Positions 1-64,000 of a stretch of 64,000 nucleotides of DNA are shown here, in pieces. The DNA is from Bacillus sp. AZ43 (GTDB taxonomy: Bacteria > Actinomycetota > Actinomycetes > Mycobacteriales > Geodermatophilaceae), in contig SPQJ01000005.1 in assembly GCA_004570425.1 (NCBI GenBank), positions 62,001-126,000 of the forward strand, in the 5' to 3' direction. Position 1 is the stretch's first letter, and every line of letters begins with the position of its first letter. A model generated the notes under the pieces. The model saw nothing but the letters and a program-made list of their open reading frames with translations. It was not told where the DNA came from and searched no databases. The position numbers and the translations under genes are program-made.

Positions 1-817
1 CGGAGTCCTCGATGAAGTCACCGAGCTGGCTGTCGCCCTCGTCGCCGATGGTCTGGTCGAGGCTGATCGGCTCCCGGGCGTACTGCTGGATCTCCAGCAC
101 CTTCTCGGGCGTGATGTCGAGCTCCTTGGCCAGTTCCTCCGGGGTGGGCTCGCGGCCCAGGTCGCGGAGCAGCTCCCGCTGGATGCGGCCGAGCTTGTTG
201 ATGACCTCGACCATGTGCACCGGGATGCGGATGGTGCGCGCCTGGTCGGCCATGGCGCGGGTGATCGCCTGCCGGATCCACCACGTCGCGTAGGTCGAGA
301 ACTTGTAGCCCTTGGTGTAGTCGAACTTCTCCACCGCGCGGATCAGACCGAGGTTGCCCTCCTGGATGAGGTCCAGGAACGCCATGCCGCGGCCGGTGTA
401 GCGCTTGGCCAGCGACACCACGAGCCGCAGGTTGGCCTCGAGCAGGTGGTTCTTGGCACGCTCGCCGTCGCGGACGATCCAGGTGAGGTCGCGGCGCAGC
501 GCCGTCGGCATCCGCTCCCCCGCCTCGGCCGCCGTCTCCAGCTTGTGGGCGGCGTACAGGCCGGCCTCCACGCGCTGGGAGAGCTCGACCTCCTCCTCGG
601 CGGTGAGCAGCCGGACCCGGCCGATCAGCTTCAGGTAGGCGCGGACCGAGTCGGTGGACGCGGTGAGCTCGGCGTCCTTGCGGGCCTGGCGGAGGGCGGC
701 GGACTCCTCGTCGTCCCACTCGAAGTCGCCGCCCTCGGCGGCCTCGGTGGTCTGTTCCTCGACGACGTCCTCGTCCTCGGTGCTGACGGGGGTCGCGGTG
801 GTGCTCGGTGCGCTCAC
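1..817 (-). CDS. sigA: Principal sigma factor, RpoD/SigA (HrdB) type; 3' end cut by window edge
   Basis: This is a primary sigma-70 factor that directs RNA polymerase to housekeeping promoters. The visible 272 residues start at a GTG at 815-817 behind an AGAGG ribosome site. After about 40 acidic residues come region 1.2, the conserved region 2 ([16 protein letters not shown], then [22 protein letters not shown] and the [15 protein letters not shown] recognition helix for -10), and region 3 ([29 protein letters not shown]). The sequence ends at GDFIEDS, before region 4, because the gene runs off the left edge. The region 3 wording is of the SigA rather than SigB kind. The N-terminal extension is short compared with mycobacterial SigA, so an alternative upstream start cannot be fully excluded. 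Confidence 0.93.
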
Positions 818-1007
818 GGTCGCCTCTCGTGACGGGTCCTACGGCGTCGCGGGGAAGGTGATCCCGCGGAGAGGCCGATCGGGCGGTCGTCGTTCCCGCC
901 CACGCTGTTGCACTGACAGGGTACGTCGTCCCCGGAGGCGGCCCGCCCCGATCGGGGGAGGTCGGCGGTGATCTGCGCCTGCCCGGCGGCCGGCGGACAC
1001 TGCGGGT

Positions 1008-1312
1008 GTGACCACCTCCACCCTGTCGTCGCCCCGGGGCGTCGTCCGGCTGCTCAACACCGCCGGCGGGCGGGTGCTCTGCCTGGCCGGTGAGGTGGAC
1101 GGCAGGTCGGTCGACGCGTACCTGCACCGCTACGGCCGCGAGCCCATGCCGGTGGACGGCATCGACGCCGGCTCGGTCACCCGCCTGTCGCTGCCCGCGC
1201 TGGACCTGCTGCTCGACCACCTCGACGCCGCCGAGCGGGCGGGCCGCGCCGTGCGCGTGCGCCGCTCACGCAGGTGGAACGACTCCTGCCCCTGCCCGGG
1301 GACCGCCCCTAG
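1008..1312 (+). pseudogene. STAS-like small protein with an apparent -1 frameshift near its 3' end
   Basis: From a GTG at 1008 the frame encodes a roughly 100-residue STAS-like protein (strand-helix pattern with RVLCLAGEVDG and SLPALDLLLDHLDAAERAGRAV), the fold of anti-sigma-factor antagonists. After about codon 84 (bases 1257-1265) the reading becomes Arg/Cys/Pro-rich and would continue to 1622, deep across the opposite-strand gene at 1322-1918. In the -1 frame the sequence instead reads PLTQVERLLPLPGDRP and stops at TAG 1310-1312, ten bases before that gene. This is what a normal STAS C-terminus and spacing would look like. I infer one missing base around 1258-1264, either a real mutation, a sequencing error or, least likely, programmed shifting. 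It lies divergent from sigA. Confidence 0.5.
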
Positions 1313-1321
1313 GGGGCCGGG

Positions 1322-1918
1322 TCAGCGGCGGGCGGCCCGGACCAGCGCCCGGACGCCGAGAGCAGCGGCACCGGCCGCCGCCACCCACGGCCCGGCGACG
1401 ACGACCGGGTCGATGAGGTGGTGGACGACGTCGGTGCGCTTCCGGCCCCACCGGGAGGACAGCCCGCCGTGCGTGAACTCGGCCCGCACCCCGGTCTCGG
1501 TCACCGGGTTGTCCGGCCGCGCCGACGCGAACGACCGCAGGTGGTTCTCCACGGCGTCCACCCGGTCGCCGACGACCAGCAGCAGCCAGTGGCCGACGCG
1601 GCCCTCGCTGTACTTCTCGTAGGCGAACCGGCGGATCGCGCCGGAGAGGCCCCGCAGCGGCTGAGCGGTGCCGAAGACCGGCGTCACGAAGGCGTGCTCG
1701 ACCGAGCGCTCCCTCGGGCGGAGCTCCGGCTGCCGGTCGGGGAAGTCCCAGTGCGCGCCGGTGGTGTCCGGGGCGTACCGCAGCTTGGGGTGGGAGGGCC
1801 GGTCGGCGGGGTCCAGGTCGACCCCCCAGCCCGGGATGCGCGCCCGCAGCTGCTCGGGCGTCTCCCGCTGCGTGCGCTTGTCGCGGATGTAGGCGCTCGG
1901 GATCTCGCTCTGCGTCAT
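1322..1918 (-). CDS. Conserved actinobacterial protein of unknown function with C-terminal membrane segment
   Basis: A 198-residue protein starting ATG with GGGAG seven bases upstream. It has a charged, soluble N-terminal two thirds (notable stretches FVTPVFGTAQPLRG and GRVGHWLLLVVGDRVDAVE) and one hydrophobic segment near residues 167-190 (DPVVVAGPWVAAAGAAALGV), so it is probably a C-terminally anchored membrane protein. I do not recognise a named domain. It starts 13 bases after the stop of the alcohol dehydrogenase upstream and is likely co-transcribed with it, but nothing in the sequence says what the two share. Confidence 0.75.
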   Translation of the reverse strand: MTQSEIPSAYIRDKRTQRETPEQLRARIPGWGVDLDPADRPSHPKLRYAPDTTGAHWDFPDRQPELRPRERSVEHAFVTPVFGTAQPLRGLSGAIRRFAYEKYSEGRVGHWLLLVVGDRVDAVENHLRSFASARPDNPVTETGVRAEFTHGGLSSRWGRKRTDVVHHLIDPVVVAGPWVAAAGAAALGVRALVRAARR

Positions 1919-1931
1919 CGTCGGCTCCCCT

Positions 1932-3080
1932 TCAGGCCGCGCTGGGCACGATCAGCGGCTTGATGCAGCCGTCGAGCTTGTTGGAGAAGACGTGGTAGGC
2001 CTCGGCGATCTCCTCGAGCGGGAATCGGTGGGTGACCATGTCGCTGGGCTTGAGGTAGCCGTTGCGCACGTGCTCGAAGAGCCGCGGCCACTGCCGCTTC
2101 ACCGGCGCCTGGTTCATCCGCAGGGTCAGCCCCTTGTTCAGCGCGTCGCCGAACTTGACCGCGTTCGGGATCGGCCCGTAGGCACCCATCACCGAGACCG
2201 TCGCGCCCTTGCGGACGCCGTCGATCGCCCAGTTCAGGGCGATGGGGGAACCGCCCTGCAGCTTCAGCTTCGCGCCGGCGACGTGCTGCAGGAAGCTGCC
2301 GTCGGCCTCGGCGCCCACGCACTCGATGGCGACGTCGGCCCCCAGGTAGTCGGTCTGCTTCTTCAGCTCCACGACGATGTCGTCGTACTCGACGAAGTTG
2401 AGCGTCTCCGCGTGCGCGAAGCTGCGCGCCTTCTCCAGCCGGTAGTCCAGGTGGTCGACGACGATGACCCGGCCGGCGCCCATCAGCCAGGACGACTGCG
2501 CGGCGACCAGCCCCACGGGCCCGGCGCCGAAGACCACCACGGTGTCCCCCTCGGCGATGTCGCCGAGCTGGGCGCCGAAGTAGCCGGTCGCCGTCGCGTC
2601 GGTGAGCAGGACGGCGTCCTCGTCGCTCATCCAGTCCGGGATCTTGGCGGGGCCGACGTCGGCGAAGGGCACCCGCACGTACTCGGCCTGCCCCCCGTCG
2701 TAGCCGCCGGTGGTGTGCGAGTAGCCGTAGATGCCGCCGACCGCCGTCGCGTTCGGGTTGACGTTGTGGCAGTTGCTGTACAGGCCGCGGGCGCAGAACC
2801 AGCAGGACCCGCAGTAGATGTTGAACGGCACCATCACGCGGTCGCCGACCTGCAGGTTCTGCACCGAAGGGCCGACCTGCTCGACGACGCCGATGAACTC
2901 ATGGCCGAACGTGTGCCCGACCCGGGTGTCCGGCATCAGCCCGTGGTAGAGGTGCAGGTCCGAGCCGCAGATGGCCGCCAGCGTCACCCGGACGATCGCG
3001 TCGTTGGGGTGTTCGATCGAAGGGACGTCCTTCTCCTCCACCCGGATCTTGTACGGCCCCCGGTAGACCATCGCTCGCAT
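1932..3080 (-). CDS. Zinc-dependent alcohol dehydrogenase (glutathione-independent formaldehyde dehydrogenase-like MDR)
   Basis: A 382-residue medium-chain dehydrogenase. The GroES-like half carries the catalytic zinc residues (CGSDLHLYHG, GHEFIGVVE) and a structural-zinc style Cys cluster (YCGSCWFCARGLYSNC). The Rossmann half shows the NAD(P) motif VFGAGPVGLVAAQ followed by an acidic residue in VIVVDHLDYR, suggesting NAD. The long insert and SHTTGGYDGGQAEY match the FdhA-like branch that oxidises formaldehyde or other small alcohols and aldehydes; the substrate is inferred. I chose ATG 3080 (MRAMVYRG) because GGAGAA lies 7 bases upstream and family alignment starts here, although the frame is open further upstream. 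It diverges from the P-type ATPase. Confidence 0.85.
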   Translation of the reverse strand: MRAMVYRGPYKIRVEEKDVPSIEHPNDAIVRVTLAAICGSDLHLYHGLMPDTRVGHTFGHEFIGVVEQVGPSVQNLQVGDRVMVPFNIYCGSCWFCARGLYSNCHNVNPNATAVGGIYGYSHTTGGYDGGQAEYVRVPFADVGPAKIPDWMSDEDAVLLTDATATGYFGAQLGDIAEGDTVVVFGAGPVGLVAAQSSWLMGAGRVIVVDHLDYRLEKARSFAHAETLNFVEYDDIVVELKKQTDYLGADVAIECVGAEADGSFLQHVAGAKLKLQGGSPIALNWAIDGVRKGATVSVMGAYGPIPNAVKFGDALNKGLTLRMNQAPVKRQWPRLFEHVRNGYLKPSDMVTHRFPLEEIAEAYHVFSNKLDGCIKPLIVPSAA

Positions 3081-3190
3081 CGTGTGCTTCTCCCCATCGG
3101 CTCGGCCCCGCCGCACCGCGGCGCACAGGGGCCATGCCCACCACGAGCGCGCCGACACGCGCGCTCGGACCTCCTCCCGGCAGACTCGGG

Positions 3191-5728
3191 ATGATGGACG
3201 TGCATCGGCCGGTGTCCCCGACGGGTCAGGCGGCCGGGCTGTCGCAGCGCGAAGCCGAGCAGCGCCGACGGCGAGGCGAGGGGAACGTCGCGGTCAGCGC
3301 GTCGTCGCGGAGCTACGCCCGCATCCTGCGCACCAACGTCTTCTCGTTCTTCAACGTCATCCTGTTCGTCATCGGCGCCGCGCTGCTCGCCCTCGGCCGG
3401 TACAACGACGCCGTCACCAGCGTCGGCCTCGGCCTGGTGAACGCCGCGATCAGCGCCGTCCAGGAGATCCGCGCCAAGCGCAAGCTCGACCGGCTGCAGC
3501 TGCTCGGCCGCAGCGGGGTCGTCGTCGTGCGCGACGGCCGGGACGTCGAGGTGGCGCCGGAGGAGGTCGTCCGCGGGGATGTCATCCGGGTGCGGCCGGG
3601 CGACCAGCTCGTCGTCGACGGCCCGCTGCTCGACGGCGGCCGGGTCGACGTCGACGAGTCGCTCTTGACCGGCGAGTCCGACCCGCTGCACAAGTTGCCC
3701 GGCGACGACCTCCTGTCGGGCAGCTTCTGCGTCGGTGGCGAGGGATTCCAGCTCGCCCGGGACGTCGGACCGGCCAGCTATGCGAGCCGGCTCACCGCCG
3801 ACGCCCGCCAGGCCAGCACCGACCGGACGCCGCTGCAGCACCGGATCGAGTTCGTCGTCCGGCTGGTGATGCTGCTGGTCGCGCTGATGAGCGCGACGAT
3901 CCTGGCGCAGGCAGCGCTCGAGGGCTTCAGCCTCGTGCGCACCGTCCAGACCACCGCGGTGCTCTCCGGCCTGGTGCCCTACGGCCTCTTCTTCCTCGTC
4001 GCGGTCGCGTACACCGTCGGCGCCGCGCGGAGCAGTGGGCGCGGTGCCCTGGTGCAGCAGGTCAACGCGGTCGAGTCGGTGAGCAACGTCGACGTCGTCT
4101 GCACCGACAAGACCGGCACGCTGACCACCGGGAGGCTCACCGTCGCCGGGGTGCAGCCGGTCGGCGTCCTGGGCGCCGGGGAGACCGAACGCCTGGTCGG
4201 CTCGTTGGCCCGCAGCACGTCGGCACCGAACCTCACCTCCGCGGCCCTGGCCGCGTCCCTGCCCGGCGAGGCGTGGCAGGTCCGCGACGAGATCCCGTTC
4301 TCCTCGACGCTGCGGTGGAGCGCGCTGCGCACGGACGACGGCGTGTTCGTGCTCGGCGCGCCCGACCGCCTGGCACCGCACCTGTCCGGACCGCCGCTGA
4401 CCGGTGACGTGAGCGAGCGAACGGCGCATGGCCTGCGGGTGCTCGTCGTGGCCCGCGCGGACGCCGACGCCCCGCTGCGGGACGGCGCCGGGCGGCCCCG
4501 GCTGCCGAGCCTGGAGCCAGTCGCTCTGGTCTCGCTCGCCGACGAGATCCGGCCCGACGTCCCGCCGACGGTCGCCGGGTTCGCGCGGGACGGGATCGGG
4601 CTGAAGGTGGTTTCCGGCGACGACCCCGGGACGGTGGCGGCACTGGCCCGGCAGGCCGGCCTCGACCCGGGGGTGCCCGTGGCGGGCCCCGACCTCGACG
4701 GGCTGTCCGACGCCGAGCTCGACCGGCTCGTCGCCCGGACGACCGTGTTCGGCCGGATCGCGCCGGAGCAGAAGGAGCGACTGGTCGACGCGCTGCGCCG
4801 CCAGGGCCACTACGTCGCGATGATCGGCGACGGCGTCAACGACGCCCGCGCGCTGAAGCGGGCGCACGTCGGCGTGGCGATGAAGAGCGGCAGCGCAGTC
4901 GCCCGCGACGTCGCCGACATCGTCCTGACCGACGACTCCCTCGCCGCGCTGCGGCCGGCCCAGCACGAGGGCCGGCGGAACATCGACGGCATCGGCACGT
5001 CGATGCAGGTCTTCCTGGCGCGCGTCGGCACGCAGGGCCTGGTCATCCTCGCCGTCACCATGCTGGGGCTGGGTTTCCCCTACTCCCCCGCGAACGTCGG
5101 GCTGACGCTGCTGACGGTCGGCGTCCCGACGCTGTTCCTGACCGCGTGGGCACGGCCGACGCCGCCGGACCCGGACCTGCTGGCCAACCTCGGCCGGTTC
5201 GTCGTGCCGGCCGCGGTGCTCACCGCGGCGGCCGGGGTCGCGGTCTACGCCTACCACTACACGACCCTGCTCGAGGGCCTGAGCGACGACGACGCCCCCG
5301 ACGGATTCCTGGCCGCCTTCGAGCGCTTCACCGGGCTCTCCTCGGACGACGTGGGCTTCGCCGAGGCCGCGGCCACGATCGGGGCCCAGACCGCGCTGTC
5401 GACCTTCGTCTCGTACGCGGCGTTCCTGCTGATCCTCTTCCTCAAGCCCCCGACCCGGTTCTTCGCCGCCTGGACCCGCCCGGACGGCGACAAGCGACCG
5501 GCGGTGCTCGTCGCGCTGCTGGTCCTGGCGTTCTCGGCCCTGCTCTTCGTCCCGTGGTTCACCACCTACTTCGGGCTGACCGACGCCGCGGACCCGGTGT
5601 TCCGGACCGTCCTGCCGGCCCTGGTCGTGTGGTTCGCGCTGTTGAGCGCTGCCTACCGGTTCCGGCTGCTCGAGCGTGCCCTCGGGTTGGCCGCCCTCAG
5701 CGGGGACCCAGGACCCCGACGAGCGTGA
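3191..5728 (+). CDS. Cation-translocating P-type ATPase
   Basis: An 845-residue P-type ATPase that uses ATP to move a cation across the membrane. Visible landmarks are the actuator motif LTGES (about residue 160), the phosphorylation site CTDKTGTLTTG with Asp near residue 306, the hinge/HAD motif MIGDGVNDAR near residue 545, and membrane helices at about 60-100, 220-280 and in a C-terminal block of six. There is no N-terminal metal-binding domain and no CPC motif in the M4 segment (it reads GLVPYGLFFLVA), so it is not a copper or cadmium pump; a magnesium, calcium or potassium-type substrate is possible but not shown. Start is uncertain: adjacent ATGs at 3191 and 3194, and an in-frame ATG at 3134. 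The 3' end overlaps the convergent P-loop gene by 32 bases. Confidence 0.85.
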   Translation: MMDVHRPVSPTGQAAGLSQREAEQRRRRGEGNVAVSASSRSYARILRTNVFSFFNVILFVIGAALLALGRYNDAVTSVGLGLVNAAISAVQEIRAKRKLDRLQLLGRSGVVVVRDGRDVEVAPEEVVRGDVIRVRPGDQLVVDGPLLDGGRVDVDESLLTGESDPLHKLPGDDLLSGSFCVGGEGFQLARDVGPASYASRLTADARQASTDRTPLQHRIEFVVRLVMLLVALMSATILAQAALEGFSLVRTVQTTAVLSGLVPYGLFFLVAVAYTVGAARSSGRGALVQQVNAVESVSNVDVVCTDKTGTLTTGRLTVAGVQPVGVLGAGETERLVGSLARSTSAPNLTSAALAASLPGEAWQVRDEIPFSSTLRWSALRTDDGVFVLGAPDRLAPHLSGPPLTGDVSERTAHGLRVLVVARADADAPLRDGAGRPRLPSLEPVALVSLADEIRPDVPPTVAGFARDGIGLKVVSGDDPGTVAALARQAGLDPGVPVAGPDLDGLSDAELDRLVARTTVFGRIAPEQKERLVDALRRQGHYVAMIGDGVNDARALKRAHVGVAMKSGSAVARDVADIVLTDDSLAALRPAQHEGRRNIDGIGTSMQVFLARVGTQGLVILAVTMLGLGFPYSPANVGLTLLTVGVPTLFLTAWARPTPPDPDLLANLGRFVVPAAVLTAAAGVAVYAYHYTTLLEGLSDDDAPDGFLAAFERFTGLSSDDVGFAEAAATIGAQTALSTFVSYAAFLLILFLKPPTRFFAAWTRPDGDKRPAVLVALLVLAFSALLFVPWFTTYFGLTDAADPVFRTVLPALVVWFALLSAAYRFRLLERALGLAALSGDPGPRRA

Positions 5729-6257
5729 GACGGGCGGCGCGCCCGCGGTCGACCACCAGGGCGTCGGCGGCCGCCCCGGCCGGGTGCTGGTGCAGGGCGC
5801 GCTGCACGTGACGGCGCATCGCGCGGCCGGAGATCGCCCGCCCGCGCGCTGACTGACCGCCGGCCGCGACCTCGGGGGACGCGTCGATCCAGACCAGGCG
5901 GACGCGGCGGCCGGCGCGGGCGGCCGCGCCGAGCACGGCCCGGCGCCAACGCGGATCGGTCCACGGGTCGGTCAGGACGACGACCGGCGTCCGGCCGCCG
6001 ATGCGGCCCAGGACCCGGACCCGGTGCAGCAGGTGCACCCACGGCCTGAGGTACCGGTAGGGCAGCCCGATCCCCGCCCGGCGGAGCCGCTCGGCGACCT
6101 GCTCGGAGTCCAGCCCGGCCACGCCGGCCGCACGCTCCGCGAGCAACCTCCGCAGGAGGGTCGTCTTGCCGCTGCCGGGCAGCCCGCCGATCACCACGAG
6201 GACGGCGTCGCCTCCCTCGGTCGGGATCGGCGCGTCCAGCACCTGGTCGAGCTCCAT
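5697..6257 (-). CDS. P-loop ATP-binding protein, small-molecule kinase-like
   Basis: A 186-residue protein with an N-terminal Walker A (GGLPGSGKTTLLRRLL, residues 24-39) and the layout of AAA_33/zeta-toxin-like kinases: a Walker B-like strand (VVVLTDPW) and a late basic segment. These proteins phosphorylate small molecules or nucleotide sugars, or act as chaperones; the substrate is not visible. It stands alone, convergent with the P-type ATPase, and diverges from the VWA remnant. Confidence 0.7.
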   Translation of the reverse strand: MELDQVLDAPIPTEGGDAVLVVIGGLPGSGKTTLLRRLLAERAAGVAGLDSEQVAERLRRAGIGLPYRYLRPWVHLLHRVRVLGRIGGRTPVVVLTDPWTDPRWRRAVLGAAARAGRRVRLVWIDASPEVAAGGQSARGRAISGRAMRRHVQRALHQHPAGAAADALVVDRGRAARLTLVGVLGPR

Positions 6258-6408
6258 CGCGGGCCCCCTCGTCGTCGCGCTCGACGATCCGCCCGTCTCC
6301 TCGACGCAGCCCGTGCCCCGGCTGGGAGCCGGCTGTGAACCGGCGCCGGCGACTCACAGCGCATCCCCACCCGGTGGTCAGCCGGGTTCCAGCCCGGCCG
6401 CCGACGGT

Positions 6409-6972
6409 GGTGCCGGGACGGCGGCTCTCCGAGTGGCGCCGACCGACGACCACGACGCGGTCGTCGCCGCGATCGAAGAGCTGCGCATGTCGCAGGGGAC
6501 GGCGATCGGCGAGGCGGTGGCGGCATCCGTCGCGGCCGTGGCCGAGGCAGCCACCGACGTCACCCTCGCCGACGGCGAGACCGCGGCGCCGACCTCGGTC
6601 GTCCTGCTCTCCGACGGCAGCAACACGCAGGGGCGCTCGATCGAGGACTCCGTCGAGATCGCCACCGCCGCCGCTGTCCCGGTCTCCACCATCGCCCACG
6701 GGACGGCGGATGCCGACGTCACCGTGCAGGGGCAGCGGATCCAGGTCCCGGTCGACACCGCGGCGCTCGAGTCGCTGGCCACCGCGACCGGCGGGCAGGC
6801 CTACACCGCGGAGAGCGGCAGCGAGCTCGAGGAGGTGTACGCCGACATCGGCGAGCAGGTCGGCACCACCACCGAGCGGAAGGACGTGTCGTCGGCCTTC
6901 GCCGGCATGGCCCTGCTGGTCACGCTCGGCGCGGCCGGCGGGTCGCTGGCCTGGTCACCCCGGCTGCCCTGA
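6409..6972 (+). pseudogene. 5'-truncated VWA (BatA/YegL-like) membrane protein remnant
   Basis: The translation from about 6409 matches the second half of actinobacterial BatA-like von Willebrand A proteins: AALRVAPTDDHDAVVAAI, the conserved GTAIGEAV loop, VVLLSDGSNTQGRS, a TATGGQAYTAESG segment, GTTTERKDVSSAFAG and a final transmembrane helix ending WSPRLP. Missing are the N-terminal membrane segments and the MIDAS start (DxSxS) that should lie about 60-90 residues earlier. Bases 6258-6408 give no matching sequence in any frame and instead hold the upstream region of the P-loop gene. I read this as a deletion remnant joined to foreign flank. An in-frame ATG at 6166 exists, but its product overlaps the opposite gene and is low complexity. 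Confidence 0.65.
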
Positions 6973-6984
6973 CGGTGTCCCGGA

Positions 6985-7020
6985 CCGGCGGCCGCCTCGC
7001 ATCGTCGAGGCGGCCGCCGG
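6985..7020 (+). terminator. Strong hairpin after the VWA remnant
   Basis: A perfect 15-base inverted repeat (6985-6999 with 7006-7020, starting CCGGCGGCCGCCTCG) with a 6-base loop CATCGT, 12 bases after the VWA stop codon. There is no clear U-run, as is usual in high-GC actinobacteria. Confidence 0.7.
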
Positions 7021-7077
7021 ACCTGTTCATGGTCTGCTGACCTGGGGATTCGCGCTGCGGCGACAGCTTAAGAGCGG

Positions 7078-7099
7078 TAGACTTCGAACACTCGATCGA
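7078..7099 (+). promoter_or_regulatory. LexA/SOS-box-like operator with adjoining -10 before the HNH gene
   Basis: Bases 7084-7099 read TCGAAC-ACTC-GATCGA, 11 of 12 fixed positions of the mycobacterial SOS-box consensus TCGAAC-N4-GTTCGA. A TAGACT hexamer (7078-7083) abuts it and can serve as -10, so a bound LexA would cover the transcription start. The HNH start codon follows at 7116. Regulation by LexA is an inference from the motif. Confidence 0.55.
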
Positions 7100-7115
7100 A
7101 CGGGTGGGAGGTGCC

Positions 7116-8327
7116 GTGGGCGAGCTGCAGTCGGCGTTGGACGCGTTGGCCGCCGACGACCTGCCCGCTGCCTTCCCCACGCACCTGCTCGACCGGCTGG
7201 GTGAGTTGCTGGTGGCGGCCAACCGGCTGGCCGCGGAGATCGCCCGCACGGTGCGCGAGTGCGAGCGCACCGGCGCCGCCGAGCTCGACGGGCAGAAGAC
7301 GATGGCCTCGTGGCTGCGCGGGCACGCCCGGGTGCCGGCTGCCGCCGCGTCGCGGGTCGTGCACACCGGGCGGGCGCTGGAGCACCTGCCGGTCGTGGCC
7401 GCGGCGTTCGCCGCCGGCGCGGTGACCACCGAGGCCGCCGCGGCGATCGCCCCGATCGCGGCACCGCAGAACCTGGCCAAGGCCGCCACGCACGGCGTGG
7501 ACGTGGCCGCTGTGGATGCGGCCCTGGCCGAGGTGGCGGCCGGCCGGCCGCACGCCGAGCTGGCCCAGGTGGTGGCGCACTACCTGGGCCGGCTCGACCC
7601 AGACGGGCCCGAACCGGACCCCACCGAGGAACGCGAGCTGTCCTGGTCCCGCCGGTCCGACGGCGGGCTGGACGGCCGCTTCCACCTCGACCCGGTCGCC
7701 GGGGACAAGTTCGTCGCGGCGGTCGAGTCCCACGTGCAGGCCGACCGTCCGGCCGGGGACGAGCGCACCCGCGCCCAACGGCAGGGCGATGCGCTGGCGC
7801 AGTTGTGCGACAACGCGCTGGCGTCGGGTCAGCTGCCGATCACGCGCACCGTGAAGCCGCACGTGTTCGCCCGCATCGATCTGGACGCCCTGATCGATCC
7901 CTCGACCGGCGCCGGGGCGGCGGTCACGCAGTACGGCACGGTGATCTCGGCCGCCCGGGCCCGCTGGCTGTCCTGCGACGGCAACGTCTCCCGCGTGGTG
8001 TTCGGCCCCGACAGCGCCGTGCTCGACCTCGGCCGCCACCACCGCGTCGCCGATCCGCACCTGCGCCGCGCGGTCGAACTGCGCGACGGCGGCTGCGTGT
8101 TCACCGGCTGCGACGCCCCCGCCTGGTGGTGCGACGTCCACCACCTCGTCCACTGGGCATTCGAGGGAGACACCTGCCAGGACAACTCCGCCCTGCTCTG
8201 CGAACGGCACCACACCAAGGTCCACCACGGCTTCCGCGTCGAACGCCTTCCCGACGGCCGATGGCGCACCTGGCGCCCCGACGGCACCGAGATCCTCCTC
8301 GGAGCTCCCTTCCCCACCGCGGCCTGA
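7116..8327 (+). CDS. DUF222 / HNH endonuclease (13E12 repeat family)
   Basis: A 403-residue protein with an N-terminal DUF222 domain (about residues 10-290, helical, with the AAASRVVHTGRALEHLP type core) and a C-terminal HNH nuclease module (about 315-375): CVFTGCDAP, DVHHLVHW, an Asn in DNSALLC, and ERHHTKVHHG, giving the paired Cys and His ligands and catalytic His. The family is highly multiplied in actinobacterial genomes and is often treated as a mobile or DNA-damage-related element; its biological role is unsettled. I chose the GTG at 7116 because GGGAGG sits 4-5 bases upstream; the GTG at 7104 lacks a ribosome site. An SOS-like box precedes it. Confidence 0.88.
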   Translation: MGELQSALDALAADDLPAAFPTHLLDRLGELLVAANRLAAEIARTVRECERTGAAELDGQKTMASWLRGHARVPAAAASRVVHTGRALEHLPVVAAAFAAGAVTTEAAAAIAPIAAPQNLAKAATHGVDVAAVDAALAEVAAGRPHAELAQVVAHYLGRLDPDGPEPDPTEERELSWSRRSDGGLDGRFHLDPVAGDKFVAAVESHVQADRPAGDERTRAQRQGDALAQLCDNALASGQLPITRTVKPHVFARIDLDALIDPSTGAGAAVTQYGTVISAARARWLSCDGNVSRVVFGPDSAVLDLGRHHRVADPHLRRAVELRDGGCVFTGCDAPAWWCDVHHLVHWAFEGDTCQDNSALLCERHHTKVHHGFRVERLPDGRWRTWRPDGTEILLGAPFPTAA

Positions 8328-8368
8328 TCCCCCGACCGGGATCACTGCCGCCTGCCCGGAACGACGCA

Positions 8369-8398
8369 GCGGCGCCACCCTGTCAGGGGCGACGCCGC
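8369..8398. terminator. Bidirectional hairpin between convergent genes
   Basis: Outer arms GCGGCG (8369-8374) and CGCCGC (8393-8398) enclose a second stem CCCT/AGGG (8378-8381, 8385-8388). It lies between the HNH gene stop at 8327 and the opposite gene's stop at 8428, so it could end both transcripts. Confidence 0.45.
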
Positions 8399-8427
8399 GC
8401 GTTCGTGCGTCCGGGTCCGGACTGGGA

Positions 8428-8976
8428 TCAGTCGTCCGCGTCGCGGTCGCCACCGCGGCCACCGAGACCGCGGTGGCCCCAGTCGTCGCTGTTCACCCGC
8501 TCGGTGATGCGGGCCTCCAGGTCGGCGAGCCGCTCGTCTGCCTGCTCCTGGGTGAGGTCACCGTTCTCCACGGCCTGGGCGATCCGCTCGTCCGCCGCCG
8601 CCACGAGGGCATCGACCAGTGCGTCGACGTCCACGCCCTGCGCCGCGGCGACGTCGGCCAGCGAGGTGTCGTCCGCCCGCAGCGCCTCGCGGAGCTCGTC
8701 CTCGGTCATGTCCATCGCCGTCGCTGCGGCGGAGAGGTCGAGGTGACCCCCGCCACCGTGGCCGCCCAGGGCCAGCTGTGCCAGCGTCGAGGCCACCTCG
8801 TCGGCCTGCGCACCGGTGATCGACCCGTCCTCCACCAGATCGGCCAGGGCCTCCCGTATCCGGTCCTCGCGAGCGGTCGCCGTCTCGTCGTCGGCCAGCG
8901 CCGGGACCGCGAACGCCAGGCCGCCCCCGAGGGCGAGCACCCCGGCGGTGGTGGCGATGATCAGCTTCTTCCGCAC
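8428..8976 (-). CDS. Secreted helical protein of unknown function
   Basis: A 182-residue exported protein. A signal peptide is clear: MRKKLIIATT, a hydrophobic core, and an AFAVPALA cleavage region near residue 30. The mature part is acidic and built from repeated helix-turn-helix units of the kind LxxLVEDGSITGAQADEVA and AVENGDLTQEQADERLADL, resembling YckD/DUF2680-like secreted proteins, with a His/Gly linker (GGHGGGGH) and a His/Asp-rich tail that might bind metal. The GTG at 8976 is preferred because GAGGAG stands 5 bases before it, while the GTG at 8982 overlaps that site. Function is unknown. Confidence 0.7.
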   Translation of the reverse strand: MRKKLIIATTAGVLALGGGLAFAVPALADDETATAREDRIREALADLVEDGSITGAQADEVASTLAQLALGGHGGGGHLDLSAAATAMDMTEDELREALRADDTSLADVAAAQGVDVDALVDALVAAADERIAQAVENGDLTQEQADERLADLEARITERVNSDDWGHRGLGGRGGDRDADD

Positions 8977-9083
8977 GTGCACTCCTCGTTCCGGGTCGTT
9001 CGGTCCTCCTCACCGTGCGTCCCGCACTTGTGGTGCACCTGGGAGCCGCCCCGGGGCGCGGCTGTGAATTCCCCGCCCCGCCG

Positions 9084-10310
9084 TCAGACCTCCGTCACCT
9101 CGTAGGTGTGCCCGGCGGCCCGCAGTCGCTCCACCAGGACCTGCCCCATCGCCGTCGCCGGGGTGAGGGAACCGGCGCGGTCGGGCAGCCGGTCGCCGTC
9201 CAGGGCCAGCGCGAGCGCGCTCTCCCCGAGCATCACGGCAGTCGCCGCGTACCCCGGGTCGCCCTTCCCCGCCGCGACCGCCCGGTACCGGCGCCCGCTC
9301 TCCGTCCCGGCGTCCACGGTCATCCGGAACCAGCCCTTCTCCCGCACCGACTCGCTCGGGCCGGTGCCCGGGGCAGGGAGCACCCGGTCGAGCAGGGCGC
9401 GGGTGGGCGGGAAGCTCATCGCGGCGAGGGTGCCGGCCAGGCCCGCGGTCAGCCCGGCCGCCGTCACCGCCCCGACCGGCCCGCGGCCGACGCCCATCAC
9501 CTCGCCGTAGCTGAACTCGCGGCCGTACGCCCAGTCCTGCAGGGCGTTGCTGCGCCGGACGATCCGGGTGTTGAACGGGGCCATGACGAACGGGGCGGTC
9601 CACCGGCCGTCGGCGGTCCGGCCGGGCGGGACGGCGTCGCGGGGCTGCCGGGTGCGCGGCTCGGCGTCCCGGTCGGGGCTCAGCGCGTACGGGTGGCCGG
9701 CGACGCGGCGCAGCGCCGGGTTCTCCTGCAGCGCCTCCACCTGGGCGCGCATCGAGTCGATCGTGCCGCCGCTGAGCCCCCCGCGGAGCGTGGCCACCAG
9801 GCGGACGTCGCGGAGCCCGCCCGCCCCGTCGGCGCGTGCCCGCTCCGCGAGCAGGAACGCGCCGAGGTCCGACGGGATGGAGTCGTAGCCGCAGGCGTGC
9901 ACGATGCGCGCGCCGGTCTGGCGGGCCCGGGCGTCGACCCGGTCGATCGCCTCCCGGACGAAGAGGACCTCCCCCGTGAGATCGGCGTAGTGGGTGCCGG
10001 CCGTGGCGCACGCCTCGACCACCGGCATGCCGTACCGGGCGTACGGGCCGACGGTCGTCGCCAGCACACGGGTCTGCCCGGCCAGCTCGGCCAGGGACGC
10101 GGGATCGTCGGAGTCCGCCTGGACCACCGGCCACTCCCGTGCGGCCGGGGGGAGGGCGGCCCGCGCCTCGAGCAGCCGGGTCCGCGACCGCCCGGCAAGC
10201 GCGATGCGCGTGCCGTCCGGCGCGCTCTCGGCGAGGTAGGCGGCCAGCAGCCGGCCCACGAAGCCGGTCGCGCCGAACACTGCGAGGTCGAAGGTCCGTC
10301 GGTCCGCCAT
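9084..10310 (-). CDS. Saccharopine dehydrogenase-like NAD(P)-dependent oxidoreductase
   Basis: A 408-residue protein with an N-terminal Rossmann fold (VFGATGFVGRLLAAYL, residues 10-25; ALAGRS) of the saccharopine-dehydrogenase-like family that includes the mycobacterial trans-acting enoyl reductase. Other hallmarks are TTVGPYARYGMPVVEAC, the TGTHYADLTGE loop and HACGYDSIPSDLGAF. Family members reduce lipid or amino-acid-like intermediates; the substrate here is unknown. ATG 10310 has GGATGAG upstream. The frame is open far upstream into the ligase region on the other strand, which I treat as GC bias rather than coding. It diverges from the ligase gene across 60 bases. Confidence 0.8.
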   Translation of the reverse strand: MADRRTFDLAVFGATGFVGRLLAAYLAESAPDGTRIALAGRSRTRLLEARAALPPAAREWPVVQADSDDPASLAELAGQTRVLATTVGPYARYGMPVVEACATAGTHYADLTGEVLFVREAIDRVDARARQTGARIVHACGYDSIPSDLGAFLLAERARADGAGGLRDVRLVATLRGGLSGGTIDSMRAQVEALQENPALRRVAGHPYALSPDRDAEPRTRQPRDAVPPGRTADGRWTAPFVMAPFNTRIVRRSNALQDWAYGREFSYGEVMGVGRGPVGAVTAAGLTAGLAGTLAAMSFPPTRALLDRVLPAPGTGPSESVREKGWFRMTVDAGTESGRRYRAVAAGKGDPGYAATAVMLGESALALALDGDRLPDRAGSLTPATAMGQVLVERLRAAGHTYEVTEV

Positions 10311-10370
10311 GGGCTCATCCTCACCCGGCGCCCAGCCCCCTGCCGCCCGCCCCCTGCCACGATGGGCCCC

Positions 10371-11903
10371 GTGCTGCTCAGCGAGGTCGTCGCCGCCTCG
10401 GCCGCCGTCGCGGCGACCCGGTCGCGCACCGCGAAGGCCGCGGCGATCGCCGACGTCCTCGCCCGGGCGGAGGCCGACGAGGTCCGGCCGGTCACCGCCT
10501 GGCTGGCCGGCGAGACGCTGCAGGGCCGCCTCGGCGTCGGCTGGCGCACCCTCTCCCGCCTGGCCGGTCCGGCCGCGGCCGAGCCGGCACTCACCGTCGC
10601 CGCCGTCGACCGCGTCCTCGACGAGCTCGCCGGGACGTCCGGGGCCGGCTCGGCCGCCCGCCGCGACGGGCTGCTCGCCGCCCTGTTCGGCGACGCCACC
10701 GACGACGAGCAGCGCTTCCTGGTGCGGCTGCTCACCGGCGAGCTCCGGCAGGGTGCGCTCGAGGGCGTCGTCCTGGAGGCGGTGGCGGGGGCGGCCGCGG
10801 TGCCGGCCGCCGCCGTCCGGCGGGCGTTCATGCTGTCGGGCCGGCTGCCCGACACCGCGGCGACGGCGCTGGCCGGTGGCGTCCCGGCGCTGGAGGCCGA
10901 GCACCTCCGGGTCGGCCGGCCGGTCCGGCCGATGCTGGCCAGCCCCGGCTCGTCGCTGGACGCCGCGCTCGCCGACCTCGGCGCCGACGTGACGGTGGAG
11001 TTCAAGCTCGACGGCGCCCGCATCCAGGTGCACCGGGACGGCGACGACGTCCGGGTCTGGACGCGCACGCTGCGGGAGATCACCGACGGCGTTCCCGAGC
11101 TCGTCGACCGGGTGCGCGCGCTGCCCTGCCGGACCGTCGTCCTGGACGGCGAGACCCTGGCGCTGGACGACGACGGCCGGCCCCGCGCCTTCCAGGACAC
11201 GATGAGCCGCTTCGGCAGCGACGCGTCGGACGAGGGCGTGCTGCTCAGCCCGTTCTTCTTCGACGTCCTCCACCTCGACGGCCGCGACCTGCTCGACGAG
11301 CCGCTGCGCACCCGGCTGGACGCGCTGGCCGGGCTGCTGGCCGCCGACGCGCACGCGCCGCTGCGGATGCCCGGCGTCCGCTCCCCCACCCCGGCCCAGG
11401 CCGCGCAGGTGCTCGACGACGCCCTGACCGCCGGGCACGAGGGTGTCGTCGTCAAGGCCCTGGACGCGCCCTACGCGGCGGGCCGGCGGGGCAGGGCCTG
11501 GCAGAAGGTCAAGCCGGTGCACACCCTCGACCTGGTCGTGCTGGGCGCGGAGTGGGGGTACGGCCGCCGCACCGGGACGCTGTCGAACATCCACCTCGGG
11601 GCTCGCGACCCCGACGGCGGCGAGCCGGTGATGGTGGGCAAGACGTTCAAGGGGATGACCGACGAGCTGCTGGAGTGGCAGACGCGCACCTTCCCGTCGC
11701 TCGCCCGGGAGCGCCCCGGGTGGGGCGTGCTGCTGCGGCCGGAGCTGGTCGTCGAGATCGCGGTGGACGGCGCCCAGCGCAGCCCGCGCTACCCCGGCGG
11801 CGTGGCGCTGCGGTTCGCCCGCGTCGTCCGGTACCGGCCGGACCGGACCCCGGCCGACGCCGACACCATCGACGCCGTCCGGGCCCTGCTCGCCGGCGGC
11901 TAG
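10371..11903 (+). CDS. ligB: ATP-dependent DNA ligase, LigB type
   Basis: A 510-residue ATP-dependent DNA ligase, about the same length as M. tuberculosis LigB (507). The N-terminal DNA-binding region runs to about residue 195; the adenylation domain carries the nucleotidyl lysine in EFKLDGARIQVH (about 210), then FFFDVLHLDG, GHEGVVVKALDAPY and KVKPVHTLDLVVLG; the OB-fold includes MVGKTFKGMTDELLEWQ and RPELVVEIAVDGAQRS. It seals nicks in repair, next to the essential NAD ligase coded elsewhere. GTG 10371 (MLLSEVV) matches the known LigB start; ATG 10362 adds three residues. It overlaps the convergent LLM gene by 4 bases. Confidence 0.92.
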   Translation: MLLSEVVAASAAVAATRSRTAKAAAIADVLARAEADEVRPVTAWLAGETLQGRLGVGWRTLSRLAGPAAAEPALTVAAVDRVLDELAGTSGAGSAARRDGLLAALFGDATDDEQRFLVRLLTGELRQGALEGVVLEAVAGAAAVPAAAVRRAFMLSGRLPDTAATALAGGVPALEAEHLRVGRPVRPMLASPGSSLDAALADLGADVTVEFKLDGARIQVHRDGDDVRVWTRTLREITDGVPELVDRVRALPCRTVVLDGETLALDDDGRPRAFQDTMSRFGSDASDEGVLLSPFFFDVLHLDGRDLLDEPLRTRLDALAGLLAADAHAPLRMPGVRSPTPAQAAQVLDDALTAGHEGVVVKALDAPYAAGRRGRAWQKVKPVHTLDLVVLGAEWGYGRRTGTLSNIHLGARDPDGGEPVMVGKTFKGMTDELLEWQTRTFPSLARERPGWGVLLRPELVVEIAVDGAQRSPRYPGGVALRFARVVRYRPDRTPADADTIDAVRALLAGG

Positions 11904-12940
11904 ACGTCCGCGACGCGGGGGGCGACCTCGGTGCCGAGGAGCTCGATGCCGCGCAGCAGGTCGGCGTGCGCCAGCCGCGGGTTGGTCATCTGCAGCGAGA
12001 TGCGGTCCACCCCGCCGAGCTGCCCGGAGATGCGCACCAGCTTCTCCGCGACCGTGTCGGGGTCACCCATGAAGAAGGCGCCGTCGGGGCCGCTGGTCGC
12101 GTCGAACTGGGCGCGCGTGGGCGGGGCGAAGCCGCGCTCCCGGGAGACCTTCTCGAACATCTCGTGCCAGCCCGGGTAGATCGTGTCGGCGGCGGCCCGC
12201 GTGCTGTCCGCGACGAACCCGAACACGTGCAGCCCCACCTGCAGCCGCTCCGGCGGGTGCCCGGCCTGCGCGCCGGCGCGGCGGTAGAGCTCGATCAGCG
12301 GCCCGAACTGGCGCGGCTCGCCGCCGATGATCGCCACCATGAGCGGCAGGCCGAGCAGCCCCGCCCGGACGAACGACTCGGGCGTGCCGCCGACGCCCAC
12401 CCAGATCGGCAGAGGGTCCTGGAGCGGCCGCGGGTAGACGCCCTGCCCGGTGAGCGGCGGACGGTGCCGGCCCGACCAGGTGACGTGCTCGGACTCCCGG
12501 ATGCGCAGCAGCAGGTCGAGCTTCTCGGCGAACAGCTCGTCGTAGTCGCGCAGGCTGAGCCCGAACAGCGGGAAGGCCTCGGTGAACGAACCGCGGCCGA
12601 CGACGAGGTCGATGCGGCCCTGGGAGATCAGGTCCAGGGTGGCGAACTGCTGGAACACCCGCACCGGGTCCGCGGCGCTGAGCACGGCGACCGCGCTGCC
12701 CAGCCGGATCCGCGACGTCCGCGCGGCGGCAGCGCCGAGGATGACCGGCGGCGCGGAGTCGTAGTACTCGGGCCGGTGGTGCTCCCCGATGCCGAAGGAG
12801 TACAGCCCGACCTCGTCGGCCAGGGCGATCTCCTCCAGGAGGTGCGCCATGCGCTCCGCCGGACCGATCACCCGCTCCGTGGCGGGATCGGTCACGGCCG
12901 ACACGAAGCTGTCCACACCCAGATGCACGGCACGAGTCAA
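11900..12940 (-). CDS. LLM-class flavin-dependent oxidoreductase
   Basis: A 346-residue bacterial-luciferase-like monooxygenase. It shows the TIM-barrel pattern of the family: GIGEHHRPEYYDSAPPVIL, TSRIRLGSAVAVLSAADPVRV, QFATLDLISQGRIDLVVGRGS, LPIWVGVGGTPES and the late GDPDTVAEKL segment. Such enzymes use reduced flavin (FMNH2 or F420) to oxidise small molecules; substrate not visible. The start is uncertain: a TTG at 12940 with GGGGAC upstream or a GTG at 12928. The gene is alone, facing the ligase, with the diguanylate cyclase diverging upstream. Confidence 0.85.
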   Translation of the reverse strand: MTRAVHLGVDSFVSAVTDPATERVIGPAERMAHLLEEIALADEVGLYSFGIGEHHRPEYYDSAPPVILGAAAARTSRIRLGSAVAVLSAADPVRVFQQFATLDLISQGRIDLVVGRGSFTEAFPLFGLSLRDYDELFAEKLDLLLRIRESEHVTWSGRHRPPLTGQGVYPRPLQDPLPIWVGVGGTPESFVRAGLLGLPLMVAIIGGEPRQFGPLIELYRRAGAQAGHPPERLQVGLHVFGFVADSTRAAADTIYPGWHEMFEKVSRERGFAPPTRAQFDATSGPDGAFFMGDPDTVAEKLVRISGQLGGVDRISLQMTNPRLAHADLLRGIELLGTEVAPRVADV

Positions 12941-13017
12941 CCAGCACCGTCCCCAGTGCGGGCTAGATCACGTCGGACGAGCCCTCAAGCTGCGGAAACT
13001 TCTGCCGATGGGGTTCT

Positions 13018-14652
13018 GTGACCAGCACGGCCGACGTCGGCCAGGACCAGGGTGGTGAGGGCGCCGCTGCGGACGCAGCGGTGCCCGACGACGCCCGCGC
13101 CGCGGTCCTCGCCGCCTCGGTGGAGGAGCTGGAGCACCTCTCGCGGTTCGACCGCCCCGACATCGACCAGCTCGCCGAGCGGGCCGCCGCCGAGGCGTGG
13201 GCGCTGGGCCGCAGCGACCTCGCGCAGCGCGCCCGTCTCGTGCAGGCCGACCTGCTGCGTCGCCGCGGCGACGTGACGGAGTGCGGCGGCCGGGCCCAGG
13301 AGATCCACCGCTGGGCCACCGAGCACGGCGCCCAGCGGCTGCTCGCCCGCAGCTCGTTCGTCCTCGCCGCGGTGTTCCAGGAGCTGGGCGACCTGTCCCG
13401 CGCGCTCGAGCACGCCCTGCGCTCGGTGGAGCTCCTGGACGAGGACGCCGCACCCCAGACCGTGATCGACCACCACGCCCGGCTCGCCGACTGCCTGGGG
13501 CTCGTGGGCGACCTCGCCGCCCGGGACCGCTACGACCGCGTGCTGCGCCTCGCCGAGGACCTGGGCGACGTCGACCGCCAGCTGCTCCTGCTCAACAACC
13601 GCGCCTACTGCGAGGTCGTCTCCGGCGCGTTCGAGGAAGCCCTGGTCTGGAGCGCGGCGCTGCAGGAGCTCGCCGCCCGGCACGACGTGCCGATCAGCGT
13701 CGGACGCCTCGACACGGTCGGTCGGGCCCTGCTGGAGCTGGGCCGCCTCGAGGAGGCCGAGGACGCGATGCTGCCCGGCGTGCGCCCGGAGATCCTGGAC
13801 GCCTCGCGGGACGGCGACGCGGGCGCCGACTTCCTCCTGACCCTCGCCGAGATCCGGCGCCGGCGCGCACACCTCGCGCAGGCCCAGGACACGCTCGACG
13901 AGTGCGTGCGCCGCTGCGAGCGCTACGGGCTCACGTCCATCCGCGTCCGGGCGCGCCGCGAGCAGGCCGAGCTGCACGCCGCCGGCGGCGACTTCCGCGC
14001 CGCCTACGAGGAGCACCGCCTCTACACCGACGAGCTCATGGAGCTGCAGTCCGCCGAGCGCGACGCCCGCGCCCGGGCCCTCCAGGCGATGTACGAGACC
14101 GCGGAGGCGCGCCGGCAGTCGCGGCGGTACCGCGAGCTGTCGCTGCGCGATCCGCTGACGGGTCTCTACAACCGCCGGTTCGTCGACGAGCAGCTGCCGC
14201 GCCTGCTGAGCGGCGACGCCGGCCGGCCGGTGACCGTGGCCCTGCTCGACCTCGACCACTTCAAGCGGGTCAACGACACGCTGTCCCACGAGGTGGGTGA
14301 CCGCGTGCTGTGCGCGGTGGCCCAGGTGCTGCAGGAGTCGGTGCCCATGGGCGGCGACGCCGACGGCGCCGGGTCGTTCGTCGCCCGCATGGGCGGCGAG
14401 GAGTTCCTCCTCGTGCTGGCCGGCGCGGCCGCCGACACCGCGGCCGCCGCGCTCGAGTCGGTCCGCCGGGCGGTGCGGGAGCACCCGTGGGACGGCCTGA
14501 CCGGGGGCCTGCCGGTGACGATCAGCATCGGTGCGGCCGCCACGCTCGACGACGCCGGGGTCACCCCCGCCGAGGTGCTCGGCCGGGCCGACGCCCATCT
14601 CTACCGCGCCAAGCGCGAGGGCCGCGACCGCGTGGTCCACGACCCCGCCTGA
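13018..14652 (+). CDS. TPR-repeat diguanylate cyclase (GGDEF)
   Basis: A 544-residue cytosolic protein. Residues about 40-360 form tetratricopeptide-like helical repeats (for example LVQADLLRRRGDVTEC, ELGDLSRALEHALRSVELL, LGRLEEAEDAML), a short coiled linker follows, and a GGDEF domain starts at SLRDPLTGLYNRRFVDEQ (about 378). The signature is GGEEF (about 461), an active form, with the Mg/GTP Asp in LLDLDHFKRVND. It should make cyclic di-GMP in response to a protein or peptide input sensed by the TPRs. No I-site RxxD is obvious just before the signature. GTG 13018 has only a weak ribosome site (GGGG). Confidence 0.85.
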   Translation: MTSTADVGQDQGGEGAAADAAVPDDARAAVLAASVEELEHLSRFDRPDIDQLAERAAAEAWALGRSDLAQRARLVQADLLRRRGDVTECGGRAQEIHRWATEHGAQRLLARSSFVLAAVFQELGDLSRALEHALRSVELLDEDAAPQTVIDHHARLADCLGLVGDLAARDRYDRVLRLAEDLGDVDRQLLLLNNRAYCEVVSGAFEEALVWSAALQELAARHDVPISVGRLDTVGRALLELGRLEEAEDAMLPGVRPEILDASRDGDAGADFLLTLAEIRRRRAHLAQAQDTLDECVRRCERYGLTSIRVRARREQAELHAAGGDFRAAYEEHRLYTDELMELQSAERDARARALQAMYETAEARRQSRRYRELSLRDPLTGLYNRRFVDEQLPRLLSGDAGRPVTVALLDLDHFKRVNDTLSHEVGDRVLCAVAQVLQESVPMGGDADGAGSFVARMGGEEFLLVLAGAAADTAAAALESVRRAVREHPWDGLTGGLPVTISIGAAATLDDAGVTPAEVLGRADAHLYRAKREGRDRVVHDPA

Positions 14653-14662
14653 GCACCGCGGC

Positions 14663-15331
14663 TCAGCCGGCCGCCCGGCCCACCAGCAGGTGGTGGGGGT
14701 GCACACGCCGCCGGTCCAGCCGCTGCGCGCGGACGTCCCGCAGCCCCGCCCCGGCCAGCCAGCGCGCCCGCTCCTCCGGGTCGACGAACGCGAACGTGGC
14801 CGAGCCCTCGGTGATGCGCAGGACCCGCACCGACAGCGCCTCCTGGAAGGCGTTCCACCGGGCTTTCCAGCGCGGCCGGGTCGCCATGTCCTTCACCACC
14901 AGGACCCCGCCGGGGGCGAGGACCGCGGCGCAGGCCTCGAGCAGCGCCCGCTGGCCCGCCGGGTCCAGCAGGTAGAGCACGTCGGCCAGGACGACGGCGT
15001 CCCACGGCCCCTCGGGCACCGCGCCGGACGGGGCGACGGCGAACCGGAGCCGGTCGCCGAGCGGCTCCGACGCCGTGGCCACCCCGATCTTGTCCACGTC
15101 GATGTCGACGCCCAGCACCCGCAGCTCGGGACGGCGGCGCGCGAGATAGGTGCTGAACAGGCCGTGCCCGCAGCCCACCTCGAGCACGCGGCCGGCCGCC
15201 GGCAGGGCGTCCACGATCGGCGGGAACGGGCAGGTCAGCCAGCGCACCCAGACGTGCGCGCGGTCGCCGGCGGGAGCCGACCGGTAGGCGCGCAGCGCGG
15301 CGCGGGCCGCGGCGTCGGGCCGGCGGCTCAC
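14663..15331 (-). CDS. Class I SAM-dependent methyltransferase, last gene of envelope operon
   Basis: A 222-residue methyltransferase. The SAM motif I is VLEVGCGHGLFSTYLA (residues 48-63), followed by the acidic loop VLGVDIDVDKIG, motif DAVVLADVLYLLD and a post-core GGVLVVKDMATRP. The target is unknown; by context (PIG-V-like mannosyltransferase, GT2, ChbG-like deacetylase) it probably modifies a lipid or glycan. It starts at GTG 15331 inside the stop of the previous gene (4-base GTGA overlap), indicating translational coupling. Its 3' end lies 10 bases from the convergent diguanylate cyclase. Confidence 0.8.
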   Translation of the reverse strand: MSRRPDAAARAALRAYRSAPAGDRAHVWVRWLTCPFPPIVDALPAAGRVLEVGCGHGLFSTYLARRRPELRVLGVDIDVDKIGVATASEPLGDRLRFAVAPSGAVPEGPWDAVVLADVLYLLDPAGQRALLEACAAVLAPGGVLVVKDMATRPRWKARWNAFQEALSVRVLRITEGSATFAFVDPEERARWLAGAGLRDVRAQRLDRRRVHPHHLLVGRAAG

Positions 15332-16173
15332 GCGGTCGCCCCGGCGACGTCGGCGAAACTGCCCAGCCGCCAGCCGAGCCGGTCGACCAGCGCGCGGGTC
15401 GACGGCGCGGTCAGCATGGCCAGCTCGTCCCCCCAGCGGTAGCCGCCCCAGTCGAACCGGGCCAGCTCCGCCTCGCCCGCCTCCCCGGGATGGGTGTTGA
15501 TCTCGGCCGTGCCCGCCCCCTCGCCGGTGAGCGCGTGGAGCGCGGCGGCGAAGCGGGTCTCGTCGAGGCGGCCGGCCTCGTCCAGGCCGGCGTACCCGTC
15601 GGTCGTGGCCAGCCCCGTCGCGGCCAGCCTCCGGTGCAGCCGGCCGGCGAGCAGCCGGACGCCGGTGCCCACCGGTCCGCGCCGGCGGCTGGCCGGCAGC
15701 CGGACGCAGCCGATGCCGTGCGCGCGGGCCAGCTCCACGACCACCCCGGCGACCGCCGGCCAGAGGTGGGTGTGCTGGTGGGTGTCGAGGTGGGTGACCG
15801 GGACGCCGATGCCCCGGACCCGCTCCAGCTGCGCCGCGAACTCGCGGGCCACGTCGCCGGGGTCGATCCGGCCGGCCAGCCCGCGGGCGACGACGGTCCG
15901 GTAGGACAGCGGGAAGCGGCCCTCGGCGTTGACGAGCGTGGGCACCTCGCGGGCCGACAGCAGGGGGCGGTCCTCCCCCACGATCGCCAGGTGGGCGCCC
16001 ACGCCGAGGCCCTCGGCGTCGCGCAGGGTGGCCGCCGCCTGCTCAAAGGCACCGCCGACGGCGAGCACCGACGTCGAGGTGACCACGCCGTCGGCGTGCC
16101 CGCGCCGGACGGCGCGGCAGATGCCGGGCGTGAGCCCCATGTCGTCGGCGTTGACCACCAGCAGGCGGCTCAC
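15328..16173 (-). CDS. ChbG/YdjC-family carbohydrate deacetylase
   Basis: A 281-residue protein of the YdjC/ChbG (hopanoid-HpnK-like) family, metal-dependent deacetylases of N-acetyl sugars. It shows LLVVNADDMGLTPGICRAV at the N-terminus (Asp metal ligands), GVGAHLAIVGEDRPLL, the THLDTHQHTHLWP metal/catalytic stretch near residue 128, and EINTHPGEAG near the end. The start GTG 16173 overlaps the preceding glycosyltransferase stop by 4 bases, and its own stop overlaps the methyltransferase start by 4, so the whole set is one translation-coupled operon. The exact sugar substrate is inferred to be lipid- or polymer-linked. Confidence 0.85.
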   Translation of the reverse strand: MSRLLVVNADDMGLTPGICRAVRRGHADGVVTSTSVLAVGGAFEQAAATLRDAEGLGVGAHLAIVGEDRPLLSAREVPTLVNAEGRFPLSYRTVVARGLAGRIDPGDVAREFAAQLERVRGIGVPVTHLDTHQHTHLWPAVAGVVVELARAHGIGCVRLPASRRRGPVGTGVRLLAGRLHRRLAATGLATTDGYAGLDEAGRLDETRFAAALHALTGEGAGTAEINTHPGEAGEAELARFDWGGYRWGDELAMLTAPSTRALVDRLGWRLGSFADVAGATA

Positions 16174-16991
16174 CGGGCGATCGACGCGGGTTCGGACGGC
16201 TCGCTGCGCGGCACGGGGAGGGAGACGAGCACCGGCGGCGCGGGCCGGGAGACGGGCGTGATGCCGGCCAGCTCCGTGCGCAGCTGGCGCATCTCGGCGA
16301 GCATGCGGCGGATGACCGATCCCGACGACAGCGTCGACACCCCGCGCGAACGGGGGAAGTAGTCGACCCCGATCTGCACGATGTGGAACCCGAGCTTCTG
16401 CGCCCGGATCACCAGCTCGGCGTCGATGAACGACCCCTCGCTGACCGGGCGCGCCGCCTCGAGGACGTGCCGGCGCACGAGCTTGAAAGCGAAGTTGATG
16501 TCGCGCACGCGGGTGCCGAACGCCGCCTTCACCAGGTTGTTGTAGACGAAGGAGTAGACGGCGCGGCGCGGCCCCTCCCCCGTCCGGTCCAGGCGGTAGG
16601 CGCTGACCATGTCCGCCTCGTAGTGCCGCAGCACGCGCAGGGCCCGGCCCAGCTCCAGCATCTCGAAGGGCAGGTCGGCGTCGGTGTAGAGGACGACGTC
16701 GCCGCGCACGGTGTCGAAGCCGGTCTTGATGCTGCCGCCCAGGCCGCGGTTCACCGCGTGGTGGACGACGCGGATGCGGAGGTCGGCCGCGGCCAGCGCG
16801 TCGGCGATCTGCGCGGTGCGGTCGGTCGAGCAGTCGTCGATGATCACCAACTCGTAGGCGGTGATCTCGCCGATGTCGACCAGGCGCCGGCATTCCTCCT
16901 CCGCGGCCCGCACCGCCCGCTCGACGTAGTCCTCCTCGTTCCACATGGGGAAGAAGACCGACAGCAGCTCGACCTTGCCGGACCGGTTCAC
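16170..16991 (-). CDS. Family 2 glycosyltransferase, polyprenyl-phosphate sugar synthase-like
   Basis: A 273-residue GT2 enzyme resembling dolichol/polyprenyl-phosphate mannosyl- or glucosyltransferases. Visible are FFPMWNEEDYVERAV (nucleotide sugar entry), ELVIIDDCSTDRT, the NRGLGGSIKTGF turn, the metal-binding DTVRGDVVLYTDADLPFE and the late FKLVRRHVLEAARP. No clear C-terminal membrane domain, so it works at the inner face. The GTG at 16991 is preferred because GGAGG lies 5 bases before it, and it overlaps the upstream mannosyltransferase stop by 4 bases. It likely supplies a lipid-linked sugar to that integral membrane enzyme. Confidence 0.85.
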   Translation of the reverse strand: MNRSGKVELLSVFFPMWNEEDYVERAVRAAEEECRRLVDIGEITAYELVIIDDCSTDRTAQIADALAAADLRIRVVHHAVNRGLGGSIKTGFDTVRGDVVLYTDADLPFEMLELGRALRVLRHYEADMVSAYRLDRTGEGPRRAVYSFVYNNLVKAAFGTRVRDINFAFKLVRRHVLEAARPVSEGSFIDAELVIRAQKLGFHIVQIGVDYFPRSRGVSTLSSGSVIRRMLAEMRQLRTELAGITPVSRPAPPVLVSLPVPRSEPSEPASIAR

Positions 16992-18274
16992 GAGACCTCC
17001 ACGCCGTTGACGTAGGCGACCGTGCCGATGCACAGCCCCACGAAGAGCACTGCCAGGACGAGCGGCGCCAGCCAGCGGGGCCGCCGGTCACCGGTGAGCA
17101 CGACCGCCGCGGCGGCGAGCACGGGGAAGGCGGCGAGCACGTAGCGGCCCGAGCCCATGAAGTCCTTCGTCCCGATGATCGGGATCGCCAGCGAGACCAC
17201 CGTGTAGGCGGCGTAGCCCCAGCCGAACCGGCGCCAGACGGTGCGGACCAGGAGCACGGCGGCCAGGCAGGCCAGCGCCTGCGGCACGATCAGCACCGCG
17301 ACGTCCCAGATGCCGTGGTAGAGCGTGCCGAGGAAGACCAGCTTGAGCCAGGTCGCCGGCCCGCCCGGCTGGTTCCAGCCCGGGGCGCCCTGGACGGTGG
17401 CGAACGCCACCGGGTCGCCGAACCGGACGCCGAGGTAGACCATCCACGCCAGCAGGCCGGTCCCGGACAGGAGCAGGGCGGCCTGCCGCCACCGCAGGAG
17501 CGGCACGGCGGCCACGAGCTCGCGCCAGGGCAGCGGCGCCCCACCGGTCGGCACCGGCGGGGACGGCGGCTCCGCCGGCCCGCCCCCGGCGGTCACGAGC
17601 ACCGGCGCCGCACGCCGGGCGGCACGCTCCTCGGCGAGCAGCTCGGTCGCCCGCACCACCAGGCCCACGGCGACGGCGACACCCACCGGGCGGCCGGCCG
17701 TGGCCACCGCCCCGACGAGCCCGGCGAGGACGTAGTGCCGCCGCTCGAGCAGCGCGAACGCGCCCAGCACGCTCAGCAGGTAGGAGGCGTCGCCGTACCC
17801 GCTGCCGTAGAGGAACAGGCTGTAGGGATAGACGAGCGCCAGGGCCACGGCGACCACCGCGGCCCGCGGCGACAGGCGCGAGCGCGCCCAGTCGGCGAAG
17901 AGCACCAGCACCCCGGCCGCGCACAGGAGCGTCAGCAGGGCCGCGGCGGTCGAGTGGTCGCCGCCCAGCAGCCCGCCGAGCGCCCGGACCTGCAGCGGGT
18001 ACGCCGGGAAGAACGCGACCGGCGACTGCTCGCCGGGCACGTACCAGTAGCCCTCGTCGGCGATGAGGTGGTACCAGCCCGAGTCGCCCTGGAACCAGGC
18101 GTCCAGCCACGCCGGGCCGTCCAGATAGGGCCGGGAGGCGTTGGGCGGAAGGGTGCGGTACGTCAGCCAGGCGAGCGTCGACGTCGCCGTGGCCATGAGG
18201 GCGAACGCGGCCAGCGCGTAGAGCGGCAGACGGTCGACGACTCGGCCGAGCCTCCCGCCTGTTGCCTGCGTCAC
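16988..18274 (-). CDS. PIG-V-like integral membrane mannosyltransferase, first gene of envelope operon
   Basis: A 428-residue multi-pass protein with about 10-12 hydrophobic segments. The first extracytoplasmic loop has the GT-C type acidic motif (FQGDSGWYHLIADEGY), and the pattern PVAFFPAYPLQVRALG, VYPYSLFLYGSGYGDASYL is typical of the PIG-V/GPI-mannosyltransferase-2-like bacterial family, which takes sugar from a lipid-phosphate donor. GTG 18274 is chosen: a TACATT hexamer ends 7 bases upstream on this strand and no ribosome site is seen, so the transcript may be leaderless. The frame stays open to 18448 but that extension overlaps the divergent gene region and is not membrane-like. Confidence 0.75.
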   Translation of the reverse strand: MTQATGGRLGRVVDRLPLYALAAFALMATATSTLAWLTYRTLPPNASRPYLDGPAWLDAWFQGDSGWYHLIADEGYWYVPGEQSPVAFFPAYPLQVRALGGLLGGDHSTAAALLTLLCAAGVLVLFADWARSRLSPRAAVVAVALALVYPYSLFLYGSGYGDASYLLSVLGAFALLERRHYVLAGLVGAVATAGRPVGVAVAVGLVVRATELLAEERAARRAAPVLVTAGGGPAEPPSPPVPTGGAPLPWRELVAAVPLLRWRQAALLLSGTGLLAWMVYLGVRFGDPVAFATVQGAPGWNQPGGPATWLKLVFLGTLYHGIWDVAVLIVPQALACLAAVLLVRTVWRRFGWGYAAYTVVSLAIPIIGTKDFMGSGRYVLAAFPVLAAAAVVLTGDRRPRWLAPLVLAVLFVGLCIGTVAYVNGVEVS

Positions 18275-18281
18275 GTGCGGC

Positions 18282-18287
18282 AATGTA
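18282..18287 (-). promoter_or_regulatory. Candidate -10 (TACATT) for the leaderless envelope operon
   Basis: TACATT on the minus strand, 7 bases before the GTG at 18274, matching the leaderless spacing seen at several genes in this window. No good -35 is visible. Confidence 0.4.
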
Positions 18288-18422
18288 GGGGCGCCGGGAT
18301 ATCGAGTACAGGAACACCCGTAACCCGACGGACGGCTGGGACACGTGGGGCCAGTCGGTGCGCGATGGACACCCGCCGCCCGCCCGGGCGGTGGGTCGGC
18401 ATGGCTGAGGACGAGGTCGAGG

Positions 18423-19265
18423 GTGCTGCTCTCCGTACTGGCGATCACCGGCGCAGCGCTCTGCTACGGGGCGTCGGCCGTGCTGCAGGCGTCCGCGGTC
18501 GCCCGGTCCGCGCGCAGCGATCTCCCCGGGCTGCTCGGCCGGCTGGCCCTGGACCCCCGCTACCTCGGCGGGCTGCTGCTGGTGGCCGCCGGGTTCGCGC
18601 TGTCGGTGGTGGCGATCCGGGCGCTCCCGCTCTTCGTCGTGCAGGCCGGACGTGCCTCCAGCCTCGGGGTGACCGCCGTGCTGGCGACCGTGGTGCTGGG
18701 CTCCCGGCTGCAGCGGTCGGAGCGCCTGGCGCTCGCCGGCGTCGCCGCCGGGCTGGTCGCCGTGGCGCTGGCGGCCACCCCGCAGGGCCCGGCGTCGGTT
18801 CCCGGTGCCGTCCGGTGGGCGGTCCTCGCCGCCGCGCTCGGTCTCCTCGCGCTCGTGGCGACGGCCGCCCGCACGCGGCCCTCCCCCCGGAGCGCGGCGC
18901 TCGTGGCGGCCCTGGCCGGCACGTGCTTCGGCCTGCTCGCCCTCGCCGCCCGCGTCCTCGGGCCGGTCGCCCTACCGGCCGTGCTGGGCGATCCCAGCGC
19001 CTGGGCCGCCGGGCTCGCGGCAGCCGGTGGGCTGGTGGCCGGCGCGCTCGCCCTGCAGCGGGGCACCGTCGTCGCGGTGACCACGACCATGGTGGCCACG
19101 GAGGCCGCGGTGGGCTCGCTGCTGGGCCTCGCCGTCGGCGACCGGCCGGCCGAGGGGCTCGCCTGGCTGGCGGCGGCCGGGTTCGTGGTGACCGTCGGGA
19201 GCGCGCTGCAGCTCGCCCGCTTCGGGGCCCCGGAGGCGCTCGCGGAGCCGGCCGCCGCCGAGTGA
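18423..19265 (+). CDS. DMT/EamA-like multi-pass membrane protein
   Basis: A 280-residue integral membrane protein with about nine to ten hydrophobic helices, the layout of the drug/metabolite transporter or NIPA-like superfamily: LLSVLAITGAALCYGASAVLQ at the start, then VVQAGRASSLGVTAVLATVV and a second similar half (TVVAVTTTMVATEAAVGSLLG). Family members move small metabolites or magnesium; substrate unknown. The GTG at 18423 is chosen because GACGAGG stands 6 bases upstream; the GTG at 18345 would add a non-hydrophobic 26-residue extension. It is followed after 29 bases by the YihY-like gene on the same strand. Confidence 0.75.
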   Translation: MLLSVLAITGAALCYGASAVLQASAVARSARSDLPGLLGRLALDPRYLGGLLLVAAGFALSVVAIRALPLFVVQAGRASSLGVTAVLATVVLGSRLQRSERLALAGVAAGLVAVALAATPQGPASVPGAVRWAVLAAALGLLALVATAARTRPSPRSAALVAALAGTCFGLLALAARVLGPVALPAVLGDPSAWAAGLAAAGGLVAGALALQRGTVVAVTTTMVATEAAVGSLLGLAVGDRPAEGLAWLAAAGFVVTVGSALQLARFGAPEALAEPAAAE

Positions 19266-19294
19266 CCCGGCCCGCTGCAGGGAACAGCACCGGC

Positions 19295-20191
19295 ATGGCG
19301 AGCGCCCGGATCCTGCGGCGGGTGGTGGGGCACGTCCTCCACGACCGGCTGATGGTGCTCAGCGCGGCGATCTCCTTCTTCGCCATCCTGTCCATCGCCC
19401 CGTTGCTGGTCACCGCGCTCTCGGTCTACGGCGCCGTGAACACCCCGCGCGAGGCCCTCGAGCAGCTCTCGGACCTCGCCGGAGTGCTGCCACCCGAGCT
19501 CGAGCCCCTGGTCGCCGACCAGCTCACCACCGTCACCGCCGCCTCCGGCCAGGTGCTCACCGTCCGGGGGCTCGCCGGCCTCGTCGTCGCCCTCTGGACG
19601 GCCACCACCGCGGCGACCTACCTCGTCGACGCCCTGACCCTGGCCTACCACGAGACGGAGACCCGCAGCCTGCTCCGCCGCACCGGGCTCGCGCTGCTCC
19701 TGGTGCTCGGCGGCGCCGTCCTCCTGGCGCTCGTGCTCGTGGCGGCGGGCGCGCTGTCCGGAGCGGTGGACCGGGGGCCGCCGGTGGTGCGGGCGCTCGG
19801 GCCCGCGCTCACCTGGCTGGGCCTGGGCACGCTCATGGCGGTGGTGCTCGCCTTGCTCTACCGCTTCGCCCCCGATCGGAAGCAGGCCCGCTGGCGCTGG
19901 ATCAGTCCCGGCGCCGGCCTCACCACGGTGCTGTGGCTGGGGACGTCGGCCGTCCTGTTCGCCTACGTGCGGAGCTTCGGCAGCTACGAGTCCACCTACG
20001 GCCCGCTCTCGGGGGTGGCGATCAGCATGTTCTGGCTCTGGCTCAGCGTCGTGCTGGTGATCCTCGGCGCGGTGGTCAACGCCGAGACCGAGCGGCAGAC
20101 CGTCCGCGACTCGACGGTGGGGCCCGACCGCCCGCCCGGGCAGCGCGGCGCGGTGGTCGCCGACAGCGTCCCGCCCTATCCGGGCGAGTAA
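19295..20191 (+). CDS. YihY/BrkB family inner-membrane protein
   Basis: A 298-residue multi-pass protein of the YihY/virulence factor BrkB family (formerly called ribonuclease BN in error). It carries the family's early LMVLSAAISFFAILSIAPLL helix, the PPELEPLVADQL loop, and the late AYVRSFGSYESTYGPLSGV segment followed by FWLWLSVVLVILGAVVNAE. Function is not settled; proposed roles are in envelope integrity or transport. The ATG at 19295 has CAGGGA 10 bases upstream. The tail after residue 265 is disordered and proline-rich. Confidence 0.85.
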   Translation: MASARILRRVVGHVLHDRLMVLSAAISFFAILSIAPLLVTALSVYGAVNTPREALEQLSDLAGVLPPELEPLVADQLTTVTAASGQVLTVRGLAGLVVALWTATTAATYLVDALTLAYHETETRSLLRRTGLALLLVLGGAVLLALVLVAAGALSGAVDRGPPVVRALGPALTWLGLGTLMAVVLALLYRFAPDRKQARWRWISPGAGLTTVLWLGTSAVLFAYVRSFGSYESTYGPLSGVAISMFWLWLSVVLVILGAVVNAETERQTVRDSTVGPDRPPGQRGAVVADSVPPYPGE

Positions 20192-20195
20192 CGGG

Positions 20196-20942
20196 TCAGA
20201 CGGACCAGCCGGGGAAGTCCCGTCCGGCCCACGCGCGCAGGCGCTCGGCGTCGTCGCGCAGCTCGTCCCGGAGCCGGTCGCGGACGGCGGGCGCCGGCGC
20301 CGGGGGGCGCTCGGGTGCGGAGTTCCGCCGCCCCGCCATCTCGCCGGTCCAGCAGGTGTCGTCGACGCCGAGGAACGCGAACAACCCCCGGAGCGTCGCG
20401 CGGGGGTCCTCCCTCAGGTCCTCCTGCGCCACCACGTGGATGCGCCCCTCGAAGACGCCGGTGGTCAGGAACGGGGTGAGCCGCTCGAGGTACCGGCCGC
20501 GCGCCACGTACTGGCTGCCGGGGTCGAGCAGGGCCTCCTCCGGCGGCCGCGTCTCGGAGCCCTCGCGCCGGTGGTGCCAGTACTGCGAGACCGCCCGCTC
20601 GACCGGGTCGCGGACGGCGTAGACCAGCGATGCCCCCGGGATCAGCGCCGCCATGCGCCCGGCCGCCTCGGGGTGCGCCGGCGAGGTGTAGCCCGGCGAC
20701 GCCTCGCCCCGCACCGGCGCCGCCGGGTCGAACTGCGCGGCGTACCAGTCGGCGCCCCGGTGCCAGGTGCCGGCCGCCCAGGACGACCCGGCGTCGTCGG
20801 TGCCGACGAAGAAGTTCAGCTCCTTGGGCTGCGACATGGACACCTGGGGGTGCAGGTCGAGGGCCGAGTGCAGCGTCGTGGTGCCGCACTTCATCGCCCC
20901 CACGATCACCAGGTTCGGCAACGCTCCGCGGACTCCTGTCAC
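20196..20942 (-). CDS. Sulfotransferase, PAPS-dependent
   Basis: A 248-residue cytosolic-type sulfotransferase. The 5'-phosphosulfate loop is VGAMKCGTTTLHSAL (residues 14-28) and the 3'-phosphate element is YAVRDPVERAVSQYWH (about 109-124), with KELNFF between them. It transfers sulfate from PAPS to a hydroxyl or amine; the acceptor is unknown, possibly a glycan or lipid. It starts at GTG 20942 and stands alone, convergent with the YihY gene (4-base gap) and divergent from the flavohemoprotein. Confidence 0.85.
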   Translation of the reverse strand: MTGVRGALPNLVIVGAMKCGTTTLHSALDLHPQVSMSQPKELNFFVGTDDAGSSWAAGTWHRGADWYAAQFDPAAPVRGEASPGYTSPAHPEAAGRMAALIPGASLVYAVRDPVERAVSQYWHHRREGSETRPPEEALLDPGSQYVARGRYLERLTPFLTTGVFEGRIHVVAQEDLREDPRATLRGLFAFLGVDDTCWTGEMAGRRNSAPERPPAPAPAVRDRLRDELRDDAERLRAWAGRDFPGWSV

Positions 20943-21085
20943 GGCCCCAGCCTCGCGCGTCCGTGCACGGCCCGCGACACGCCCGGCGGAAATCGCACGC
21001 CTCAGATCCGGCCGAATGGGTAGCGGGCGAAGAGCGGAACGTGACCGCGCCAGCGGGGGGCTAGTCGACTGGCAGAGGAGGACAC

Positions 21086-22336
21086 GTGCTTTCCGACCGA
21101 TCCCGTCCCGTGATCGAGGCGACCCTTCCGGTGGTGGCCGACAACATCGAGGAGATCGCGACCCGGTTCTACGCGCACCTGTTCGGTGAGCACCCCGAGC
21201 TCCTGGACGGGGTGTTCAACCGGGGCAACCAGGCCGAGAAGACCCAGCAGCTGGCGCTGGCCGGATCGGTGGCGGTGTTCGCGAGCTCGCTGGTGAAGGT
21301 CCCCGAGCAGCTGCCCGAGCACCTGCTCTCGCGCATCGCCCACAAGCACGCGTCGCTGGGCATCACACCGGCGCAGTACGACGTCGTCCACGACAACCTG
21401 TTCTGGGCCATCGCCGACGTGCTCGGCGACGCCGTGACGCCCGAGGTGGCGGCCGCCTGGGACGAGGTCTACTGGCTGATGGCCTACGCGCTGATCAACC
21501 AGGAGCGCGGCCTCTACAGCGCCCGCGGGGTCCGTCCCGACACGGTCTGGCGCGAGTGGGAGGTGGCCGAGAAGGTGGACGAGACACCCGACGTCGTCAC
21601 CTTCCGGATGCGGAAGATCGACGACCGGCTGGTGAAGACCTCGCTGCCCGGCCAGTACGTGACGGTGCAGGTACCGATGCCCGACGGCGTCCGGCAGCCG
21701 CGGCAGTACAGCCTGACGAGGGCCGACGACGGCGAGCACCGCCAGTTCTCCGTCAAGCGGGTCCGCGGCGGCGGCAAGCCCGACGGCGAGGTGTCCAACC
21801 TCCTCTGCGACCGGGTGCGGGTCGGCGACCGGCTGACCATGTCGCTGCCGTTCGGCGACGTCGTCCTCGACGACTCGGGGCGCCCGGTGGTGTTCGCCAG
21901 CGCCGGCATCGGGATCACGCCGATGGCCGGCATGCTCTCCCACCTGGCCGCGGCCGGGTCGCACCTGCCGATCACCCTCCTGCACGCCGACGTCGACGAG
22001 TCCTCCTTCGCGCTGCGGCACCAGGTGCTCGACGACCTGGGCACGCTCACGGGTGGCTCGGCGCACGTCTGGTACGAGCGCGGGGCGCAGACAGCGCTGC
22101 CGGTCGAGGTGCACGCCGGGGTCATGGACCTCGACGACGTCAAGCTGCCCGACGACGCCGGCTACTACCTCTGCGGGCCGCTGCCGTTCATGCAGGCCGT
22201 CCGCAGCGCGCTCATCGAGCGGGGCGTGCCGGCCCGCGACATCCAGTACGAGGTGTTCGGCCCCGACCTGTGGCAGGCCGACCTCGCCACCGAGGACACG
22301 CCCGGCGCCGGCGAGGGCGGCAGGCACGGCGCCTGA
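21086..22336 (+). CDS. hmp: Flavohemoprotein, nitric oxide dioxygenase
   Basis: A 416-residue Hmp. The globin domain (about 1-140) has the distal Tyr in TRFYAHLF, Gln in KTQQLAL and the proximal His in IAHKHASLGI. The FNR part has the FAD motif RQYSLT (about 211), the NAD-binding VFASAGIGITPMAGML, and a C-terminal YLCGPLPFMQAV. It oxidises nitric oxide to nitrate using O2 and NAD(P)H. GTG 21086 follows GAGGAGG by 5-6 bases. It is the first of three same-strand genes; the next starts 37 bases after the stop. Confidence 0.92.
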   Translation: MLSDRSRPVIEATLPVVADNIEEIATRFYAHLFGEHPELLDGVFNRGNQAEKTQQLALAGSVAVFASSLVKVPEQLPEHLLSRIAHKHASLGITPAQYDVVHDNLFWAIADVLGDAVTPEVAAAWDEVYWLMAYALINQERGLYSARGVRPDTVWREWEVAEKVDETPDVVTFRMRKIDDRLVKTSLPGQYVTVQVPMPDGVRQPRQYSLTRADDGEHRQFSVKRVRGGGKPDGEVSNLLCDRVRVGDRLTMSLPFGDVVLDDSGRPVVFASAGIGITPMAGMLSHLAAAGSHLPITLLHADVDESSFALRHQVLDDLGTLTGGSAHVWYERGAQTALPVEVHAGVMDLDDVKLPDDAGYYLCGPLPFMQAVRSALIERGVPARDIQYEVFGPDLWQADLATEDTPGAGEGGRHGA

Positions 22337-22373
22337 CGCCGCCACCGACCGACCCCTGCCCGAGGAGGCGCGC

Positions 22374-23513
22374 GTGGACATCCCCGCGATGCGGGCCAAC
22401 TTCGCCAAGGCCGCGGCGACCGGCGACGAGGCCCCGCTGTACTTCTACTCCCACCTGTTCCTGACCCATCCCGAGACCAGGCAGCTGTTCCCGGTGTCGA
22501 TGGCCCACCAGCGCGACCGGTTGTTCGCCGCGCTGGGCGAGGTGGTCGCCCGCGTCGACGACCTGGACGCCCTGGTGCCGATCCTGCAGCAGCTGGGCCG
22601 CGACCACCGGAAGTTCGGGACGGTGGCCGCCCACTACCCGGCGGTGGGCGCGAGCCTGCTCGCCACGCTCGAGCACTTCGACGAGGAGTGGAACCCGGAG
22701 CTCGCCAAGAGCTGGTCGGAGGCCTACGACGTCGTCGCCACCGTGATGATCCAGGCCGCCGAGGAGGCCGAGGACCAACCGGCGTGGTGGGACGCCGACG
22801 TCCTGGCCCACGAACGCCGCACGCTCGACGTGGCGGTGCTCCGGATCCGCCCGAGGACCCGCTACGAGTACCTGCCCGGGCAGTCGCTGTCCCTGGAGAC
22901 CGACCTGCGCCCGAAGCTGTGGCGCTACTACTCCCCCGCCAACGCCCCGCACCCCGACGGCGTCATCGAGCTGCACGTCAAGGCTCGCGACGGCGGCCCG
23001 GTGAGCTCGGCCCTGGTGCGCCGCGTGGGCGTCGGCGACGTCCTCCGGCTCGGGCCGCCCGTGGGGCACCTGGCGCTGGACGGCGAGTCCGATCGCGACC
23101 TGCTCCTGGTCGCGGGTGGCATGGGCCTGGCCCCGCTCAAGGCGCTGGTCGACCAGGTCGCGAGCCAGGGCCCGCCCCGCCGGGTGGACCTGTTCGCCGG
23201 GTTCCGCACGGAGGACCAGGTCTACGACCGGGCGTCCCTGCAGCAGCTGGCGGCCGAGCACCCCTGGCTGTCGGTCACGCTCGCCGTCTCCGACGACCCG
23301 GCGTCGTCGCTCGAGCAGGGCGAGATCGCCGACGTCGTCCTGCGGCACGGGCCCTGGGTCAGCCGCGAGGTGTACGTGGCCGGGCCGGCCCCGATGGTCG
23401 ACGACACCGTCGGCCGGCTCGCGCAGCACGGAGTCCCGCCGCACCGCATGTCCAGCGAGGTCTTCGCCCCGAGCCGACCGGGGCCCAGTGTCGACGGAGA
23501 GGTGACCGAATGA
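22374..23513 (+). CDS. Second globin-FAD/NAD reductase fusion, divergent flavohemoprotein
   Basis: A 379-residue globin plus ferredoxin-reductase protein, only distantly similar to the preceding Hmp. The globin part shows YFYSHLFLTHPETRQLFP, AHQRDRLFAALGEV and the proximal His in GRDHRKFGTVAAHYP; the reductase part has RYYSPANAP for FAD and LLLVAGGMGLAPLKALVDQV for NAD, ending MSSEVFAP. Similar actinobacterial proteins are annotated as oxidoreductases with a globin domain and may bind O2 or NO; activity is inferred. GTG 22374 follows GAGGAGG by 5 bases. Its stop overlaps the DivIVA-like gene's ATG by 4 bases. Confidence 0.85.
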   Translation: MDIPAMRANFAKAAATGDEAPLYFYSHLFLTHPETRQLFPVSMAHQRDRLFAALGEVVARVDDLDALVPILQQLGRDHRKFGTVAAHYPAVGASLLATLEHFDEEWNPELAKSWSEAYDVVATVMIQAAEEAEDQPAWWDADVLAHERRTLDVAVLRIRPRTRYEYLPGQSLSLETDLRPKLWRYYSPANAPHPDGVIELHVKARDGGPVSSALVRRVGVGDVLRLGPPVGHLALDGESDRDLLLVAGGMGLAPLKALVDQVASQGPPRRVDLFAGFRTEDQVYDRASLQQLAAEHPWLSVTLAVSDDPASSLEQGEIADVVLRHGPWVSREVYVAGPAPMVDDTVGRLAQHGVPPHRMSSEVFAPSRPGPSVDGEVTE

Positions 23514-24256
23514 GCAGCGTCCAGAACGGGTCCGGGAACGAGGAACGGGGACTCACCCCCGCCGACCTGCAGAACCTGCGGTTCACCCGCGCCTCCATGC
23601 TGCGCCCGGGCTACGTGGACACCGAGGTCGACCGGGTGCTGCACCGGGTGGCCGAGGAGCTCGGCCGGCACATCGCCGAGAAGGCTGAGCTGCGGAACCA
23701 GGTCCGGGCCCTGCAGGCCCAGGTGGAGGGGACGACGGCGCCCGAACCCCCGAGCGAGCAGGCCGTCCGGATCCTGGCCAGCGCCCAGCAGACGGCGGAC
23801 AACTACGTCGCCGAGGCGGAGGAGTTCAGCCGGCAGGTGACCAGCGAGGCGAGGGCCGAGTACGAGGAGGCCGTCCGCCGCGCCCGGGAGAACGCCGGCG
23901 CGATCATCCAGGCCGCCCAGGAGGCGGCCGCCCGGATGACCGGTCCCGCGCCGGCCGACGCCGACGCACCGGGACGCAGCGTGGAGGAGCTCGAGGAGCA
24001 GGTGGCCTACCTCAAGGCGTTCGGCCAGGCCGTCCGCGTCCAGCTGCGCTCCTACCTGGAGGCGCTCATCAGCGACGTCGAGACCGAATGGGGGCGGGCG
24101 GACCCGGCGGCCCTGCCGGCCGGGCCGCCCCTGCCGCCGGCGCAGCGATCGGCCTCGGAGGGCGGCGCCACCGCGTTCGCCGACAACACCGTCGCCGACG
24201 ACGCGACCACCGACGACGGGATGCCCGCCGGGGCGAGGTCGCGCTCGTCCACCTGA
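23510..24256 (+). CDS. DivIVA-domain coiled-coil protein
   Basis: A 248-residue cytosolic protein. Residues about 12-55 fit the DivIVA membrane-curvature domain (LTPADLQNLRFTRASML, then GYVDTEVDRVLHRVAEEL). A long coiled coil follows (about 55-145, AELRNQVRALQAQVEG; EEFSRQVTSEARAEYEEAV), then a second helical block (SVEELEEQVAYLKAF) and an acidic disordered tail. DivIVA/Wag31 relatives organise polar growth and septation in actinobacteria, but this is not the canonical Wag31, which lies by ftsZ elsewhere. The ATG overlaps the upstream globin-reductase stop by 4 bases, so it is coupled to that gene. Confidence 0.8.
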   Translation: MSSVQNGSGNEERGLTPADLQNLRFTRASMLRPGYVDTEVDRVLHRVAEELGRHIAEKAELRNQVRALQAQVEGTTAPEPPSEQAVRILASAQQTADNYVAEAEEFSRQVTSEARAEYEEAVRRARENAGAIIQAAQEAAARMTGPAPADADAPGRSVEELEEQVAYLKAFGQAVRVQLRSYLEALISDVETEWGRADPAALPAGPPLPPAQRSASEGGATAFADNTVADDATTDDGMPAGARSRSST

Positions 24257-24266
24257 CCGGACGCCG

Positions 24267-24301
24267 CTCCGGCCCTGGCGTGGTCCGCGTCAGGGCCGGA
24301 G
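24267..24301. terminator. Hairpin between the DivIVA-like and hydrolase genes
   Basis: A perfect 11-base inverted repeat, CTCCGGCCCTG (24267-24277) with CAGGGCCGGAG (24291-24301), loop 13. It starts 10 bases after one stop and its right arm includes the last codons of the opposite gene, so it may serve both transcripts. Confidence 0.65.
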
Positions 24302-25156
24302 GGCGGCGTACACCTGCTCCGCGTGGTCGAACACGAGGAAGTGCCCCTCACCGGCGAACCAGTGCGCCGAGCAGTCGGGCAGCATCGCGCTGAGCACCTG
24401 CCCGAGGGCCACCGGCACCTGCCAGTCCTGGGTGCCGTGCCAGAGGTGGACGCGCTGGCGCACCGAGGCCAGCGGGAAGCCCCACGGCCGGAAGAGCAGG
24501 GCGCGGTCCTCCGCCAGCGCGGCGGAGCCGTTGCGCAACCCCTCGGTGAAGGTCGTGGCCAGGACGTCGTGCACCGCCGGGCGGCCGATCACCCGGCGGT
24601 CGGCTGGGTTCAGCCGCACCTGGAGGTAGCGCGGGATCCACGCGGGGCGGACCGCCAGGGGCGCGAAGGCCGGCCGGAGCAGGGCCGACGCCCGGGAGGG
24701 GCGGTGCATCGCCGCCCGCGCCCGTTCCGGGATCCACCGCGGCCACGGCCAGGGCACGTCGGGGGGCGGTGCGCCGCCCAGCACGCCGACGGTGCGCACC
24801 CGCTCCCCGAAGGCGTGCGCGCAGGCCAGCGCGTAGGCCGCGCCGCCGGAGAGGCTGAGGACGGCGAACCGGTCGATGCCGAGGTGGTCGAGCAGCGCCC
24901 CGACGTCGGCGGGCCAGTCCACGACCCGCCGGCCGGGCTGCGGATCCGAGCGGCCGAAGCCGGGCCGGTCGGGGACGACGAACCGCACGCCCCACCGGCG
25001 GTACGCCGCGGGGTCCTCGACGTGCCGCTCCAGACGGGAGCTCGGCGACCCGTGGCAGCCGAGGACCGGCCACCCCTCCGGATCGCCGTGCTCGGCGTAG
25101 GCCAGCGTCCGGCCGTCGCCGAGACGGAGGCGCCCCTCGCGGGGCCCGTCGTCCAC
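24290..25156 (-). CDS. Alpha/beta-fold hydrolase
   Basis: A 288-residue hydrolase. The family order is clear: oxyanion HG in GCHGSPSSR (about 34), the nucleophile elbow SLSGGAAYAL (Ser about 103), the acid in GTQDWQVP and the late His in GEGHFLVFDHA. It also has the LGxDG-type start GDGRTLAYAEHGDP. The substrate (ester, lactone or epoxide) is not visible. It convergently faces the DivIVA-like gene. Confidence 0.85.
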   Translation of the reverse strand: MDDGPREGRLRLGDGRTLAYAEHGDPEGWPVLGCHGSPSSRLERHVEDPAAYRRWGVRFVVPDRPGFGRSDPQPGRRVVDWPADVGALLDHLGIDRFAVLSLSGGAAYALACAHAFGERVRTVGVLGGAPPPDVPWPWPRWIPERARAAMHRPSRASALLRPAFAPLAVRPAWIPRYLQVRLNPADRRVIGRPAVHDVLATTFTEGLRNGSAALAEDRALLFRPWGFPLASVRQRVHLWHGTQDWQVPVALGQVLSAMLPDCSAHWFAGEGHFLVFDHAEQVYAALRP

Positions 25157-25176
25157 GCGGTCCCCCGGTCCCGGGC

Positions 25177-25371
25177 TCAGCGCCCCGCCGCCAGGCGCCT
25201 GGCCGCGCCGACGACGTAGACGACGGAGAGCACGAGGAACAGCAACCCCACGGCGGAGCGCACCTGGTCGTCGGTCAGCCCCGTCCGGCGGGCCGCCGGC
25301 CCGGCGACGGCGTCGGCGACCTTCGCGCGCCAGCCCTGGAGCCCTGCCCTGCCGACCGCCATCGCATCCAT
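25177..25371 (-). CDS. Small single-pass membrane protein, unknown
   Basis: A 64-residue protein with a basic N-terminal half, a LTDDQVRSAVG turn and one transmembrane helix (VGLLFLVLSVVYVVGAARRL). The ATG at 25371 is the likely start; an ATG at 25362 is possible. It is on the strand of the Mug gene, 29 bases downstream of its stop, and may be its last operon partner. I see nothing naming its function. Confidence 0.5.
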   Translation of the reverse strand: MDAMAVGRAGLQGWRAKVADAVAGPAARRTGLTDDQVRSAVGLLFLVLSVVYVVGAARRLAAGR

Positions 25372-25400
25372 GGGGCGGCGGTACCCGGCCGGCGTCCGGC

Positions 25401-25913
25401 TCAGTCCGCCGAGGCCGGGCGGAGCTGCCGGTAGATGCGGGCGAGGTCGGGCACCTGGACGTGCGCGTTGAGCCCGCTGGGGTTGGGCACCGCCCACGTC
25501 TCCGCTCCGCCGATCCGCTCGGGCTGGCGGCCCGTCACCGCCTTCGGCCGGTCGAAGCCGACCCGCCAGGCGGTGATGCCGAGGACGGCCAGCACCCGCG
25601 GCCGGTACGCGGCGACCAGCTCGGCGAGGGCCGCTGCGCCCGCCCGCAGCGCGTCGGGGGTCAGCTCGGCGGCGGTGCGCGTCGGCCGGTCGACCACGTT
25701 GGTGATGCCGAGCCCGTGGCGCGGCAGCTCCCGGTCCTCGTCCGGCGTGAACAGCCGCGGGGTGAGGCCGGCCCGGTGGATGGCCGGCCAGAACCGGTTG
25801 CCGGGCCGGGCGAAGTGGTGGCCCCGCTCGGCGGACATCAGCGACGGGTTGATCCCGCAGAAGAGCACGTCCAGGTCGGGCGCGATCACGTCGGGCAGCG
25901 GCTTGTCCGGCAC
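25401..25913 (-). CDS. mug: Mug-type G/U(T) mismatch-specific DNA glycosylase
   Basis: A 170-residue uracil-DNA glycosylase superfamily protein. It carries the Mug/TDG active-site signature LFCGINPSLMS (Asn in GINP, about 19-22), the GHHFARPGNRFW substrate pocket, LGITNVVDRPT and the second motif VPNPSGLNAH near residue 145. It removes U or T opposite G. Start GTG 25913 lies 2 bases after the amylase stop, so it is in the same operon. A longer frame upstream is only the shadow of that gene. Confidence 0.9.
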   Translation of the reverse strand: MPDKPLPDVIAPDLDVLFCGINPSLMSAERGHHFARPGNRFWPAIHRAGLTPRLFTPDEDRELPRHGLGITNVVDRPTRTAAELTPDALRAGAAALAELVAAYRPRVLAVLGITAWRVGFDRPKAVTGRQPERIGGAETWAVPNPSGLNAHVQVPDLARIYRQLRPASAD

Positions 25914-25915
25914 CG

Positions 25916-27247
25916 TCAGCCCGCCAGGACTGCCCAGCCGTGGGCGGGCAGCTCGAGCCCGCCCTCCACCGCCCGCGCGTCGCCGGCGAGCACCGCCCCG
26001 CCCGGGACCGGGACGCGCGCCGGCCGGTCGGCCACCGAGAGGGCGACGACCAGCCGTCCGCCGTCGCCGACCGCCTCGTAGGCCAGCTGCTGGTTGGTCA
26101 GGTGGAGGGTGCGGGTCCGCGCCTCGTGCAGCCAGCGGTGGCGCCGCCGGACGCCGATCAGCTCCTGGTGCAGGGCGAAGGCATCCCGCCCCAGCGGGGA
26201 CAACCCGGCGGGCGAGGCGGGGAACGCGGGCCGGACGGCGTCGTCGCCGCCGGCCCGGTCCTCCTTGACGCCGCGGAAGGCGTGCTCGTCGCCCGCGTAG
26301 ACCGCCGGCGTGCCGCCGGTGGTCAGCAGCACGACGAGGGCGTGGGCGAGGTGCCGCTCGTCGGCGAGCCGGCTGGCGATGCGGGTGACGTCGTGGTTGC
26401 CGAGGAACGTGTAGGGGACGAAGGAGTCGAGGAAGCCGGCGTGCCGGGTGAGCGCCGCGTCGAGCTCGAAGAAGTTGGCGTCGTTGAGCGAGCTCCAGAC
26501 CGCCTTCCACAGCTCGTACTGGGTGACCGCGTCGACGCGCGCCTCGGCGACGAAGCGCGGGTAGTCGCCGTGGATGACCTCGCCCATGAGGTAGGCGTCG
26601 GGGTGCCGCTCGCGCACCCGGTCGGCGACATCCGCCCAGAACGACGTCGGGACGGCGTACGCCGCGTCGAGCCGCCAGCCGTCGACGCCGCGGTCGAGCC
26701 AGTGCGTCATGACCTCGACGACGTGGTCGGCGACCGCCGGCTCGGCATGGTTCAGCGCGACCAGGGAGCCGTGCCCCTCGAAGTCGTCGTAGTCCGGTTC
26801 CGTCCCGGGCTCCCCGTGACCTCCGGGCCACCGCAGCCGGAACCAGCCGGCGGTGGGCGCGGACGAACCCCGCTCCAGGACCGCGCGGAAGGCGGGGTGG
26901 CCGCGGCCGACGTGGTTGAACACCCCGTCGAGGAGGACCCGCAGCCCGCGCGCCCGGCAGGCGGCGATCAGCGCGTCGAGGTCGGCGTCGTCGCCCAGCC
27001 GCGGGTCGACCCGCAGGTGGTCGGTAGTGTCGTAACCGTGCGTCTCCGACGCGAACACCGGCCCGAGGGCCAGCCCGGACGCCCCCAGCTCGACGGCGTG
27101 GTCGAGCCAGGCGGTCAGGTGGCCGAGCCGGTGGAGCACCGGCTGGTCGGGAGCCGCCGCCCGCTCGGCGCCGACGAAGCCCAGCGGGTAGACGTGCCAC
27201 CAGATGACGTCCCTGACCCAGTCCGGCTCCCCGCGGCCGGGCGTCAC
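25916..27247 (-). CDS. GH13 alpha-amylase-family glycosidase
   Basis: A 443-residue cytosolic GH13 enzyme with no signal peptide. The barrel begins DVIWWHVYPLGFVGA; conserved regions are VLLDGVFNHVGRGHPAF, GWRLDAAYAVP (nucleophile Asp about 205), YLMGEVIHGDY (acid/base Glu) and FLGNHDVTRIAS (third acid), followed by GTPAVYAGDEHAFRG. It should act on alpha-glucans or maltooligosaccharides, or as a transglycosidase; substrate not resolved. GTG 27247 overlaps the previous gene's stop by 4 bases and its own stop lies 2 bases before mug. Confidence 0.85.
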   Translation of the reverse strand: MTPGRGEPDWVRDVIWWHVYPLGFVGAERAAAPDQPVLHRLGHLTAWLDHAVELGASGLALGPVFASETHGYDTTDHLRVDPRLGDDADLDALIAACRARGLRVLLDGVFNHVGRGHPAFRAVLERGSSAPTAGWFRLRWPGGHGEPGTEPDYDDFEGHGSLVALNHAEPAVADHVVEVMTHWLDRGVDGWRLDAAYAVPTSFWADVADRVRERHPDAYLMGEVIHGDYPRFVAEARVDAVTQYELWKAVWSSLNDANFFELDAALTRHAGFLDSFVPYTFLGNHDVTRIASRLADERHLAHALVVLLTTGGTPAVYAGDEHAFRGVKEDRAGGDDAVRPAFPASPAGLSPLGRDAFALHQELIGVRRRHRWLHEARTRTLHLTNQQLAYEAVGDGGRLVVALSVADRPARVPVPGGAVLAGDARAVEGGLELPAHGWAVLAG

Positions 27248-27864
27248 AGCTGGGACCGCACGCCGGGCTCGTCCGCGACCTCCGCCCGGCCCGGCCGCCC
27301 GAGGGGCACCACGGTGCGGCCGTGCGAGCCCTCCAGCTCCAGCGCCAGCGCCGCGTAGAGGGCGAGGACGGCGAGCGCCAGGCCGACCCAGCCGGCGGCG
27401 GTCTGCCACGTCGCGGAGGCCTGCAGGTGGTGGATGCCGGTGACGGCGAAGCGGACCCCGGCCAGCGCCATCACCGCGGCCGGCACGAGCTTGGCCAGCC
27501 CCGAGACGGCCGGGACGGCCATCCCGATCCCCGCGGTGACCAGCAGCACGCCGAGCCCGGCGCTGGTCGCGCCCGGCGGGGAGGTCAGCGTGGTGAGCGC
27601 GACGACGCCCCAGGTGCCGGCCAGCAGGCCCATCCCCGTGGCGGCGACCGGGTCGCGGGCGAGGAAGCCCATGACGGAGGCCAGCAGCTGCAGCGGCACG
27701 GTCGCCGCGAGCGCCGTCAGCCCGGCCACCCGGCCCTGCTCGGGCGGGATCCAGCCGAGCTGGAGCGCCGCGAACACGGTGGTCGAGAGCGCCAGTGCCA
27801 GGAAGCCCAGCGGCAGCGGCGTCGCGAGCGGGCGCAGCACGACCCGGGACTCTCGATCGCTCAC
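27244..27864 (-). CDS. Six-helix membrane protein, GPR1/FUN34/YaaH (SatP)-like
   Basis: A 206-residue integral membrane protein with six hydrophobic helices. The first begins TPLPLGFLALALSTTVFA, a loose match to the NPAPLGL signature of the acetate/succinate uptake family; MGFLARDPVAATGMGLLAGTW is also family-like. It could carry acetate, formate or a related small acid, which would fit a neighbouring molybdo-oxidoreductase, but this is inference. GTG 27864 overlaps the upstream gene's stop by 4, and the stop overlaps the amylase start by 4. Confidence 0.6.
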   Translation of the reverse strand: MSDRESRVVLRPLATPLPLGFLALALSTTVFAALQLGWIPPEQGRVAGLTALAATVPLQLLASVMGFLARDPVAATGMGLLAGTWGVVALTTLTSPPGATSAGLGVLLVTAGIGMAVPAVSGLAKLVPAAVMALAGVRFAVTGIHHLQASATWQTAAGWVGLALAVLALYAALALELEGSHGRTVVPLGRPGRAEVADEPGVRSQL

Positions 27865-28343
27865 GAGGCGAGCACCTGGGGGGACGTCACCTTGAGGTAG
27901 GCGTTGGCCCACCGGGTCTGGCGGAGGGACTGCGGATGGCAACGCTCGGCGAGGGCGAGCAGCTCCCGCTCCTTGGCGCCCTGCGCGCCCTGCGCGAGCA
28001 GCTCCCAGTCCACCGAGGTACCGGCGGCCTCCCGGTAGAGGTGGCGCAGGTCGGCCAGCAGCAGCAGGCCCGGTGCCGACCGCCGGCCCAGGAGCTCGGC
28101 CGCCTTCTGCCGTGCGGCGGCCAGCGGGCCCGGGTCGTCGCGGGCCTCCGGGTCCAGGTCGAGACCGAAGTCCCGCCCGATGGTGGCGAGGTCGGCGACG
28201 TGCTCCCTCGACCACTTCGCCATGTCCCGGCACACGTAGAAGACCTCGTGGTCGGTCTTGTGCCGGTCCGACATCGACGTCAGCACCGTGACCAGGTGGT
28301 TCTCCGAGCGGTGCAGCTCCTCGATCGCCATGTCGAGCTTCAC
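27861..28343 (-). CDS. Helical conserved protein coupled to the molybdoenzyme, ferritin-like pattern
   Basis: A 160-residue all-helical protein. It has carboxylate/histidine groupings on helices, such as EELHRSENHL (residues 8-17), DHEVFYVCRDMAKWSREHV (31-49) and LALAERCH (near 137), that recall ferritin-like di-iron or hemerythrin-like folds. I do not recognise a named family. It starts GTG inside the molybdoenzyme stop (4-base overlap) and ends inside the SatP-like start, so it is made in step with both and is a candidate accessory or electron-transfer partner. Metal binding is inference only. Confidence 0.55.
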   Translation of the reverse strand: MKLDMAIEELHRSENHLVTVLTSMSDRHKTDHEVFYVCRDMAKWSREHVADLATIGRDFGLDLDPEARDDPGPLAAARQKAAELLGRRSAPGLLLLADLRHLYREAAGTSVDWELLAQGAQGAKERELLALAERCHPQSLRQTRWANAYLKVTSPQVLAS

Positions 28344-30775
28344 GGGGTGCCTCCGACCAGTTCCTCGGCGAGGGCGTCGTCGCCGCCCGTCGTGGGTGGG
28401 ACGCCGTCCCCGACCGGCGCGGACCCGGTCGTCGTGGGGGCCGGCGCGGGCACGCCGCCACCGACCTCGAGCCGGGTCACCCGCGCCGCGGCCGTCTTGA
28501 AGATGGGCTGCTTGGAGACCGGGTCCCAGTCGGTGAGCGTCAGCTCGTTGGCGGCCCGGCCGTCGGCATCGGTGTCCCAGTAGCCGTAGTGGAACGGCAG
28601 GAACAGCACGCCCGGGCGGATGCCGCTGATGCGGAGGCGGGCACGCACCCGGCCGCGGGGCGTCGTCACCTCCAGCAGGTCGCCCTCGGCGAGGTCGCGG
28701 TCGGCGGCGTCGCTCGCCGCCATCTCGACCCACACCTCGGGGGCGGCCCGCTGGAGCTGGGGCGCGCGGGCGGTCTTGGTGCGGGTGTGGAAGTGGTAGA
28801 GCGTGCGGCCGGTGATCAGCTGGAACGGGAAGTCCTCGCTGGGCAGCTCGTGCGGGGCCAGGTACTCGGCCGCCTTGAGCACGGCGCGGCCGGTCGGGTT
28901 GAGCGCCTTGTACTCGGTCTCCTCGACCGGGGCGCCGGTGACCATGTCCCGGCCGTAGCTCTCGCAGTAGTCCGGGTGCGCCCAGAACTGCCCGTCGACG
29001 TAGATGTGCTCGGTGCCCTCGGGGTGCTCCTCGGTGCACGGCCACTGGATGCCGCTGCCGCCACGGAGCTTGTCGTAGGTCAGGCCGGTGTAGTCGCAGG
29101 GCCGGCCACGGCTGCACTCCTTCCAGCCCTCGAACGCACCCTCGGGGTCCGACCACTTCACCAGCGGCGCACCGTCCCGGTCCCGCAGGTCCAGCCGTCG
29201 GGCGAAGTCGATCAGGATGTCGAGGTCGGGCCGGGCCTCCCCCGGCGGGTCGACGGCCTTCTCCGACAGGTGGACCGTGCGGTCGACGTTGGTGAACGTG
29301 CCCGTCTTCTCCCCCCACGTCGCGGCGGGGAGGACGACGTCGGCCAGCTGCGCCGTCTCGGACAGGAAGATGTCCTGGACGACGAGGAACAGCCGGTCCT
29401 GCGACAGGATCGACCGGATCCGCCGCAGCTCGGGCAGCGAGACCGCGGGGTTGGTCGCCGTCACGTACATGAAGCGGATCGAGCCCTCCTCGATGTACCG
29501 CAGTTGCTGCATGATGTGCGTCGGCGGCGAGTAGTGCGGGATCCGCATCGGGTCGACGTTCCAGACCCCCGCCAGGTCCTGGATGTGGCTGTCGTTGGAC
29601 CAGTTGCGGAACGCCGGCAGGTCGCCGTCGGCCCCGGCCTCGCGGGTGTTCTGGGCGGTGGGCTGCCCGTTCATCTGCAGGATCCCGCAGCCCGGCCTGC
29701 CCAGCATGCCGCGGATGACGTTGATGTTGTTGACGCTGACCGCGGCGGCCGTCGCCTGGTGCGACTGGTAGAAGCCCTGGAGCACCGTCGACAGCAACCG
29801 CTCCGCGGTGCCGATGATCCGGGCGGCCTCGCGGATCTGCTCGGCCGGGACGTCGCAGACCTCGGCGGCGACCTCGGGCGTGTACCCCTTCGTCTGCTTC
29901 TCGAGCTCGTCGAAGCCGACCGTGTGCGCGTCGATGTACCCGCGGTCGATCCACCCGTTGGCGATGATCTCGTGGATCAGCGCGTTCATCAGCATCACGT
30001 TGGTGCCGGGGCGCGGGGCCAGGTGCACGGTGGCGGCGCGGGCCACGGGGGTCCGGCGCGGATCGACGCAGATGATCTTCGGCGGGTTCGGCCCGGCCAG
30101 CCGGTCCAGCACCCGCGTCCACAGCACCGACTGCGTCTCGGCCATGTTGTGGCCGTAGAGCGCGATGACGTCGGCGTGGTCGATGTCGGTGTAGCTGCCC
30201 GGCTGGCCGTCGGACGCGAAGGTCTCCTTGAGCGCGGCGGCGGCCGTGGCGGTGCACAGCCGGGTGTTGCCGTCGACGTGGTTGGTGCCGATGCCGCCGT
30301 GCGCGATGAGGCCGAGCGTGTAGTACTCCTCGAGGAACAGCTGGCCGGTGGTGTAGAAGCTGATCGCGCTGGGCCCCTGCTCCTCGAGCAGCTCCCGGCA
30401 GCGGCCGGCGACGGCCTCCATCGCGGTGTCCCAGTCGGTCTCGACCAGCTCGCCGTCCCGCCGGATCAGCGGCCTGGTGAGCCGGTCGGGCGAGTGGTTC
30501 GCCTGCCAGCCGAACAGGTCCTTGGGCCCGAGCCGCCCGTGGTTGACCCGGTCGACGGCGCGGCCGCGGACCCCGACGATCCGCCCGTCCTTCACCGCGA
30601 TGTCCAGGCCGTCGCCGTTGCTGTGCAGGATCGTCGCGGACTGCACCCAGCGGTCGACGTCGTCCTCGCCCAGGCCGTCGGCGAGGTAGCTGTCCACCCG
30701 CGTCGGCCAGGTCTCCCCCGGCCCGTAGGGCGTCCTGGCCCCCCACGGCTCGGCGATCCGGTCTGTCCTGGGCAT
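28340..30775 (-). CDS. Molybdopterin oxidoreductase lacking the N-terminal [4Fe-4S] cysteines
   Basis: An 811-residue DMSO-reductase-superfamily protein related to formate dehydrogenase/assimilatory nitrate reductase catalytic subunits. Body motifs are intact: DIAVKDGRIVGVRGRAVD, NHSPDRLTRPL, GIGTNHVDGNTRLCTAT (Cys a candidate Mo ligand), VIALYGHNMAETQSVLW, the DVVLPAATWGEKTGTFTN segment and a C-terminal molybdopterin-dinucleotide domain (TPRGRVRARL, FHYGYWD). But where relatives have the four-Cys cluster site (CxxCxxGC ... GRLC) it reads SATILHSNGDG and GRLGPKD, so no Fe-S cluster can form. No Tat signal is seen; it is cytosolic. ATG 30775 has GGGAGG upstream. It heads a five-gene coupled operon. 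Confidence 0.85.
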   Translation of the reverse strand: MPRTDRIAEPWGARTPYGPGETWPTRVDSYLADGLGEDDVDRWVQSATILHSNGDGLDIAVKDGRIVGVRGRAVDRVNHGRLGPKDLFGWQANHSPDRLTRPLIRRDGELVETDWDTAMEAVAGRCRELLEEQGPSAISFYTTGQLFLEEYYTLGLIAHGGIGTNHVDGNTRLCTATAAAALKETFASDGQPGSYTDIDHADVIALYGHNMAETQSVLWTRVLDRLAGPNPPKIICVDPRRTPVARAATVHLAPRPGTNVMLMNALIHEIIANGWIDRGYIDAHTVGFDELEKQTKGYTPEVAAEVCDVPAEQIREAARIIGTAERLLSTVLQGFYQSHQATAAAVSVNNINVIRGMLGRPGCGILQMNGQPTAQNTREAGADGDLPAFRNWSNDSHIQDLAGVWNVDPMRIPHYSPPTHIMQQLRYIEEGSIRFMYVTATNPAVSLPELRRIRSILSQDRLFLVVQDIFLSETAQLADVVLPAATWGEKTGTFTNVDRTVHLSEKAVDPPGEARPDLDILIDFARRLDLRDRDGAPLVKWSDPEGAFEGWKECSRGRPCDYTGLTYDKLRGGSGIQWPCTEEHPEGTEHIYVDGQFWAHPDYCESYGRDMVTGAPVEETEYKALNPTGRAVLKAAEYLAPHELPSEDFPFQLITGRTLYHFHTRTKTARAPQLQRAAPEVWVEMAASDAADRDLAEGDLLEVTTPRGRVRARLRISGIRPGVLFLPFHYGYWDTDADGRAANELTLTDWDPVSKQPIFKTAAARVTRLEVGGGVPAPAPTTTGSAPVGDGVPPTTGGDDALAEELVGGTP

Positions 30776-30966
30776 GACACCTCCCACGTCGGCTGCCGGG
30801 GGCACTGCCCCACCCGGGCCGGCGGGACACGTCGGCGGCACCTGGCGTCACCTGTTCGTCATGGAGATCCGGGTTTCCCACCGGCCCGGGCCGTGGGTAG
30901 GCCCGGAGAGCCGGTTCCCTCCGGCGGGGGACGCCCGCCGGTGCCGGAGGCCCACGAGGAGGAACC

Positions 30967-31374
30967 ATGTCGGTGGTTGCCGAGATGCTGCGGACGTACC
31001 CGAAGGACCTGGGGGGCGTGGACCGGGAGAAGCTGCGCGCCTGCATCGAGGCGTGCGTCGAGTGCGCCCAGGCCTGCACCGCCTGCGCCGACGCCTGCCT
31101 GAGCGAGGACATGGTCGCGGAGCTCACCACGTGCATCCGGACCAACGCCGACTGCGCCGACGTGTGCGAGGCGACCGGCCGGGTGCTCTCCCGGCACACC
31201 GGCTACGACGCCAACCTCACCCGCGCGGTCCTCGAGGCCTGCGCCGCCGCCTGCAAGGCCTGCGGCGACGAGTGCGCGAGCCACGCCTCGATGCACGAGC
31301 ACTGCCGGGTCTGCGCCGAGGCGTGCCGCCGGTGCGAGCAGGCCTGCCGCGAGCTGATCGCCTCGCTCGGCTGA
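30967..31374 (+). CDS. Four-helix-bundle copper-binding (Csp-like) protein
   Basis: A 135-residue protein with 18 cysteines on amphipathic helices: ACIEACVECAQACTAC, TTCIRTNADCADVC, EACAAACKACGDEC and HCRVCAEACRRCEQAC. Such Cys-lined four-helix bundles (Csp/DUF326 family) store Cu(I) inside the bundle, usually in the cytosol when, as here, no Tat or Sec signal is present. ATG 30967 follows AGGAGGAACC. It diverges from the molybdoenzyme operon with a 191-base gap, and a UPF0225 gene follows after 19 bases. Confidence 0.88.
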   Translation: MSVVAEMLRTYPKDLGGVDREKLRACIEACVECAQACTACADACLSEDMVAELTTCIRTNADCADVCEATGRVLSRHTGYDANLTRAVLEACAAACKACGDECASHASMHEHCRVCAEACRRCEQACRELIASLG

Positions 31375-31393
31375 CGTCCGGAACACTGGGCCG

Positions 31394-31780
31394 GTGCCGT
31401 CCCGTCGCTGCCCCTGCGGAGCGGGCCTGTCGCTGGCCGAGTGCTGCGGTCCCCTGCACGACGGGACGAGCGCGGCGGCGACGGCCGAGCGCCTGATGCG
31501 CTCCCGGTACAGCGCCTTCGCCGTCGGCGACGCGGGCTACCTGCTCGCCACGTGGCACCCGACGACCCGTCCGGCCGCGCTGGAACTGGACCCCGACGTC
31601 CGCTGGACGGGGCTGGAGGTCCTCGCGACGACCGGCGGGACGCTGTTCGAGGCCCACGGCACGGTCGAGTTCCGGGCCCACTCCGTCGTCGGTCGACGGG
31701 CCGGCGTCCAGCACGAGCTCAGCCGCTTCGTGCGGGAGGACGGCCGCTGGACCTACGTCGACGGCACCCCGCTGGCCTGA
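31394..31780 (+). CDS. YchJ/UPF0225 family, SEC-C motif protein
   Basis: A 128-residue protein with an N-terminal SEC-C-like zinc motif (RCPCGAGLSLAECCGPLH) and the conserved ERLMRSRYSAFAVGDAGYLLATWHP core, then an NTF2-like C-terminal fold ending in DGRWTYVDGTP. Function of the family is unknown. GTG 31394 is close behind the copper-binding gene, suggesting one transcript. Confidence 0.9.
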   Translation: MPSRRCPCGAGLSLAECCGPLHDGTSAAATAERLMRSRYSAFAVGDAGYLLATWHPTTRPAALELDPDVRWTGLEVLATTGGTLFEAHGTVEFRAHSVVGRRAGVQHELSRFVREDGRWTYVDGTPLA

Positions 31781-31806
31781 GGGGACCCCCGGAGGGGTGA
31801 GGGGCC

Positions 31807-31829
31807 GGGGCCGGACCCGGTCCGGTCCC
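31807..31829 (+). terminator. Hairpin after the ychJ-like gene
   Basis: A 10-base stem GGGGCCGGAC (31807-31816) with GTCCGGTCCC (31820-31829), one G-U pair, loop CCG, 26 bases after the stop codon. No U-run. Confidence 0.6.
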
Positions 31830-31888
31830 CCGCCACCGACCGGCGGAAACGGCCGCCCGCGTGCCGGATGTATGACGAAGCTCACCCG

Positions 31889-31939
31889 CCGGAGATTCCT
31901 CACACCTCCGGAAGTGCATGTAACGGCCGGTTTCGGCCG
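31889..31939 (+). promoter_or_regulatory. Two dyads in the 215-base region upstream of mqo
   Basis: CCGGAG/CTCCGG arms at 31889-31894 and 31906-31911 (loop 11) and CGGCCG-GTTT-CGGCCG at 31924-31939. They could be operators or leader hairpins for mqo, whose GTG is at 31996. No certain promoter hexamers. Confidence 0.25.
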
Positions 31940-31995
31940 ACGATCGTAAGGACCGCGCCGAAGGCGCACACCCGTGGACGGCGTGAGAGGCAGAC

Positions 31996-33498
31996 GTGAG
32001 CTCCGAGCCAGGCGTAGTACCCGACAGCGCGAACCCCGACGTGGTCCTCGTCGGCGGCGGCATCATGAGCGCCACGCTGGCCGAGCTGCTCGACGTCGTC
32101 GCGCCCGAGTGGAGCGTCACGGTCTTCGAGTCCGGCAGCGAGGTCGCCCAGGAGAGCTCCGGCCCCTGGAACAACGCCGGCACCGGCCACGCCGCCCTCT
32201 GCGAGCTGAACTACACGCCCGCCGGCCCCGACGGCCGCGTCGACCCCGCCAAGGCCGTCACGATCAACGAGCAGTTCCAGGTGTCCCGCCAGTTCTGGGC
32301 CTCCCTGGTGCGCGGCGGCATGACCGGCTCGCCCAAAGACTTCATCACCCCGGTCCCGCACCTGAGCTTCGTCACCGGCGAGGCCGGCCGCTCCTACATG
32401 CGCGCCCGCCACGAGGCCCTCTCCGCGCAGCCCCTCTTCGAAGGCCTCGAGTACACCGAGGACCGGGACGAGCTGGCCCGGTGGCTGCCGCTGATGATGG
32501 CCGGCCGCGACCCGGGGCAGACCGTCGCCGCGACCCGCTCGGCGGCCGGCACCGACGTCAACTTCGGTGCCCTCACCCGGCTGATGCTGGACGACGTCGC
32601 CGACCGCAACGTCGCGGTGCACTGCAACCAGCGGGTGCAGAAGCTCGAGCGCGACACCGACGGCCGCTGGATCGTCACGGTCCGGGACACCGTCACCGGT
32701 GAGCGCCGGGTCGTGCGCACCCGGTTCGTCTTCGTGGGTGCCGGCGGCGGCGCGCTGCCGCTGCTCCAGGGTGCGGGCATCCCCGAGATCCGCGGCTTCG
32801 GCGGCTTCCCGGTCAGCGGGCAGTTCCTGCGCACCACGTCCGCCGAGCTCGTCGGCCGGCACCAGGCCAAGGTCTACGGGCAGGCCGCCGTCGGCGCGCC
32901 GCCGATGTCGGTGCCGCACCTGGACCTGCGGCTGATCGACGGCGACCACTCGCTGCTGTTCGGCCCGTACGCCGGCTTCTCGCCCAAGTTCCTCAAGGCC
33001 GGCTCGATGTTCGACCTGCCGCGTTCGGTCCGCCCGAACAACCTGGGGTCGATGCTGGGCGTGGCCCGCACCGAGCTGGCGCTGACCCGCTACCTGATCG
33101 GCGAGCTGCTCCAGTCGCGGTCGGCGCGGCACACGACGCTCCAGGCCTTCGTGCCGGAGGCCGAGCAGCACGACTGGGAGATGATCACCGCCGGTCAGCG
33201 CGTGCAGGTGATCAAGCGCGACCCGGCGACCGGCAAGGGCATGCTGCAGTTCGGCACCGAGCTGATCGTGGGCGCCGACGGCACGATCGCCGGCCTGCTG
33301 GGCGCCTCGCCGGGTGCGTCGACCGCGGTGTCGGCCATGCTCACCCTGCTCGAGCGCTGCTTCCCCGAGCGGGTCGACGCCTGGCGGCCGAAGCTGCAGG
33401 AGGTCATCCCCTCCTACGGCCACCGGCTGTCGGAGGAGCCGGCCCTGCTCGCCGAGGTGCGCGCCGACACGATGCAGGCGCTCGAGCTCAACGGCTGA
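31996..33498 (+). CDS. mqo: Malate:quinone oxidoreductase
   Basis: A 500-residue membrane-associated FAD enzyme that oxidises malate to oxaloacetate and passes electrons to quinone. The N-terminus has the dinucleotide motif VVLVGGGIMSATLAELL (residues 15-31), then ESSGPWNNAGTGHAALCELNYTP, FQVSRQFWASLV and the late FGGFPVSGQFL and GPYAGFSPKFLK stretches specific to Mqo. Length is the usual ~500. GTG 31996 is preceded by a weak GAGGCA site. It ends 3 bases before the convergent patatin gene. Confidence 0.93.
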   Translation: MSSEPGVVPDSANPDVVLVGGGIMSATLAELLDVVAPEWSVTVFESGSEVAQESSGPWNNAGTGHAALCELNYTPAGPDGRVDPAKAVTINEQFQVSRQFWASLVRGGMTGSPKDFITPVPHLSFVTGEAGRSYMRARHEALSAQPLFEGLEYTEDRDELARWLPLMMAGRDPGQTVAATRSAAGTDVNFGALTRLMLDDVADRNVAVHCNQRVQKLERDTDGRWIVTVRDTVTGERRVVRTRFVFVGAGGGALPLLQGAGIPEIRGFGGFPVSGQFLRTTSAELVGRHQAKVYGQAAVGAPPMSVPHLDLRLIDGDHSLLFGPYAGFSPKFLKAGSMFDLPRSVRPNNLGSMLGVARTELALTRYLIGELLQSRSARHTTLQAFVPEAEQHDWEMITAGQRVQVIKRDPATGKGMLQFGTELIVGADGTIAGLLGASPGASTAVSAMLTLLERCFPERVDAWRPKLQEVIPSYGHRLSEEPALLAEVRADTMQALELNG

Positions 33499-33501
33499 CC
33501 G

Positions 33502-34482
33502 TCACGCCCCCGAGGCGTCGGCGGCCCGCCGGAGCAGCCCGGCGACGTCCGAGCGGCCCGCGACGGCTCCGGCGGTCAGGAACGACCGCTGGATGACCTC
33601 GTCGAGCCGCTCGCGCGACATCATGTCCGTGCCCATGGCCTGCTGCTCCTCCGGTCCCGGGGCGAAGACGACGGTGCGGACCCCCTCGGCCTCCAGCGCC
33701 CGCACCTCCCGGCGCAGCAGCCGGTCGGAGTAGCGCCGCACGGACGGGAACACGCCCGGCCGCCAGCCGGCCGGGCCGCTCATCGGGGCGATGACGATGG
33801 CGATGTCCAGCCGCTGGCCGCGCAGCACGGCCGCGTTGGTGCCGGAGTGGACCCCGCCGTCGATGTAGCTGTGCCGCCCGATCTGCACGGGGGCGAAGTA
33901 GCCGGGCACGGCGCAGGACGCGCCGATCGCCAGGTGGATCGGCGCCTCCGGCGCCCCCGGACGCCCGAAGACGACGCGGCGGCCGTCCCGCCGGCGGACG
34001 GCGCAGATCCACAGGTCGGGACGCGGCCACTCGGGCCGTTCGAGCTCCCGCAGGGCCGACAGCTGCTCGAGGATGTCGTGCCGGCCCGGGGCCATGAGCG
34101 ACAGGCCGGCCGCCACCGGCCGGAACTGCATCGGGCGGGAGAGCGCCCGCACCACCATGTGCCGTCCGGGCAGGCGCAGCGGACGGCGGAGCAGCTCCAG
34201 GGGCCGGAGCGGGGCCAGCTCGGGCACGGTCGCCTGGGCCATCTGGCGCAGCACGTCGTCGTCCCCGGAGAGCGGGGCCTTCACCGTCCACGCCGCCAGG
34301 TCCTCGGCCGAGACGCCCAGCCGCAGGAGCGTGCCGGTGATGGAGCCCGCGGAGGTGCCCACGACGACGTCCGCGCGGCGGGCGTCGAAGCCAAAGTCGT
34401 TCTGCAGGACGGCCAGCACGCCCGAGTGGTAGGCCTGCCCCACCACGCCGCCGCCGCCCAGCACCAGCCCCACCCGTGTCAC
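33502..34482 (-). CDS. Patatin-like phospholipase family protein
   Basis: A 326-residue serine acyl hydrolase. It shows the glycine-rich oxyanion segment LVLGGGGVVGQAYHSGVL at the N-terminus, the nucleophile GTSAGS (Ser near residue 44) and the dyad Asp in DGGVHSGTN (near 201), with no signal peptide. These enzymes hydrolyse lipid esters; substrate unknown. GTG 34482 is chosen from family layout; a GTG three codons on (34473) is possible and neither has a clear ribosome site. Confidence 0.88.
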   Translation of the reverse strand: MTRVGLVLGGGGVVGQAYHSGVLAVLQNDFGFDARRADVVVGTSAGSITGTLLRLGVSAEDLAAWTVKAPLSGDDDVLRQMAQATVPELAPLRPLELLRRPLRLPGRHMVVRALSRPMQFRPVAAGLSLMAPGRHDILEQLSALRELERPEWPRPDLWICAVRRRDGRRVVFGRPGAPEAPIHLAIGASCAVPGYFAPVQIGRHSYIDGGVHSGTNAAVLRGQRLDIAIVIAPMSGPAGWRPGVFPSVRRYSDRLLRREVRALEAEGVRTVVFAPGPEEQQAMGTDMMSRERLDEVIQRSFLTAGAVAGRSDVAGLLRRAADASGA

Positions 34483-34538
34483 CCGACGAGCGTGACACGC
34501 ACCTGACCAGCGGGCACGCGGACGTGACGGGTCTCGCG

Positions 34539-35048
34539 TCAGCCGGCCCGGCGGCGCCTCGGGCCCGGGGACGGCGCGGGCCACTCCACGACCCAGGTCC
34601 CGCCCGGCGGGAGCTCCCGCCATCGCCGGGCCGCCGCGCGGAGCGCCGCGACGGCCTCCTCGGCCCGCGCGGGCGCCAGCCCGGACGACGCCACCTGGCC
34701 GGGGAGCACCTCGGCACCTCGGGCCAGGCGGGACACCAGGTCGGCGACCGCCTCGGCGTGCTGGATCGCCGCGTTCCGCTGCTTCTTCAGCTGCGCCGAC
34801 CGGTCCGCTGCGTGCGGCGGCTGGCGCCCGGAGACGTGCCGCATCGAGCCCCAGACCACGCCGTCGGCGACGCAACCCCAGATGCCGTCGTCGATCCCGA
34901 GCGACTCCTCCACCAGGACGTGCACGAGGTCGTGCGGCAGGTCGGCACCGCCCCCGGCGCCGCGCATGAGGAAGACCACCCCGTCGTCCCGCTCGACGAG
35001 GGTCTCCACGGGCCGGCGGTCGGCCATCCGGGTGAACGTCAGTCGCAC
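34539..35048 (-). CDS. Conserved hypothetical protein
   Basis: A 169-residue soluble protein. The middle reads DLPHDLVHVLVEESLGIDDGIWG, a stretch seen in actinobacterial proteins of unknown function, and the C-terminal half is helical and Ala/Arg-rich. I do not recognise a domain name. It lies 56 bases upstream of the patatin-like gene on the same strand and could share its transcript. Confidence 0.6.
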   Translation of the reverse strand: MRLTFTRMADRRPVETLVERDDGVVFLMRGAGGGADLPHDLVHVLVEESLGIDDGIWGCVADGVVWGSMRHVSGRQPPHAADRSAQLKKQRNAAIQHAEAVADLVSRLARGAEVLPGQVASSGLAPARAEEAVAALRAAARRWRELPPGGTWVVEWPAPSPGPRRRRAG

Positions 35049-35121
35049 GACCCCAGTGTCCGGACGGGCTCAACCGGTTTCGCCGGTCGCACGGAGTGGG
35101 TCGCCACGGCGGGCGCGCCGG

Positions 35122-35619
35122 TCAGTGGCTGGTGCGTCCGCGGCGCGACTGGAGGCGGGGCTCGACGAGGCGCTCGGCGACCAGGCCGGTGACGACCGAG
35201 TAGATCGCCTTGTGCAGGACGTCGACCACGAGCTCGTCCCGCGGCCACGTCGCGGGTGGCGCGCCGACCCCGCTGGCGTTCTCGAGCGTCTGGTCTGTGG
35301 CCAGCCGGACGACGGTGTGCGCGACGTGTGCCTGCGCGCCGCGGAGCCCGACGGCGGCCCACACGCCCCGGAGGGCGCCCAGCGTCGCGCCCGTGCCCCA
35401 GTGCATCGCGTGGTTCCAGGCCGGTGGCCGGTCGTCGTCACCCGGGTGCCGCCCCAGCAGGGTCAGCAAGGTGCGCGCCGGGACGTACGAATCGGGCCGC
35501 CGGGTGACCGCCTGCTCGACCTTCTCCACCGCCGTCATGACCGCGACACCGGCGAGCCCAGCGAGCACCCCCCGCCCGGCGGCAGGGAGGAGGGCACGGA
35601 CGCGACTGCCCTCGGCCAC
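35122..35619 (-). CDS. Conserved hypothetical protein with one or two membrane segments
   Basis: A 165-residue protein. A hydrophobic segment near the N-terminus (RGVLAGLAGVAVMTAVEKVEQ) is followed by RRPDSYVPARTLLTLLG, HWGTGATLGALRGVWAAVG and DVLHKAIYSVVTGLVAERL, suggesting a small membrane-associated protein. GTG 35619 is chosen because GGAGGACCGCC precedes it; the longer frame upstream is not supported. Function unknown. Confidence 0.6.
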   Translation of the reverse strand: MAEGSRVRALLPAAGRGVLAGLAGVAVMTAVEKVEQAVTRRPDSYVPARTLLTLLGRHPGDDDRPPAWNHAMHWGTGATLGALRGVWAAVGLRGAQAHVAHTVVRLATDQTLENASGVGAPPATWPRDELVVDVLHKAIYSVVTGLVAERLVEPRLQSRRGRTSH

Positions 35620-35692
35620 GGCGGTCCTCCCTCGACGGTGGTGCCCCTCATAACCGCTCGCCCTCCTCGCCACACCCCCGTCGGCGCCCCGG

Positions 35693-35698
35693 TAGCGT
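35693..35698 (+). promoter_or_regulatory. Candidate leaderless -10 (TAGCGT) before DUF1330 gene
   Basis: TAGCGT ends 6 bases before the ATG at 35705, and no ribosome site is present. Confidence 0.35.
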
Positions 35699-35704
35699 GC
35701 CGCC

Positions 35705-36082
35705 ATGGCGATCGACCCCCGCGGTGCCGACCTGAAGCGCTACCTGCAGGAGGACCCGGGCGGGCCGGTGGTGATGCTCAACCTGCTGCGCTTCGCCGAG
35801 GGCGGGCGCGAGCTCTACGCGCGGTACGCGGAGGCGCTGAGCAGCACGTTCCTCCCCCGCTACGGCGGCGAGGTGCTGTACGCCGGCGACGGGTCGACGG
35901 CGCTGGTGGCCGAGGACGGCCAGGCATGGGACGCCGTGCTGCTGGTGCGCTACCCGTCGCGCGAGGCGTTCAGCCGGATGGTCGCCGACCCGGAGTACCA
36001 GGAGGTCACCGCGCTGCGCACCCGAGCGCTCACCGAGGCGGTCCTGCAGGCCACGACGTCGTGGCCGGGCGCTACAGGCTGA
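35705..36082 (+). CDS. DUF1330-like small dimeric protein
   Basis: A 125-residue ferredoxin-fold protein: PVVMLNLLRFAEGGRELYARYAE, the GGEVLYAGDGS strand and DAVLLVRYPSREAFSRMVADPEY, which is the DUF1330 pattern. Family function is not established. It overlaps the convergent flavodoxin-like gene by 11 bases. Confidence 0.8.
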   Translation: MAIDPRGADLKRYLQEDPGGPVVMLNLLRFAEGGRELYARYAEALSSTFLPRYGGEVLYAGDGSTALVAEDGQAWDAVLLVRYPSREAFSRMVADPEYQEVTALRTRALTEAVLQATTSWPGATG

Positions 36083-36512
36083 CGGCCACCGTCGCGGCGA
36101 GCTCCCGGGCCGCCTCGAGGTCGGCCGGCGTCGGCGGGCCGGTGAGGCTCAGCGGGGCGGCGACCTGCTGCCAGCGCATCGCACCGGTGATCCTCGCGAT
36201 CGCGGCGAGGGCGCCGGCGGTGTCGTCGCCGCCGTGCACGTAGACGCCGAACGGCAGCCCGACGGTGGCGTCGAGGCACGGGTAGTAGACGGTGTCGAAG
36301 AAGTGCTTCAGAGCGCCGGACATGTAGCCGATGTTGGCCGGCGTGCCGAGCAGGACGCCGTCGGCGGCGAGCATGTCTGCGGCCCCGGCGGAGAGTGCCG
36401 GCCGCAGTACGAGCTCGACCTCCTCGACCATGGCCACGCCCTCCTTCACCGCCTCCAGCACCGTCTGCAGGTTGGGCGAGGGCGTGTGATGGACGACGAG
36501 CAGCCGGGGCAT
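36072..36512 (-). CDS. Flavodoxin/NADPH-dependent FMN reductase-like protein
   Basis: A 146-residue flavodoxin-fold protein: RLLVVHHTPSPNLQTVLEAV (FMN phosphate loop), ADGVLLGTPANIGYMSGALK (second FMN loop) and FFDTVYYPCLD. It likely binds FMN and reduces a small molecule or acts in electron transfer. ATG 36512 diverges from the DeoR gene across 73 bases that hold a palindromic operator. Confidence 0.8.
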   Translation of the reverse strand: MPRLLVVHHTPSPNLQTVLEAVKEGVAMVEEVELVLRPALSAGAADMLAADGVLLGTPANIGYMSGALKHFFDTVYYPCLDATVGLPFGVYVHGGDDTAGALAAIARITGAMRWQQVAAPLSLTGPPTPADLEAARELAATVAVSL

Positions 36513-36550
36513 GCCGGCATCCTGCCCTGCTCCCCTGCGAACACATCCGA

Positions 36551-36579
36551 AGTTCGTACGAACAGCCTTGCTGTACGGT
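36551..36579 (+). promoter_or_regulatory. Palindromic operator and leaderless promoter of the DeoR gene
   Basis: GTTCGTACGAAC (36552-36563) is a perfect 12-base palindrome. A TACGGT hexamer (36574-36579) lies 6 bases before the GTG start at 36586, and a 17-base spacer back from it puts the -35 at 36551-36556, inside the palindrome. Autoregulation by the DeoR product, and control of the divergent flavodoxin gene, are inferred. Confidence 0.5.
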
Positions 36580-36585
36580 GATCGC

Positions 36586-37344
36586 GTGGACAGCGCAGCC
36601 CGGCAGACGAGCATCCTGACCCGCCTCCGGGCCAGCGGACGGGTCGACGTGGCCGAGCTCGCCGCTGAGCTCGGGACGTCGGAGATGACGATCCGCCGCG
36701 ATCTCGACGGCCTCGCCGACGAGGGCGTCCTCCGCCGGGTCCGCGGTGGCGCGGTCAGCCTGCTCAAGCGGGGTGACGAGCTGCCGTTCGCCCTGCGGGA
36801 ACTCGAGGCCTCCGACGCCAAGCGCCGCATGGCCGCCACGGTGGCCGGACTGCTGCACGACGGCGAGGCGGTGGTCGTGGACAGCGGCACCACCGGCGTG
36901 GCGGTCGCCCAGGCGATCGCCGGCCGCCGGCTGACGGTGATGCCCCTGTCGCTGCACGCCATCCCGCCCCTCGCGGCGGACCCGGCGACCACCCTGCTGG
37001 TACCCGGCGGCACGGCGCGGTTCGGCGAGGGCACCCTCGTCGGACCCATGACCGAGGCGAGCCTGGCCGCGCTGCGGTTCGACACCGTCGTCCTCACCTG
37101 CTGCGGCCTGTCCGCCCGCGACGGCGTCACGGCCCACGACCTGCAGGACGCGGCGGTGAAGCGCGCCGCCGTCGCGTCGGCCAACCGGGTGGTCCTCGTG
37201 GCCGAGGCCGCCAAGCTCGCCCGGACCGCGCTCGTGGTCGTCTGCCCCGTGACCGCCGTCGACACCGTCGTCACCGACACCGACGCCCCCGAGGACGCCG
37301 TGGCGCAGCTGCAGGCCGCCGGCGTCCAGGTCGTCCGCGCCTGA
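36586..37344 (+). CDS. DeoR-family transcriptional regulator
   Basis: A 252-residue regulator. The N-terminal winged helix reads RQTSILTRLRASGRVDVAELAAELGTSEMTIRRDLDGLADEGVL in pattern (HTH at about 20-45), with the following RRVRGGAV wing; the C-terminal sugar-phosphate-isomerase-like sensor has VVVDSGTTGVAVAQAI and ADAVV-like strands (FDTVVLTCCG). DeoR proteins usually repress sugar catabolic or transport genes and respond to a phosphosugar. The MFS transporter follows after 29 bases and is its likely target. GTG 36586 lacks a ribosome site and probably starts a leaderless mRNA. Confidence 0.88.
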   Translation: MDSAARQTSILTRLRASGRVDVAELAAELGTSEMTIRRDLDGLADEGVLRRVRGGAVSLLKRGDELPFALRELEASDAKRRMAATVAGLLHDGEAVVVDSGTTGVAVAQAIAGRRLTVMPLSLHAIPPLAADPATTLLVPGGTARFGEGTLVGPMTEASLAALRFDTVVLTCCGLSARDGVTAHDLQDAAVKRAAVASANRVVLVAEAAKLARTALVVVCPVTAVDTVVTDTDAPEDAVAQLQAAGVQVVRA

Positions 37345-37373
37345 CCCCTCGACTCCCGACAGGACTCCCACCC

Positions 37374-38570
37374 ATGCCGTCCGCCCTCGCCCCGGTCCCC
37401 GCACAGCTGCGCTCGGCGCGGCTGGCCGTCACCGCCTGCTTCTTCCTCAACGCCGTCTTCTTCGCCAACCTCGTCCCGCGGCTGCCCGACATCAAGGCCG
37501 ACCTCGGACTGAGCAACGCGGCCCTCGGCGCGGCACTGGCGGCGATGCCGCTGGGCGCGCTGCTGGCGGCCCTGGGCTCGGCACCGCTGATCCGCCGGTT
37601 CACCTCGGCCCGCGTGGCGACCTGGGGCCTGGTCCTGCTCGGCATCGCGCTGTTCGGGGTGTCCGTCGCGCCCAGCTGGGCGGCGCTCGCCGGCGCGCTG
37701 CTGGTCGCCGGGGCGCTCGACGCGGTCATCGACGTGGCGCAGAACGCCCACGGCCTGCGGGTGCAGCGGCTCTACCGGCGGTCGATCCTCAACGCGTTCC
37801 ACGCGTTCTGGAGCATCGGCGCGGTCTGCGGGGGCCTGATCGGTTCGGTGGCGGCCGGCCTGGAGGTGCCGCGCGCCGTCCACCTCGGCGTCGTCACCGT
37901 CGTCTTCGGCCTGGTGGCGGCGATCGCCTACCGCGGGATGCTGCCCGGGGACGACCACGCCGACCGTGAGCCCGAGCCCGAGCGCCCGCCCGGAGCCCCG
38001 AGGGCCGGCCGCCGCGCGGCCTGGATCGCCATGGCCGCGCTCGGCGTGCTGGGCGTGTGCGGCGCCGTGGTGGAGGACGCCGGCGCGTCATGGGCCGCGC
38101 TCTACCTGCGCACCGAGCTCGGGACGGGCGCGGCACTGGCGGGGCTGGGATTCGTCGCCCTCCAGGGCGCCATGACGATCGGCCGGCTGACCGGTGACCG
38201 CGTCGTCGACCGGTTCGGCCAGCGCCGGGTGGCGCAGGCGGGCGGTGTGCTGATCGCCGTGGGCATGGGTTCCGCCCTGGCGGTGCCGTCGGTGCCCAGC
38301 ACGCTGGCCGGCTTCGCCCTGGCCGGGCTGGGCGTGGCCACGCTGATCCCGGCGGTCTACCACGCAGCCGACGAACTGCCCGGACTGCGCCACGGCACCG
38401 GTCTCGCGGTGATCAACTGGCTGCTGCGGATCGGGTTCCTGCTCTCCCCGCCGGTGATCGGCCTCGTCGCCGACGCCACCAGCCTCCGGGCCGCACTGGT
38501 CGCCGTCGTCCTCGCCGGACTCGTCACGCTGCTGCTCGGCCGGGTGCTGCGCCCGTCCGCGGCGTCGTGA
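37374..38570 (+). CDS. MFS transporter
   Basis: A 398-residue, 12-helix major-facilitator protein. Helix 1 is AVTACFFLNAVFFANLVPRLPDI in pattern, with the loop 2-3 RRFTSARV and GLRVQRLYRRSILNAFHAFWSIG, which is like the sugar/fucose-permease or YbjJ-like branch; the second half begins WIAMAALGVLGVCGAVVEDA. Substrate is unknown, but a DeoR regulator just upstream hints at a sugar or sugar derivative. Confidence 0.85.
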   Translation: MPSALAPVPAQLRSARLAVTACFFLNAVFFANLVPRLPDIKADLGLSNAALGAALAAMPLGALLAALGSAPLIRRFTSARVATWGLVLLGIALFGVSVAPSWAALAGALLVAGALDAVIDVAQNAHGLRVQRLYRRSILNAFHAFWSIGAVCGGLIGSVAAGLEVPRAVHLGVVTVVFGLVAAIAYRGMLPGDDHADREPEPERPPGAPRAGRRAAWIAMAALGVLGVCGAVVEDAGASWAALYLRTELGTGAALAGLGFVALQGAMTIGRLTGDRVVDRFGQRRVAQAGGVLIAVGMGSALAVPSVPSTLAGFALAGLGVATLIPAVYHAADELPGLRHGTGLAVINWLLRIGFLLSPPVIGLVADATSLRAALVAVVLAGLVTLLLGRVLRPSAAS

Positions 38571-38658
38571 CCCCGGCGGGCGGTGGCCGCGCGGTTCCGC
38601 CGCCCGGTGCACGCGGGACGACGTGGTCGGGGGGCTCGCCGCGTGTGACAGTGGCGCC

Positions 38659-38928
38659 ATGCACCACGTGCTCGAGTACACGCTCTGCGACGACTACCTC
38701 GAGCGGCGCGCCGCCCTGCGCGAGGAGCACCTCGCCCGTGCGCGGGCCGCGCACGAGCGGGGCGAGCTGCAGCTCGCCGGCGCCCTGCCCGACCCGTACG
38801 ACCGGGCGCTGCTGGTCTGGACGGCGCCGCGCGAGGTGGTCGAGCGCTTCGCCACGTCCGACCCGTACGTCATCCACGGCCTGGTGACCGGCGGGACGGT
38901 CCGGCAGTGGGACGTCGTCGTCGGCTGA
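38659..38928 (+). CDS. YciI-like protein
   Basis: An 89-residue YciI-family protein (ferredoxin-like fold) with the YLERRAALREEHLARARAA helix, a conserved His/Asp set, and the FATSDPYVIHGLVTG end segment. Family members are small enzymes or regulators of unclear substrate. ATG 38659 is chosen over an upstream in-frame GTG because the product then has the family's usual length. Confidence 0.85.
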   Translation: MHHVLEYTLCDDYLERRAALREEHLARARAAHERGELQLAGALPDPYDRALLVWTAPREVVERFATSDPYVIHGLVTGGTVRQWDVVVG

Positions 38929-38951
38929 TCCGGCGGACGCGCCGGGCCGCG

Positions 38952-39080
38952 GTCGACAAGTCGACACAAATCACCAATCGGACGGAGCCGTTTCGTTCTG
39001 GTTGTGCCGAAGCCAGGCCGCCCGACGCGACCGTAGCGTGACTCCCAGCAGCCAGGCCGTACCGGTCCGTCACCGGACCG
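38952..39080 (+). promoter_or_regulatory. Dyads upstream of the whiB gene
   Basis: A tandem GTCGAC-AA-GTCGAC (38952-38965) and a leader hairpin CGGTCC/GGACCG (39063-39068, 39075-39080) lie in the 177-base gap before the whiB GTG at 39106. No confident promoter hexamers. Confidence 0.25.
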
Positions 39081-39105
39081 CGGCACCATCGACGAGGAGC
39101 TTCCC

Positions 39106-39429
39106 GTGTCTTCCTTCTCCCGCCCCTTCCTGACCCTGCTGTCCGACCCGCAGCCGGAGGCGGTCACCCCGTCGCCGTGGACGTCGATGGCCATGGACGA
39201 CGAATGGCGCCAGGACGCGCTGTGCGCCGAGACCGACCCCGAGGCGTTCTTCCCGGAGAAGGGCGGCTCGACCCGCGAGGCCAAGCGCGTCTGCATGGGC
39301 TGCACGGTGCGGACCGAGTGCCTGGAGGCGGCCCTCGCCAACGACGAGCGGTTCGGCATCTGGGGCGGGCTGTCCGAGCGTGAGCGCCGGCGGCTCCGCC
39401 TCCTGCGGCGCGACGCCATCAGCGCCTGA
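39106..39429 (+). CDS. WhiB-family Fe-S transcriptional regulator
   Basis: A 107-residue WhiB protein of the WhiB2/WhmD kind. It has the four cluster cysteines (DALCAETDPEAFF, then CMGCTVRTEC), the GIWGG turn (FGIWGGLSERERR) and a C-terminal basic DNA-binding helix. It binds a [4Fe-4S] cluster and usually acts with the sigma factor on septation or redox genes. GTG 39106 follows GAGGAG; an internal ATG (MAMDDEW) would give a shorter form. Confidence 0.9.
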   Translation: MSSFSRPFLTLLSDPQPEAVTPSPWTSMAMDDEWRQDALCAETDPEAFFPEKGGSTREAKRVCMGCTVRTECLEAALANDERFGIWGGLSERERRRLRLLRRDAISA

Positions 39430-39447
39430 TCCCGGGCCGCACCGGGA
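39430..39447. terminator. Short hairpin after whiB
   Basis: TCCCGG (39430-39435) and CCGGGA (39442-39447) with a 6-base loop, just after the whiB stop and before the convergent oxidase gene. Confidence 0.45.
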
Positions 39448-39495
39448 ACCCCGGCGCCGGTCCGGCCGCATGCCGCAGCCGGCGCAGCATGACGG

Positions 39496-40779
39496 TCAGC
39501 CCGTGCCGAGGACGCGCGCGGTCAGCCACGGATTCCGGAAGGCGCCGCGCGGATCCATCCGCTCCACCAGCCGGGCGAAGTCCGCGTGACGGGGGTACAG
39601 GCCGGCGATCTCCACGGCGTCGGCCAGGAAGAGCTTCCCCCAGTGCGGCCGTGCGCCGAACGGCAGCAACGCGGCCTCGAGGGCCGCGAGGACGCTCTCG
39701 ACCTCGGCCTGCGCGGGCGCCCAGGTGAAGTGCAGGGCGACGGAGTCCTCGCCGCAGCTGGTACTCATCCACAACCGGTCGGCCGCCACCGCCCTGATCT
39801 CGCAGGTCAGGAGCAACGGGCGGATGCGATCGGCCAGACCGAGCAGTGCCTCGACCGCCGCGGCCCCGTGCCGGCGCGGGAGCAGGTACTCCGACTGCAG
39901 CTCCTCGCCGGCGCTCGGGGTGAAGCCCATGCGGAAGTGCGGCAGCCGGTCGTACCAGGGGCCGGGTCTCCCGAGCTGCGGCGTGCACGGCGTCGGGTCG
40001 AGCCCGATGACCGGATGCCGGTCGACGGTCGCCGCGGGAGCGCCGAACAGCTCGTCGGGCACGTCCCGCGCTCCGTCGGTCCGCGACTTCACCCACACCA
40101 GGTCCACCGTCTCGCGGAGGACGGTGAACACGCTGACGCTGTAGCCGGACGACAGGACGCCGTCGAGGTTCTCGAGCAGGACGTCCCAGGGCAGCCCCTC
40201 GAAGACGTCCTGACGCACCTCGTACGCCGGCTCCACGTCGAGGGTGACCCGTGTGACCGCGCCGAGGGCGCCCAGGCCGACGACCATGCCGTCGAAGTCC
40301 GGATCACCGCGGCGGGTCCGCACGATCCCCCCGTCGGACGTCACCATCTCCAGGGCGGCCACGGCGGTGGCCAGGTTGCCGTTCGCGACGCCCGAACCGT
40401 GGGTCGCCGTCGCCACCGCACCGGCCACGGAGATGTGCGGCAGCGACGCGAGGTTGTGCAGCGCGAGACCGTCGTCGTGCAGCCTCTCGACCAGCTCCCC
40501 GTACTTCAGGCCCCCGCCGAAGGACACCGTCCGCCCGTCCGGGTCGACGGTGACGGCGGCGGGGAAGCCGCTGTCACCGTGCATGACCTCGAGCGACACC
40601 AGGTCGGCGGCGTCCGCGATGCCGGTGAACGAGTGCCGGGAGCCCAGCACGCGGACGCTGCGCGCGCCGGCCACGACCTCCTGGAGCTGCTCGACGCTGG
40701 TCGGCCGGTGCAGCCGCTCCACGGGGTAGGTGTGGTTGCCCGCCCAGTTGGTCGCCAGGGGTCGCGCTGTCTCGGTCAT
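39496..40779 (-). CDS. FAD-linked alditol/xylitol oxidase (AldO-like)
   Basis: A 427-residue VAO/PCMH flavoprotein close in pattern to Streptomyces alditol oxidase. It has NWAGNHTY at the start, LGSRHSF (the His that binds FAD covalently in AldO is in the matching GSGHSF), NLASLPHISVAGAVATATHGSG, and the C-terminal HFTW and ARPHWGK elements of the D-arabinono-lactone-oxidase domain. It should oxidise a polyol such as xylitol or sorbitol with O2, giving H2O2. ATG 40779 diverges from a small acidic protein gene. Confidence 0.85.
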   Translation of the reverse strand: MTETARPLATNWAGNHTYPVERLHRPTSVEQLQEVVAGARSVRVLGSRHSFTGIADAADLVSLEVMHGDSGFPAAVTVDPDGRTVSFGGGLKYGELVERLHDDGLALHNLASLPHISVAGAVATATHGSGVANGNLATAVAALEMVTSDGGIVRTRRGDPDFDGMVVGLGALGAVTRVTLDVEPAYEVRQDVFEGLPWDVLLENLDGVLSSGYSVSVFTVLRETVDLVWVKSRTDGARDVPDELFGAPAATVDRHPVIGLDPTPCTPQLGRPGPWYDRLPHFRMGFTPSAGEELQSEYLLPRRHGAAAVEALLGLADRIRPLLLTCEIRAVAADRLWMSTSCGEDSVALHFTWAPAQAEVESVLAALEAALLPFGARPHWGKLFLADAVEIAGLYPRHADFARLVERMDPRGAFRNPWLTARVLGTG

Positions 40780-40809
40780 GCCCGCAACAGTGCCCCGATA
40801 CTGGGCGGC

Positions 40810-40953
40810 ATGTCGGAGATGGACCCGAAGGACCCGAGCACCCTCTACGCCGAGGGGCCGGTGGCCGCGGAGCCGCCGGACGACGACCTGCCGGAGGCCT
40901 CGCCGCTCGCGGACAAGGGCGGCACGGGACCGGGCCCCGACGACCTCGACTGA
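40810..40953 (+). CDS. Small acidic protein, unknown
   Basis: A 47-residue, strongly acidic, Pro-rich product (SEMDPKDPSTLYAEGPV, ending DDLD) with no membrane or domain signal. ATG 40810 is preceded by GATACT (40797-40802) at 7 bases, so a leaderless start is plausible. It is shorter than most ORF cutoffs and is called on codon use (third-position GC) and promoter position. Confidence 0.4.
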   Translation: MSEMDPKDPSTLYAEGPVAAEPPDDDLPEASPLADKGGTGPGPDDLD

Positions 40954-40960
40954 CGGTCGG

Positions 40961-41194
40961 CTACTGGACCGGCGAGTCCGGCGGGGCGATCCGGAAGCTG
41001 ACCTGCTCGTCGACCGAGGCGACGCCCTCGACGCCGCGCAGGGCGTCGAGGGCGCCGGCCGGCGCGGAGCCGGTGACGATCCCCAGCGTGCCGAGGACCT
41101 GCTCGACCTCCAGCCCCGAGGCGCGCAGGCCCTCGACCACACCGTCCACCCGGTCCCGGTAGGCGTCGCCGACGGTCACGCTGACGTGCGTCAT
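40961..41194 (-). CDS. Stand-alone I9-propeptide-like protein, paired with the subtilase
   Basis: A 77-residue protein of the shape of the peptidase-inhibitor I9/subtilisin propeptide fold: HVSVTVGDAYRDRVDGVVEGL, VLGTLGIVTGSAPAGALDAL, then GVEGVASVDEQVSFRI, ending in an extended PPDSPVQ tail. In subtilisins this unit is fused to the protease N-terminus and acts as chaperone and inhibitor; here it is a separate gene 16 bases downstream of a subtilase gene. An inhibitor-in-trans role is inferred. The frame continues past it upstream but there it is the shadow of the subtilase. Confidence 0.6.
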   Translation of the reverse strand: MTHVSVTVGDAYRDRVDGVVEGLRASGLEVEQVLGTLGIVTGSAPAGALDALRGVEGVASVDEQVSFRIAPPDSPVQ

Positions 41195-41210
41195 GCCGGC
41201 GACGCTAGCG

Positions 41211-42539
41211 TCACTGCGGGGCCAGGCACAGCCCGCTGCCGACGTCGACCGACGGCTGCAGGAGCCGCTCGCCCTCCTGGCACAGCGTCGCCCACAGCTC
41301 CAGACCCCGGCGCCCGGTCGCCTCGGCCCACAGCGCCGCGACCCCGGCCACGTGCGGCGTGGCCATGCTCGTGCCGCTGATGGTGTGGTAGCGCTGCGGC
41401 ATGGGCCAGGAGGAGAGGACCTGCCAGCCCGGGCCCGCGATGTCCACCTGCCCGCCGCGCGCCGGCAGGCTGCGGGCGGAGAACCAGGCCATCCCCATCT
41501 GCTGGTCCAGTGCCCCCACCGCCATGATCTCCGGGCTGTTGGCCGGGACGCCGACGAACCCCCAGTCGTCCACCCGCCGATCGGCGTTGTTGCCGGCGGC
41601 GGCGATGACCAGGCAACCGCGCCGCAGCGCGCGGGCACCGGCGGCCGAGTACGGCGGGTGCACCTGGGGCACGTCGGCGCCGAGCGACATCGAGATGACC
41701 GGGCAGCCGTTGCCGACCGCCCAGTCGATGCCGGCCAGGATGCCGGCGTCGGTGCCGCTTCCCGAGTCGCTGAGCACCTTGCCCACGAAGATGTCCGCCT
41801 CGTGGGCGACCCCGTACCGCGGGCCCGTGGACGGCGTCCGCGGGCCGCAGGAGCTGCCGATGCAGTGCGTGCCGTGCCCGTGACCGTCCTGCGCCTGCTC
41901 CCCGGGGACGAACGACTGCGCGGTGACGTTGCGCCCGGCGAAGTCGGGGTGCTCGAGGTCGAAGCCGGTGTCCAGCACGGCGACGGCGATGCCGCGGCCC
42001 GAGAACGGCGAGGAGTCGGCCCGGACCGCCTGGATGCCCCACGTCGCCTGGGCGGTGTCCTCGAAGCGCGGCGCCGCCCGCACCCCGGTGAGCGTGCCGT
42101 GCCCGTTGCCGTCGCCGTTGGCCGCGTGCAGCACCCGCTCGGCCAGGTCGTCGACCCCGTCGCGGTAGGCGCGGGTGTACTCGAGGACGTCCTGCAGGAC
42201 GTGGTGCACCAGCTCCGGGGACACCGACAGGACCCGCCGGCCCGACGCCTCGGGCGCCATGAGCCGCGCCGTCTGCGCCGGCTCGGCGGCGACGACGGCG
42301 ATGCCGAGGTTGGCGAACACGGTCGCCTGCGCGTCCTGGAGGGTCTCCGATGGCAGCGCGCCGCCGGCGAAGTCCCGCGTGTCGGCGATCTGCGAGATCC
42401 CGGCCCGTCCCCAGTCGGGTGCGGCGTCATCGTCGTCGGCGAGGACGACGATCTGGCGCCCGGTGGTCTCGGGCGGCATGCCCCGGGCGCGCCGGCCGCC
42501 CCCGGGTCCTGGCTCTGACGAGAAGCGCGGGTCGATCAT
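41211..42539 (-). CDS. Subtilisin-like serine protease (S8), no signal peptide
   Basis: A 442-residue S8 protease. The triad is in order: Asp in VAVLDTGFDLEHPDF, His in GHGTHCIGSSCG, and Ser in ISGTSMATPHVAG, with the oxyanion Asn in AAAGNNA. The N-terminal ~150 residues form a prodomain-like region (FANLGIAVVAAEP) but are not an obvious I9 unit. No Sec or Tat signal appears after ATG 42539 (AGAGGGGGAACC ribosome site), so it is probably intracellular, like ISP-type proteases. A separate propeptide-like gene lies directly downstream. Confidence 0.85.
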   Translation of the reverse strand: MIDPRFSSEPGPGGGRRARGMPPETTGRQIVVLADDDDAAPDWGRAGISQIADTRDFAGGALPSETLQDAQATVFANLGIAVVAAEPAQTARLMAPEASGRRVLSVSPELVHHVLQDVLEYTRAYRDGVDDLAERVLHAANGDGNGHGTLTGVRAAPRFEDTAQATWGIQAVRADSSPFSGRGIAVAVLDTGFDLEHPDFAGRNVTAQSFVPGEQAQDGHGHGTHCIGSSCGPRTPSTGPRYGVAHEADIFVGKVLSDSGSGTDAGILAGIDWAVGNGCPVISMSLGADVPQVHPPYSAAGARALRRGCLVIAAAGNNADRRVDDWGFVGVPANSPEIMAVGALDQQMGMAWFSARSLPARGGQVDIAGPGWQVLSSWPMPQRYHTISGTSMATPHVAGVAALWAEATGRRGLELWATLCQEGERLLQPSVDVGSGLCLAPQ

Positions 42540-42736
42540 GGTTCCCCCTCTGTCCTGGCGCCGGGGGGTCTGCCCGGCGGGAAAAGGGTTCTCCCGGCGC
42601 GTGACCGGTGCCAGGGAGTCGGCGACCGGTGCACGTCCTCGGGCGACCGTCCGGCGTTCCCTCACCCGCCGGGCACGGGCGACTGCGGCACGTCAGGTGC
42701 CCGTGACGCGCCGGTGACGCTCCCCCGCCCCGCGAC

Positions 42737-42742
42737 TACCGT
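42737..42742 (+). promoter_or_regulatory. Candidate leaderless -10 (TACCGT)
   Basis: TACCGT ends 7 bases before the ATG at 42750 with no ribosome site between. Confidence 0.35.
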
Positions 42743-42749
42743 GCCGCGC

Positions 42750-43136
42750 ATGCCATCGACGGACGACGTCACCGCGGAGGTGCTGGCCGCGGAGGACCGC
42801 CGCTACCGGGCCCTGCTCGGCCCCGACCTGGCCGCGCTGCGGCGGCTGTTCCACGAGCGGCTCAGCTACGCCCACTCCAGCGGTGTCCGGGAGACCCGCG
42901 ACGAGTACCTGGCGAAGATCGAGGACGGCTACTACGACTACGCGCGCGTCGACCACTCCACCGAGCGGGTGGACGTGCTGGGCGACACCGCCGTCGTCAT
43001 CGGACGGATAACCGCCGACCTCACCGTGGACGGCACGCCGAAGACCATCGACAACCTCGCCCTCGCCGTCTGGACCCGGGACACCGGGGAGTGGCGGCTG
43101 GTCGCCTACGCCTCCACTCCCCTGCCGCGGGGCTGA
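42750..43136 (+). CDS. SnoaL/DUF4440-like NTF2-fold protein
   Basis: A 128-residue cone-fold protein: EVLAAEDRRYRALLGPDLAAL, HERLSYAHSSGVRETRDEYL and late strands DTAVVIGRITADLTVDG and NLALAVWTRDTGEWRLVAY. The fold occurs in small hydrolases, isomerases and binding proteins; role unknown. ATG 42750 is used because a TACCGT hexamer sits 7 bases before it. Confidence 0.8.
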   Translation: MPSTDDVTAEVLAAEDRRYRALLGPDLAALRRLFHERLSYAHSSGVRETRDEYLAKIEDGYYDYARVDHSTERVDVLGDTAVVIGRITADLTVDGTPKTIDNLALAVWTRDTGEWRLVAYASTPLPRG

Positions 43137-43142
43137 CCGGCC

Positions 43143-43979
43143 TCAGCGGCTCCGGTACAGCCGGGTCGTGATCGGCAGGAACACGGCCGCCAGCGCGGCC
43201 GCGACGGCGAGCGACACCAGGATCGCCGTGCCGTCGGGGTCACCGTCCATGAGCGAGCGGCAGGCCGTGGCCAGGATCGAGATCGGGTTGACGTCGACGA
43301 ACGCCTGCAGCGGCCCGGGCAGCGTGCTCGGGTCGACGAAGACGTTGGAGAGGAACGTGAGCGGGAAGATCCCCATGAAACCGGCGTTCATCACCGCGTT
43401 CGGCGACCGGAGCAGCAGGCCGAGCACCGAGAACACCCACGACAGCCCGAACGAGAAGACGACGACGAGGGCCAGGGAGGCGACCGCGCCGGCGAAGCCC
43501 GCGTCCGGCCGGTAGCCGAGCACCACGCCCACGACGATGATCACGGTGCCGGCGATGATGTAGCGCACGCTGTCGCCCAGCAGCGCCCCGAGCAGCGGCG
43601 CCGGCCGCCAGATCGGCAGCGACCGGAAACGGTCGACCACGCCCTTGGTCAGGTCGGTGTTCAGCGAGATCCCGGAGTAGACGGTCGTGAACAGCACCGA
43701 CATGACCAGCAGCCCGGGCAGCGTGTAGTCCAGGTACGCGCTGGTCGAGCCCGCGATGGCACCGCCGAAGAGGTAGGTGAACATCAGCAGGAACATCACC
43801 GGCGTCACCGTGACGTCGAGCAGCTGCTCGGGGACGTGCTTGACCTTGAGCATGCCGCGCCAGCCGAACGTGAGTGCCGTCGACAGCGGGCCCGGTCGCG
43901 GCGGCCGGGCGGTGGTCGCGATGGCCTTGCGGACGGCGGCGGTGTCGGCGCCCTCGGTGACCGAAGGGGCGGTGGTCAT
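43143..43979 (-). CDS. ABC-2 type transporter permease, DrrB-like
   Basis: A 278-residue permease with six membrane helices and the ABC-2 signature [34 protein letters not shown] and [20 protein letters not shown]. It forms an exporter with the ATPase just upstream, whose stop overlaps its ATG by 4 bases (ATGA). Such pairs export hydrophobic drugs or lipids; substrate unknown. Confidence 0.88.
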
Positions 43980-44956
43980 GACGGCTGCTCCTCGAGGGTC
44001 GGGTCGGTCTCCTCGGCGGGGTGCCCGGTCAGTGCCAGGAACACCTCGTCGAGGCTGGGCTGGCCGACGGAGAACTCCGCGATGCCCAGGCCGGCGCGGG
44101 TGAGCGCGGAGACGCCGTCGGCCGCGCGGGCCGGATCGGCCCGGGCGACGGAGAGGGCGGCGGGGTCGGGCGCGAGGACGACGTCGCCGACCGCGCGCTC
44201 GAGGATCCCCGCGGCCTCGGCCCGGCGCTGCGGGTCCAGCAGCCGCACGTGCAGACCGCCGGTGCCGACCGACGCCTTGAGCTGGCCCGGTGTGCCCTCG
44301 GCGATCACCCGGCCCCGGTCGATCACCGCGATGCCGTCGGCCAGCTGGTCGGCCTCCTCCAGGTACTGGGTGCAGAGCAGGATCGTCGTCCCGCCGGCCT
44401 GCAGCGCCCGGGCGATCTCCCACACCTGCCCCCGCGACCGCGGGTCGAGCCCGGTGGTCGGCTCGTCGAGGAACATCAGCCGGGGCGTGACGACGATGCT
44501 CGCCGCGATGTCGAGCCGCCGGCGCATGCCGCCGGAGTAGTGCTTGACCAGCCGGCCCGCGGCCTCGGCGATGCCGAAGGCGTCCAGCAGCTCGTCGGCC
44601 CGGGCCCGCGCGGCAGCCCGCGAGAGGCCGAGCAGGCGGCCCAGCAGGACCAGGTTCTCGCGCCCGGTCAGCTCCTCGTCGACCGACGCCAGCTGCCCGG
44701 TGAGGCTCACCTGGCTGCGGACGGCGTCGCCCTCGGTGCGGATGTCGTGGCCCAGCACCCGGGCGGTGCCGCCGTCGGGCGGGATGAGCGTGGCCAGCAT
44801 GCGGATGGTCGTCGTCTTCCCTGCCCCGTTGGGCCCGAGCACCCCGTAGATCGCCCCCTCGGGGACGGCGAGGTCCACGCCGGCGACGGCGCGGGTCTCC
44901 CCGAAGGACTTCTCCAGCCCTGTGGCCTCGATCGCGAGTGGTGCGTGCGTCGTCAT
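43976..44956 (-). CDS. ABC transporter ATP-binding protein, DrrA-like (daunorubicin-resistance type)
   Basis: A 326-residue ATPase. Walker A is [17 protein letters not shown] (about 38-54), the signature is [10 protein letters not shown], Walker B is [13 protein letters not shown], and the C-terminal extension with [19 protein letters not shown] is typical of DrrA. ATG 44956 follows AGGAG by 4-5 bases. It couples to the permease gene downstream. Confidence 0.9.
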
Positions 44957-45126
44957 CGGACTCCTCATCCCGGCGTGCGCCTGTCACGGGGTCAGACGAA
45001 GGGTCCGCCGCGAACTGATCGGTCGCCAGCGAGTTTTCTGCCACCCGCCGCAGGCTTCCGGCCAGCCGGCCGCGGGAGGCGCGCGCCCCTCGGGACGCGC
45101 GCCTCGTGCGGCCGGGCGCCGGCGTG

Positions 45127-45660
45127 TCAGGCGGCCCGGTGCGTTCCGTCGCGCCGGCTGTAGCAGCCGATCAGCACGAGGGCCGCGGTGATGAGGACCA
45201 GGTTCTTGACGACGAACTCGCCGTCGGCGGTCAGCTCGAACAGGTTGGCCGTCCACATCAGCTCGGACGCGGTGACGAAGGTGAGGAAGGTGCCGGCCAG
45301 GTGGGCGGACAGCGCCAGCAGCGTGATCCGCGGCAGCACCCCGGCGGCCAGCGCCAGGCCGAGCACGATCTCGACGCCGCCGAGCACCGGCACGCTGAGG
45401 TCGGCCGAGACGAACGGCAGGGTCTGCGCGATCAGCTCCTCCACCGGGCTGGCACCGGCCACCTTCAGGGCGCCGAACCAGACGAACACCACGGCGAGGG
45501 CCAGCCGCAGCAGCGTCGGGGCGACCCGCGCGTTGAGCTCCACCGCCCGGTCCACCACGGCGGCGCCGGGCAGGCGGGCCGGCTCCTCGACGGCGGTCCC
45601 GGCCGGCGACACCTCCGCCGGACGCGTCATCAGGGCCGTCGACTGGGGCGTCCCGACCAT
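45127..45660 (-). CDS. DoxX-family membrane protein
   Basis: A 177-residue protein with four membrane helices starting at about residue 45: RLALAVVFVWFGALKVAGASPV, then the VPVLGGVEIVLGLALAAGVLP and LSAHLAGTFLTFVTASEL helices, a standard DoxX pattern with the central Gly/Lys features. DoxX-like proteins are linked to oxidative-stress control or lipid redox; role inferred. ATG 45660 has AGAGGAGATGACC before it; the ATG at 45666 is too near. Confidence 0.8.
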   Translation of the reverse strand: MVGTPQSTALMTRPAEVSPAGTAVEEPARLPGAAVVDRAVELNARVAPTLLRLALAVVFVWFGALKVAGASPVEELIAQTLPFVSADLSVPVLGGVEIVLGLALAAGVLPRITLLALSAHLAGTFLTFVTASELMWTANLFELTADGEFVVKNLVLITAALVLIGCYSRRDGTHRAA

Positions 45661-45782
45661 GGTCATCTCCTCTCCGTCCCGAGGGCCGCGCCCGGTGCGC
45701 GACCGTCGACAGGAAGAGGCCCGGGCCGCCGGGGAGATACGCCGCGGCGCGCGGCGTCGGGGGCGCCGGGTAGGAAGGGCGC

Positions 45783-46253
45783 ATGACCGCGACCCTGCCG
45801 TCCCTGGCCGAGCTCGCCGCCGAGGAGGAGCGCCTGCAGTTCCCCGGGTTCACCGCCGACGACGCCTGGGAGCTCGGCTCGGCACTCGTCTCCACCGGGC
45901 GGGCGGAACGCCTGCCGATCGCGGTCGACATCACCCGCAACCGGCACCAGCTCTTCCACGCCGCGCTCCCCGGGGCGACACCCGACAACGACTCCTGGAT
46001 CCGGCGCAAGACCCGGGTCGTGAACCGGTTCGGGCACAGCAGCCTCTACGTGCGGCAGGCGAGCATCGAGCGCGGGACGACGTTCGAGGCGGAGTTCGGC
46101 CTCGACCCCTCCCGGTACGCGGCCCACGGCGGCGCCTTCCCGGTGCTGGTCCGCGGCGTCGGCCCGGTGGGCGTCGTGGTCGTCTCCGGGCTGCCGCAGC
46201 TGGAGGACCACCGGCTCGTGACGGAGGCGATCCGGCGGCACCTCGGCGGCTGA
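45783..46253 (+). CDS. HbpS-like haem-degrading-domain protein (UPF0303)
   Basis: A 156-residue protein of the UPF0303/HbpS-like family: FPGFTADDAWELGSALVS, LPIAVDITRNRHQLFHAALPG, DSWIRRKTRVVNRFGHSS and late GVGPVGVVVVSGLPQLEDH. Family members bind haem or small redox cofactors. It lies downstream of the divergent DoxX gene and 57 bases before an OhrR-like regulator, which fits an oxidative-stress group. Confidence 0.85.
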   Translation: MTATLPSLAELAAEEERLQFPGFTADDAWELGSALVSTGRAERLPIAVDITRNRHQLFHAALPGATPDNDSWIRRKTRVVNRFGHSSLYVRQASIERGTTFEAEFGLDPSRYAAHGGAFPVLVRGVGPVGVVVVSGLPQLEDHRLVTEAIRRHLGG

Positions 46254-46271
46254 CGCTGGTGGGCGACGACA

Positions 46272-46302
46272 CAACCGTTGGCGTACCAATGGTTGGTAGG
46301 CT
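46272..46302 (+). promoter_or_regulatory. 24-base dyad operator and leaderless promoter of the OhrR-like gene
   Basis: CAACCGTTGG-CGTA-CCAATGGTTG (46272-46295): arms match at 9 of 10 positions. TAGGCT (46297-46302) lies 7 bases before the ATG at 46310 and there is no ribosome site, so the transcript is probably leaderless and the dyad sits over the -35 to -10 spacer. It is a strong candidate for the MarR protein's own operator. Confidence 0.6.
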
Positions 46303-46309
46303 CACCATC

Positions 46310-46768
46310 ATGGCCAGCCCTCCGGAGACCGCCGACCCGCTCGCCCTGGAGCACCAGGTCTGCTACGCGCTCTCCGTCGCCGCGCGCAACGTCGTCGCCG
46401 TCTACCGGCCCTTCCTCGAGCCCATGGGGCTCACTCACCCGCAGTACCTGGTCATGCTGGCGCTCTGGCAGCACGGCCCCCTCTCGGTGAAGCGGCTCAG
46501 CGAGCTGCTCCAGCTGGACCCGGGCACGCTCTCGCCGCTGGTGAAGCGGCTCGAGGCCGGCGGGCTGGTGCGCCGCGAGCGCGACCCGCGCGACGAGCGG
46601 GCGCTCGCGATCTCCCTGACCGACGCCGGCCGGGCCCTCCGGGAACGGGCGGAGGCCATCCCCCGCGGCATCGTCGAGCGGCTGGGCATGGACGTCGAGG
46701 AGCTCGTGGCGCTGCACGGCGCGCTGACCCGCGTCATCGCGGCATCGCAGCAGGCGCTGGTCCGATGA
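46310..46768 (+). CDS. MarR-family regulator, OhrR-like peroxide sensor
   Basis: A 152-residue MarR regulator. The N-terminus LEHQVCYALSVAARNVVAVYRP has the conserved Cys found in OhrR just before the first helix, and YLVMLALWQHGPLSVKRLSELLQLDPGTLSPLVKRL with RERDPRDERALAISLT gives the wing. OhrR proteins repress organic-hydroperoxide defence genes until the Cys is oxidised. No ohr gene is in view. ATG 46310 is the leaderless-type start; the ATG at 46289 falls within the operator. Its stop overlaps the next gene by 4 bases. Confidence 0.85.
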   Translation: MASPPETADPLALEHQVCYALSVAARNVVAVYRPFLEPMGLTHPQYLVMLALWQHGPLSVKRLSELLQLDPGTLSPLVKRLEAGGLVRRERDPRDERALAISLTDAGRALRERAEAIPRGIVERLGMDVEELVALHGALTRVIAASQQALVR

Positions 46769-47193
46769 GCGGCGCGATCGCCCGGCCCGGCCCGCTGCGC
46801 TGGCTCTGGTACGCCATGGGCGGCGCACTGCCCGCCCGCTTCAGCCCGTGGGTGCTGCACGACACGACCACCCGCACCTGGGCGCTGCGCCACGTCGCCC
46901 GCTCGATGACCCAGCTCGCCGTCCCCATCGCCCTGGTCCTGGTCCTCGTGCCGGGAGAGTTCTGGATCCGCGGGATGGCCGCTCTCGGCGGCATCTTCCT
47001 GGGCCTGTTCTTCTCCCTCGCCTACATGCCCGAGACCACGGAGAACCGGGTCGTCCGGGCCGGCTACCCGGCCGGCACGGCCACCGCCGCCCGCGACCGC
47101 GCCGCCCACGAGCGGCAGCTGCTGGAGAGCGAGCGCAAGCGCGCCGCCGCGGCCCGCCGCGCCGAGCGCTACCGCGCCCGCCAGGGGCGCTGA
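46765..47193 (+). CDS. DUF5313 membrane protein
   Basis: A 142-residue protein with two hydrophobic helices (about 49-85, starting LAVPIALVLVLVPGEFWIRG) between a basic N-terminal region (GPLRWLWYAMGGALP) and a long charged helical tail. This is the DUF5313 architecture of actinobacteria; function unknown. It starts within the MarR stop (ATGA), so it is coupled to it. Confidence 0.85.
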   Translation: MSGAIARPGPLRWLWYAMGGALPARFSPWVLHDTTTRTWALRHVARSMTQLAVPIALVLVLVPGEFWIRGMAALGGIFLGLFFSLAYMPETTENRVVRAGYPAGTATAARDRAAHERQLLESERKRAAAARRAERYRARQGR

Positions 47194-47239
47194 CCTGCGC
47201 TGCTCTCCTCGCCGGGCGGGGTCGGTGGCGGCCGCCGGG

Positions 47240-47245
47240 TAGGCT
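47240..47245 (+). promoter_or_regulatory. Candidate leaderless -10 (TAGGCT) for the murL-murD2 operon
   Basis: TAGGCT ends 8 bases before the ATG at 47254, and no Shine-Dalgarno is seen. It would start a short two-gene mRNA. Confidence 0.4.
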
Positions 47246-47253
47246 CGGCAGCG

Positions 47254-48573
47254 ATGACGAGCGACCACCGCCGGGGTGCGCGGTTCACCTACGAGGGCGT
47301 GGACATCTCCCCCGCCACCGGCGAGATCACCTCCCGCTACTCGCTCGACGGCCGGCAGTTCCGGGAGGTCGTGCACGTACCCGGCGACCTCGACTGGGAC
47401 CAGCCGGGCGTCGCCGCGGCGGCCCGCATCCTGTTCCTGCTCAGCGGCATCTCGTACTACAAGACCGCCGCTCCCCCGGTCATCGACCTGGGTGACACCC
47501 CGGTGACCGACGACGAGATCGCGTTCCTGCGCGACTTCTACGTCCAGGGTCTCGGCGAGTTCAGCTACGTCAACGACCTGCCGATCGACGACCTGCAGAT
47601 CGTCGGCGGGCGGCCCGACCTCGCCGAGCCCGTGCCCTGGCACACCGACGGCGAGCGGCCGCTGATCCCCTTCGGCGGCGGCATCGACTCGGTCGTCGTC
47701 GTCGAGGAGACGAAGAAGCAGTTCCCCGACAGCAGCCTGTTCATCGTCGGCCGGTTCGACCCGATCGAGGACGCCGCCGCCGTCACCGGGCTGCCGATCG
47801 TGCGGGCGAGCCGCACGCTGGACCCGCAGGTGCTGCGCAGCCGCGAGCTCGGCTTCCTCAACGGGCACGTGCCGGTCACCGGTGTGCTGTCGGCGATCGC
47901 CGTGCTCGCCGCGGTCCTCGACCACCGCAGCTCGGTGATCATGAGCAACGAGTGGTCCGCATCGTCGCCCACCATCGAGGTCGACGGGCGCGGCATCAAC
48001 CACCAGTACTCGAAGTCGCTGGACTTCGAGGGCGGCTTCCGCCGGCTCCTGGGCGCCGTCCTGCCGGGTTTCCGCTACTTCTCCGCGCTGCGGCCGTACT
48101 CCGAGCTCTGGGTCGCCGAACGGTTCGCCCAGCTGCCCGAGTACCACCCGGTCTTCCGCAGCTGCAACCGCGCCTTCCACGTCGACCCGGCGCTGCGCGC
48201 CTCGGCCTGGTGCGGCGAGTGCGACAAGTGCGCCTTCATCGACCTGATCCTGGCGCCGTTCCTGCCCGCCGACGAGCTGCGCGCGATCTTCGGCGGGCGC
48301 GAGCCCCTGGACCGCGAGGAGATGCTGCCGAAGTTCCGCGGTCTGCTCGGCGACACCGCGGCCACCAAGCCGTTCGAGTGCGTCGGCGACGTCGGCGAGT
48401 GCCGCATCGCCCTCGAGCTGGCGGCCGCGCGCCCCGACCGCGCCGGCAACCCGGTGCTCGCGCGGCTCCGCGCGGAGCAGCCCGCCGCACCCGGGCCCAC
48501 CGACCGGTACTTCGCCCCGATGGGCGAGCACTTCATCGAGGCGCCCTATGCCGCCGACGATCTCCTGGTCTGA
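47254..48573 (+). CDS. murL: MurL-like UDP-MurNAc-L-Ala-L-Glu epimerase
   Basis: A 439-residue protein matching the MurL family, which inverts the terminal L-Glu of UDP-MurNAc-L-Ala-L-Glu to D-Glu with ATP (AMP and PPi released). A PP-loop-like adenylation motif, IPFGGGIDSVVVVEE, is at residues 139-153, and a zinc-type CGECDKC lies at 320-326, both as in N-type ATP pyrophosphatase folds. The 3' end overlaps the MurD-like gene by 26 bases (start at 48548), giving translational coupling. The call rests on this pairing, the length and the motif set; activity was not tested and the family name is recognised, not computed. Confidence 0.78.
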   Translation: MTSDHRRGARFTYEGVDISPATGEITSRYSLDGRQFREVVHVPGDLDWDQPGVAAAARILFLLSGISYYKTAAPPVIDLGDTPVTDDEIAFLRDFYVQGLGEFSYVNDLPIDDLQIVGGRPDLAEPVPWHTDGERPLIPFGGGIDSVVVVEETKKQFPDSSLFIVGRFDPIEDAAAVTGLPIVRASRTLDPQVLRSRELGFLNGHVPVTGVLSAIAVLAAVLDHRSSVIMSNEWSASSPTIEVDGRGINHQYSKSLDFEGGFRRLLGAVLPGFRYFSALRPYSELWVAERFAQLPEYHPVFRSCNRAFHVDPALRASAWCGECDKCAFIDLILAPFLPADELRAIFGGREPLDREEMLPKFRGLLGDTAATKPFECVGDVGECRIALELAAARPDRAGNPVLARLRAEQPAAPGPTDRYFAPMGEHFIEAPYAADDLLV

Positions 48574-49846
48574 CCTGCGCGACCGGCGGGTCGGCGTCTG
48601 GGGGCTCGGGGTCGAGGGGCGGGCGAACCTGCGGAAGCTGGCTTCCCTCGGGGTCACCCCGCAGGCCCTGGTCGACGACCGGCCCGCCTCCGACGACGTG
48701 CTCGCCACGGCCGCCGGCGGGCTGGAGGCCCTGGCCGCGTGCGACGTCGTCGTGAAGTCCCCGGGCATCTCCCGCACGCGGGACGACCTGCGCTCGCTGG
48801 AGGCGGCGGGCGTGCCGGTGGCCGGCGGCCTCGGGCTCTGGCTGGGCGAGGCCGACCGGGACCGCGTCGTCTGCATCACCGGGACCAAGGGCAAGAGCAC
48901 GACCACCGCGATTGCCGGGCACCTGGCCACGGGGCTCGGTCAGCGGGTGCTCCTCGGCGGCAACTTCGGCACCGCCCCGTGGGACCCCGAGGCCCCGCAG
49001 GACGTGGACTGGTGGGTGGTCGAGACCTCCAGCTACCAGGCCACCGACGTGGTGCTTGGCCCCGCCGTCGTGGCGGTGACGTCGCTGAGCCAGGACCACC
49101 TCGACTGGCACGGCGGACCGGAGAACTACTACCGCGACAAGCTGTCCCTCTGCACCCGCCCCGGCGTCCGCCGCGTGGTCGCCGACGGCGACAGCGCGTT
49201 GCTCCGCGAGCACGCCGAGCTGCTGGGGCCGGCGGTGCGCTGGGTGCACACGACCGAGGAGTCCGCGTGGGCGGCGGGGCTCGGCCTGCTCGGCGAGCAC
49301 AACGTGCGCAACGCCCTGGTCGCCCGCGCGGCGCTGGTCGAGCTCGGGGTTCCCGGCGCGAACGACGACGACCGCATCGCCGCGGCGGCCCGGGACTTCG
49401 CCGGGCTGGGCAGCCGGCTGCGCCCGGTGGGCCGGGTGGACGGCGTGGACTTCGTCGACGACAGCCTGTCGACCAACGTGCTGCCGACGCTGGCCGCCGT
49501 CGAGGCGTTCGGGGGCCGGCGGGTCGCGCTGCTCGTCGGCGGGCACGACCGCGGCATCGACTACGCCCCGCTGGCCGCCGGGCTCGCCGGGCGGGCCGAC
49601 CTGCTCGTCGTCTGCCTGCCGGACAGCGGCCCGCGCATCGCCGCGTCGCTGCGCGACGGCGCTCCGGACGTCGACGTGCGGGAGGTGGCCGACCTGGCCG
49701 AGGGGGTGCAGGTCGGCTTCGACTTCGCCCGTCCCGACGGCGTCGTCCTGCTCTCCCCCGCCGCGCCCAGCTTCGGCCGCTACCGGAACTACGAGGAGCG
49801 GGCGGCCGACTTCGTCGCCGGCATGCGGGCTCTCAGCGGGAGCTGA
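48548..49846 (+). CDS. murD2: MurD2-like UDP-MurNAc-L-Ala:L-glutamate ligase
   Basis: A 432-residue Mur ligase. The N-terminal Rossmann part is VGVWGLGVEGRANLRKL, the ATP loop is CITGTKGKSTTTAIAG (GTKGKST at 112-118), the central domain has ETSSYQATDVVLG and TSLSQDHLDWHGGPENYYRDKLSL, and the C-terminal domain VDFVDDSLSTNVLPTLAAVEAF and LLVGGHDRGIDYAPLA. It is MurD-like but distinct from the dcw-cluster MurD. In organisms with MurL, MurD2 adds L-Glu (not D-Glu) to UDP-MurNAc-L-Ala, making the substrate for the epimerase. It overlaps the MurL gene and ends 13 bases inside the convergent HxlR gene. Confidence 0.8.
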   Translation: MPPTISWSDLRDRRVGVWGLGVEGRANLRKLASLGVTPQALVDDRPASDDVLATAAGGLEALAACDVVVKSPGISRTRDDLRSLEAAGVPVAGGLGLWLGEADRDRVVCITGTKGKSTTTAIAGHLATGLGQRVLLGGNFGTAPWDPEAPQDVDWWVVETSSYQATDVVLGPAVVAVTSLSQDHLDWHGGPENYYRDKLSLCTRPGVRRVVADGDSALLREHAELLGPAVRWVHTTEESAWAAGLGLLGEHNVRNALVARAALVELGVPGANDDDRIAAAARDFAGLGSRLRPVGRVDGVDFVDDSLSTNVLPTLAAVEAFGGRRVALLVGGHDRGIDYAPLAAGLAGRADLLVVCLPDSGPRIAASLRDGAPDVDVREVADLAEGVQVGFDFARPDGVVLLSPAAPSFGRYRNYEERAADFVAGMRALSGS

Positions 49847-50300
49847 CCGCCGCCGCCTTCGGGACGGCGCGGACCTCGCGCGCTCCGCCCAGCTCGTGCC
49901 CGTCGTCGCAGACGAGCCCGAGGTGCACCGGCGCCCCGCAGTCGCGGTGCTCGAGGGCCAGCGGCGCGACGCCGTCGTCGGCCAGGTACTTGTCGCCCCA
50001 CTGCATGAGCGCCACGAGGGTCGGATAGAGGTCGGTCCCCTTCGTGGTCAGCCGGTACTCGTGGCGTTGCCGCTCGCCTTCGGCCTGGTACGGGACCCGC
50101 CGCAGGATGCCCTGCTCCACCAGCGTGCCCAGCCGGTCGGTCAGCACCGCCTTGGGAGCGCCCAGGATCCGCTGGAAGTCGGCGAACCGGCGGACGCCGA
50201 GGAACGCCTCCCGCAGCACCAGCAGGCTCCATTTCTCCCCGACCACGGCCAGGGTGCCCGCCACCGAGCAGCGGGACCGGTCCCACGAGGCGTCAGTCAC
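49833..50300 (-). CDS. HxlR-family transcriptional regulator
   Basis: A 155-residue winged-helix protein: CSVAGTLAVVGEKWSLLVLREAFLGVRRF, then GAPKAVLTDRLGTLVEQGILRRVPY, RHEYRLTTKGTDLYPTLVALMQWGDKYL. HxlR regulators repress genes for aldehyde or antibiotic stress. The start GTG 50300 is 6 bases behind a TAGACT -10 (leaderless), with a palindrome over the promoter. The C-terminus extends into a Cys-containing tail (HRDCGAPVHLGLVCDDGH), possibly sensing. Confidence 0.85.
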   Translation of the reverse strand: MTDASWDRSRCSVAGTLAVVGEKWSLLVLREAFLGVRRFADFQRILGAPKAVLTDRLGTLVEQGILRRVPYQAEGERQRHEYRLTTKGTDLYPTLVALMQWGDKYLADDGVAPLALEHRDCGAPVHLGLVCDDGHELGGAREVRAVPKAAAVSSR

Positions 50301-50306
50301 ATTCGG

Positions 50307-50326
50307 AGTCTAACCCAGGCTGGGTT
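50307..50326 (-). promoter_or_regulatory. Palindromic operator with leaderless -10 of the HxlR gene
   Basis: AACCCAG-G-CTGGGTT (50312-50326) is a 7-base perfect inverted repeat around one base. On the minus strand TAGACT (50312-50307) follows it and ends 6 bases before the GTG 50300. It also lies 40 bases upstream of the divergent GNAT gene, so it may control both. Confidence 0.5.
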
Positions 50327-50365
50327 CACTTGACGAACCTCGGACGGGGGAGCAGAGTTCATGGC

Positions 50366-50908
50366 ATGAACCCAGGTGTGGACATCGTGGTCGCCACCCG
50401 GCCGATCCGCCCCGACGACCGGGCCCGCTTCTGCCGGCTCTGGCCGCGCCTCTCGGCCGAGACGATCTACCGCCGCTTCCACGCCCCGGTGCACCGGCTC
50501 CCCGACGAGACCGTCCGCTACCTGGTGACCGTCGACCACGACCTGCGCGAGGCAGTCGTCGCGGAGCTGGGCGACGAGGTGATCGGCGTGGCCCGCTACG
50601 ACCGGCCCGCCGCCGACCCGTCGACCGCCGAGATCGCCGTGGTCGTCGAGGACGGCTGGCAGGGCGCCGGGGTGGGGCGCCAGCTGCTGGCGACCCTGAC
50701 GTCGCTCGCCGCCCGCCGCGGCGTCCGGACGCTCACCGCGACCGTCCAGCCGGACAACGCCCCGGCCCTCGGGCTCGTCCGCAGGCTGCTCCCCGGCTCG
50801 ACCGTCACGCCCGACGACGACGTGCTGACCGTGTCGAGCCCGCTGGACCCGCAGCCGGTATCCCCCACCCCGCGGCCGGCCTCATCCCTGGCGACCGCAG
50901 CCCGCTGA
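50366..50908 (+). CDS. GNAT-family N-acetyltransferase
   Basis: A 180-residue acetyltransferase of the RimI/YiaC type. The front reads IRPDDRARFCRLWPRLSAETIYRRFH; acetyl-CoA binding is VVVEDGWQGAGVGRQLLATL (about 100-120), followed by TLTATVQPDNAPALGLVRRL. The acceptor is unknown. Start ATG 50366 is chosen; the HxlR operator is upstream. A small basic protein gene follows after 21 bases. Confidence 0.85.
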   Translation: MNPGVDIVVATRPIRPDDRARFCRLWPRLSAETIYRRFHAPVHRLPDETVRYLVTVDHDLREAVVAELGDEVIGVARYDRPAADPSTAEIAVVVEDGWQGAGVGRQLLATLTSLAARRGVRTLTATVQPDNAPALGLVRRLLPGSTVTPDDDVLTVSSPLDPQPVSPTPRPASSLATAAR

Positions 50909-50929
50909 GAACAGAGAGAAGGAACCACC

Positions 50930-51073
50930 ATGTCCCGCCTGCACGACGCCATGAGCCGTCGCCGCGCCGCCCGCCGGCACCTCCGCGAGGAGCGAGCCCT
51001 CGCCCGCGCCCTGTCGGCGGCGCCGACCCTCGAGTCGGCCCACGAGATCGCGGCCATCTCCACCCGACGGTGA
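50930..51073 (+). CDS. Small basic protein, 47 residues, unknown
   Basis: ATG 50930 has AGAAGGAACC upstream and encodes 47 residues, Arg-rich and helical (MSRLHDAMSRRRAARRHLRE, then a Leu/Ala amphipathic tail), with no Cys and no membrane segment. It is followed by a strong terminator and is shorter than usual gene-finder cutoffs. It could be a nucleic-acid-binding or membrane-active small protein; unknown. Confidence 0.45.
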   Translation: MSRLHDAMSRRRAARRHLREERALARALSAAPTLESAHEIAAISTRR

Positions 51074-51084
51074 CCGCCGAGCGG

Positions 51085-51131
51085 GTGCGCTGACGGCCCC
51101 TTCCGGCCCCGGGAACGGGGCGTCAGCGCAC
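51085..51131 (+). terminator. Long hairpin after the GNAT-small-protein pair
   Basis: GTGCGCTGAC (51085-51094) pairs with GTCAGCGCAC (51122-51131) and, after a one-base bulge, GCCCC (51096-51100) with GGGGC (51117-51121): 15 base pairs, loop 16 with further TTCC/GGAA pairing. No U-run. Confidence 0.7.
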
Positions 51132-51149
51132 ACCGTCCGCCGTGGTGGC

Positions 51150-51710
51150 TCAGCGGCTGCAGGCGTAGAGGAACGCCGGCGGCACGTTGACCAGCGAGAT
51201 CCGGCGACGCACGGTCCCGAAGAGCCGGTGCAGCTCCCCCTGAATCAGCGGCGAGTACTGGATGACCAGCGCCACGCCGTCGGACGCCAGCGCTCCGGGC
51301 ATCGACTCGAGGATCCGGCGGCGCAGCGGCTGCTCCAAGGAGGTGAACGGCAGCGCGCAGACCAGGACGTCGGCCCGCGCCTCGCCCAGGTGCTCCCCGA
51401 GGTTCTCCGCCGAGTCGCAGACGACCTGCAGCCGCGGGTCGTCGAACCGCTCCTCCAGCAGCTTGGCCAGCCGCGGGTCGATCTCCAGCGCCACCAGCCG
51501 GGCCCCCGGCCCCATCCGGGCCAGGATCTCGGCGGTCTGCGAGCCGGTGCCGGCGCCGAGCTCCACGACGAGCGACGCGCCGGGGACGTCGGCCATGTCC
51601 AGCATGTCCCGCACCGCGAAGCGGGACGTCGGCAGGATCGCGCCCACCTGCCGGGGGTTGGTCACGAACGCCCTCAGGAAGCGGAGCCGATCGGCCAGTG
51701 CCTGGTTCAT
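51150..51710 (-). CDS. SAM-dependent methyltransferase, phospholipid N-methyltransferase-like
   Basis: A 186-residue methyltransferase. FLRAFVTNPRQVGAILPTSR at the start is typical of PmtA-like and rRNA-dimethylase-like enzymes that bind membranes; SAM motif I is VVELGAGTGSQTAEIL, followed by LVALEIDPRLAKLL and DVLVCALPFTSLEQPLR. It likely methylates a phospholipid head group; a different substrate cannot be excluded. ATG 51710 follows GGAAGGACCGC. Confidence 0.75.
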   Translation of the reverse strand: MNQALADRLRFLRAFVTNPRQVGAILPTSRFAVRDMLDMADVPGASLVVELGAGTGSQTAEILARMGPGARLVALEIDPRLAKLLEERFDDPRLQVVCDSAENLGEHLGEARADVLVCALPFTSLEQPLRRRILESMPGALASDGVALVIQYSPLIQGELHRLFGTVRRRISLVNVPPAFLYACSR

Positions 51711-51969
51711 GCGGTCCTTCCAATTCCCGGCGGGGCGGGGTCCACGCCCGGCTCTCCGGTGCACGATGGCACGGCCGCGAGGACCGCGCAGCCCCGGGTG
51801 CGGCGGAACAGCGTATGGTTCTCCGTGGTCGCTGTCGTGCCTCTGCTTCGTTCTCGAACGTCCGCAGTCGTCTTCTGCCTGACGTTCCTCTCGGTCCTGC
51901 CGGTGGTGCAGCGACCCGACTCCGGCAATCAGCCGGTCGCCGACACCCCCAGTACGGAATGAGAACAGC

Positions 51970-52173
51970 ATGGCTCAGGGCACTGTGAAGTGGTTCAACG
52001 CGGAGAAGGGCTTCGGGTTCATCGCCCAGGACGGCGGCGGCGCCGACGTCTTCTGCCACTACTCGGCGATCCTCTCGGACGGCTACAAGTCGCTCGACGA
52101 GGGCCAGGCCGTGGAGTTCGACGTCACGCAGGGCCAGAAGGGCCCGCAGGCGGAGAACGTCCGCGCCATCTGA
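51970..52173 (+). CDS. cspA: Cold-shock-domain RNA/DNA-binding protein
   Basis: A 67-residue CspA-family protein with RNP1 ([10 protein letters not shown]) and RNP2-like (DVFCHYSAI) motifs, [18 protein letters not shown] at the start. It is a single-stranded nucleic acid chaperone. The 259-base gap before it to the divergent methyltransferase suggests a long leader RNA, but I see no clear cold-shock element. A very strong terminator follows. Confidence 0.93.
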
Positions 52174-52182
52174 TCCACCGGG

Positions 52183-52218
52183 ACGGGGGCCACGGCGCAG
52201 CTGCGCCGTGGCCCCCGT
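52183..52218 (+). terminator. 36-base perfect palindrome terminating the csp transcript
   Basis: ACGGGGGCCACGGCGCAG and its exact reverse complement meet at 52200/52201, 10 bases after the csp stop. In RNA this forms a 16-pair hairpin with a 4-base turn, followed by TCTGCTTT. It would work on both strands. Confidence 0.8.
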
Positions 52219-52231
52219 TCTGCTTTCCCGG

Positions 52232-53014
52232 TCAGCTCAGGGCCCGGGTGTCCTCCGGCAGCACGCCGCCCGCGACGAGCTCGGCGGTCGCGTCCTGCAG
52301 TGCCGTGAGCGCCACCCGCTGGGTGAACGGGCCGGTCGAGAGCCGCGCCACGCCCATCGCCGCCAGGTCCCGCGCGGGCGGGGTGTGCCGGGGCACCGCC
52401 ATGAGGCTCACCCGCCCGGGGCCGAGCCCGTCGACCAGCTGCGCAATCTCCTCCTGGGACACGACCCCCGGCACGAACACGGTCGTCGCACCCGCCTCCA
52501 GGAAGGCGCGCCCCCGCCGCACCGCCTCGGCCAGCAGCGGCGCGCGCTCGGCCGCCGCGTCGGCCGAGAGGACGGCGTCGGTGCGGGCGTTGAGCACGAA
52601 GTCGATCCCGGCGTCCCGGCCGGCCCGGACCACGGCCTCGACGGCGGCGACCGCGTCGTCCAGCGGCCGCATGGCGTCCTCGAGGTTGCCGCCCACGATG
52701 CCGGCGGCGACGACGCGCCGCGTGGTCTCCCCCGGGTCGCCGTACCCGGCCTCCATGTCCATGGTCACCGGCAGGTCGGTCGCGGCGGCGATCCGGCCGG
52801 CCATGTCGAGGTGCAGGTCCAGCGGGATGCGCTCGCCGTCCTCGTAGCCGAAGGACGCCGCGATCGCGTGGCTCGCGGTGGCCAGCGCCCGCACGCCCTC
52901 GGTGCCGGCGACCACCCGTGCGGACGCGACGTCCCAGACGTTGGCCAGGACGAGCAGCTCCGGGGCGGTGTGCAGGTCCAGGAGGGCACGGGCGCGGGCA
53001 GCACGATCACTCAT
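52232..53014 (-). CDS. Isocitrate lyase/PEP-mutase family protein
   Basis: A 260-residue TIM-barrel protein of the isocitrate lyase/phosphoenolpyruvate mutase superfamily: LLVLANVWDVASARVVAG, ITMDMEAGYGDP-like stretch (TMDMEAGYGDPGETTRRV), GNLEDAMRPL and FVLNARTDAVL, then late VPGVVSQEEIAQL. Substrate is not resolved; relatives include 2-methylisocitrate lyase and carboxyphosphonoenolpyruvate enzymes. ATG 53014 diverges from RNase J. Confidence 0.8.
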   Translation of the reverse strand: MSDRAARARALLDLHTAPELLVLANVWDVASARVVAGTEGVRALATASHAIAASFGYEDGERIPLDLHLDMAGRIAAATDLPVTMDMEAGYGDPGETTRRVVAAGIVGGNLEDAMRPLDDAVAAVEAVVRAGRDAGIDFVLNARTDAVLSADAAAERAPLLAEAVRRGRAFLEAGATTVFVPGVVSQEEIAQLVDGLGPGRVSLMAVPRHTPPARDLAAMGVARLSTGPFTQRVALTALQDATAELVAGGVLPEDTRALS

Positions 53015-53114
53015 GCCGCCGAACCTAGCGACCACGGGCCCGGGGCACCGGCGGTTCCCGGACGTCACCGGCCACCTGGCGGGACACCGACCTCACCGCC
53101 GTACCGTTCCGGGT

Positions 53115-54800
53115 ATGAGCCGCACGCACCCCGAACTGCGCACACCCCCGCCGCTGCCCGACGGCGGCCTGCGCGTGATCGCCCTGGGTGGCCTCGGCGA
53201 GATCGGGCGCAACATGACCGTCTTCGAGCACGCGGGCAAGCTGCTGATCGTCGACATCGGCGTCCTCTTCCCCGAGGAGCACCAGCCCGGTGTCGACGTC
53301 ATCCTGCCCGACTTCACCGCGATCCGGGACCGCCTGGACGACGTCGTGGCGATCGTGCTGACCCACGGCCACGAGGACCACATCGGGGGCGTGCCCTACC
53401 TGCTCCGCGAGCGGGCCGACATCCCGCTGGTCGGCTCGCGGCTCACGCTCGCCTTCATCGAGGCCAAGCTCAAGGAGCACCGGATCCGCCCGGTGACCGA
53501 GGTGGTGGCCGAGGGCGACCGGTTGGACTTCGGCCCGTTCGACCTCGAGTTCCTCGCGGTCAACCACTCGATCCCCGACGCGCTCGCCGTCGCCATCCGC
53601 ACCGAGGCCGGCCTGGCGCTGCACACGGGCGACTTCAAGATGGACCAGTTCCCCCTCGACCGGCGGATCACCGACCTCCGCGGCTTCGCCCGGCTCGGCG
53701 AGGAGGGCGTGGATTTGTTCCTGACCGACTCGACCAACGCCGAGGTGCCCGGCTTCACGATGTCGGAGGGCGAGCTCGTCCCGGCGATCGAGAAGGTCTT
53801 CCGCACGGCACCCCGGCGCGTGATCGTCTCCAGCTTCGCCAGCCACGTGCACCGCATCCAGCAGGTGCTCGACCAGGCCCACGCCCACGGCCGCAAGGTG
53901 GCCTTCGTGGGCCGCTCGATGGTCCGCAACATGGGCATCGCCCGCGAGCTCGGCTACCTGAACGTGCCCGACGGCCTGGTCGTCGACATGAAGGTGCTCG
54001 AGAAGCTGCCCGCCGACCAGGTCTGCCTGATCTGCACCGGCTCCCAGGGCGAGCCGATGGCGGCACTGGCCCGCATGGCCAACCGCGACCACGTCATCCG
54101 CATCACCGAGGGCGACACCGTGCTGATGGCCAGCTCGCTCGTTCCCGGCAACGAGAACGCGATCTACCGGGTCATCAACGAGCTGACCCGCTGGGGCGCG
54201 AACGTGGTGCACAAGGGCAACGCGAAGGTGCACGTGTCCGGCCACGCCAGCGCCGGCGAGCTCGTCTACTGCTACAACATCGTCAAACCGCGCAACGTCA
54301 TGCCGGTGCACGGCGAGTGGCGGCACCTCAAGGCCAACGGCGAGCTGGCGATCCGCACCGGCGTGCACCCGAAGGGCGTCGTCCTGGCCGAGGACGGGTT
54401 CGTCGTCGACCTGGTCGGGGGCAAGGTGCGGATCACCGGCAAGGTGTCCGCGGGCAACGTCTACGTGGACGGCGAGACGGTGGGCGGTGCCACCGAGGCG
54501 CACCTCAAGGACCGGCGCAACCTCGCCGAGGAGGGGCTCATCACCGTCGTCGCGATCGTGGACGCCGACACCGGCATGCTGGCCGAGCCGCCGGACTTCC
54601 TGGCCCGCGGCTTCGCCCACGACGAGACGACGTTCGACGCCGTGGTGCCGCTGATCGAGAAGGCGCTGGCCAAGGCCGCCGAGGAGGGTGTGGGCGGCGC
54701 GCCGCAGCTCGAGCAGTTGATCTCCCGGGCGGTCGCCAACTGGGCGCACCGCTCGGGCCGGCGCAGCCCGATGATCATCCCGATCGTCATCGACGCCTGA
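53115..54800 (+). CDS. rnj: Ribonuclease J
   Basis: A 561-residue metallo-beta-lactamase/beta-CASP ribonuclease, the usual length for actinobacterial RNase J. It shows LGGLGEIGRNMTVFEHAGKLLIVD, the zinc motif LTHGHEDHIGGVPYLL, HTGDFKMDQ, FLTDSTNAEVPG and the beta-CASP SSFASHVHRIQQVLDQA; then a C-terminal domain ending PMIIPIVIDA. It matures and degrades mRNA and rRNA in organisms with or without RNase E. ATG 53115 has a TACCGT hexamer at 7 bases and no ribosome site, so the start may be leaderless. Confidence 0.95.
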   Translation: MSRTHPELRTPPPLPDGGLRVIALGGLGEIGRNMTVFEHAGKLLIVDIGVLFPEEHQPGVDVILPDFTAIRDRLDDVVAIVLTHGHEDHIGGVPYLLRERADIPLVGSRLTLAFIEAKLKEHRIRPVTEVVAEGDRLDFGPFDLEFLAVNHSIPDALAVAIRTEAGLALHTGDFKMDQFPLDRRITDLRGFARLGEEGVDLFLTDSTNAEVPGFTMSEGELVPAIEKVFRTAPRRVIVSSFASHVHRIQQVLDQAHAHGRKVAFVGRSMVRNMGIARELGYLNVPDGLVVDMKVLEKLPADQVCLICTGSQGEPMAALARMANRDHVIRITEGDTVLMASSLVPGNENAIYRVINELTRWGANVVHKGNAKVHVSGHASAGELVYCYNIVKPRNVMPVHGEWRHLKANGELAIRTGVHPKGVVLAEDGFVVDLVGGKVRITGKVSAGNVYVDGETVGGATEAHLKDRRNLAEEGLITVVAIVDADTGMLAEPPDFLARGFAHDETTFDAVVPLIEKALAKAAEEGVGGAPQLEQLISRAVANWAHRSGRRSPMIIPIVIDA

Positions 54801-54874
54801 GCGGCGGACACTTGGCCTTCAGAGACATCGACGCGCTGCCGATGCTCCGGGTGACCTGAGTCCGAGGAGGAGCG

Positions 54875-55072
54875 ATGGACTACCTGCGCCGTCTGCAGAT
54901 GGAACGGCCCGTCCTGTTCTACGTCGTGCTGTTCGTCGGCATCATCGTCGCCTTCCAGCTGCTGCTGTTCGTGGCCGGGCTCATCCTCGGGCCGTTCGGT
55001 GTGCCGTCCTGGGCGCCGATCGTCGTCGTCATGGGCGTCCTGGTCCTCATCGCGCGCCGCCAGCAGCGCTAG
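54875..55072 (+). CDS. Small two-helix membrane protein, unknown
   Basis: A 65-residue protein with two membrane helices (LFYVVLFVGIIVAFQLLLFV and WAPIVVVMGVLVLIARR) joined by a short loop. ATG 54875 follows GAGGAG. It stands between RNase J and the Clp-N/HTH gene; no function visible. Confidence 0.6.
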   Translation: MDYLRRLQMERPVLFYVVLFVGIIVAFQLLLFVAGLILGPFGVPSWAPIVVVMGVLVLIARRQQR

Positions 55073-55083
55073 ACACGCGCAGC

Positions 55084-55127
55084 GTCAACCTAAGGTTGAC
55101 GCTCCGCGCCGTCAACCTTAGGTTGAC
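55084..55127 (+). promoter_or_regulatory. Twin palindromic operators holding the promoter of the Clp-N/HTH gene
   Basis: Two 17-base dyads, GTCAACCT-A-AGGTTGAC (55084-55100) and GTCAACCT-T-AGGTTGAC (55111-55127), centres 27 bases apart and reverse complements of each other. TTGACG (55096-55101) is a near-consensus -35 in the first copy; TTAGGT (55118-55123) is a -10 in the second, spacer 16, ending 7 bases before ATG 55131. The operators thus cover the whole leaderless promoter. Confidence 0.7.
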
Positions 55128-55130
55128 GAC

Positions 55131-55850
55131 ATGACCGAGCCCGCGCGCACGCCGCACCCCGTCCGCCTCGACGACCTGATCACCGCCATCGAGCGGAGCC
55201 ACAGCGACGCGCTCGACCAGCTCAGCGGCGCCGTGCTGGCCGCCGACCACCTCGGCGAGGTGGCCGACCACCTGATCGGCCACTTCGTCGACCGGGCCCG
55301 GCGCTCCGGCGCCTCCTGGTCCGACATCGGCCGCAGCATGGGCGTCTCCAAGCAGGCCGCCCAGAAGCGGTTCGTGCCGAAGGCGGAGTCCGACCTCGAC
55401 CCCGCCCAGGGGTTCAGCCGTTTCACCCCGCGCGCTCGTAACGTCGTCATGGCGGCGCAGGAGGAGGCACGGAAGGCCGGCAACCCGCTCATCTCCCCCG
55501 CCCACCTGGTGCTCGGCCTGCTGAGCGAGCCGGACGCCATCGCCGCGAAGGTCATCGACGCGCAGGGCGTGCCCGCCGAGACGATCCGGCGGACCGCCGC
55601 CGCCACCCTGCCCGCCGCCGCGGAGACCGTGCCCGACCTGATCCCGTTCGACGTCCAGGCGCAGAAGGCGCTCGAGCTGACCTTCCGACAGGCCCTGCGC
55701 CTCGGGCACGACTACGTCGGGACCGAGCACGTCCTGCTCGCCCTGCTGGAGGTCGAGGACGGGACGGGCGTCCTGGCCGGGCTCGGGGTCGACCGGGCCC
55801 GCGCGGAGGCCGACATCGCAGCCGCCCTCGCCGCGGTCGCCGGCCGCTGA
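55131..55850 (+). CDS. HTH-Clp N-terminal-domain protein, candidate autoregulator
   Basis: A 239-residue protein. Residues about 45-85 form an HTH-like unit (DRARRSGASWSDIGRSMGVSKQAAQKRF in pattern; key helix SKQAAQKRF), and about 95-235 form two Clp N-repeat units (FTPRARNVVMAAQEEARK, LISPAHLVLGLL, then LRLGHDYVGTEHVLLALLE). It has no ATPase domain, so it is not a Clp chaperone; it may be an adaptor or a regulator that senses Clp substrates. The HTH and the dyads just before the ATG suggest it binds its own promoter. Confidence 0.8.
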   Translation: MTEPARTPHPVRLDDLITAIERSHSDALDQLSGAVLAADHLGEVADHLIGHFVDRARRSGASWSDIGRSMGVSKQAAQKRFVPKAESDLDPAQGFSRFTPRARNVVMAAQEEARKAGNPLISPAHLVLGLLSEPDAIAAKVIDAQGVPAETIRRTAAATLPAAAETVPDLIPFDVQAQKALELTFRQALRLGHDYVGTEHVLLALLEVEDGTGVLAGLGVDRARAEADIAAALAAVAGR

Positions 55851-55908
55851 CGCCGCGGTCGGTCCCCGCCTGCCGGGGGCCGGCGGCGGCGTCCGGGAGG
55901 ATGACCGC

Positions 55909-57576
55909 GTGCATGCCGAGACGCTCCTGCTCCTCGTCCTCGGCGGGGTCGCCGTCCTCGTCGCGGTCCGCTGGCTGGCCGGGCGGACCGGGCTGCCCGC
56001 GGCGGCGCTCCTGACGCTGATCGGCGTCCTGTACGCGTTCCTGCCCGGGCCGAACATCACGCTGGACCCCGAGCTGGTCCTCACCCTCGTGCTGCCCCCG
56101 CTGCTCTACAGCGCGGCGCTCGACTCCTCCCTGACCGCGATCCGCCGCAACCTGCGCACCGTCGTCAGCCTCTCGGTCCTGCTCGTCGCGGCGACGGCGC
56201 TGGTGATCGGCATCGGCTTCGAGCTGTTCGTCACCGGCGCCACCCTCGCCGCCGGCATCGCGCTCGGTGCCGCGGTGGCGCCGCCCGACCCGGTGGCGGC
56301 CCTGGCGGTCGGCCGCCGGGCCGGCCTGCCGCCCCGGCTCATCACGCTCATCCAGGGCGAGGGCCTGCTCAACGACGCCACGGCGCTCACCATCCTCGGC
56401 GTCGCCATCGCGGCGGCCCAGGGCGACGGTTTCTCCACGCCCGCCGCGTTCGGCCAGTTCGTCCTGGCCGCGGCCGGCGGGGTGGCGGCCGGTGTCGCCG
56501 TCGCCTACGCCGTCCGCCCGCTGCGCCGGCTGCGCAGCGACCCGCTGTCGTCGAACGCGATCTCGCTGGCCACCCCGTTCGTGGCCTACCTCCTGGGCGA
56601 GGCGGTGCACGTCTCCGGCGTGCTGGCCGTCGTCGTCGCGGGTCTGATCATCGGGCACAACAACCCGAGCTGGGCGTCGGGCGCCAGCCGGCTGCAGACC
56701 AACGCCGTCTGGCGCCTGGTCGACTTCCTGCTCGAGGGCTTCGTCTTCCTGCTGATCGGCCAGCAGCTGCCGTCGGTCATCGACGGCCTCGGTGCCTACG
56801 ACACCTCCACCATCGTGATCGCGGTGTCCATCACCCTCGGCGGGGTGCTGCTGCTGCGGCCCCTGTGGCTGTGGCTGACCGAGCACCTGCCGCAGGCGCT
56901 GCACACCCGGCTGACCGACCAGGACCTCGACGGCGACGGCGAGCCCGACGTCGACGGCAGGCACCACACCGGCCGGCTCTCGGGGCGCGAGATCGTGGTC
57001 CTGAGCTGGGCGGGCACCCGCGGCGTCATCAGCCTTGCGGCGATCTTCGCCCTGCCCCTGGTCACCGACAGCGGCGACCCCTTCCCTGACCGCGAGCTGC
57101 TGCTGTTCTGCGCCTTCGTCGCGGTCCTCGTCACCCTCGTCGGGCAGGGGCTGACCTTCGCGCCGCTCGTCCGCGCGCTCGGGCTCCGCGCCGACGAGGC
57201 GGACCAGGCCCGGCTGCGCAACCTCGCCCGCGTGGCGTCGGTCGAGGCCGCCCTGGCCCGGTTGGCCGAGATGGAGGCCGAGGAGCACGACGACGTCGAC
57301 GACCGCGCGATGGCCGGGCTCCGCGCCCAGCTCACCGGTCGCCTGCAGCGGTACCGCCACCGGCTCGACGTGCTCGGCACCGCCGAGGCCGGCGAGATCC
57401 CGGCGTCCCCGGAGTACGAGGCGGCGCTCCGGCTGCGGCGGACGGTCATCGACGCCCAGCGGCACGAGCTCCTGCGCTGGCGCGACGTCGGGCGGCTGCC
57501 CGACGAGGGCCTGCGCGCGCTCGAGCGCGAGCTCGACCACGAGGAGGGCCTGCTGCCCTCGCGCAGCGCGCCCTGA
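55909..57576 (+). CDS. CPA1-type Na+/H+ antiporter
   Basis: A 555-residue antiporter with about 12 membrane helices. Diagnostic are VLPPLLYSAALDSSLTAIRRN, the GAAVAPPDPVAALAVGRRAG active-site segment (paired Asp equivalents), GEGLLNDATALTILG and SWAGTRGVISLAAIFALPL, followed by a cytosolic helical tail of about 120 residues. It exchanges Na+ or K+ for protons. GTG 55909 has GGGAGG 8 bases upstream. Ends 4 bases before the convergent dioxygenase gene. Confidence 0.88.
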   Translation: MHAETLLLLVLGGVAVLVAVRWLAGRTGLPAAALLTLIGVLYAFLPGPNITLDPELVLTLVLPPLLYSAALDSSLTAIRRNLRTVVSLSVLLVAATALVIGIGFELFVTGATLAAGIALGAAVAPPDPVAALAVGRRAGLPPRLITLIQGEGLLNDATALTILGVAIAAAQGDGFSTPAAFGQFVLAAAGGVAAGVAVAYAVRPLRRLRSDPLSSNAISLATPFVAYLLGEAVHVSGVLAVVVAGLIIGHNNPSWASGASRLQTNAVWRLVDFLLEGFVFLLIGQQLPSVIDGLGAYDTSTIVIAVSITLGGVLLLRPLWLWLTEHLPQALHTRLTDQDLDGDGEPDVDGRHHTGRLSGREIVVLSWAGTRGVISLAAIFALPLVTDSGDPFPDRELLLFCAFVAVLVTLVGQGLTFAPLVRALGLRADEADQARLRNLARVASVEAALARLAEMEAEEHDDVDDRAMAGLRAQLTGRLQRYRHRLDVLGTAEAGEIPASPEYEAALRLRRTVIDAQRHELLRWRDVGRLPDEGLRALERELDHEEGLLPSRSAP

Positions 57577-57580
57577 GCGG

Positions 57581-58444
57581 TCAGCCCCGCGGCTGCAGCA
57601 CGAAGTCGTACCGCGCCTCCACCCAGGGCACGTCGATGGTCCCGCCGTCCGGGGTCGGACCGGGCTCGCGCTCCTCGAACCGGACGACGAGCTCCTGCTT
57701 GGTGCCGAAGACGACGTCGCTGTCGAGGTAGGGCGCGCCCTCCTGGAACAGGTGGGTGATCAGCGGCTCGTAGCCGGGCACGTTGATCAGGAAGTGGATG
57801 TGCGCCGGCCGGAAGTGGCTGATCGCGGTCCGGGAGATCAGGTCACCGACGGGCCCGTCCATCGGGATCGTGTAACCCAGCGGCGCGATGGTGCGCAGGC
57901 AGTAGCCGCCGTCCTCCCGGGTGGTGTACTTCGCGCGCAGCCGTGCCTCGTCGATGTCGGGGATCTGCGACTCGTAGGCGCCCTCGGTGTCGGCCTGCCA
58001 GATGTCGAGCACCCCGCCGCCCACCGGGTTGCCCGCGAGGTCGCGCACGGTGCCGTGCAGGTACAGCGGTGTCCCGGGCAGGCCCTGGGACATGTCCGCG
58101 CCGTACTCGAGCTCGGGCGAGCCCTCGATGTGGAAGGGGCCGAGCACCGTCGCCGGTGTCGCCGCGGGGTCGAGCCGGTGGTTCATCTGGACGACGAGCA
58201 TCGACAGGCCGAGGACGTCGGACGCGAGGATGAACTCCTCGCGCTTCTCGTCGCTGATCTTCCCGGTCGCGGTCAGCCACTGCACCGCCGCCATCCACTC
58301 GGCCTCGGTGAGCCGGACCTCGCGGGCGAAGTCGTGCAGGTGCCGGACCAGCGCCGTCATCAGCTCGGCCAGGCGGGGGTCCTTCGCGGTCGCCCAGCGC
58401 TCCACGGCCAGGTCGGTGATGTTCTCCTCGGTGACCAGTTGCAC
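57581..58444 (-). CDS. Intradiol ring-cleavage dioxygenase, hydroxyquinol 1,2-dioxygenase-like
   Basis: A 287-residue intradiol dioxygenase. The N-terminal dioxygenase_N helical domain (residues 1-95, AELMTALVRHLHDFAREVRLT) is followed by the catalytic part: VLGPFHIEGSPE, DIWQADTEGAYES (Tyr ligand), a second Tyr in PLGYTIPMDG and the two His in HFRPAHIHFLI. It cleaves a catechol or hydroxyquinol ring between the hydroxyls to a muconate or maleylacetate, using Fe(III). GTG 58444 follows GGAGGAAGCC. Last gene of a four-gene set. Confidence 0.88.
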   Translation of the reverse strand: MQLVTEENITDLAVERWATAKDPRLAELMTALVRHLHDFAREVRLTEAEWMAAVQWLTATGKISDEKREEFILASDVLGLSMLVVQMNHRLDPAATPATVLGPFHIEGSPELEYGADMSQGLPGTPLYLHGTVRDLAGNPVGGGVLDIWQADTEGAYESQIPDIDEARLRAKYTTREDGGYCLRTIAPLGYTIPMDGPVGDLISRTAISHFRPAHIHFLINVPGYEPLITHLFQEGAPYLDSDVVFGTKQELVVRFEEREPGPTPDGGTIDVPWVEARYDFVLQPRG

Positions 58445-58497
58445 GGCTTCCTCCTGGAGTGGGATGGACGGCGGTCGCCGCCCGGGGTCGGGACGGT

Positions 58498-59469
58498 TCA
58501 GGGCTCGAGGACCAGTCGGGCGGTCGCCGCCCCGGCCGCCTGGCGGGACCATGCCTCCGAGACGGCCTCGAGCGGGAGCACCTCGTGCGCCACGGAGATC
58601 TGCCCCTCGGCGGCGTGCCGCGCGACGGCGGTCAGCGCCTGCGCCCGCTCGTCGGACGTGAGCGCGTTGTTGGTGTAGCCGAGGATCTCCGCCGACCGCG
58701 CGCGCAGCACCGCCGACGAGAACTCGGCCACGTCGCCCGACGCCCCTCCGAGGTTGACCAGGCGGCCGCCCTGCCCCAGCACGCGAGAGGCCGCGGTCGC
58801 CGCGACCCCGAACACCGGATCGACCACGACGTCGGCCTTGCCGTCGCACGCGTTCTGGAACCGGGCGGTGAGCGCGTCGGCATCGCCCTCCAGCGGCACC
58901 ACGGCGTCGGCGCCCAGCACGCGGGCGCGCTCCTGGGCCTGGGTCGACCGGCACACCGCGACCACCCGCCCGGCGCCCAGCAGCCGGGCGGCGCCGATGG
59001 CCGCCTGGCCGACGGCACCCCCGGCCCCGAGGACGAGGACCGTCTCGCCGGCGCGCAGCCGGCCGCGGTCGGACAGGATCATCCAGGCCGCGACGGCGGA
59101 CAGCCCCAGCGCGGCCAGCGCGGCGTCCGGCACGGCCTGGGTCACCGGGACGACGTCGGCGTCGGGCACCGCGCAGCGCTCCGCGAGGCTGCCGTCGCAC
59201 GGGGCCATGCCGGCACGGGTGGAGAACCAGACCCGGGTGCCGGTCGGCAGGGCCGCCGAGTCCTCGACGACGCCGACGCCCTGGACGCCGGGCACGTAGG
59301 GAACCGCGGGCCGGCCGAAGTAGGAGGTGCCGGAGGCGGCGAGCTGGTCGAGGGGCACGATCGGCGCCGCGGTCACCCGCACCAGCGTGCGGCCGGGACC
59401 GGGCGCGGGGTCGGGGTGCTCGGCGTGGACCGGCGGCTGCCCCGGCTCGTGGAGGACGGCGGCGCGCAC
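58498..59469 (-). CDS. MDR-superfamily oxidoreductase, quinone-reductase-like
   Basis: A 323-residue medium-chain reductase without the zinc ligands of alcohol dehydrogenases, of the NADPH:quinone reductase type: AAVLHEPGQPPVHAEHPD, the PYVPGVQGVGVVE loop, the cofactor motif VLVLGAGGAVGQAAIGAARLLGA and a late VNLGGASGDVAEFSS. It starts 3 bases after the upstream CS-like gene and lies 53 bases before the dioxygenase, so it is in the same operon. A reductive role on the dioxygenase product (maleylacetate-like) is possible but not shown. Confidence 0.8.
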   Translation of the reverse strand: MRAAVLHEPGQPPVHAEHPDPAPGPGRTLVRVTAAPIVPLDQLAASGTSYFGRPAVPYVPGVQGVGVVEDSAALPTGTRVWFSTRAGMAPCDGSLAERCAVPDADVVPVTQAVPDAALAALGLSAVAAWMILSDRGRLRAGETVLVLGAGGAVGQAAIGAARLLGAGRVVAVCRSTQAQERARVLGADAVVPLEGDADALTARFQNACDGKADVVVDPVFGVAATAASRVLGQGGRLVNLGGASGDVAEFSSAVLRARSAEILGYTNNALTSDERAQALTAVARHAAEGQISVAHEVLPLEAVSEAWSRQAAGAATARLVLEP

Positions 59470-59472
59470 GGC

Positions 59473-60282
59473 TCAGCCCTCGGACCCGGGCGCGGGGTCG
59501 ACGTAGACCGCGTTGCGGTCGACGGCGAGATAGGCGTCCATCCCGATCGGGCGGCGGCGTTCCTCCGCGATCTGGCCGAGCAGCCCGGCGGCGCGGGCCA
59601 GGAGCGCGAAGCCCCGCAGCAGCTCGACGGGGAGCCCGAGGTCGGCCAGGGCCGCGCCGCAGACGCCGGCGCCGTTGAGCGGCAGCCGGCGGCCGAGCAC
59701 CTCCTCGTGCACCCGGCCGATCGCCTCGAACAGCCGCAGGTGGGGGCCGCGAAGCCCCTCCTGCTCGGCGATCCCGATGAGCACCGGCGTCCGGGGGTCC
59801 CCGGCCTTGTGCACGGGGTGCCCGAGCCCCGGGACGAAGCGCTTCGCCGCCCGGGTGGCCCGCACTGCCTCGAGCGCCACCGCGTCCCACCCGGCGTCGT
59901 CGGTGGGCAGGGGGCCGTCGTGGCGCTCGAGCACCTCGTGCAGGTAGGTCCCGCAGTCCTCGGTGACCCCGAGGAAGCGGGACCCGCCGCCGAGGAGGCC
60001 CGCGGCCAGCGCGCCCTGCAGCGAGTCGGGTGCCGAGAGGTAGGTCAGGCGGGCCGCGATCGCCGTCGGGGTGAAGCCGTGATCGGCCAGCGCCACCAGC
60101 ACCGCCTCGAACACCCGGGTCTCCGACGGCGTGGGCCGGCGCATCGCCACCAGCCAGAAGGCGAGCTCGCCGAAGCCGACCTTCCCCATCAGGTCGGCGG
60201 TCAGGTCCTGGCCCAGCAGGCGGATCTCGTCGGCGGTGGAGGTGCCGAGCGAGGTCGGGAAGGACAGGGGGCCCTCGGTCAT
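59473..60282 (-). CDS. Citrate synthase-superfamily protein, citryl-CoA lyase-like
   Basis: A 269-residue protein with the C-terminal part of the citrate-synthase fold, clearly short compared with ~380-430 for the synthase: LGTSTADEIRLLGQDL, GFGELAFWLVAMRRPTPSE, FLGVTEDCGTYL, the active-site GLGHPVHKAGDPRTP and GVCGAALADLGLP. This length matches bacterial citryl-CoA lyases (cleaving citryl-CoA or a related acyl-CoA to acetyl-CoA and an oxo acid). It overlaps the CoA-transferase stop by 4 bases, so the pair probably activates and then cleaves one acid. Confidence 0.8.
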   Translation of the reverse strand: MTEGPLSFPTSLGTSTADEIRLLGQDLTADLMGKVGFGELAFWLVAMRRPTPSETRVFEAVLVALADHGFTPTAIAARLTYLSAPDSLQGALAAGLLGGGSRFLGVTEDCGTYLHEVLERHDGPLPTDDAGWDAVALEAVRATRAAKRFVPGLGHPVHKAGDPRTPVLIGIAEQEGLRGPHLRLFEAIGRVHEEVLGRRLPLNGAGVCGAALADLGLPVELLRGFALLARAAGLLGQIAEERRRPIGMDAYLAVDRNAVYVDPAPGSEG

Positions 60283-61466
60283 GCCGATCGCTCCTGGTCG
60301 TCGGGGGCGGCGAGCCACTGCCGGATCTCGGTGCCGTGCTCGTCGAGGGTCGGCGGGGGCAGGCGGTAGCCGGGCTCGGTGGCCGAGAAGGTGATCGGGT
60401 TCCGGATGGAGGGCACGGCGGCGTCCCCCTCCCCCGCCGTGATCACCGGGTCCAGGCCGATCTCCTCGGCGAACGCGACGCCCTGGTCGATCGTGTTGAT
60501 CGGCCCGCACGGCACGCCGGCGCCGATGATCTCGCGGAACCAGTCCATCTTGGAGCGGGTCCGCAGCTTCTCGACCAGCAGCGGACGCAGCTCGTCGCGG
60601 TTGGCAGTGCGGTCCTCGTTGCGCCGGAACCGGGGGTCGTCGACCAGCTCGGGCAGTCCCAGGACGCCGCACAGGCGGCGGAACTGCCCGTCGTTGCCGG
60701 CGGTGACGATCAGCTCGCCGTCGGCGCAGGGTAGCGGCTCGTACGGGAAGAGGCTGGGGTGGCTGTTGCCCATCCGGAACGGGACGACGCCGCCGGCGAC
60801 GAAGGCGCTGGTCTGGTTGACCAGCCCCGAGAGCGCCGAGCTGAGCAGGTTGACCTCGACGTGCTGGCCCCGGCCGGTCTCGTGCCGGTGGTTGAGCGCG
60901 GAGAGGACGCCGATGGTGGCGTGCAGGCCGGCCATGACGTCGAACAGCGCGACCCCGGCGCGGTAGGGCTCCCCGTCGGGATCGCCGGTCAGGGACATGA
61001 ACCCGGAGATGGCCTGCACGATCAGGTCGTAGCCCGGCAGCGACGCCCCGCCCGGGCCGCTGCCGAAGCCGCTGATCGAGGCGTAGACGACGCCGGGGTT
61101 GGTCGCGGCGACGGCGTCGTAGTCCAGGCCGAAGCGGGCCAGGCCACCCGGCTTGAAGTTCTCCACGAGGACGTCGGCACGGCGCGCGAGCTCCTGCGCC
61201 AGGGCGACGTCACCCGCGTCCTTGAGGTCCAGCGCCACCGACCGCTTGTTGCGGTTGACGCCCAGGTAGTACGTCGACACGCCCTCGCGGACCGGCGGCT
61301 GCCAGGTCCGGGTGTCGTCGCCGCCCGGGCCCTCCACCTTGACGACCTCCGCGCCCAGGTCCGCCAGCAGCATCGTGCTGTACGGCCCGGCGAGGATCCG
61401 CGAGAAGTCCGCGACCAGCAGGCCGGCCAGCGGCCCACCCGGTGACGGATCCGGTCCTGAGGTCAT
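60279..61466 (-). CDS. CaiB/BaiF (class III) CoA transferase
   Basis: A 395-residue family III CoA transferase: ADFSRILAGPYSTMLLADLGAEVVKVEGPGGDDTR-type start, FKPGGLARFGLDYDAV, the catalytic Asp in GVALFDVMAGLHAT (about 178) and late PCGPINTIDQGVAF. It moves CoA between acyl groups via an aspartyl-CoA. It is the first gene of the operon and overlaps the citryl-CoA-lyase-like gene by 4 bases. ATG 61466 is chosen; the upstream in-frame extension is not needed by the family. Confidence 0.9.
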   Translation of the reverse strand: MTSGPDPSPGGPLAGLLVADFSRILAGPYSTMLLADLGAEVVKVEGPGGDDTRTWQPPVREGVSTYYLGVNRNKRSVALDLKDAGDVALAQELARRADVLVENFKPGGLARFGLDYDAVAATNPGVVYASISGFGSGPGGASLPGYDLIVQAISGFMSLTGDPDGEPYRAGVALFDVMAGLHATIGVLSALNHRHETGRGQHVEVNLLSSALSGLVNQTSAFVAGGVVPFRMGNSHPSLFPYEPLPCADGELIVTAGNDGQFRRLCGVLGLPELVDDPRFRRNEDRTANRDELRPLLVEKLRTRSKMDWFREIIGAGVPCGPINTIDQGVAFAEEIGLDPVITAGEGDAAVPSIRNPITFSATEPGYRLPPPTLDEHGTEIRQWLAAPDDQERSA

Positions 61467-61691
61467 CGCTGTCCGCCCACTCCCCTCGTGCCGGACGAGT
61501 GTCCGCTCGACGCGACGAAGTCTTGTGACACCGACCACGCCGTGTCAACCGGGGAACTCGCGAGCGCCGGGACGGGCGGGGGGCTCTTGACAGCACCGCG
61601 CGACGCCACGATTGTGACCGGCATCGCACACGGCAACCGCTCTGCGGACACGTGTCCGGGTGCGCGACGACGACGTCCGAGGAGAAGCCGA

Positions 61692-63170
61692 ATGACCAGT
61701 TCCGCTCCCCAGCCCGGCCGGCCCCTGGTGTTCCGCGGCGGCACGGTCCTGACGATGGATGATTCCTGCACGGTCCTCTCCGACGCCGACGTGCTGGTGG
61801 TCGACGACCGGATCGCCGCCGTCGGGACGGCGCTGGAGGTGCCCGAGGGCACGCAGGAGATCGACGCGCGCGGCGGCATCGTCATGCCCGGCATGATCGA
61901 CACCCACCGGCACATGTGGCAGACCGCGATGCGCGGCTACGGCGCCGACTGGACGCTCACCCAGTACTTCGTCTGGTACTACCTCGAGCACGGCAAGAAG
62001 TTCCGCCCGCAGGACATCGCCGCCGGCAACCGGCTGGCCGCCATCGAGTCGCTCGACGCCGGCGTGACGACGACCGTCGACTGGTCGCACAACCTGCACA
62101 CCATCGACCACGGCGAGGCGGCGCTCGACGCGCTCCGCTCGGTGCCCGGCCGGTTCGTCCTCGCCTACGGCAACATCCAGGCCGGCCCCTGGGAGTGGAC
62201 CGCCGACCCCGCCGTCCGGTCGTTCCTGGAGCGGCTGCGCGACGAGCGCGACGACATGATGGGCGTGCAGCTCGCCTTCGACGTCACCGGCGACCCGGCC
62301 TTCCCGGAGAAGGCGGCCTTCGAGGTGGCCCGCGAGCTCGGCCTGCCGGTCACCACGCACGCGGGCGTCTGGGGGGCGACGAGCGACACCGGCATCCAGC
62401 AGATGTACGACGGCGGCTTCATGACGCCGGAGACGACGTACGTGCACGCCTCCACGCTGACCCGGGACAGCTACCAGCGGATCGCCGCCACCGGCGGGTC
62501 CATCTCGGTGGCGACCGAGTCCGAGTGCAGCGCCGGGCAGGGCCACGCCCCCACCGAGCAGGTGCTGCAGTACGGCATCCCGGTGTCGCTGTCGATGGAC
62601 ACCAGCGTCTGGTGGAGCGGCGACATGTTCTCCGCGATGAGGGCGACGCTGAACGCCGACCGGATGTCGGAGCACCTCACCGCGCACCTGAAGGGCGAGA
62701 CGATCACCCAGCTTCGGCTGCGGGCCAAGCAGGTCGTCGAGTGGTGCACCAAGGGCGGCGCGCACACCATCGGCCGGGACTCCGACCTCGGCAGCCTCGA
62801 GGCGGGCAAGAAGGCCGACGTCGTGCTGATCAAGAACGACGCCTCCCCGGTGTCGTTCCCGCTGCTCAACCCGCTGGGGCACGTCGCGTTCCAGGCCCAG
62901 CGCGGCGACGTGCACACCGTGGTCGTCGACGGCCGGGTCGTGAAGTTCGACGGCACGCTGGTCGGGATCGATCTCGGCGCGGTGCGCACCGAGATCGAGA
63001 ACACCATCGACTACCTCAAGGGCGAGTGCGGCGAGGACGTCTGGCAGAGCGGGATGTTCCCGGAGATGCCCGAGGCCGAGCAGTCGATCCTCGAGAACCC
63101 GTACCAGTACTCCGACTTCAAGGACGAGTCCAAGCGCGCCGGCGGCGAGGAGCGCGTCCTCGGCCGGTGA
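61692..63170 (+). CDS. Amidohydrolase-superfamily protein, aminohydrolase-like
   Basis: A 492-residue cytosolic metal-dependent hydrolase of the ATZ/TRZ and SAH-deaminase type. Metal ligands are in order: HxH in DTHRHMWQTA (about residue 75), His in TTHAGVWGA, His in YVHASTLTR and Asp in SMDTSVWW. It begins with the beta-sandwich FRGGTVLTMDD and ends with ADVVLIKN and DGRVVKFDG, which complete the sandwich. The substrate could be a nucleobase, triazine-like or other amine. ATG 61692 follows GAGGAG. It diverges from the CoA-transferase operon. Confidence 0.85.
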   Translation: MTSSAPQPGRPLVFRGGTVLTMDDSCTVLSDADVLVVDDRIAAVGTALEVPEGTQEIDARGGIVMPGMIDTHRHMWQTAMRGYGADWTLTQYFVWYYLEHGKKFRPQDIAAGNRLAAIESLDAGVTTTVDWSHNLHTIDHGEAALDALRSVPGRFVLAYGNIQAGPWEWTADPAVRSFLERLRDERDDMMGVQLAFDVTGDPAFPEKAAFEVARELGLPVTTHAGVWGATSDTGIQQMYDGGFMTPETTYVHASTLTRDSYQRIAATGGSISVATESECSAGQGHAPTEQVLQYGIPVSLSMDTSVWWSGDMFSAMRATLNADRMSEHLTAHLKGETITQLRLRAKQVVEWCTKGGAHTIGRDSDLGSLEAGKKADVVLIKNDASPVSFPLLNPLGHVAFQAQRGDVHTVVVDGRVVKFDGTLVGIDLGAVRTEIENTIDYLKGECGEDVWQSGMFPEMPEAEQSILENPYQYSDFKDESKRAGGEERVLGR

Positions 63171-63196
63171 AGGACCTCGCGCAGAAAGGTCACCAG

Positions 63197-64000
63197 ATGG
63201 CGGGACGAGGAACGGGGCCGGACTTCGTGGAGGCCCTCGCCCGGGGGCTCGACGTCCTCGGGTGCTTCGACGCCGACCACCGGACGATGACCCTCGCCGA
63301 GGTCGCCGCGGCCGCCGGGCTGGCCCGTCCCACCGCCCGGCGGCTGCTGCTCACCCTGGAGGAGCTCGGCTTCGTCCGCTCCACCGCGGGCGGGTTCGCG
63401 CTCACCCCCAAGGTGCTGTCGCTCGGCATGGCCTACATCGGCTCGCTGGGGCTGTGGGACATCGCGCGCCCGCACCTGGAGGCCCTCGTCGCGCAGACCG
63501 GCGAGTCGTCGTCCATGGCGCAGCTCGAGGGGTCGGACATCGTGTACGTGGCGCGCGTCGCCGTCCCCAAGATCATCGCGCTCCGCGTGGAGGTCGGGAC
63601 GCGGTTCCCGGCCGTCCAGACCTCGCAGGGCAAGGTGCTGCTGGCCGCGCTCGCCCCCGACGAGCTCGGCGCCGCGCTCGCCGTCCCCAGCCGGTCGGGC
63701 CTGCCCCCGTACATCGGCCGGGACGCCGCCGCGCTCGAGCGCGAGCTGACGGAGGTGCGGGCCCGCGGCTGGGCGCTGGCCGACGAGGAGCTGGCGCCCG
63801 GTGTGCGGTCGATCGCCGTCCCGGTCCGCGACGGCGCGGGGGCCGTCCGGGCGGCGATGAACGTGACGGTGCACGCGGCGGAGACCTCGACCGAGCGGCT
63901 CCTGCAGGAGCACCTCCCCCGGCTGCTCCGCACCGCCGGCGAGGTCAGCGCCGAGTGGGCGCTCTGGCAGTCCCGCCCGCACGTCGAGGTCGCCCGCGGG
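63197..64000 (+). CDS. IclR-family transcriptional regulator, 3' end cut by window edge
   Basis: At least 268 residues, no stop before the edge. The winged helix is at about 10-70 (EALARGLDVLGCFDADHRTM; LAEVAAAAGLARPTARRLLLTLEELGFV) and the effector domain follows (GLWDIARPHLEALVAQTGESSSMAQL, VQTSQGKVLLAAL). IclR proteins of the PcaR/PobR kind control aromatic catabolism, which fits the dioxygenase operon nearby. ATG 63197 is 26 bases after the amidohydrolase stop and has AAAGG upstream, so it is probably co-transcribed. Confidence 0.88.
   Translation, partial: MAGRGTGPDFVEALARGLDVLGCFDADHRTMTLAEVAAAAGLARPTARRLLLTLEELGFVRSTAGGFALTPKVLSLGMAYIGSLGLWDIARPHLEALVAQTGESSSMAQLEGSDIVYVARVAVPKIIALRVEVGTRFPAVQTSQGKVLLAALAPDELGAALAVPSRSGLPPYIGRDAAALERELTEVRARGWALADEELAPGVRSIAVPVRDGAGAVRAAMNVTVHAAETSTERLLQEHLPRLLRTAGEVSAEWALWQSRPHVEVARG

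Follow-up and report, generated by a model that had tools for sequence, protein, structure and literature searches.

Two overlapping genes and their surroundings

The window (i.e. the whole stretch of 64,000 nucleotides that was analysed) contains two overlapping genes (Table 1), which the initial annotation had read as a MurL-MurD2 pair; in Xanthomonas oryzae, MurD2 adds L-Glu to UDP-MurNAc-L-Ala and MurL epimerises it, which bypasses glutamate racemase. The features on which this was based are present as described: the two reading frames overlap, GGGIDS and CGECDKC start at residues 141 and 320 of the 439-residue protein, and GTKGKST starts at residue 112 of the ligase. An overlap of exactly 26 bases was found in 32 of the 88 distinct loci in which murL precedes murD2 on the same strand (the window included; start codons were picked by the analyst's rule and some murD2 genes are truncated at contig ends), and murL and murD2 may be translationally coupled across it.

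Table 1. Features of the murL-murD2 locus and the aligned selectivity positions of its ligase
Feature	Position	Strand	Details
murL	47254..48573	+	439 aa, ATG start; NF041275 match, motifs
murD2 (MurD-type ligase)	48548..49846	+	432 aa, ATG start; TIGR01087 match, motifs
murL/murD2 overlap	48548..48573	+	26 shared bases
Window MurD2 vs E. coli MurD			D183=D182, L307=K319, R335=K348, P407=A414, F409=L416 (alignment)

Both proteins share 84-91% identity with their copies in three congeners, and the pairwise dN/dS among these four congeneric copies of the pair is 0.13-0.20; murL and murD2 are under purifying selection. The pair is preceded by genes for a MarR regulator and a DUF5313 protein, and followed by those for an HxlR regulator (on the opposite strand) and a GNAT protein, with no evident wall gene among them. 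HxlR and GNAT adjoin the pair in all three MurL-positive congeners, and the HxlR-GNAT adjacency is also present, without the pair, in the congener that lacks MurL (G186). As a clean empty insertion site G186 was nevertheless rejected, since this adjacency is all that is conserved and the flank on the other side could not be located.

Family membership of the two proteins and a proposed mechanism for MurL

Profile searches assigned both proteins to the MurL and MurD/MurD2 families, and the trees described below agree with their being a MurL-MurD2 pair. The ligase matches TIGR01087 (MurD) at 260.3 bits, above the cut-off of 211.95. Of its Pfam domains, the middle and C-terminal ones of the Mur ligases exceed their cut-offs and the MurD-like N-terminal one does not. 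The 439-residue protein matches NF041275 (MurL) over residues 9-408 (E 1.4e-93), and this is the only NCBIfam family that it matches at E 0.01 or better, so that it does not fall in another PP-loop family, as the initial annotation had considered; a Pfam scan assigned it to no family. Its score of 313.8 bits is far below the curated cut-off of 700, which was not counted as failed membership because the model is specific to the Xanthomonadales and none of the 80 MurL-positive genomes of the order reaches that cut-off, including those of the Micromonosporaceae, whose homologues also score just ~386-426 bits.

Three motifs, [G/S]GGxDS, SCN-x-WCxxCxKC and KP[FWL][ED]CVG, are kept in 138, 139 and 133 of 140 distinct MurL sequences, and all three are present in the window protein. 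The first two would represent a PP-loop (N-type ATP pyrophosphatase) adenylating site and a structural zinc site (cysteines 304, 320, 323 and 326), with which MurL would activate a carboxylate in the manner of QueC, itself a carboxylate-activating enzyme. Such a mechanism is consistent with the AMP that is released in the MurL reaction according to the available text of PMC8788868, where carboxylate activation is given as a hypothesis of the original authors. Alternatively, MurL might be neither a PP-loop nor a zinc enzyme, in which case the GGGxDS and cysteine motifs would be coincidental and the fold new. The lack of a Pfam family fits this alternative, as does a PDB sequence search with the window protein alone, which gave nothing at E 1 or better. 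Profile comparisons also gave weak matches: a 60-sequence MurL profile gave TtuA chains (PP-loop proteins) as its top two PDB matches, with E 0.018-0.019 and an alignment confined to the surroundings of the motif, and plant HMA domains appear among its matches too (surely chance matches), while a comparison with the QueC profile aligned the motif region and ~60 columns beyond it at a probability of 3%. Still, the conservation of the first two motifs, the alignment of the TtuA chains at precisely the motif and the formation of AMP (PMC8788868, in the text available) make this alternative unlikely; it concerns the mechanism only and is compatible with the main explanation of the pair.

Genes for D-glutamate in the genome

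The genome assembly (4.06 Mb, 78 contigs, completeness 99.99) carries one MurL and, above cut-off, one MurD, i.e. that of the window; four further MurD matches are weaker (22-83 bits) and belong to reading frames of other Mur-type ligases, murE and murF accounting for two of them. A separate dcw MurD, which the initial annotation had expected elsewhere, was searched for in the genome and in the dcw cluster and was not found: the cluster runs murE-murF-mraY-ftsW, without murD between mraY and ftsW. The genome was likewise searched for murI, where neither the PF01177 racemase profile nor TIGR00067 (glutamate racemase) gave a match, the latter not even a partial one, and the sole match to PF01063 (class-IV aminotransferase) is IlvE (NF009897, 500 bits). 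In relatives, murI is located between cysM and an MBL-fold gene (gene names by eye from the sequences), and in the window's genome these two genes are 108 bp apart, without murI, in the interior of an 82-kb contig.

Both syntenic places are contiguous, and an assembly gap was therefore rejected as the reason for the missing murI and murD. A gap is likely near the end of ftsW, where murG may lie, and not at the place of murD: the dcw contig breaks off within ftsW, and the genome gave no match to murG. At this contig end (L008:1-300, the end of contig C51 in assembly G000) the ftsW frame merges, by eye, into ABC-transporter ATPase-like sequence, which looks like an assembly chimera.

Judging from gene content, this organism very probably has no route to peptidoglycan D-Glu other than the pair: the only MurD found is that of the window, the dcw cluster has no murD, murI is absent from where synteny would place it, and the sole class-IV aminotransferase found is IlvE. 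We consider it highly likely that murL and murD2 form a complete replacement module, and the only such route, with murI and the dcw murD gone. By analogy with their homologues, these particular proteins would carry out the two published reactions, so that D-Glu would be made on the nucleotide precursor. The initial annotation proposed that the organism makes, or can make, D-Glu in this way; the genome context fits D-Glu made on the precursor, and the single MurD and the dcw cluster without murD make the route look obligatory rather than optional. As there are gaps in the assembly (murG had no match), the genome could still encode a D-Glu enzyme of an unusual kind, from another family.

MurL and MurI across the order

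Across 298 genomes of the order, 78 have only MurL, 212 only MurI, two both and six neither (MurL at E 1e-3 or better, 80 genomes; MurI at E 1e-30 or better, 214 genomes, of which 203 above the curated cut-off). MurL and MurI are nearly mutually exclusive in the order, an association that is descriptive, as the genomes counted are not phylogenetically independent. The 51 genomes of the window's family divide into 19 with MurL only and 32 with MurI only, with none having both or neither. The Micromonosporaceae are split as well, with eight genomes having MurI and no MurL besides the MurL-positive members.

The exchange extends to the ligase. All 79 genomes searched have a single MurD at E 1e-35 or better, and within the window's family (39 genomes) it lies beside murL and scores 228-262 bits in the 19 MurL-positive genomes, against 349-380 bits in 20 MurI-positive ones. 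In each of the nine MurL-positive genomes checked, mraY is followed by ftsW without murD, whereas mraY is followed by murD in all three MurI-positive genomes checked (with ftsW next in the one fetched further). Similarly, in eight of eight MurL-positive genomes checked the place flanked by cysM and the MBL gene lacks murI, which both MurI-positive controls have there. In one MurL-positive congener (G261), about 43 codons of the 5' end of murI are left at this place (L223:4582-4710; 39.3 bits, where the highest-scoring of 20 shuffles reached 26.6), a remnant which suggests that the loss of murI in G261 is fairly recent; no convincing murI remnant was found there in the other seven. A degenerate murI was considered in G170 and G292 (alignments of ~25%, with 25-27 bits against 23-24 for shuffles) and rejected, because the place holds an intact ORF, by eye a HAD-like phosphatase, which also precedes murI in G039.

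Two of the 80 MurL-positive genomes (G247 and G024) also have MurI, together with a canonical-like MurD, and this counts against the main reading. The MurL-like match in G024 is remote (94 bits), and the MurL of G247 is identical to one on plasmid pLS1-1 of Pseudonocardia sp. HH130629-09. G247 is also the precedent for a further explanation, in which the pair of the window is a secondary or conditional route (serving e.g. a specialised peptide) and an assembly gap hides the canonical one; an assembly of 78 contigs without a murG match leaves some room for this. That the organism's own genome is contiguous at both syntenic places, without murI or murD, and that relatives with long contigs (G288, G170 and G292) show the same, makes this explanation extremely improbable.

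The plasmid homologue itself (L195:9992-11365) is annotated as hypothetical, has no MurD2 partner in the stretch examined and is possibly a peptide epimerase with another substrate; MurL homologues also occur on two further Pseudonocardia plasmids. Two MurL-positive Micromonosporaceae carry a diverged glutamate-racemase-like gene at 91-93 bits, below the cut-off (G163, C135:15264-15884; G185, C2:4253984-4254610), and partial racemase matches of 24-30 bits occur in five MurL-positive genomes of the window's family and, beside true murI, in two MurI-positive ones. Another MurL-positive genome, G003 (family f4), has two mraY above cut-off.

Lineages and number of switches

The MurL sequences of the Geodermatophilaceae occupy two places in a tree of 80 rows, hand-picked from 145 sequences over 350 aa (the family labels of the genomes being taken from named neighbours in this tree). 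Lineage A, comprising the window's genus, G257 and a Modestobacter MAG whose grouping with G257 is the basis for naming the family Geodermatophilaceae, lies near sequences of Frankiaceae, Acidimicrobiia and Kineosporia, while lineage B (g5 and g8) is on a long branch. A single clade of A and B was rejected (p-AU 0.0004) in a test on 78 rows that left out two long-branch rows, with the group named after the first tree and long branches in play. The MurD2 tree (96 hand-picked rows, quick method, with 18 of 22 canonical-type loci fetched) has the same split between A and B, with the canonical MurD of the family on a separate branch. Gene order differs accordingly: it is murL-murD2 in lineage A, and murD2-murL in 14 of 14 pairs of lineage B.

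In a tree of four housekeeping proteins (in which the row of G190 is just 27% filled), G257, which has MurL, groups with G039, which has MurI (95/95), and G186, which has MurI, is sister to the MurL-positive members of the window's genus (87/89). Together with lineage B, these placements lead to at least three switches within the Geodermatophilaceae, and the trees indicate that the swap occurred by way of two MurL-MurD2 lineages of opposite gene order. As G186 (MurI and MurD) and the window's species (MurL and MurD2) belong to one genus, the contrast between them opens the swap to experiment.

Stereoselectivity of the ligase

According to the available text of PMC8788868, the stereospecificity of X. 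oryzae MurD2 was altered by E197D and R358K, and K319T made E. coli MurD accept L-Glu. To read these positions, the ligases were aligned together with E. coli MurD and the MurD2 of X. sacchari. Lys is found at E. coli positions 319 and 348 in all 19 canonical MurD rows (E. coli and 18 relatives), and the window ligase lacks this pair, having L307 and R335 instead. It shares this with other ligases from loci that contain murL: position 319 is Leu in 94, Ile in 33, Phe in one and Lys in none of 128 distinct MurD2s, and position 348 (X. oryzae 358) is Arg in 124 of the 126 that have a letter there.

The third position is different. At position 182 (X. oryzae 197), the 128 MurD2s have Glu (83), Asp (44) or Cys (one), and the window's has Asp (D183), which makes it a variant MurD2 rather than a plain member. 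The residue goes together with the MurL motif: all 33 ligase partners of a MurL with GGG[I/V/L]DS carry Asp, and all 83 Glu-type ligases are paired with a MurL with [G/S]GGKDS, counts that are phylogenetically dependent. On this alignment, the published E197 determinant is absent from the window's ligase class, with the other MurD2 signatures present. No assay of Asp-class MurD2 ligases was found in the literature searched.

D183 counts against the main reading and is what favours its principal rival, namely that the ligase is dual-specific or mainly specific for D-Glu, that D-Glu comes from an unrecognised racemase, aminotransferase or uptake, and that MurL has a different role. Asp is the residue of canonical MurD at this position, and the single exchange E197D was enough to alter the stereospecificity of the X. 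oryzae enzyme (PMC8788868, in the text available). However, the ligase has Leu and Arg in place of K319 and K348, which it shares with other MurD2 lineages, the genome searches found no known D-Glu enzyme, and the presence of MurL tracks the absence of murI across the order, so that this rival is quite improbable.

There is a good chance that about a third of the MurL-linked MurD2s, the window's included, select L-Glu without the Glu determinant of X. oryzae, and hence that there are at least two solutions for the stereo-switching of MurD around a common core (Lys319 to Leu/Ile and Lys348 to Arg), while murI and the dcw murD were swapped wholesale for the module, from two lineages, at least three times in one family. 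The Asp-class ligases would provide a direct test of how a MurD-type enzyme chooses between mirror-image glutamates. The supply of D-Glu is essential and a drug target.

Comparison with known systems and wider distribution

The pathway is a known one, encountered here in a new place and with a ligase from a class that lacks the E197 determinant. MurL is described as this epimerase in the available text of PMC8788868 and PMC5808125, and the X. oryzae pair is XOO_1320/XOO_1319 (Feng et al. 2017, via PMC8788868). The window resembles that pair in having linked genes and no D-Glu synthesis gene and, in a comparison made directly with X. sacchari rather than X. oryzae, in the Arg, Pro and Phe of the ligase at E. 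coli positions 348, 414 and 416 and in the epimerase motifs. It differs in the Asp at the 182/E197 position and in the GGGIDS of MurL, as MurLs with a Glu-type ligase have GGGKDS; X. sacchari MurL is 38% identical to that of the window over 84% of the protein.

The initial annotation considered actinobacterial members little studied, which is only partly true, since the MurD2-MurL pairs of Micromonospora and Salinispora tropica have been confirmed in vitro (available text of PMC8788868). These belong to the same order as the window's organism, and no MurI above cut-off was found in the 24 MurL-positive Micromonosporaceae searched. In most of the pairs seen there, with the exception of Longispora, the genes are divergent and not overlapping (in G236 and G163, murL and murD2 are on different contigs); Glu occupies position 182 in eight of nine rows, and MurL forms a separate clade. 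Lineage B shares its family with the window, as well as the lack of a murI above cut-off and, where checked (G170, G292 and G237), a dcw cluster without murD; it differs in gene order, in having Glu at position 182 in 14 of 14 and in the long branch of its MurL. Canonical MurD and MurI, found in the same genus in e.g. G186, lead to the same product with a ligase of the same family, but with Lys at positions 319 and 348, murD in the dcw cluster and murI beside cysM.

In the available text of PMC8788868 the pathway is limited to relatively few genera, of which four actinobacterial and eleven proteobacterial ones are named, and that of PMC5808125 mentions MurL orthologues of low similarity in a fungus, cyanobacteria and an amoeba. 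The terms 'Geodermatophil', 'Modestobacter', 'Blastococcus', 'Acidimicro' and 'PP-loop' are absent from the review PMC8788868, and no paper was found that joins 'Geodermatophilaceae' with 'glutamate racemase', although the subscription literature may hold more. The near-complete mutual exclusion between MurL and MurI across the order, the swaps in the Geodermatophilaceae (at least three, as read from the trees) and the Asp-type MurD2 go beyond what is given in the available text of these two papers.

A scan of GTDB genomes for MurL gave at least 592 stretches, of which at least 581 were confirmed, and 80 loci were kept. These include Acidimicrobiia, Solirubrobacterales, Nocardioides, Microbacterium, Gordonia, Kineosporia and Dormibacterota, as well as MAGs of Saccharibacteria and Gracilibacteria, for which a binning error is possible; in one of each (L159 and L163), murL lies beside a MurD-like ligase gene. 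The survey places the pathway in many more groups than the few genera of the review (PMC8788868, in the text available), repeatedly swapped in. A search of viral_contigs gave no confirmed MurL relative. An unverified phage clone from human faeces, MT836755.1, contains a MurL-like gene followed by a MurD-like gene (L196:3881-6536); its MurL groups with that of a Gracilibacteria MAG on long branches, and the clone is probably a bacterial contig mislabelled as phage.
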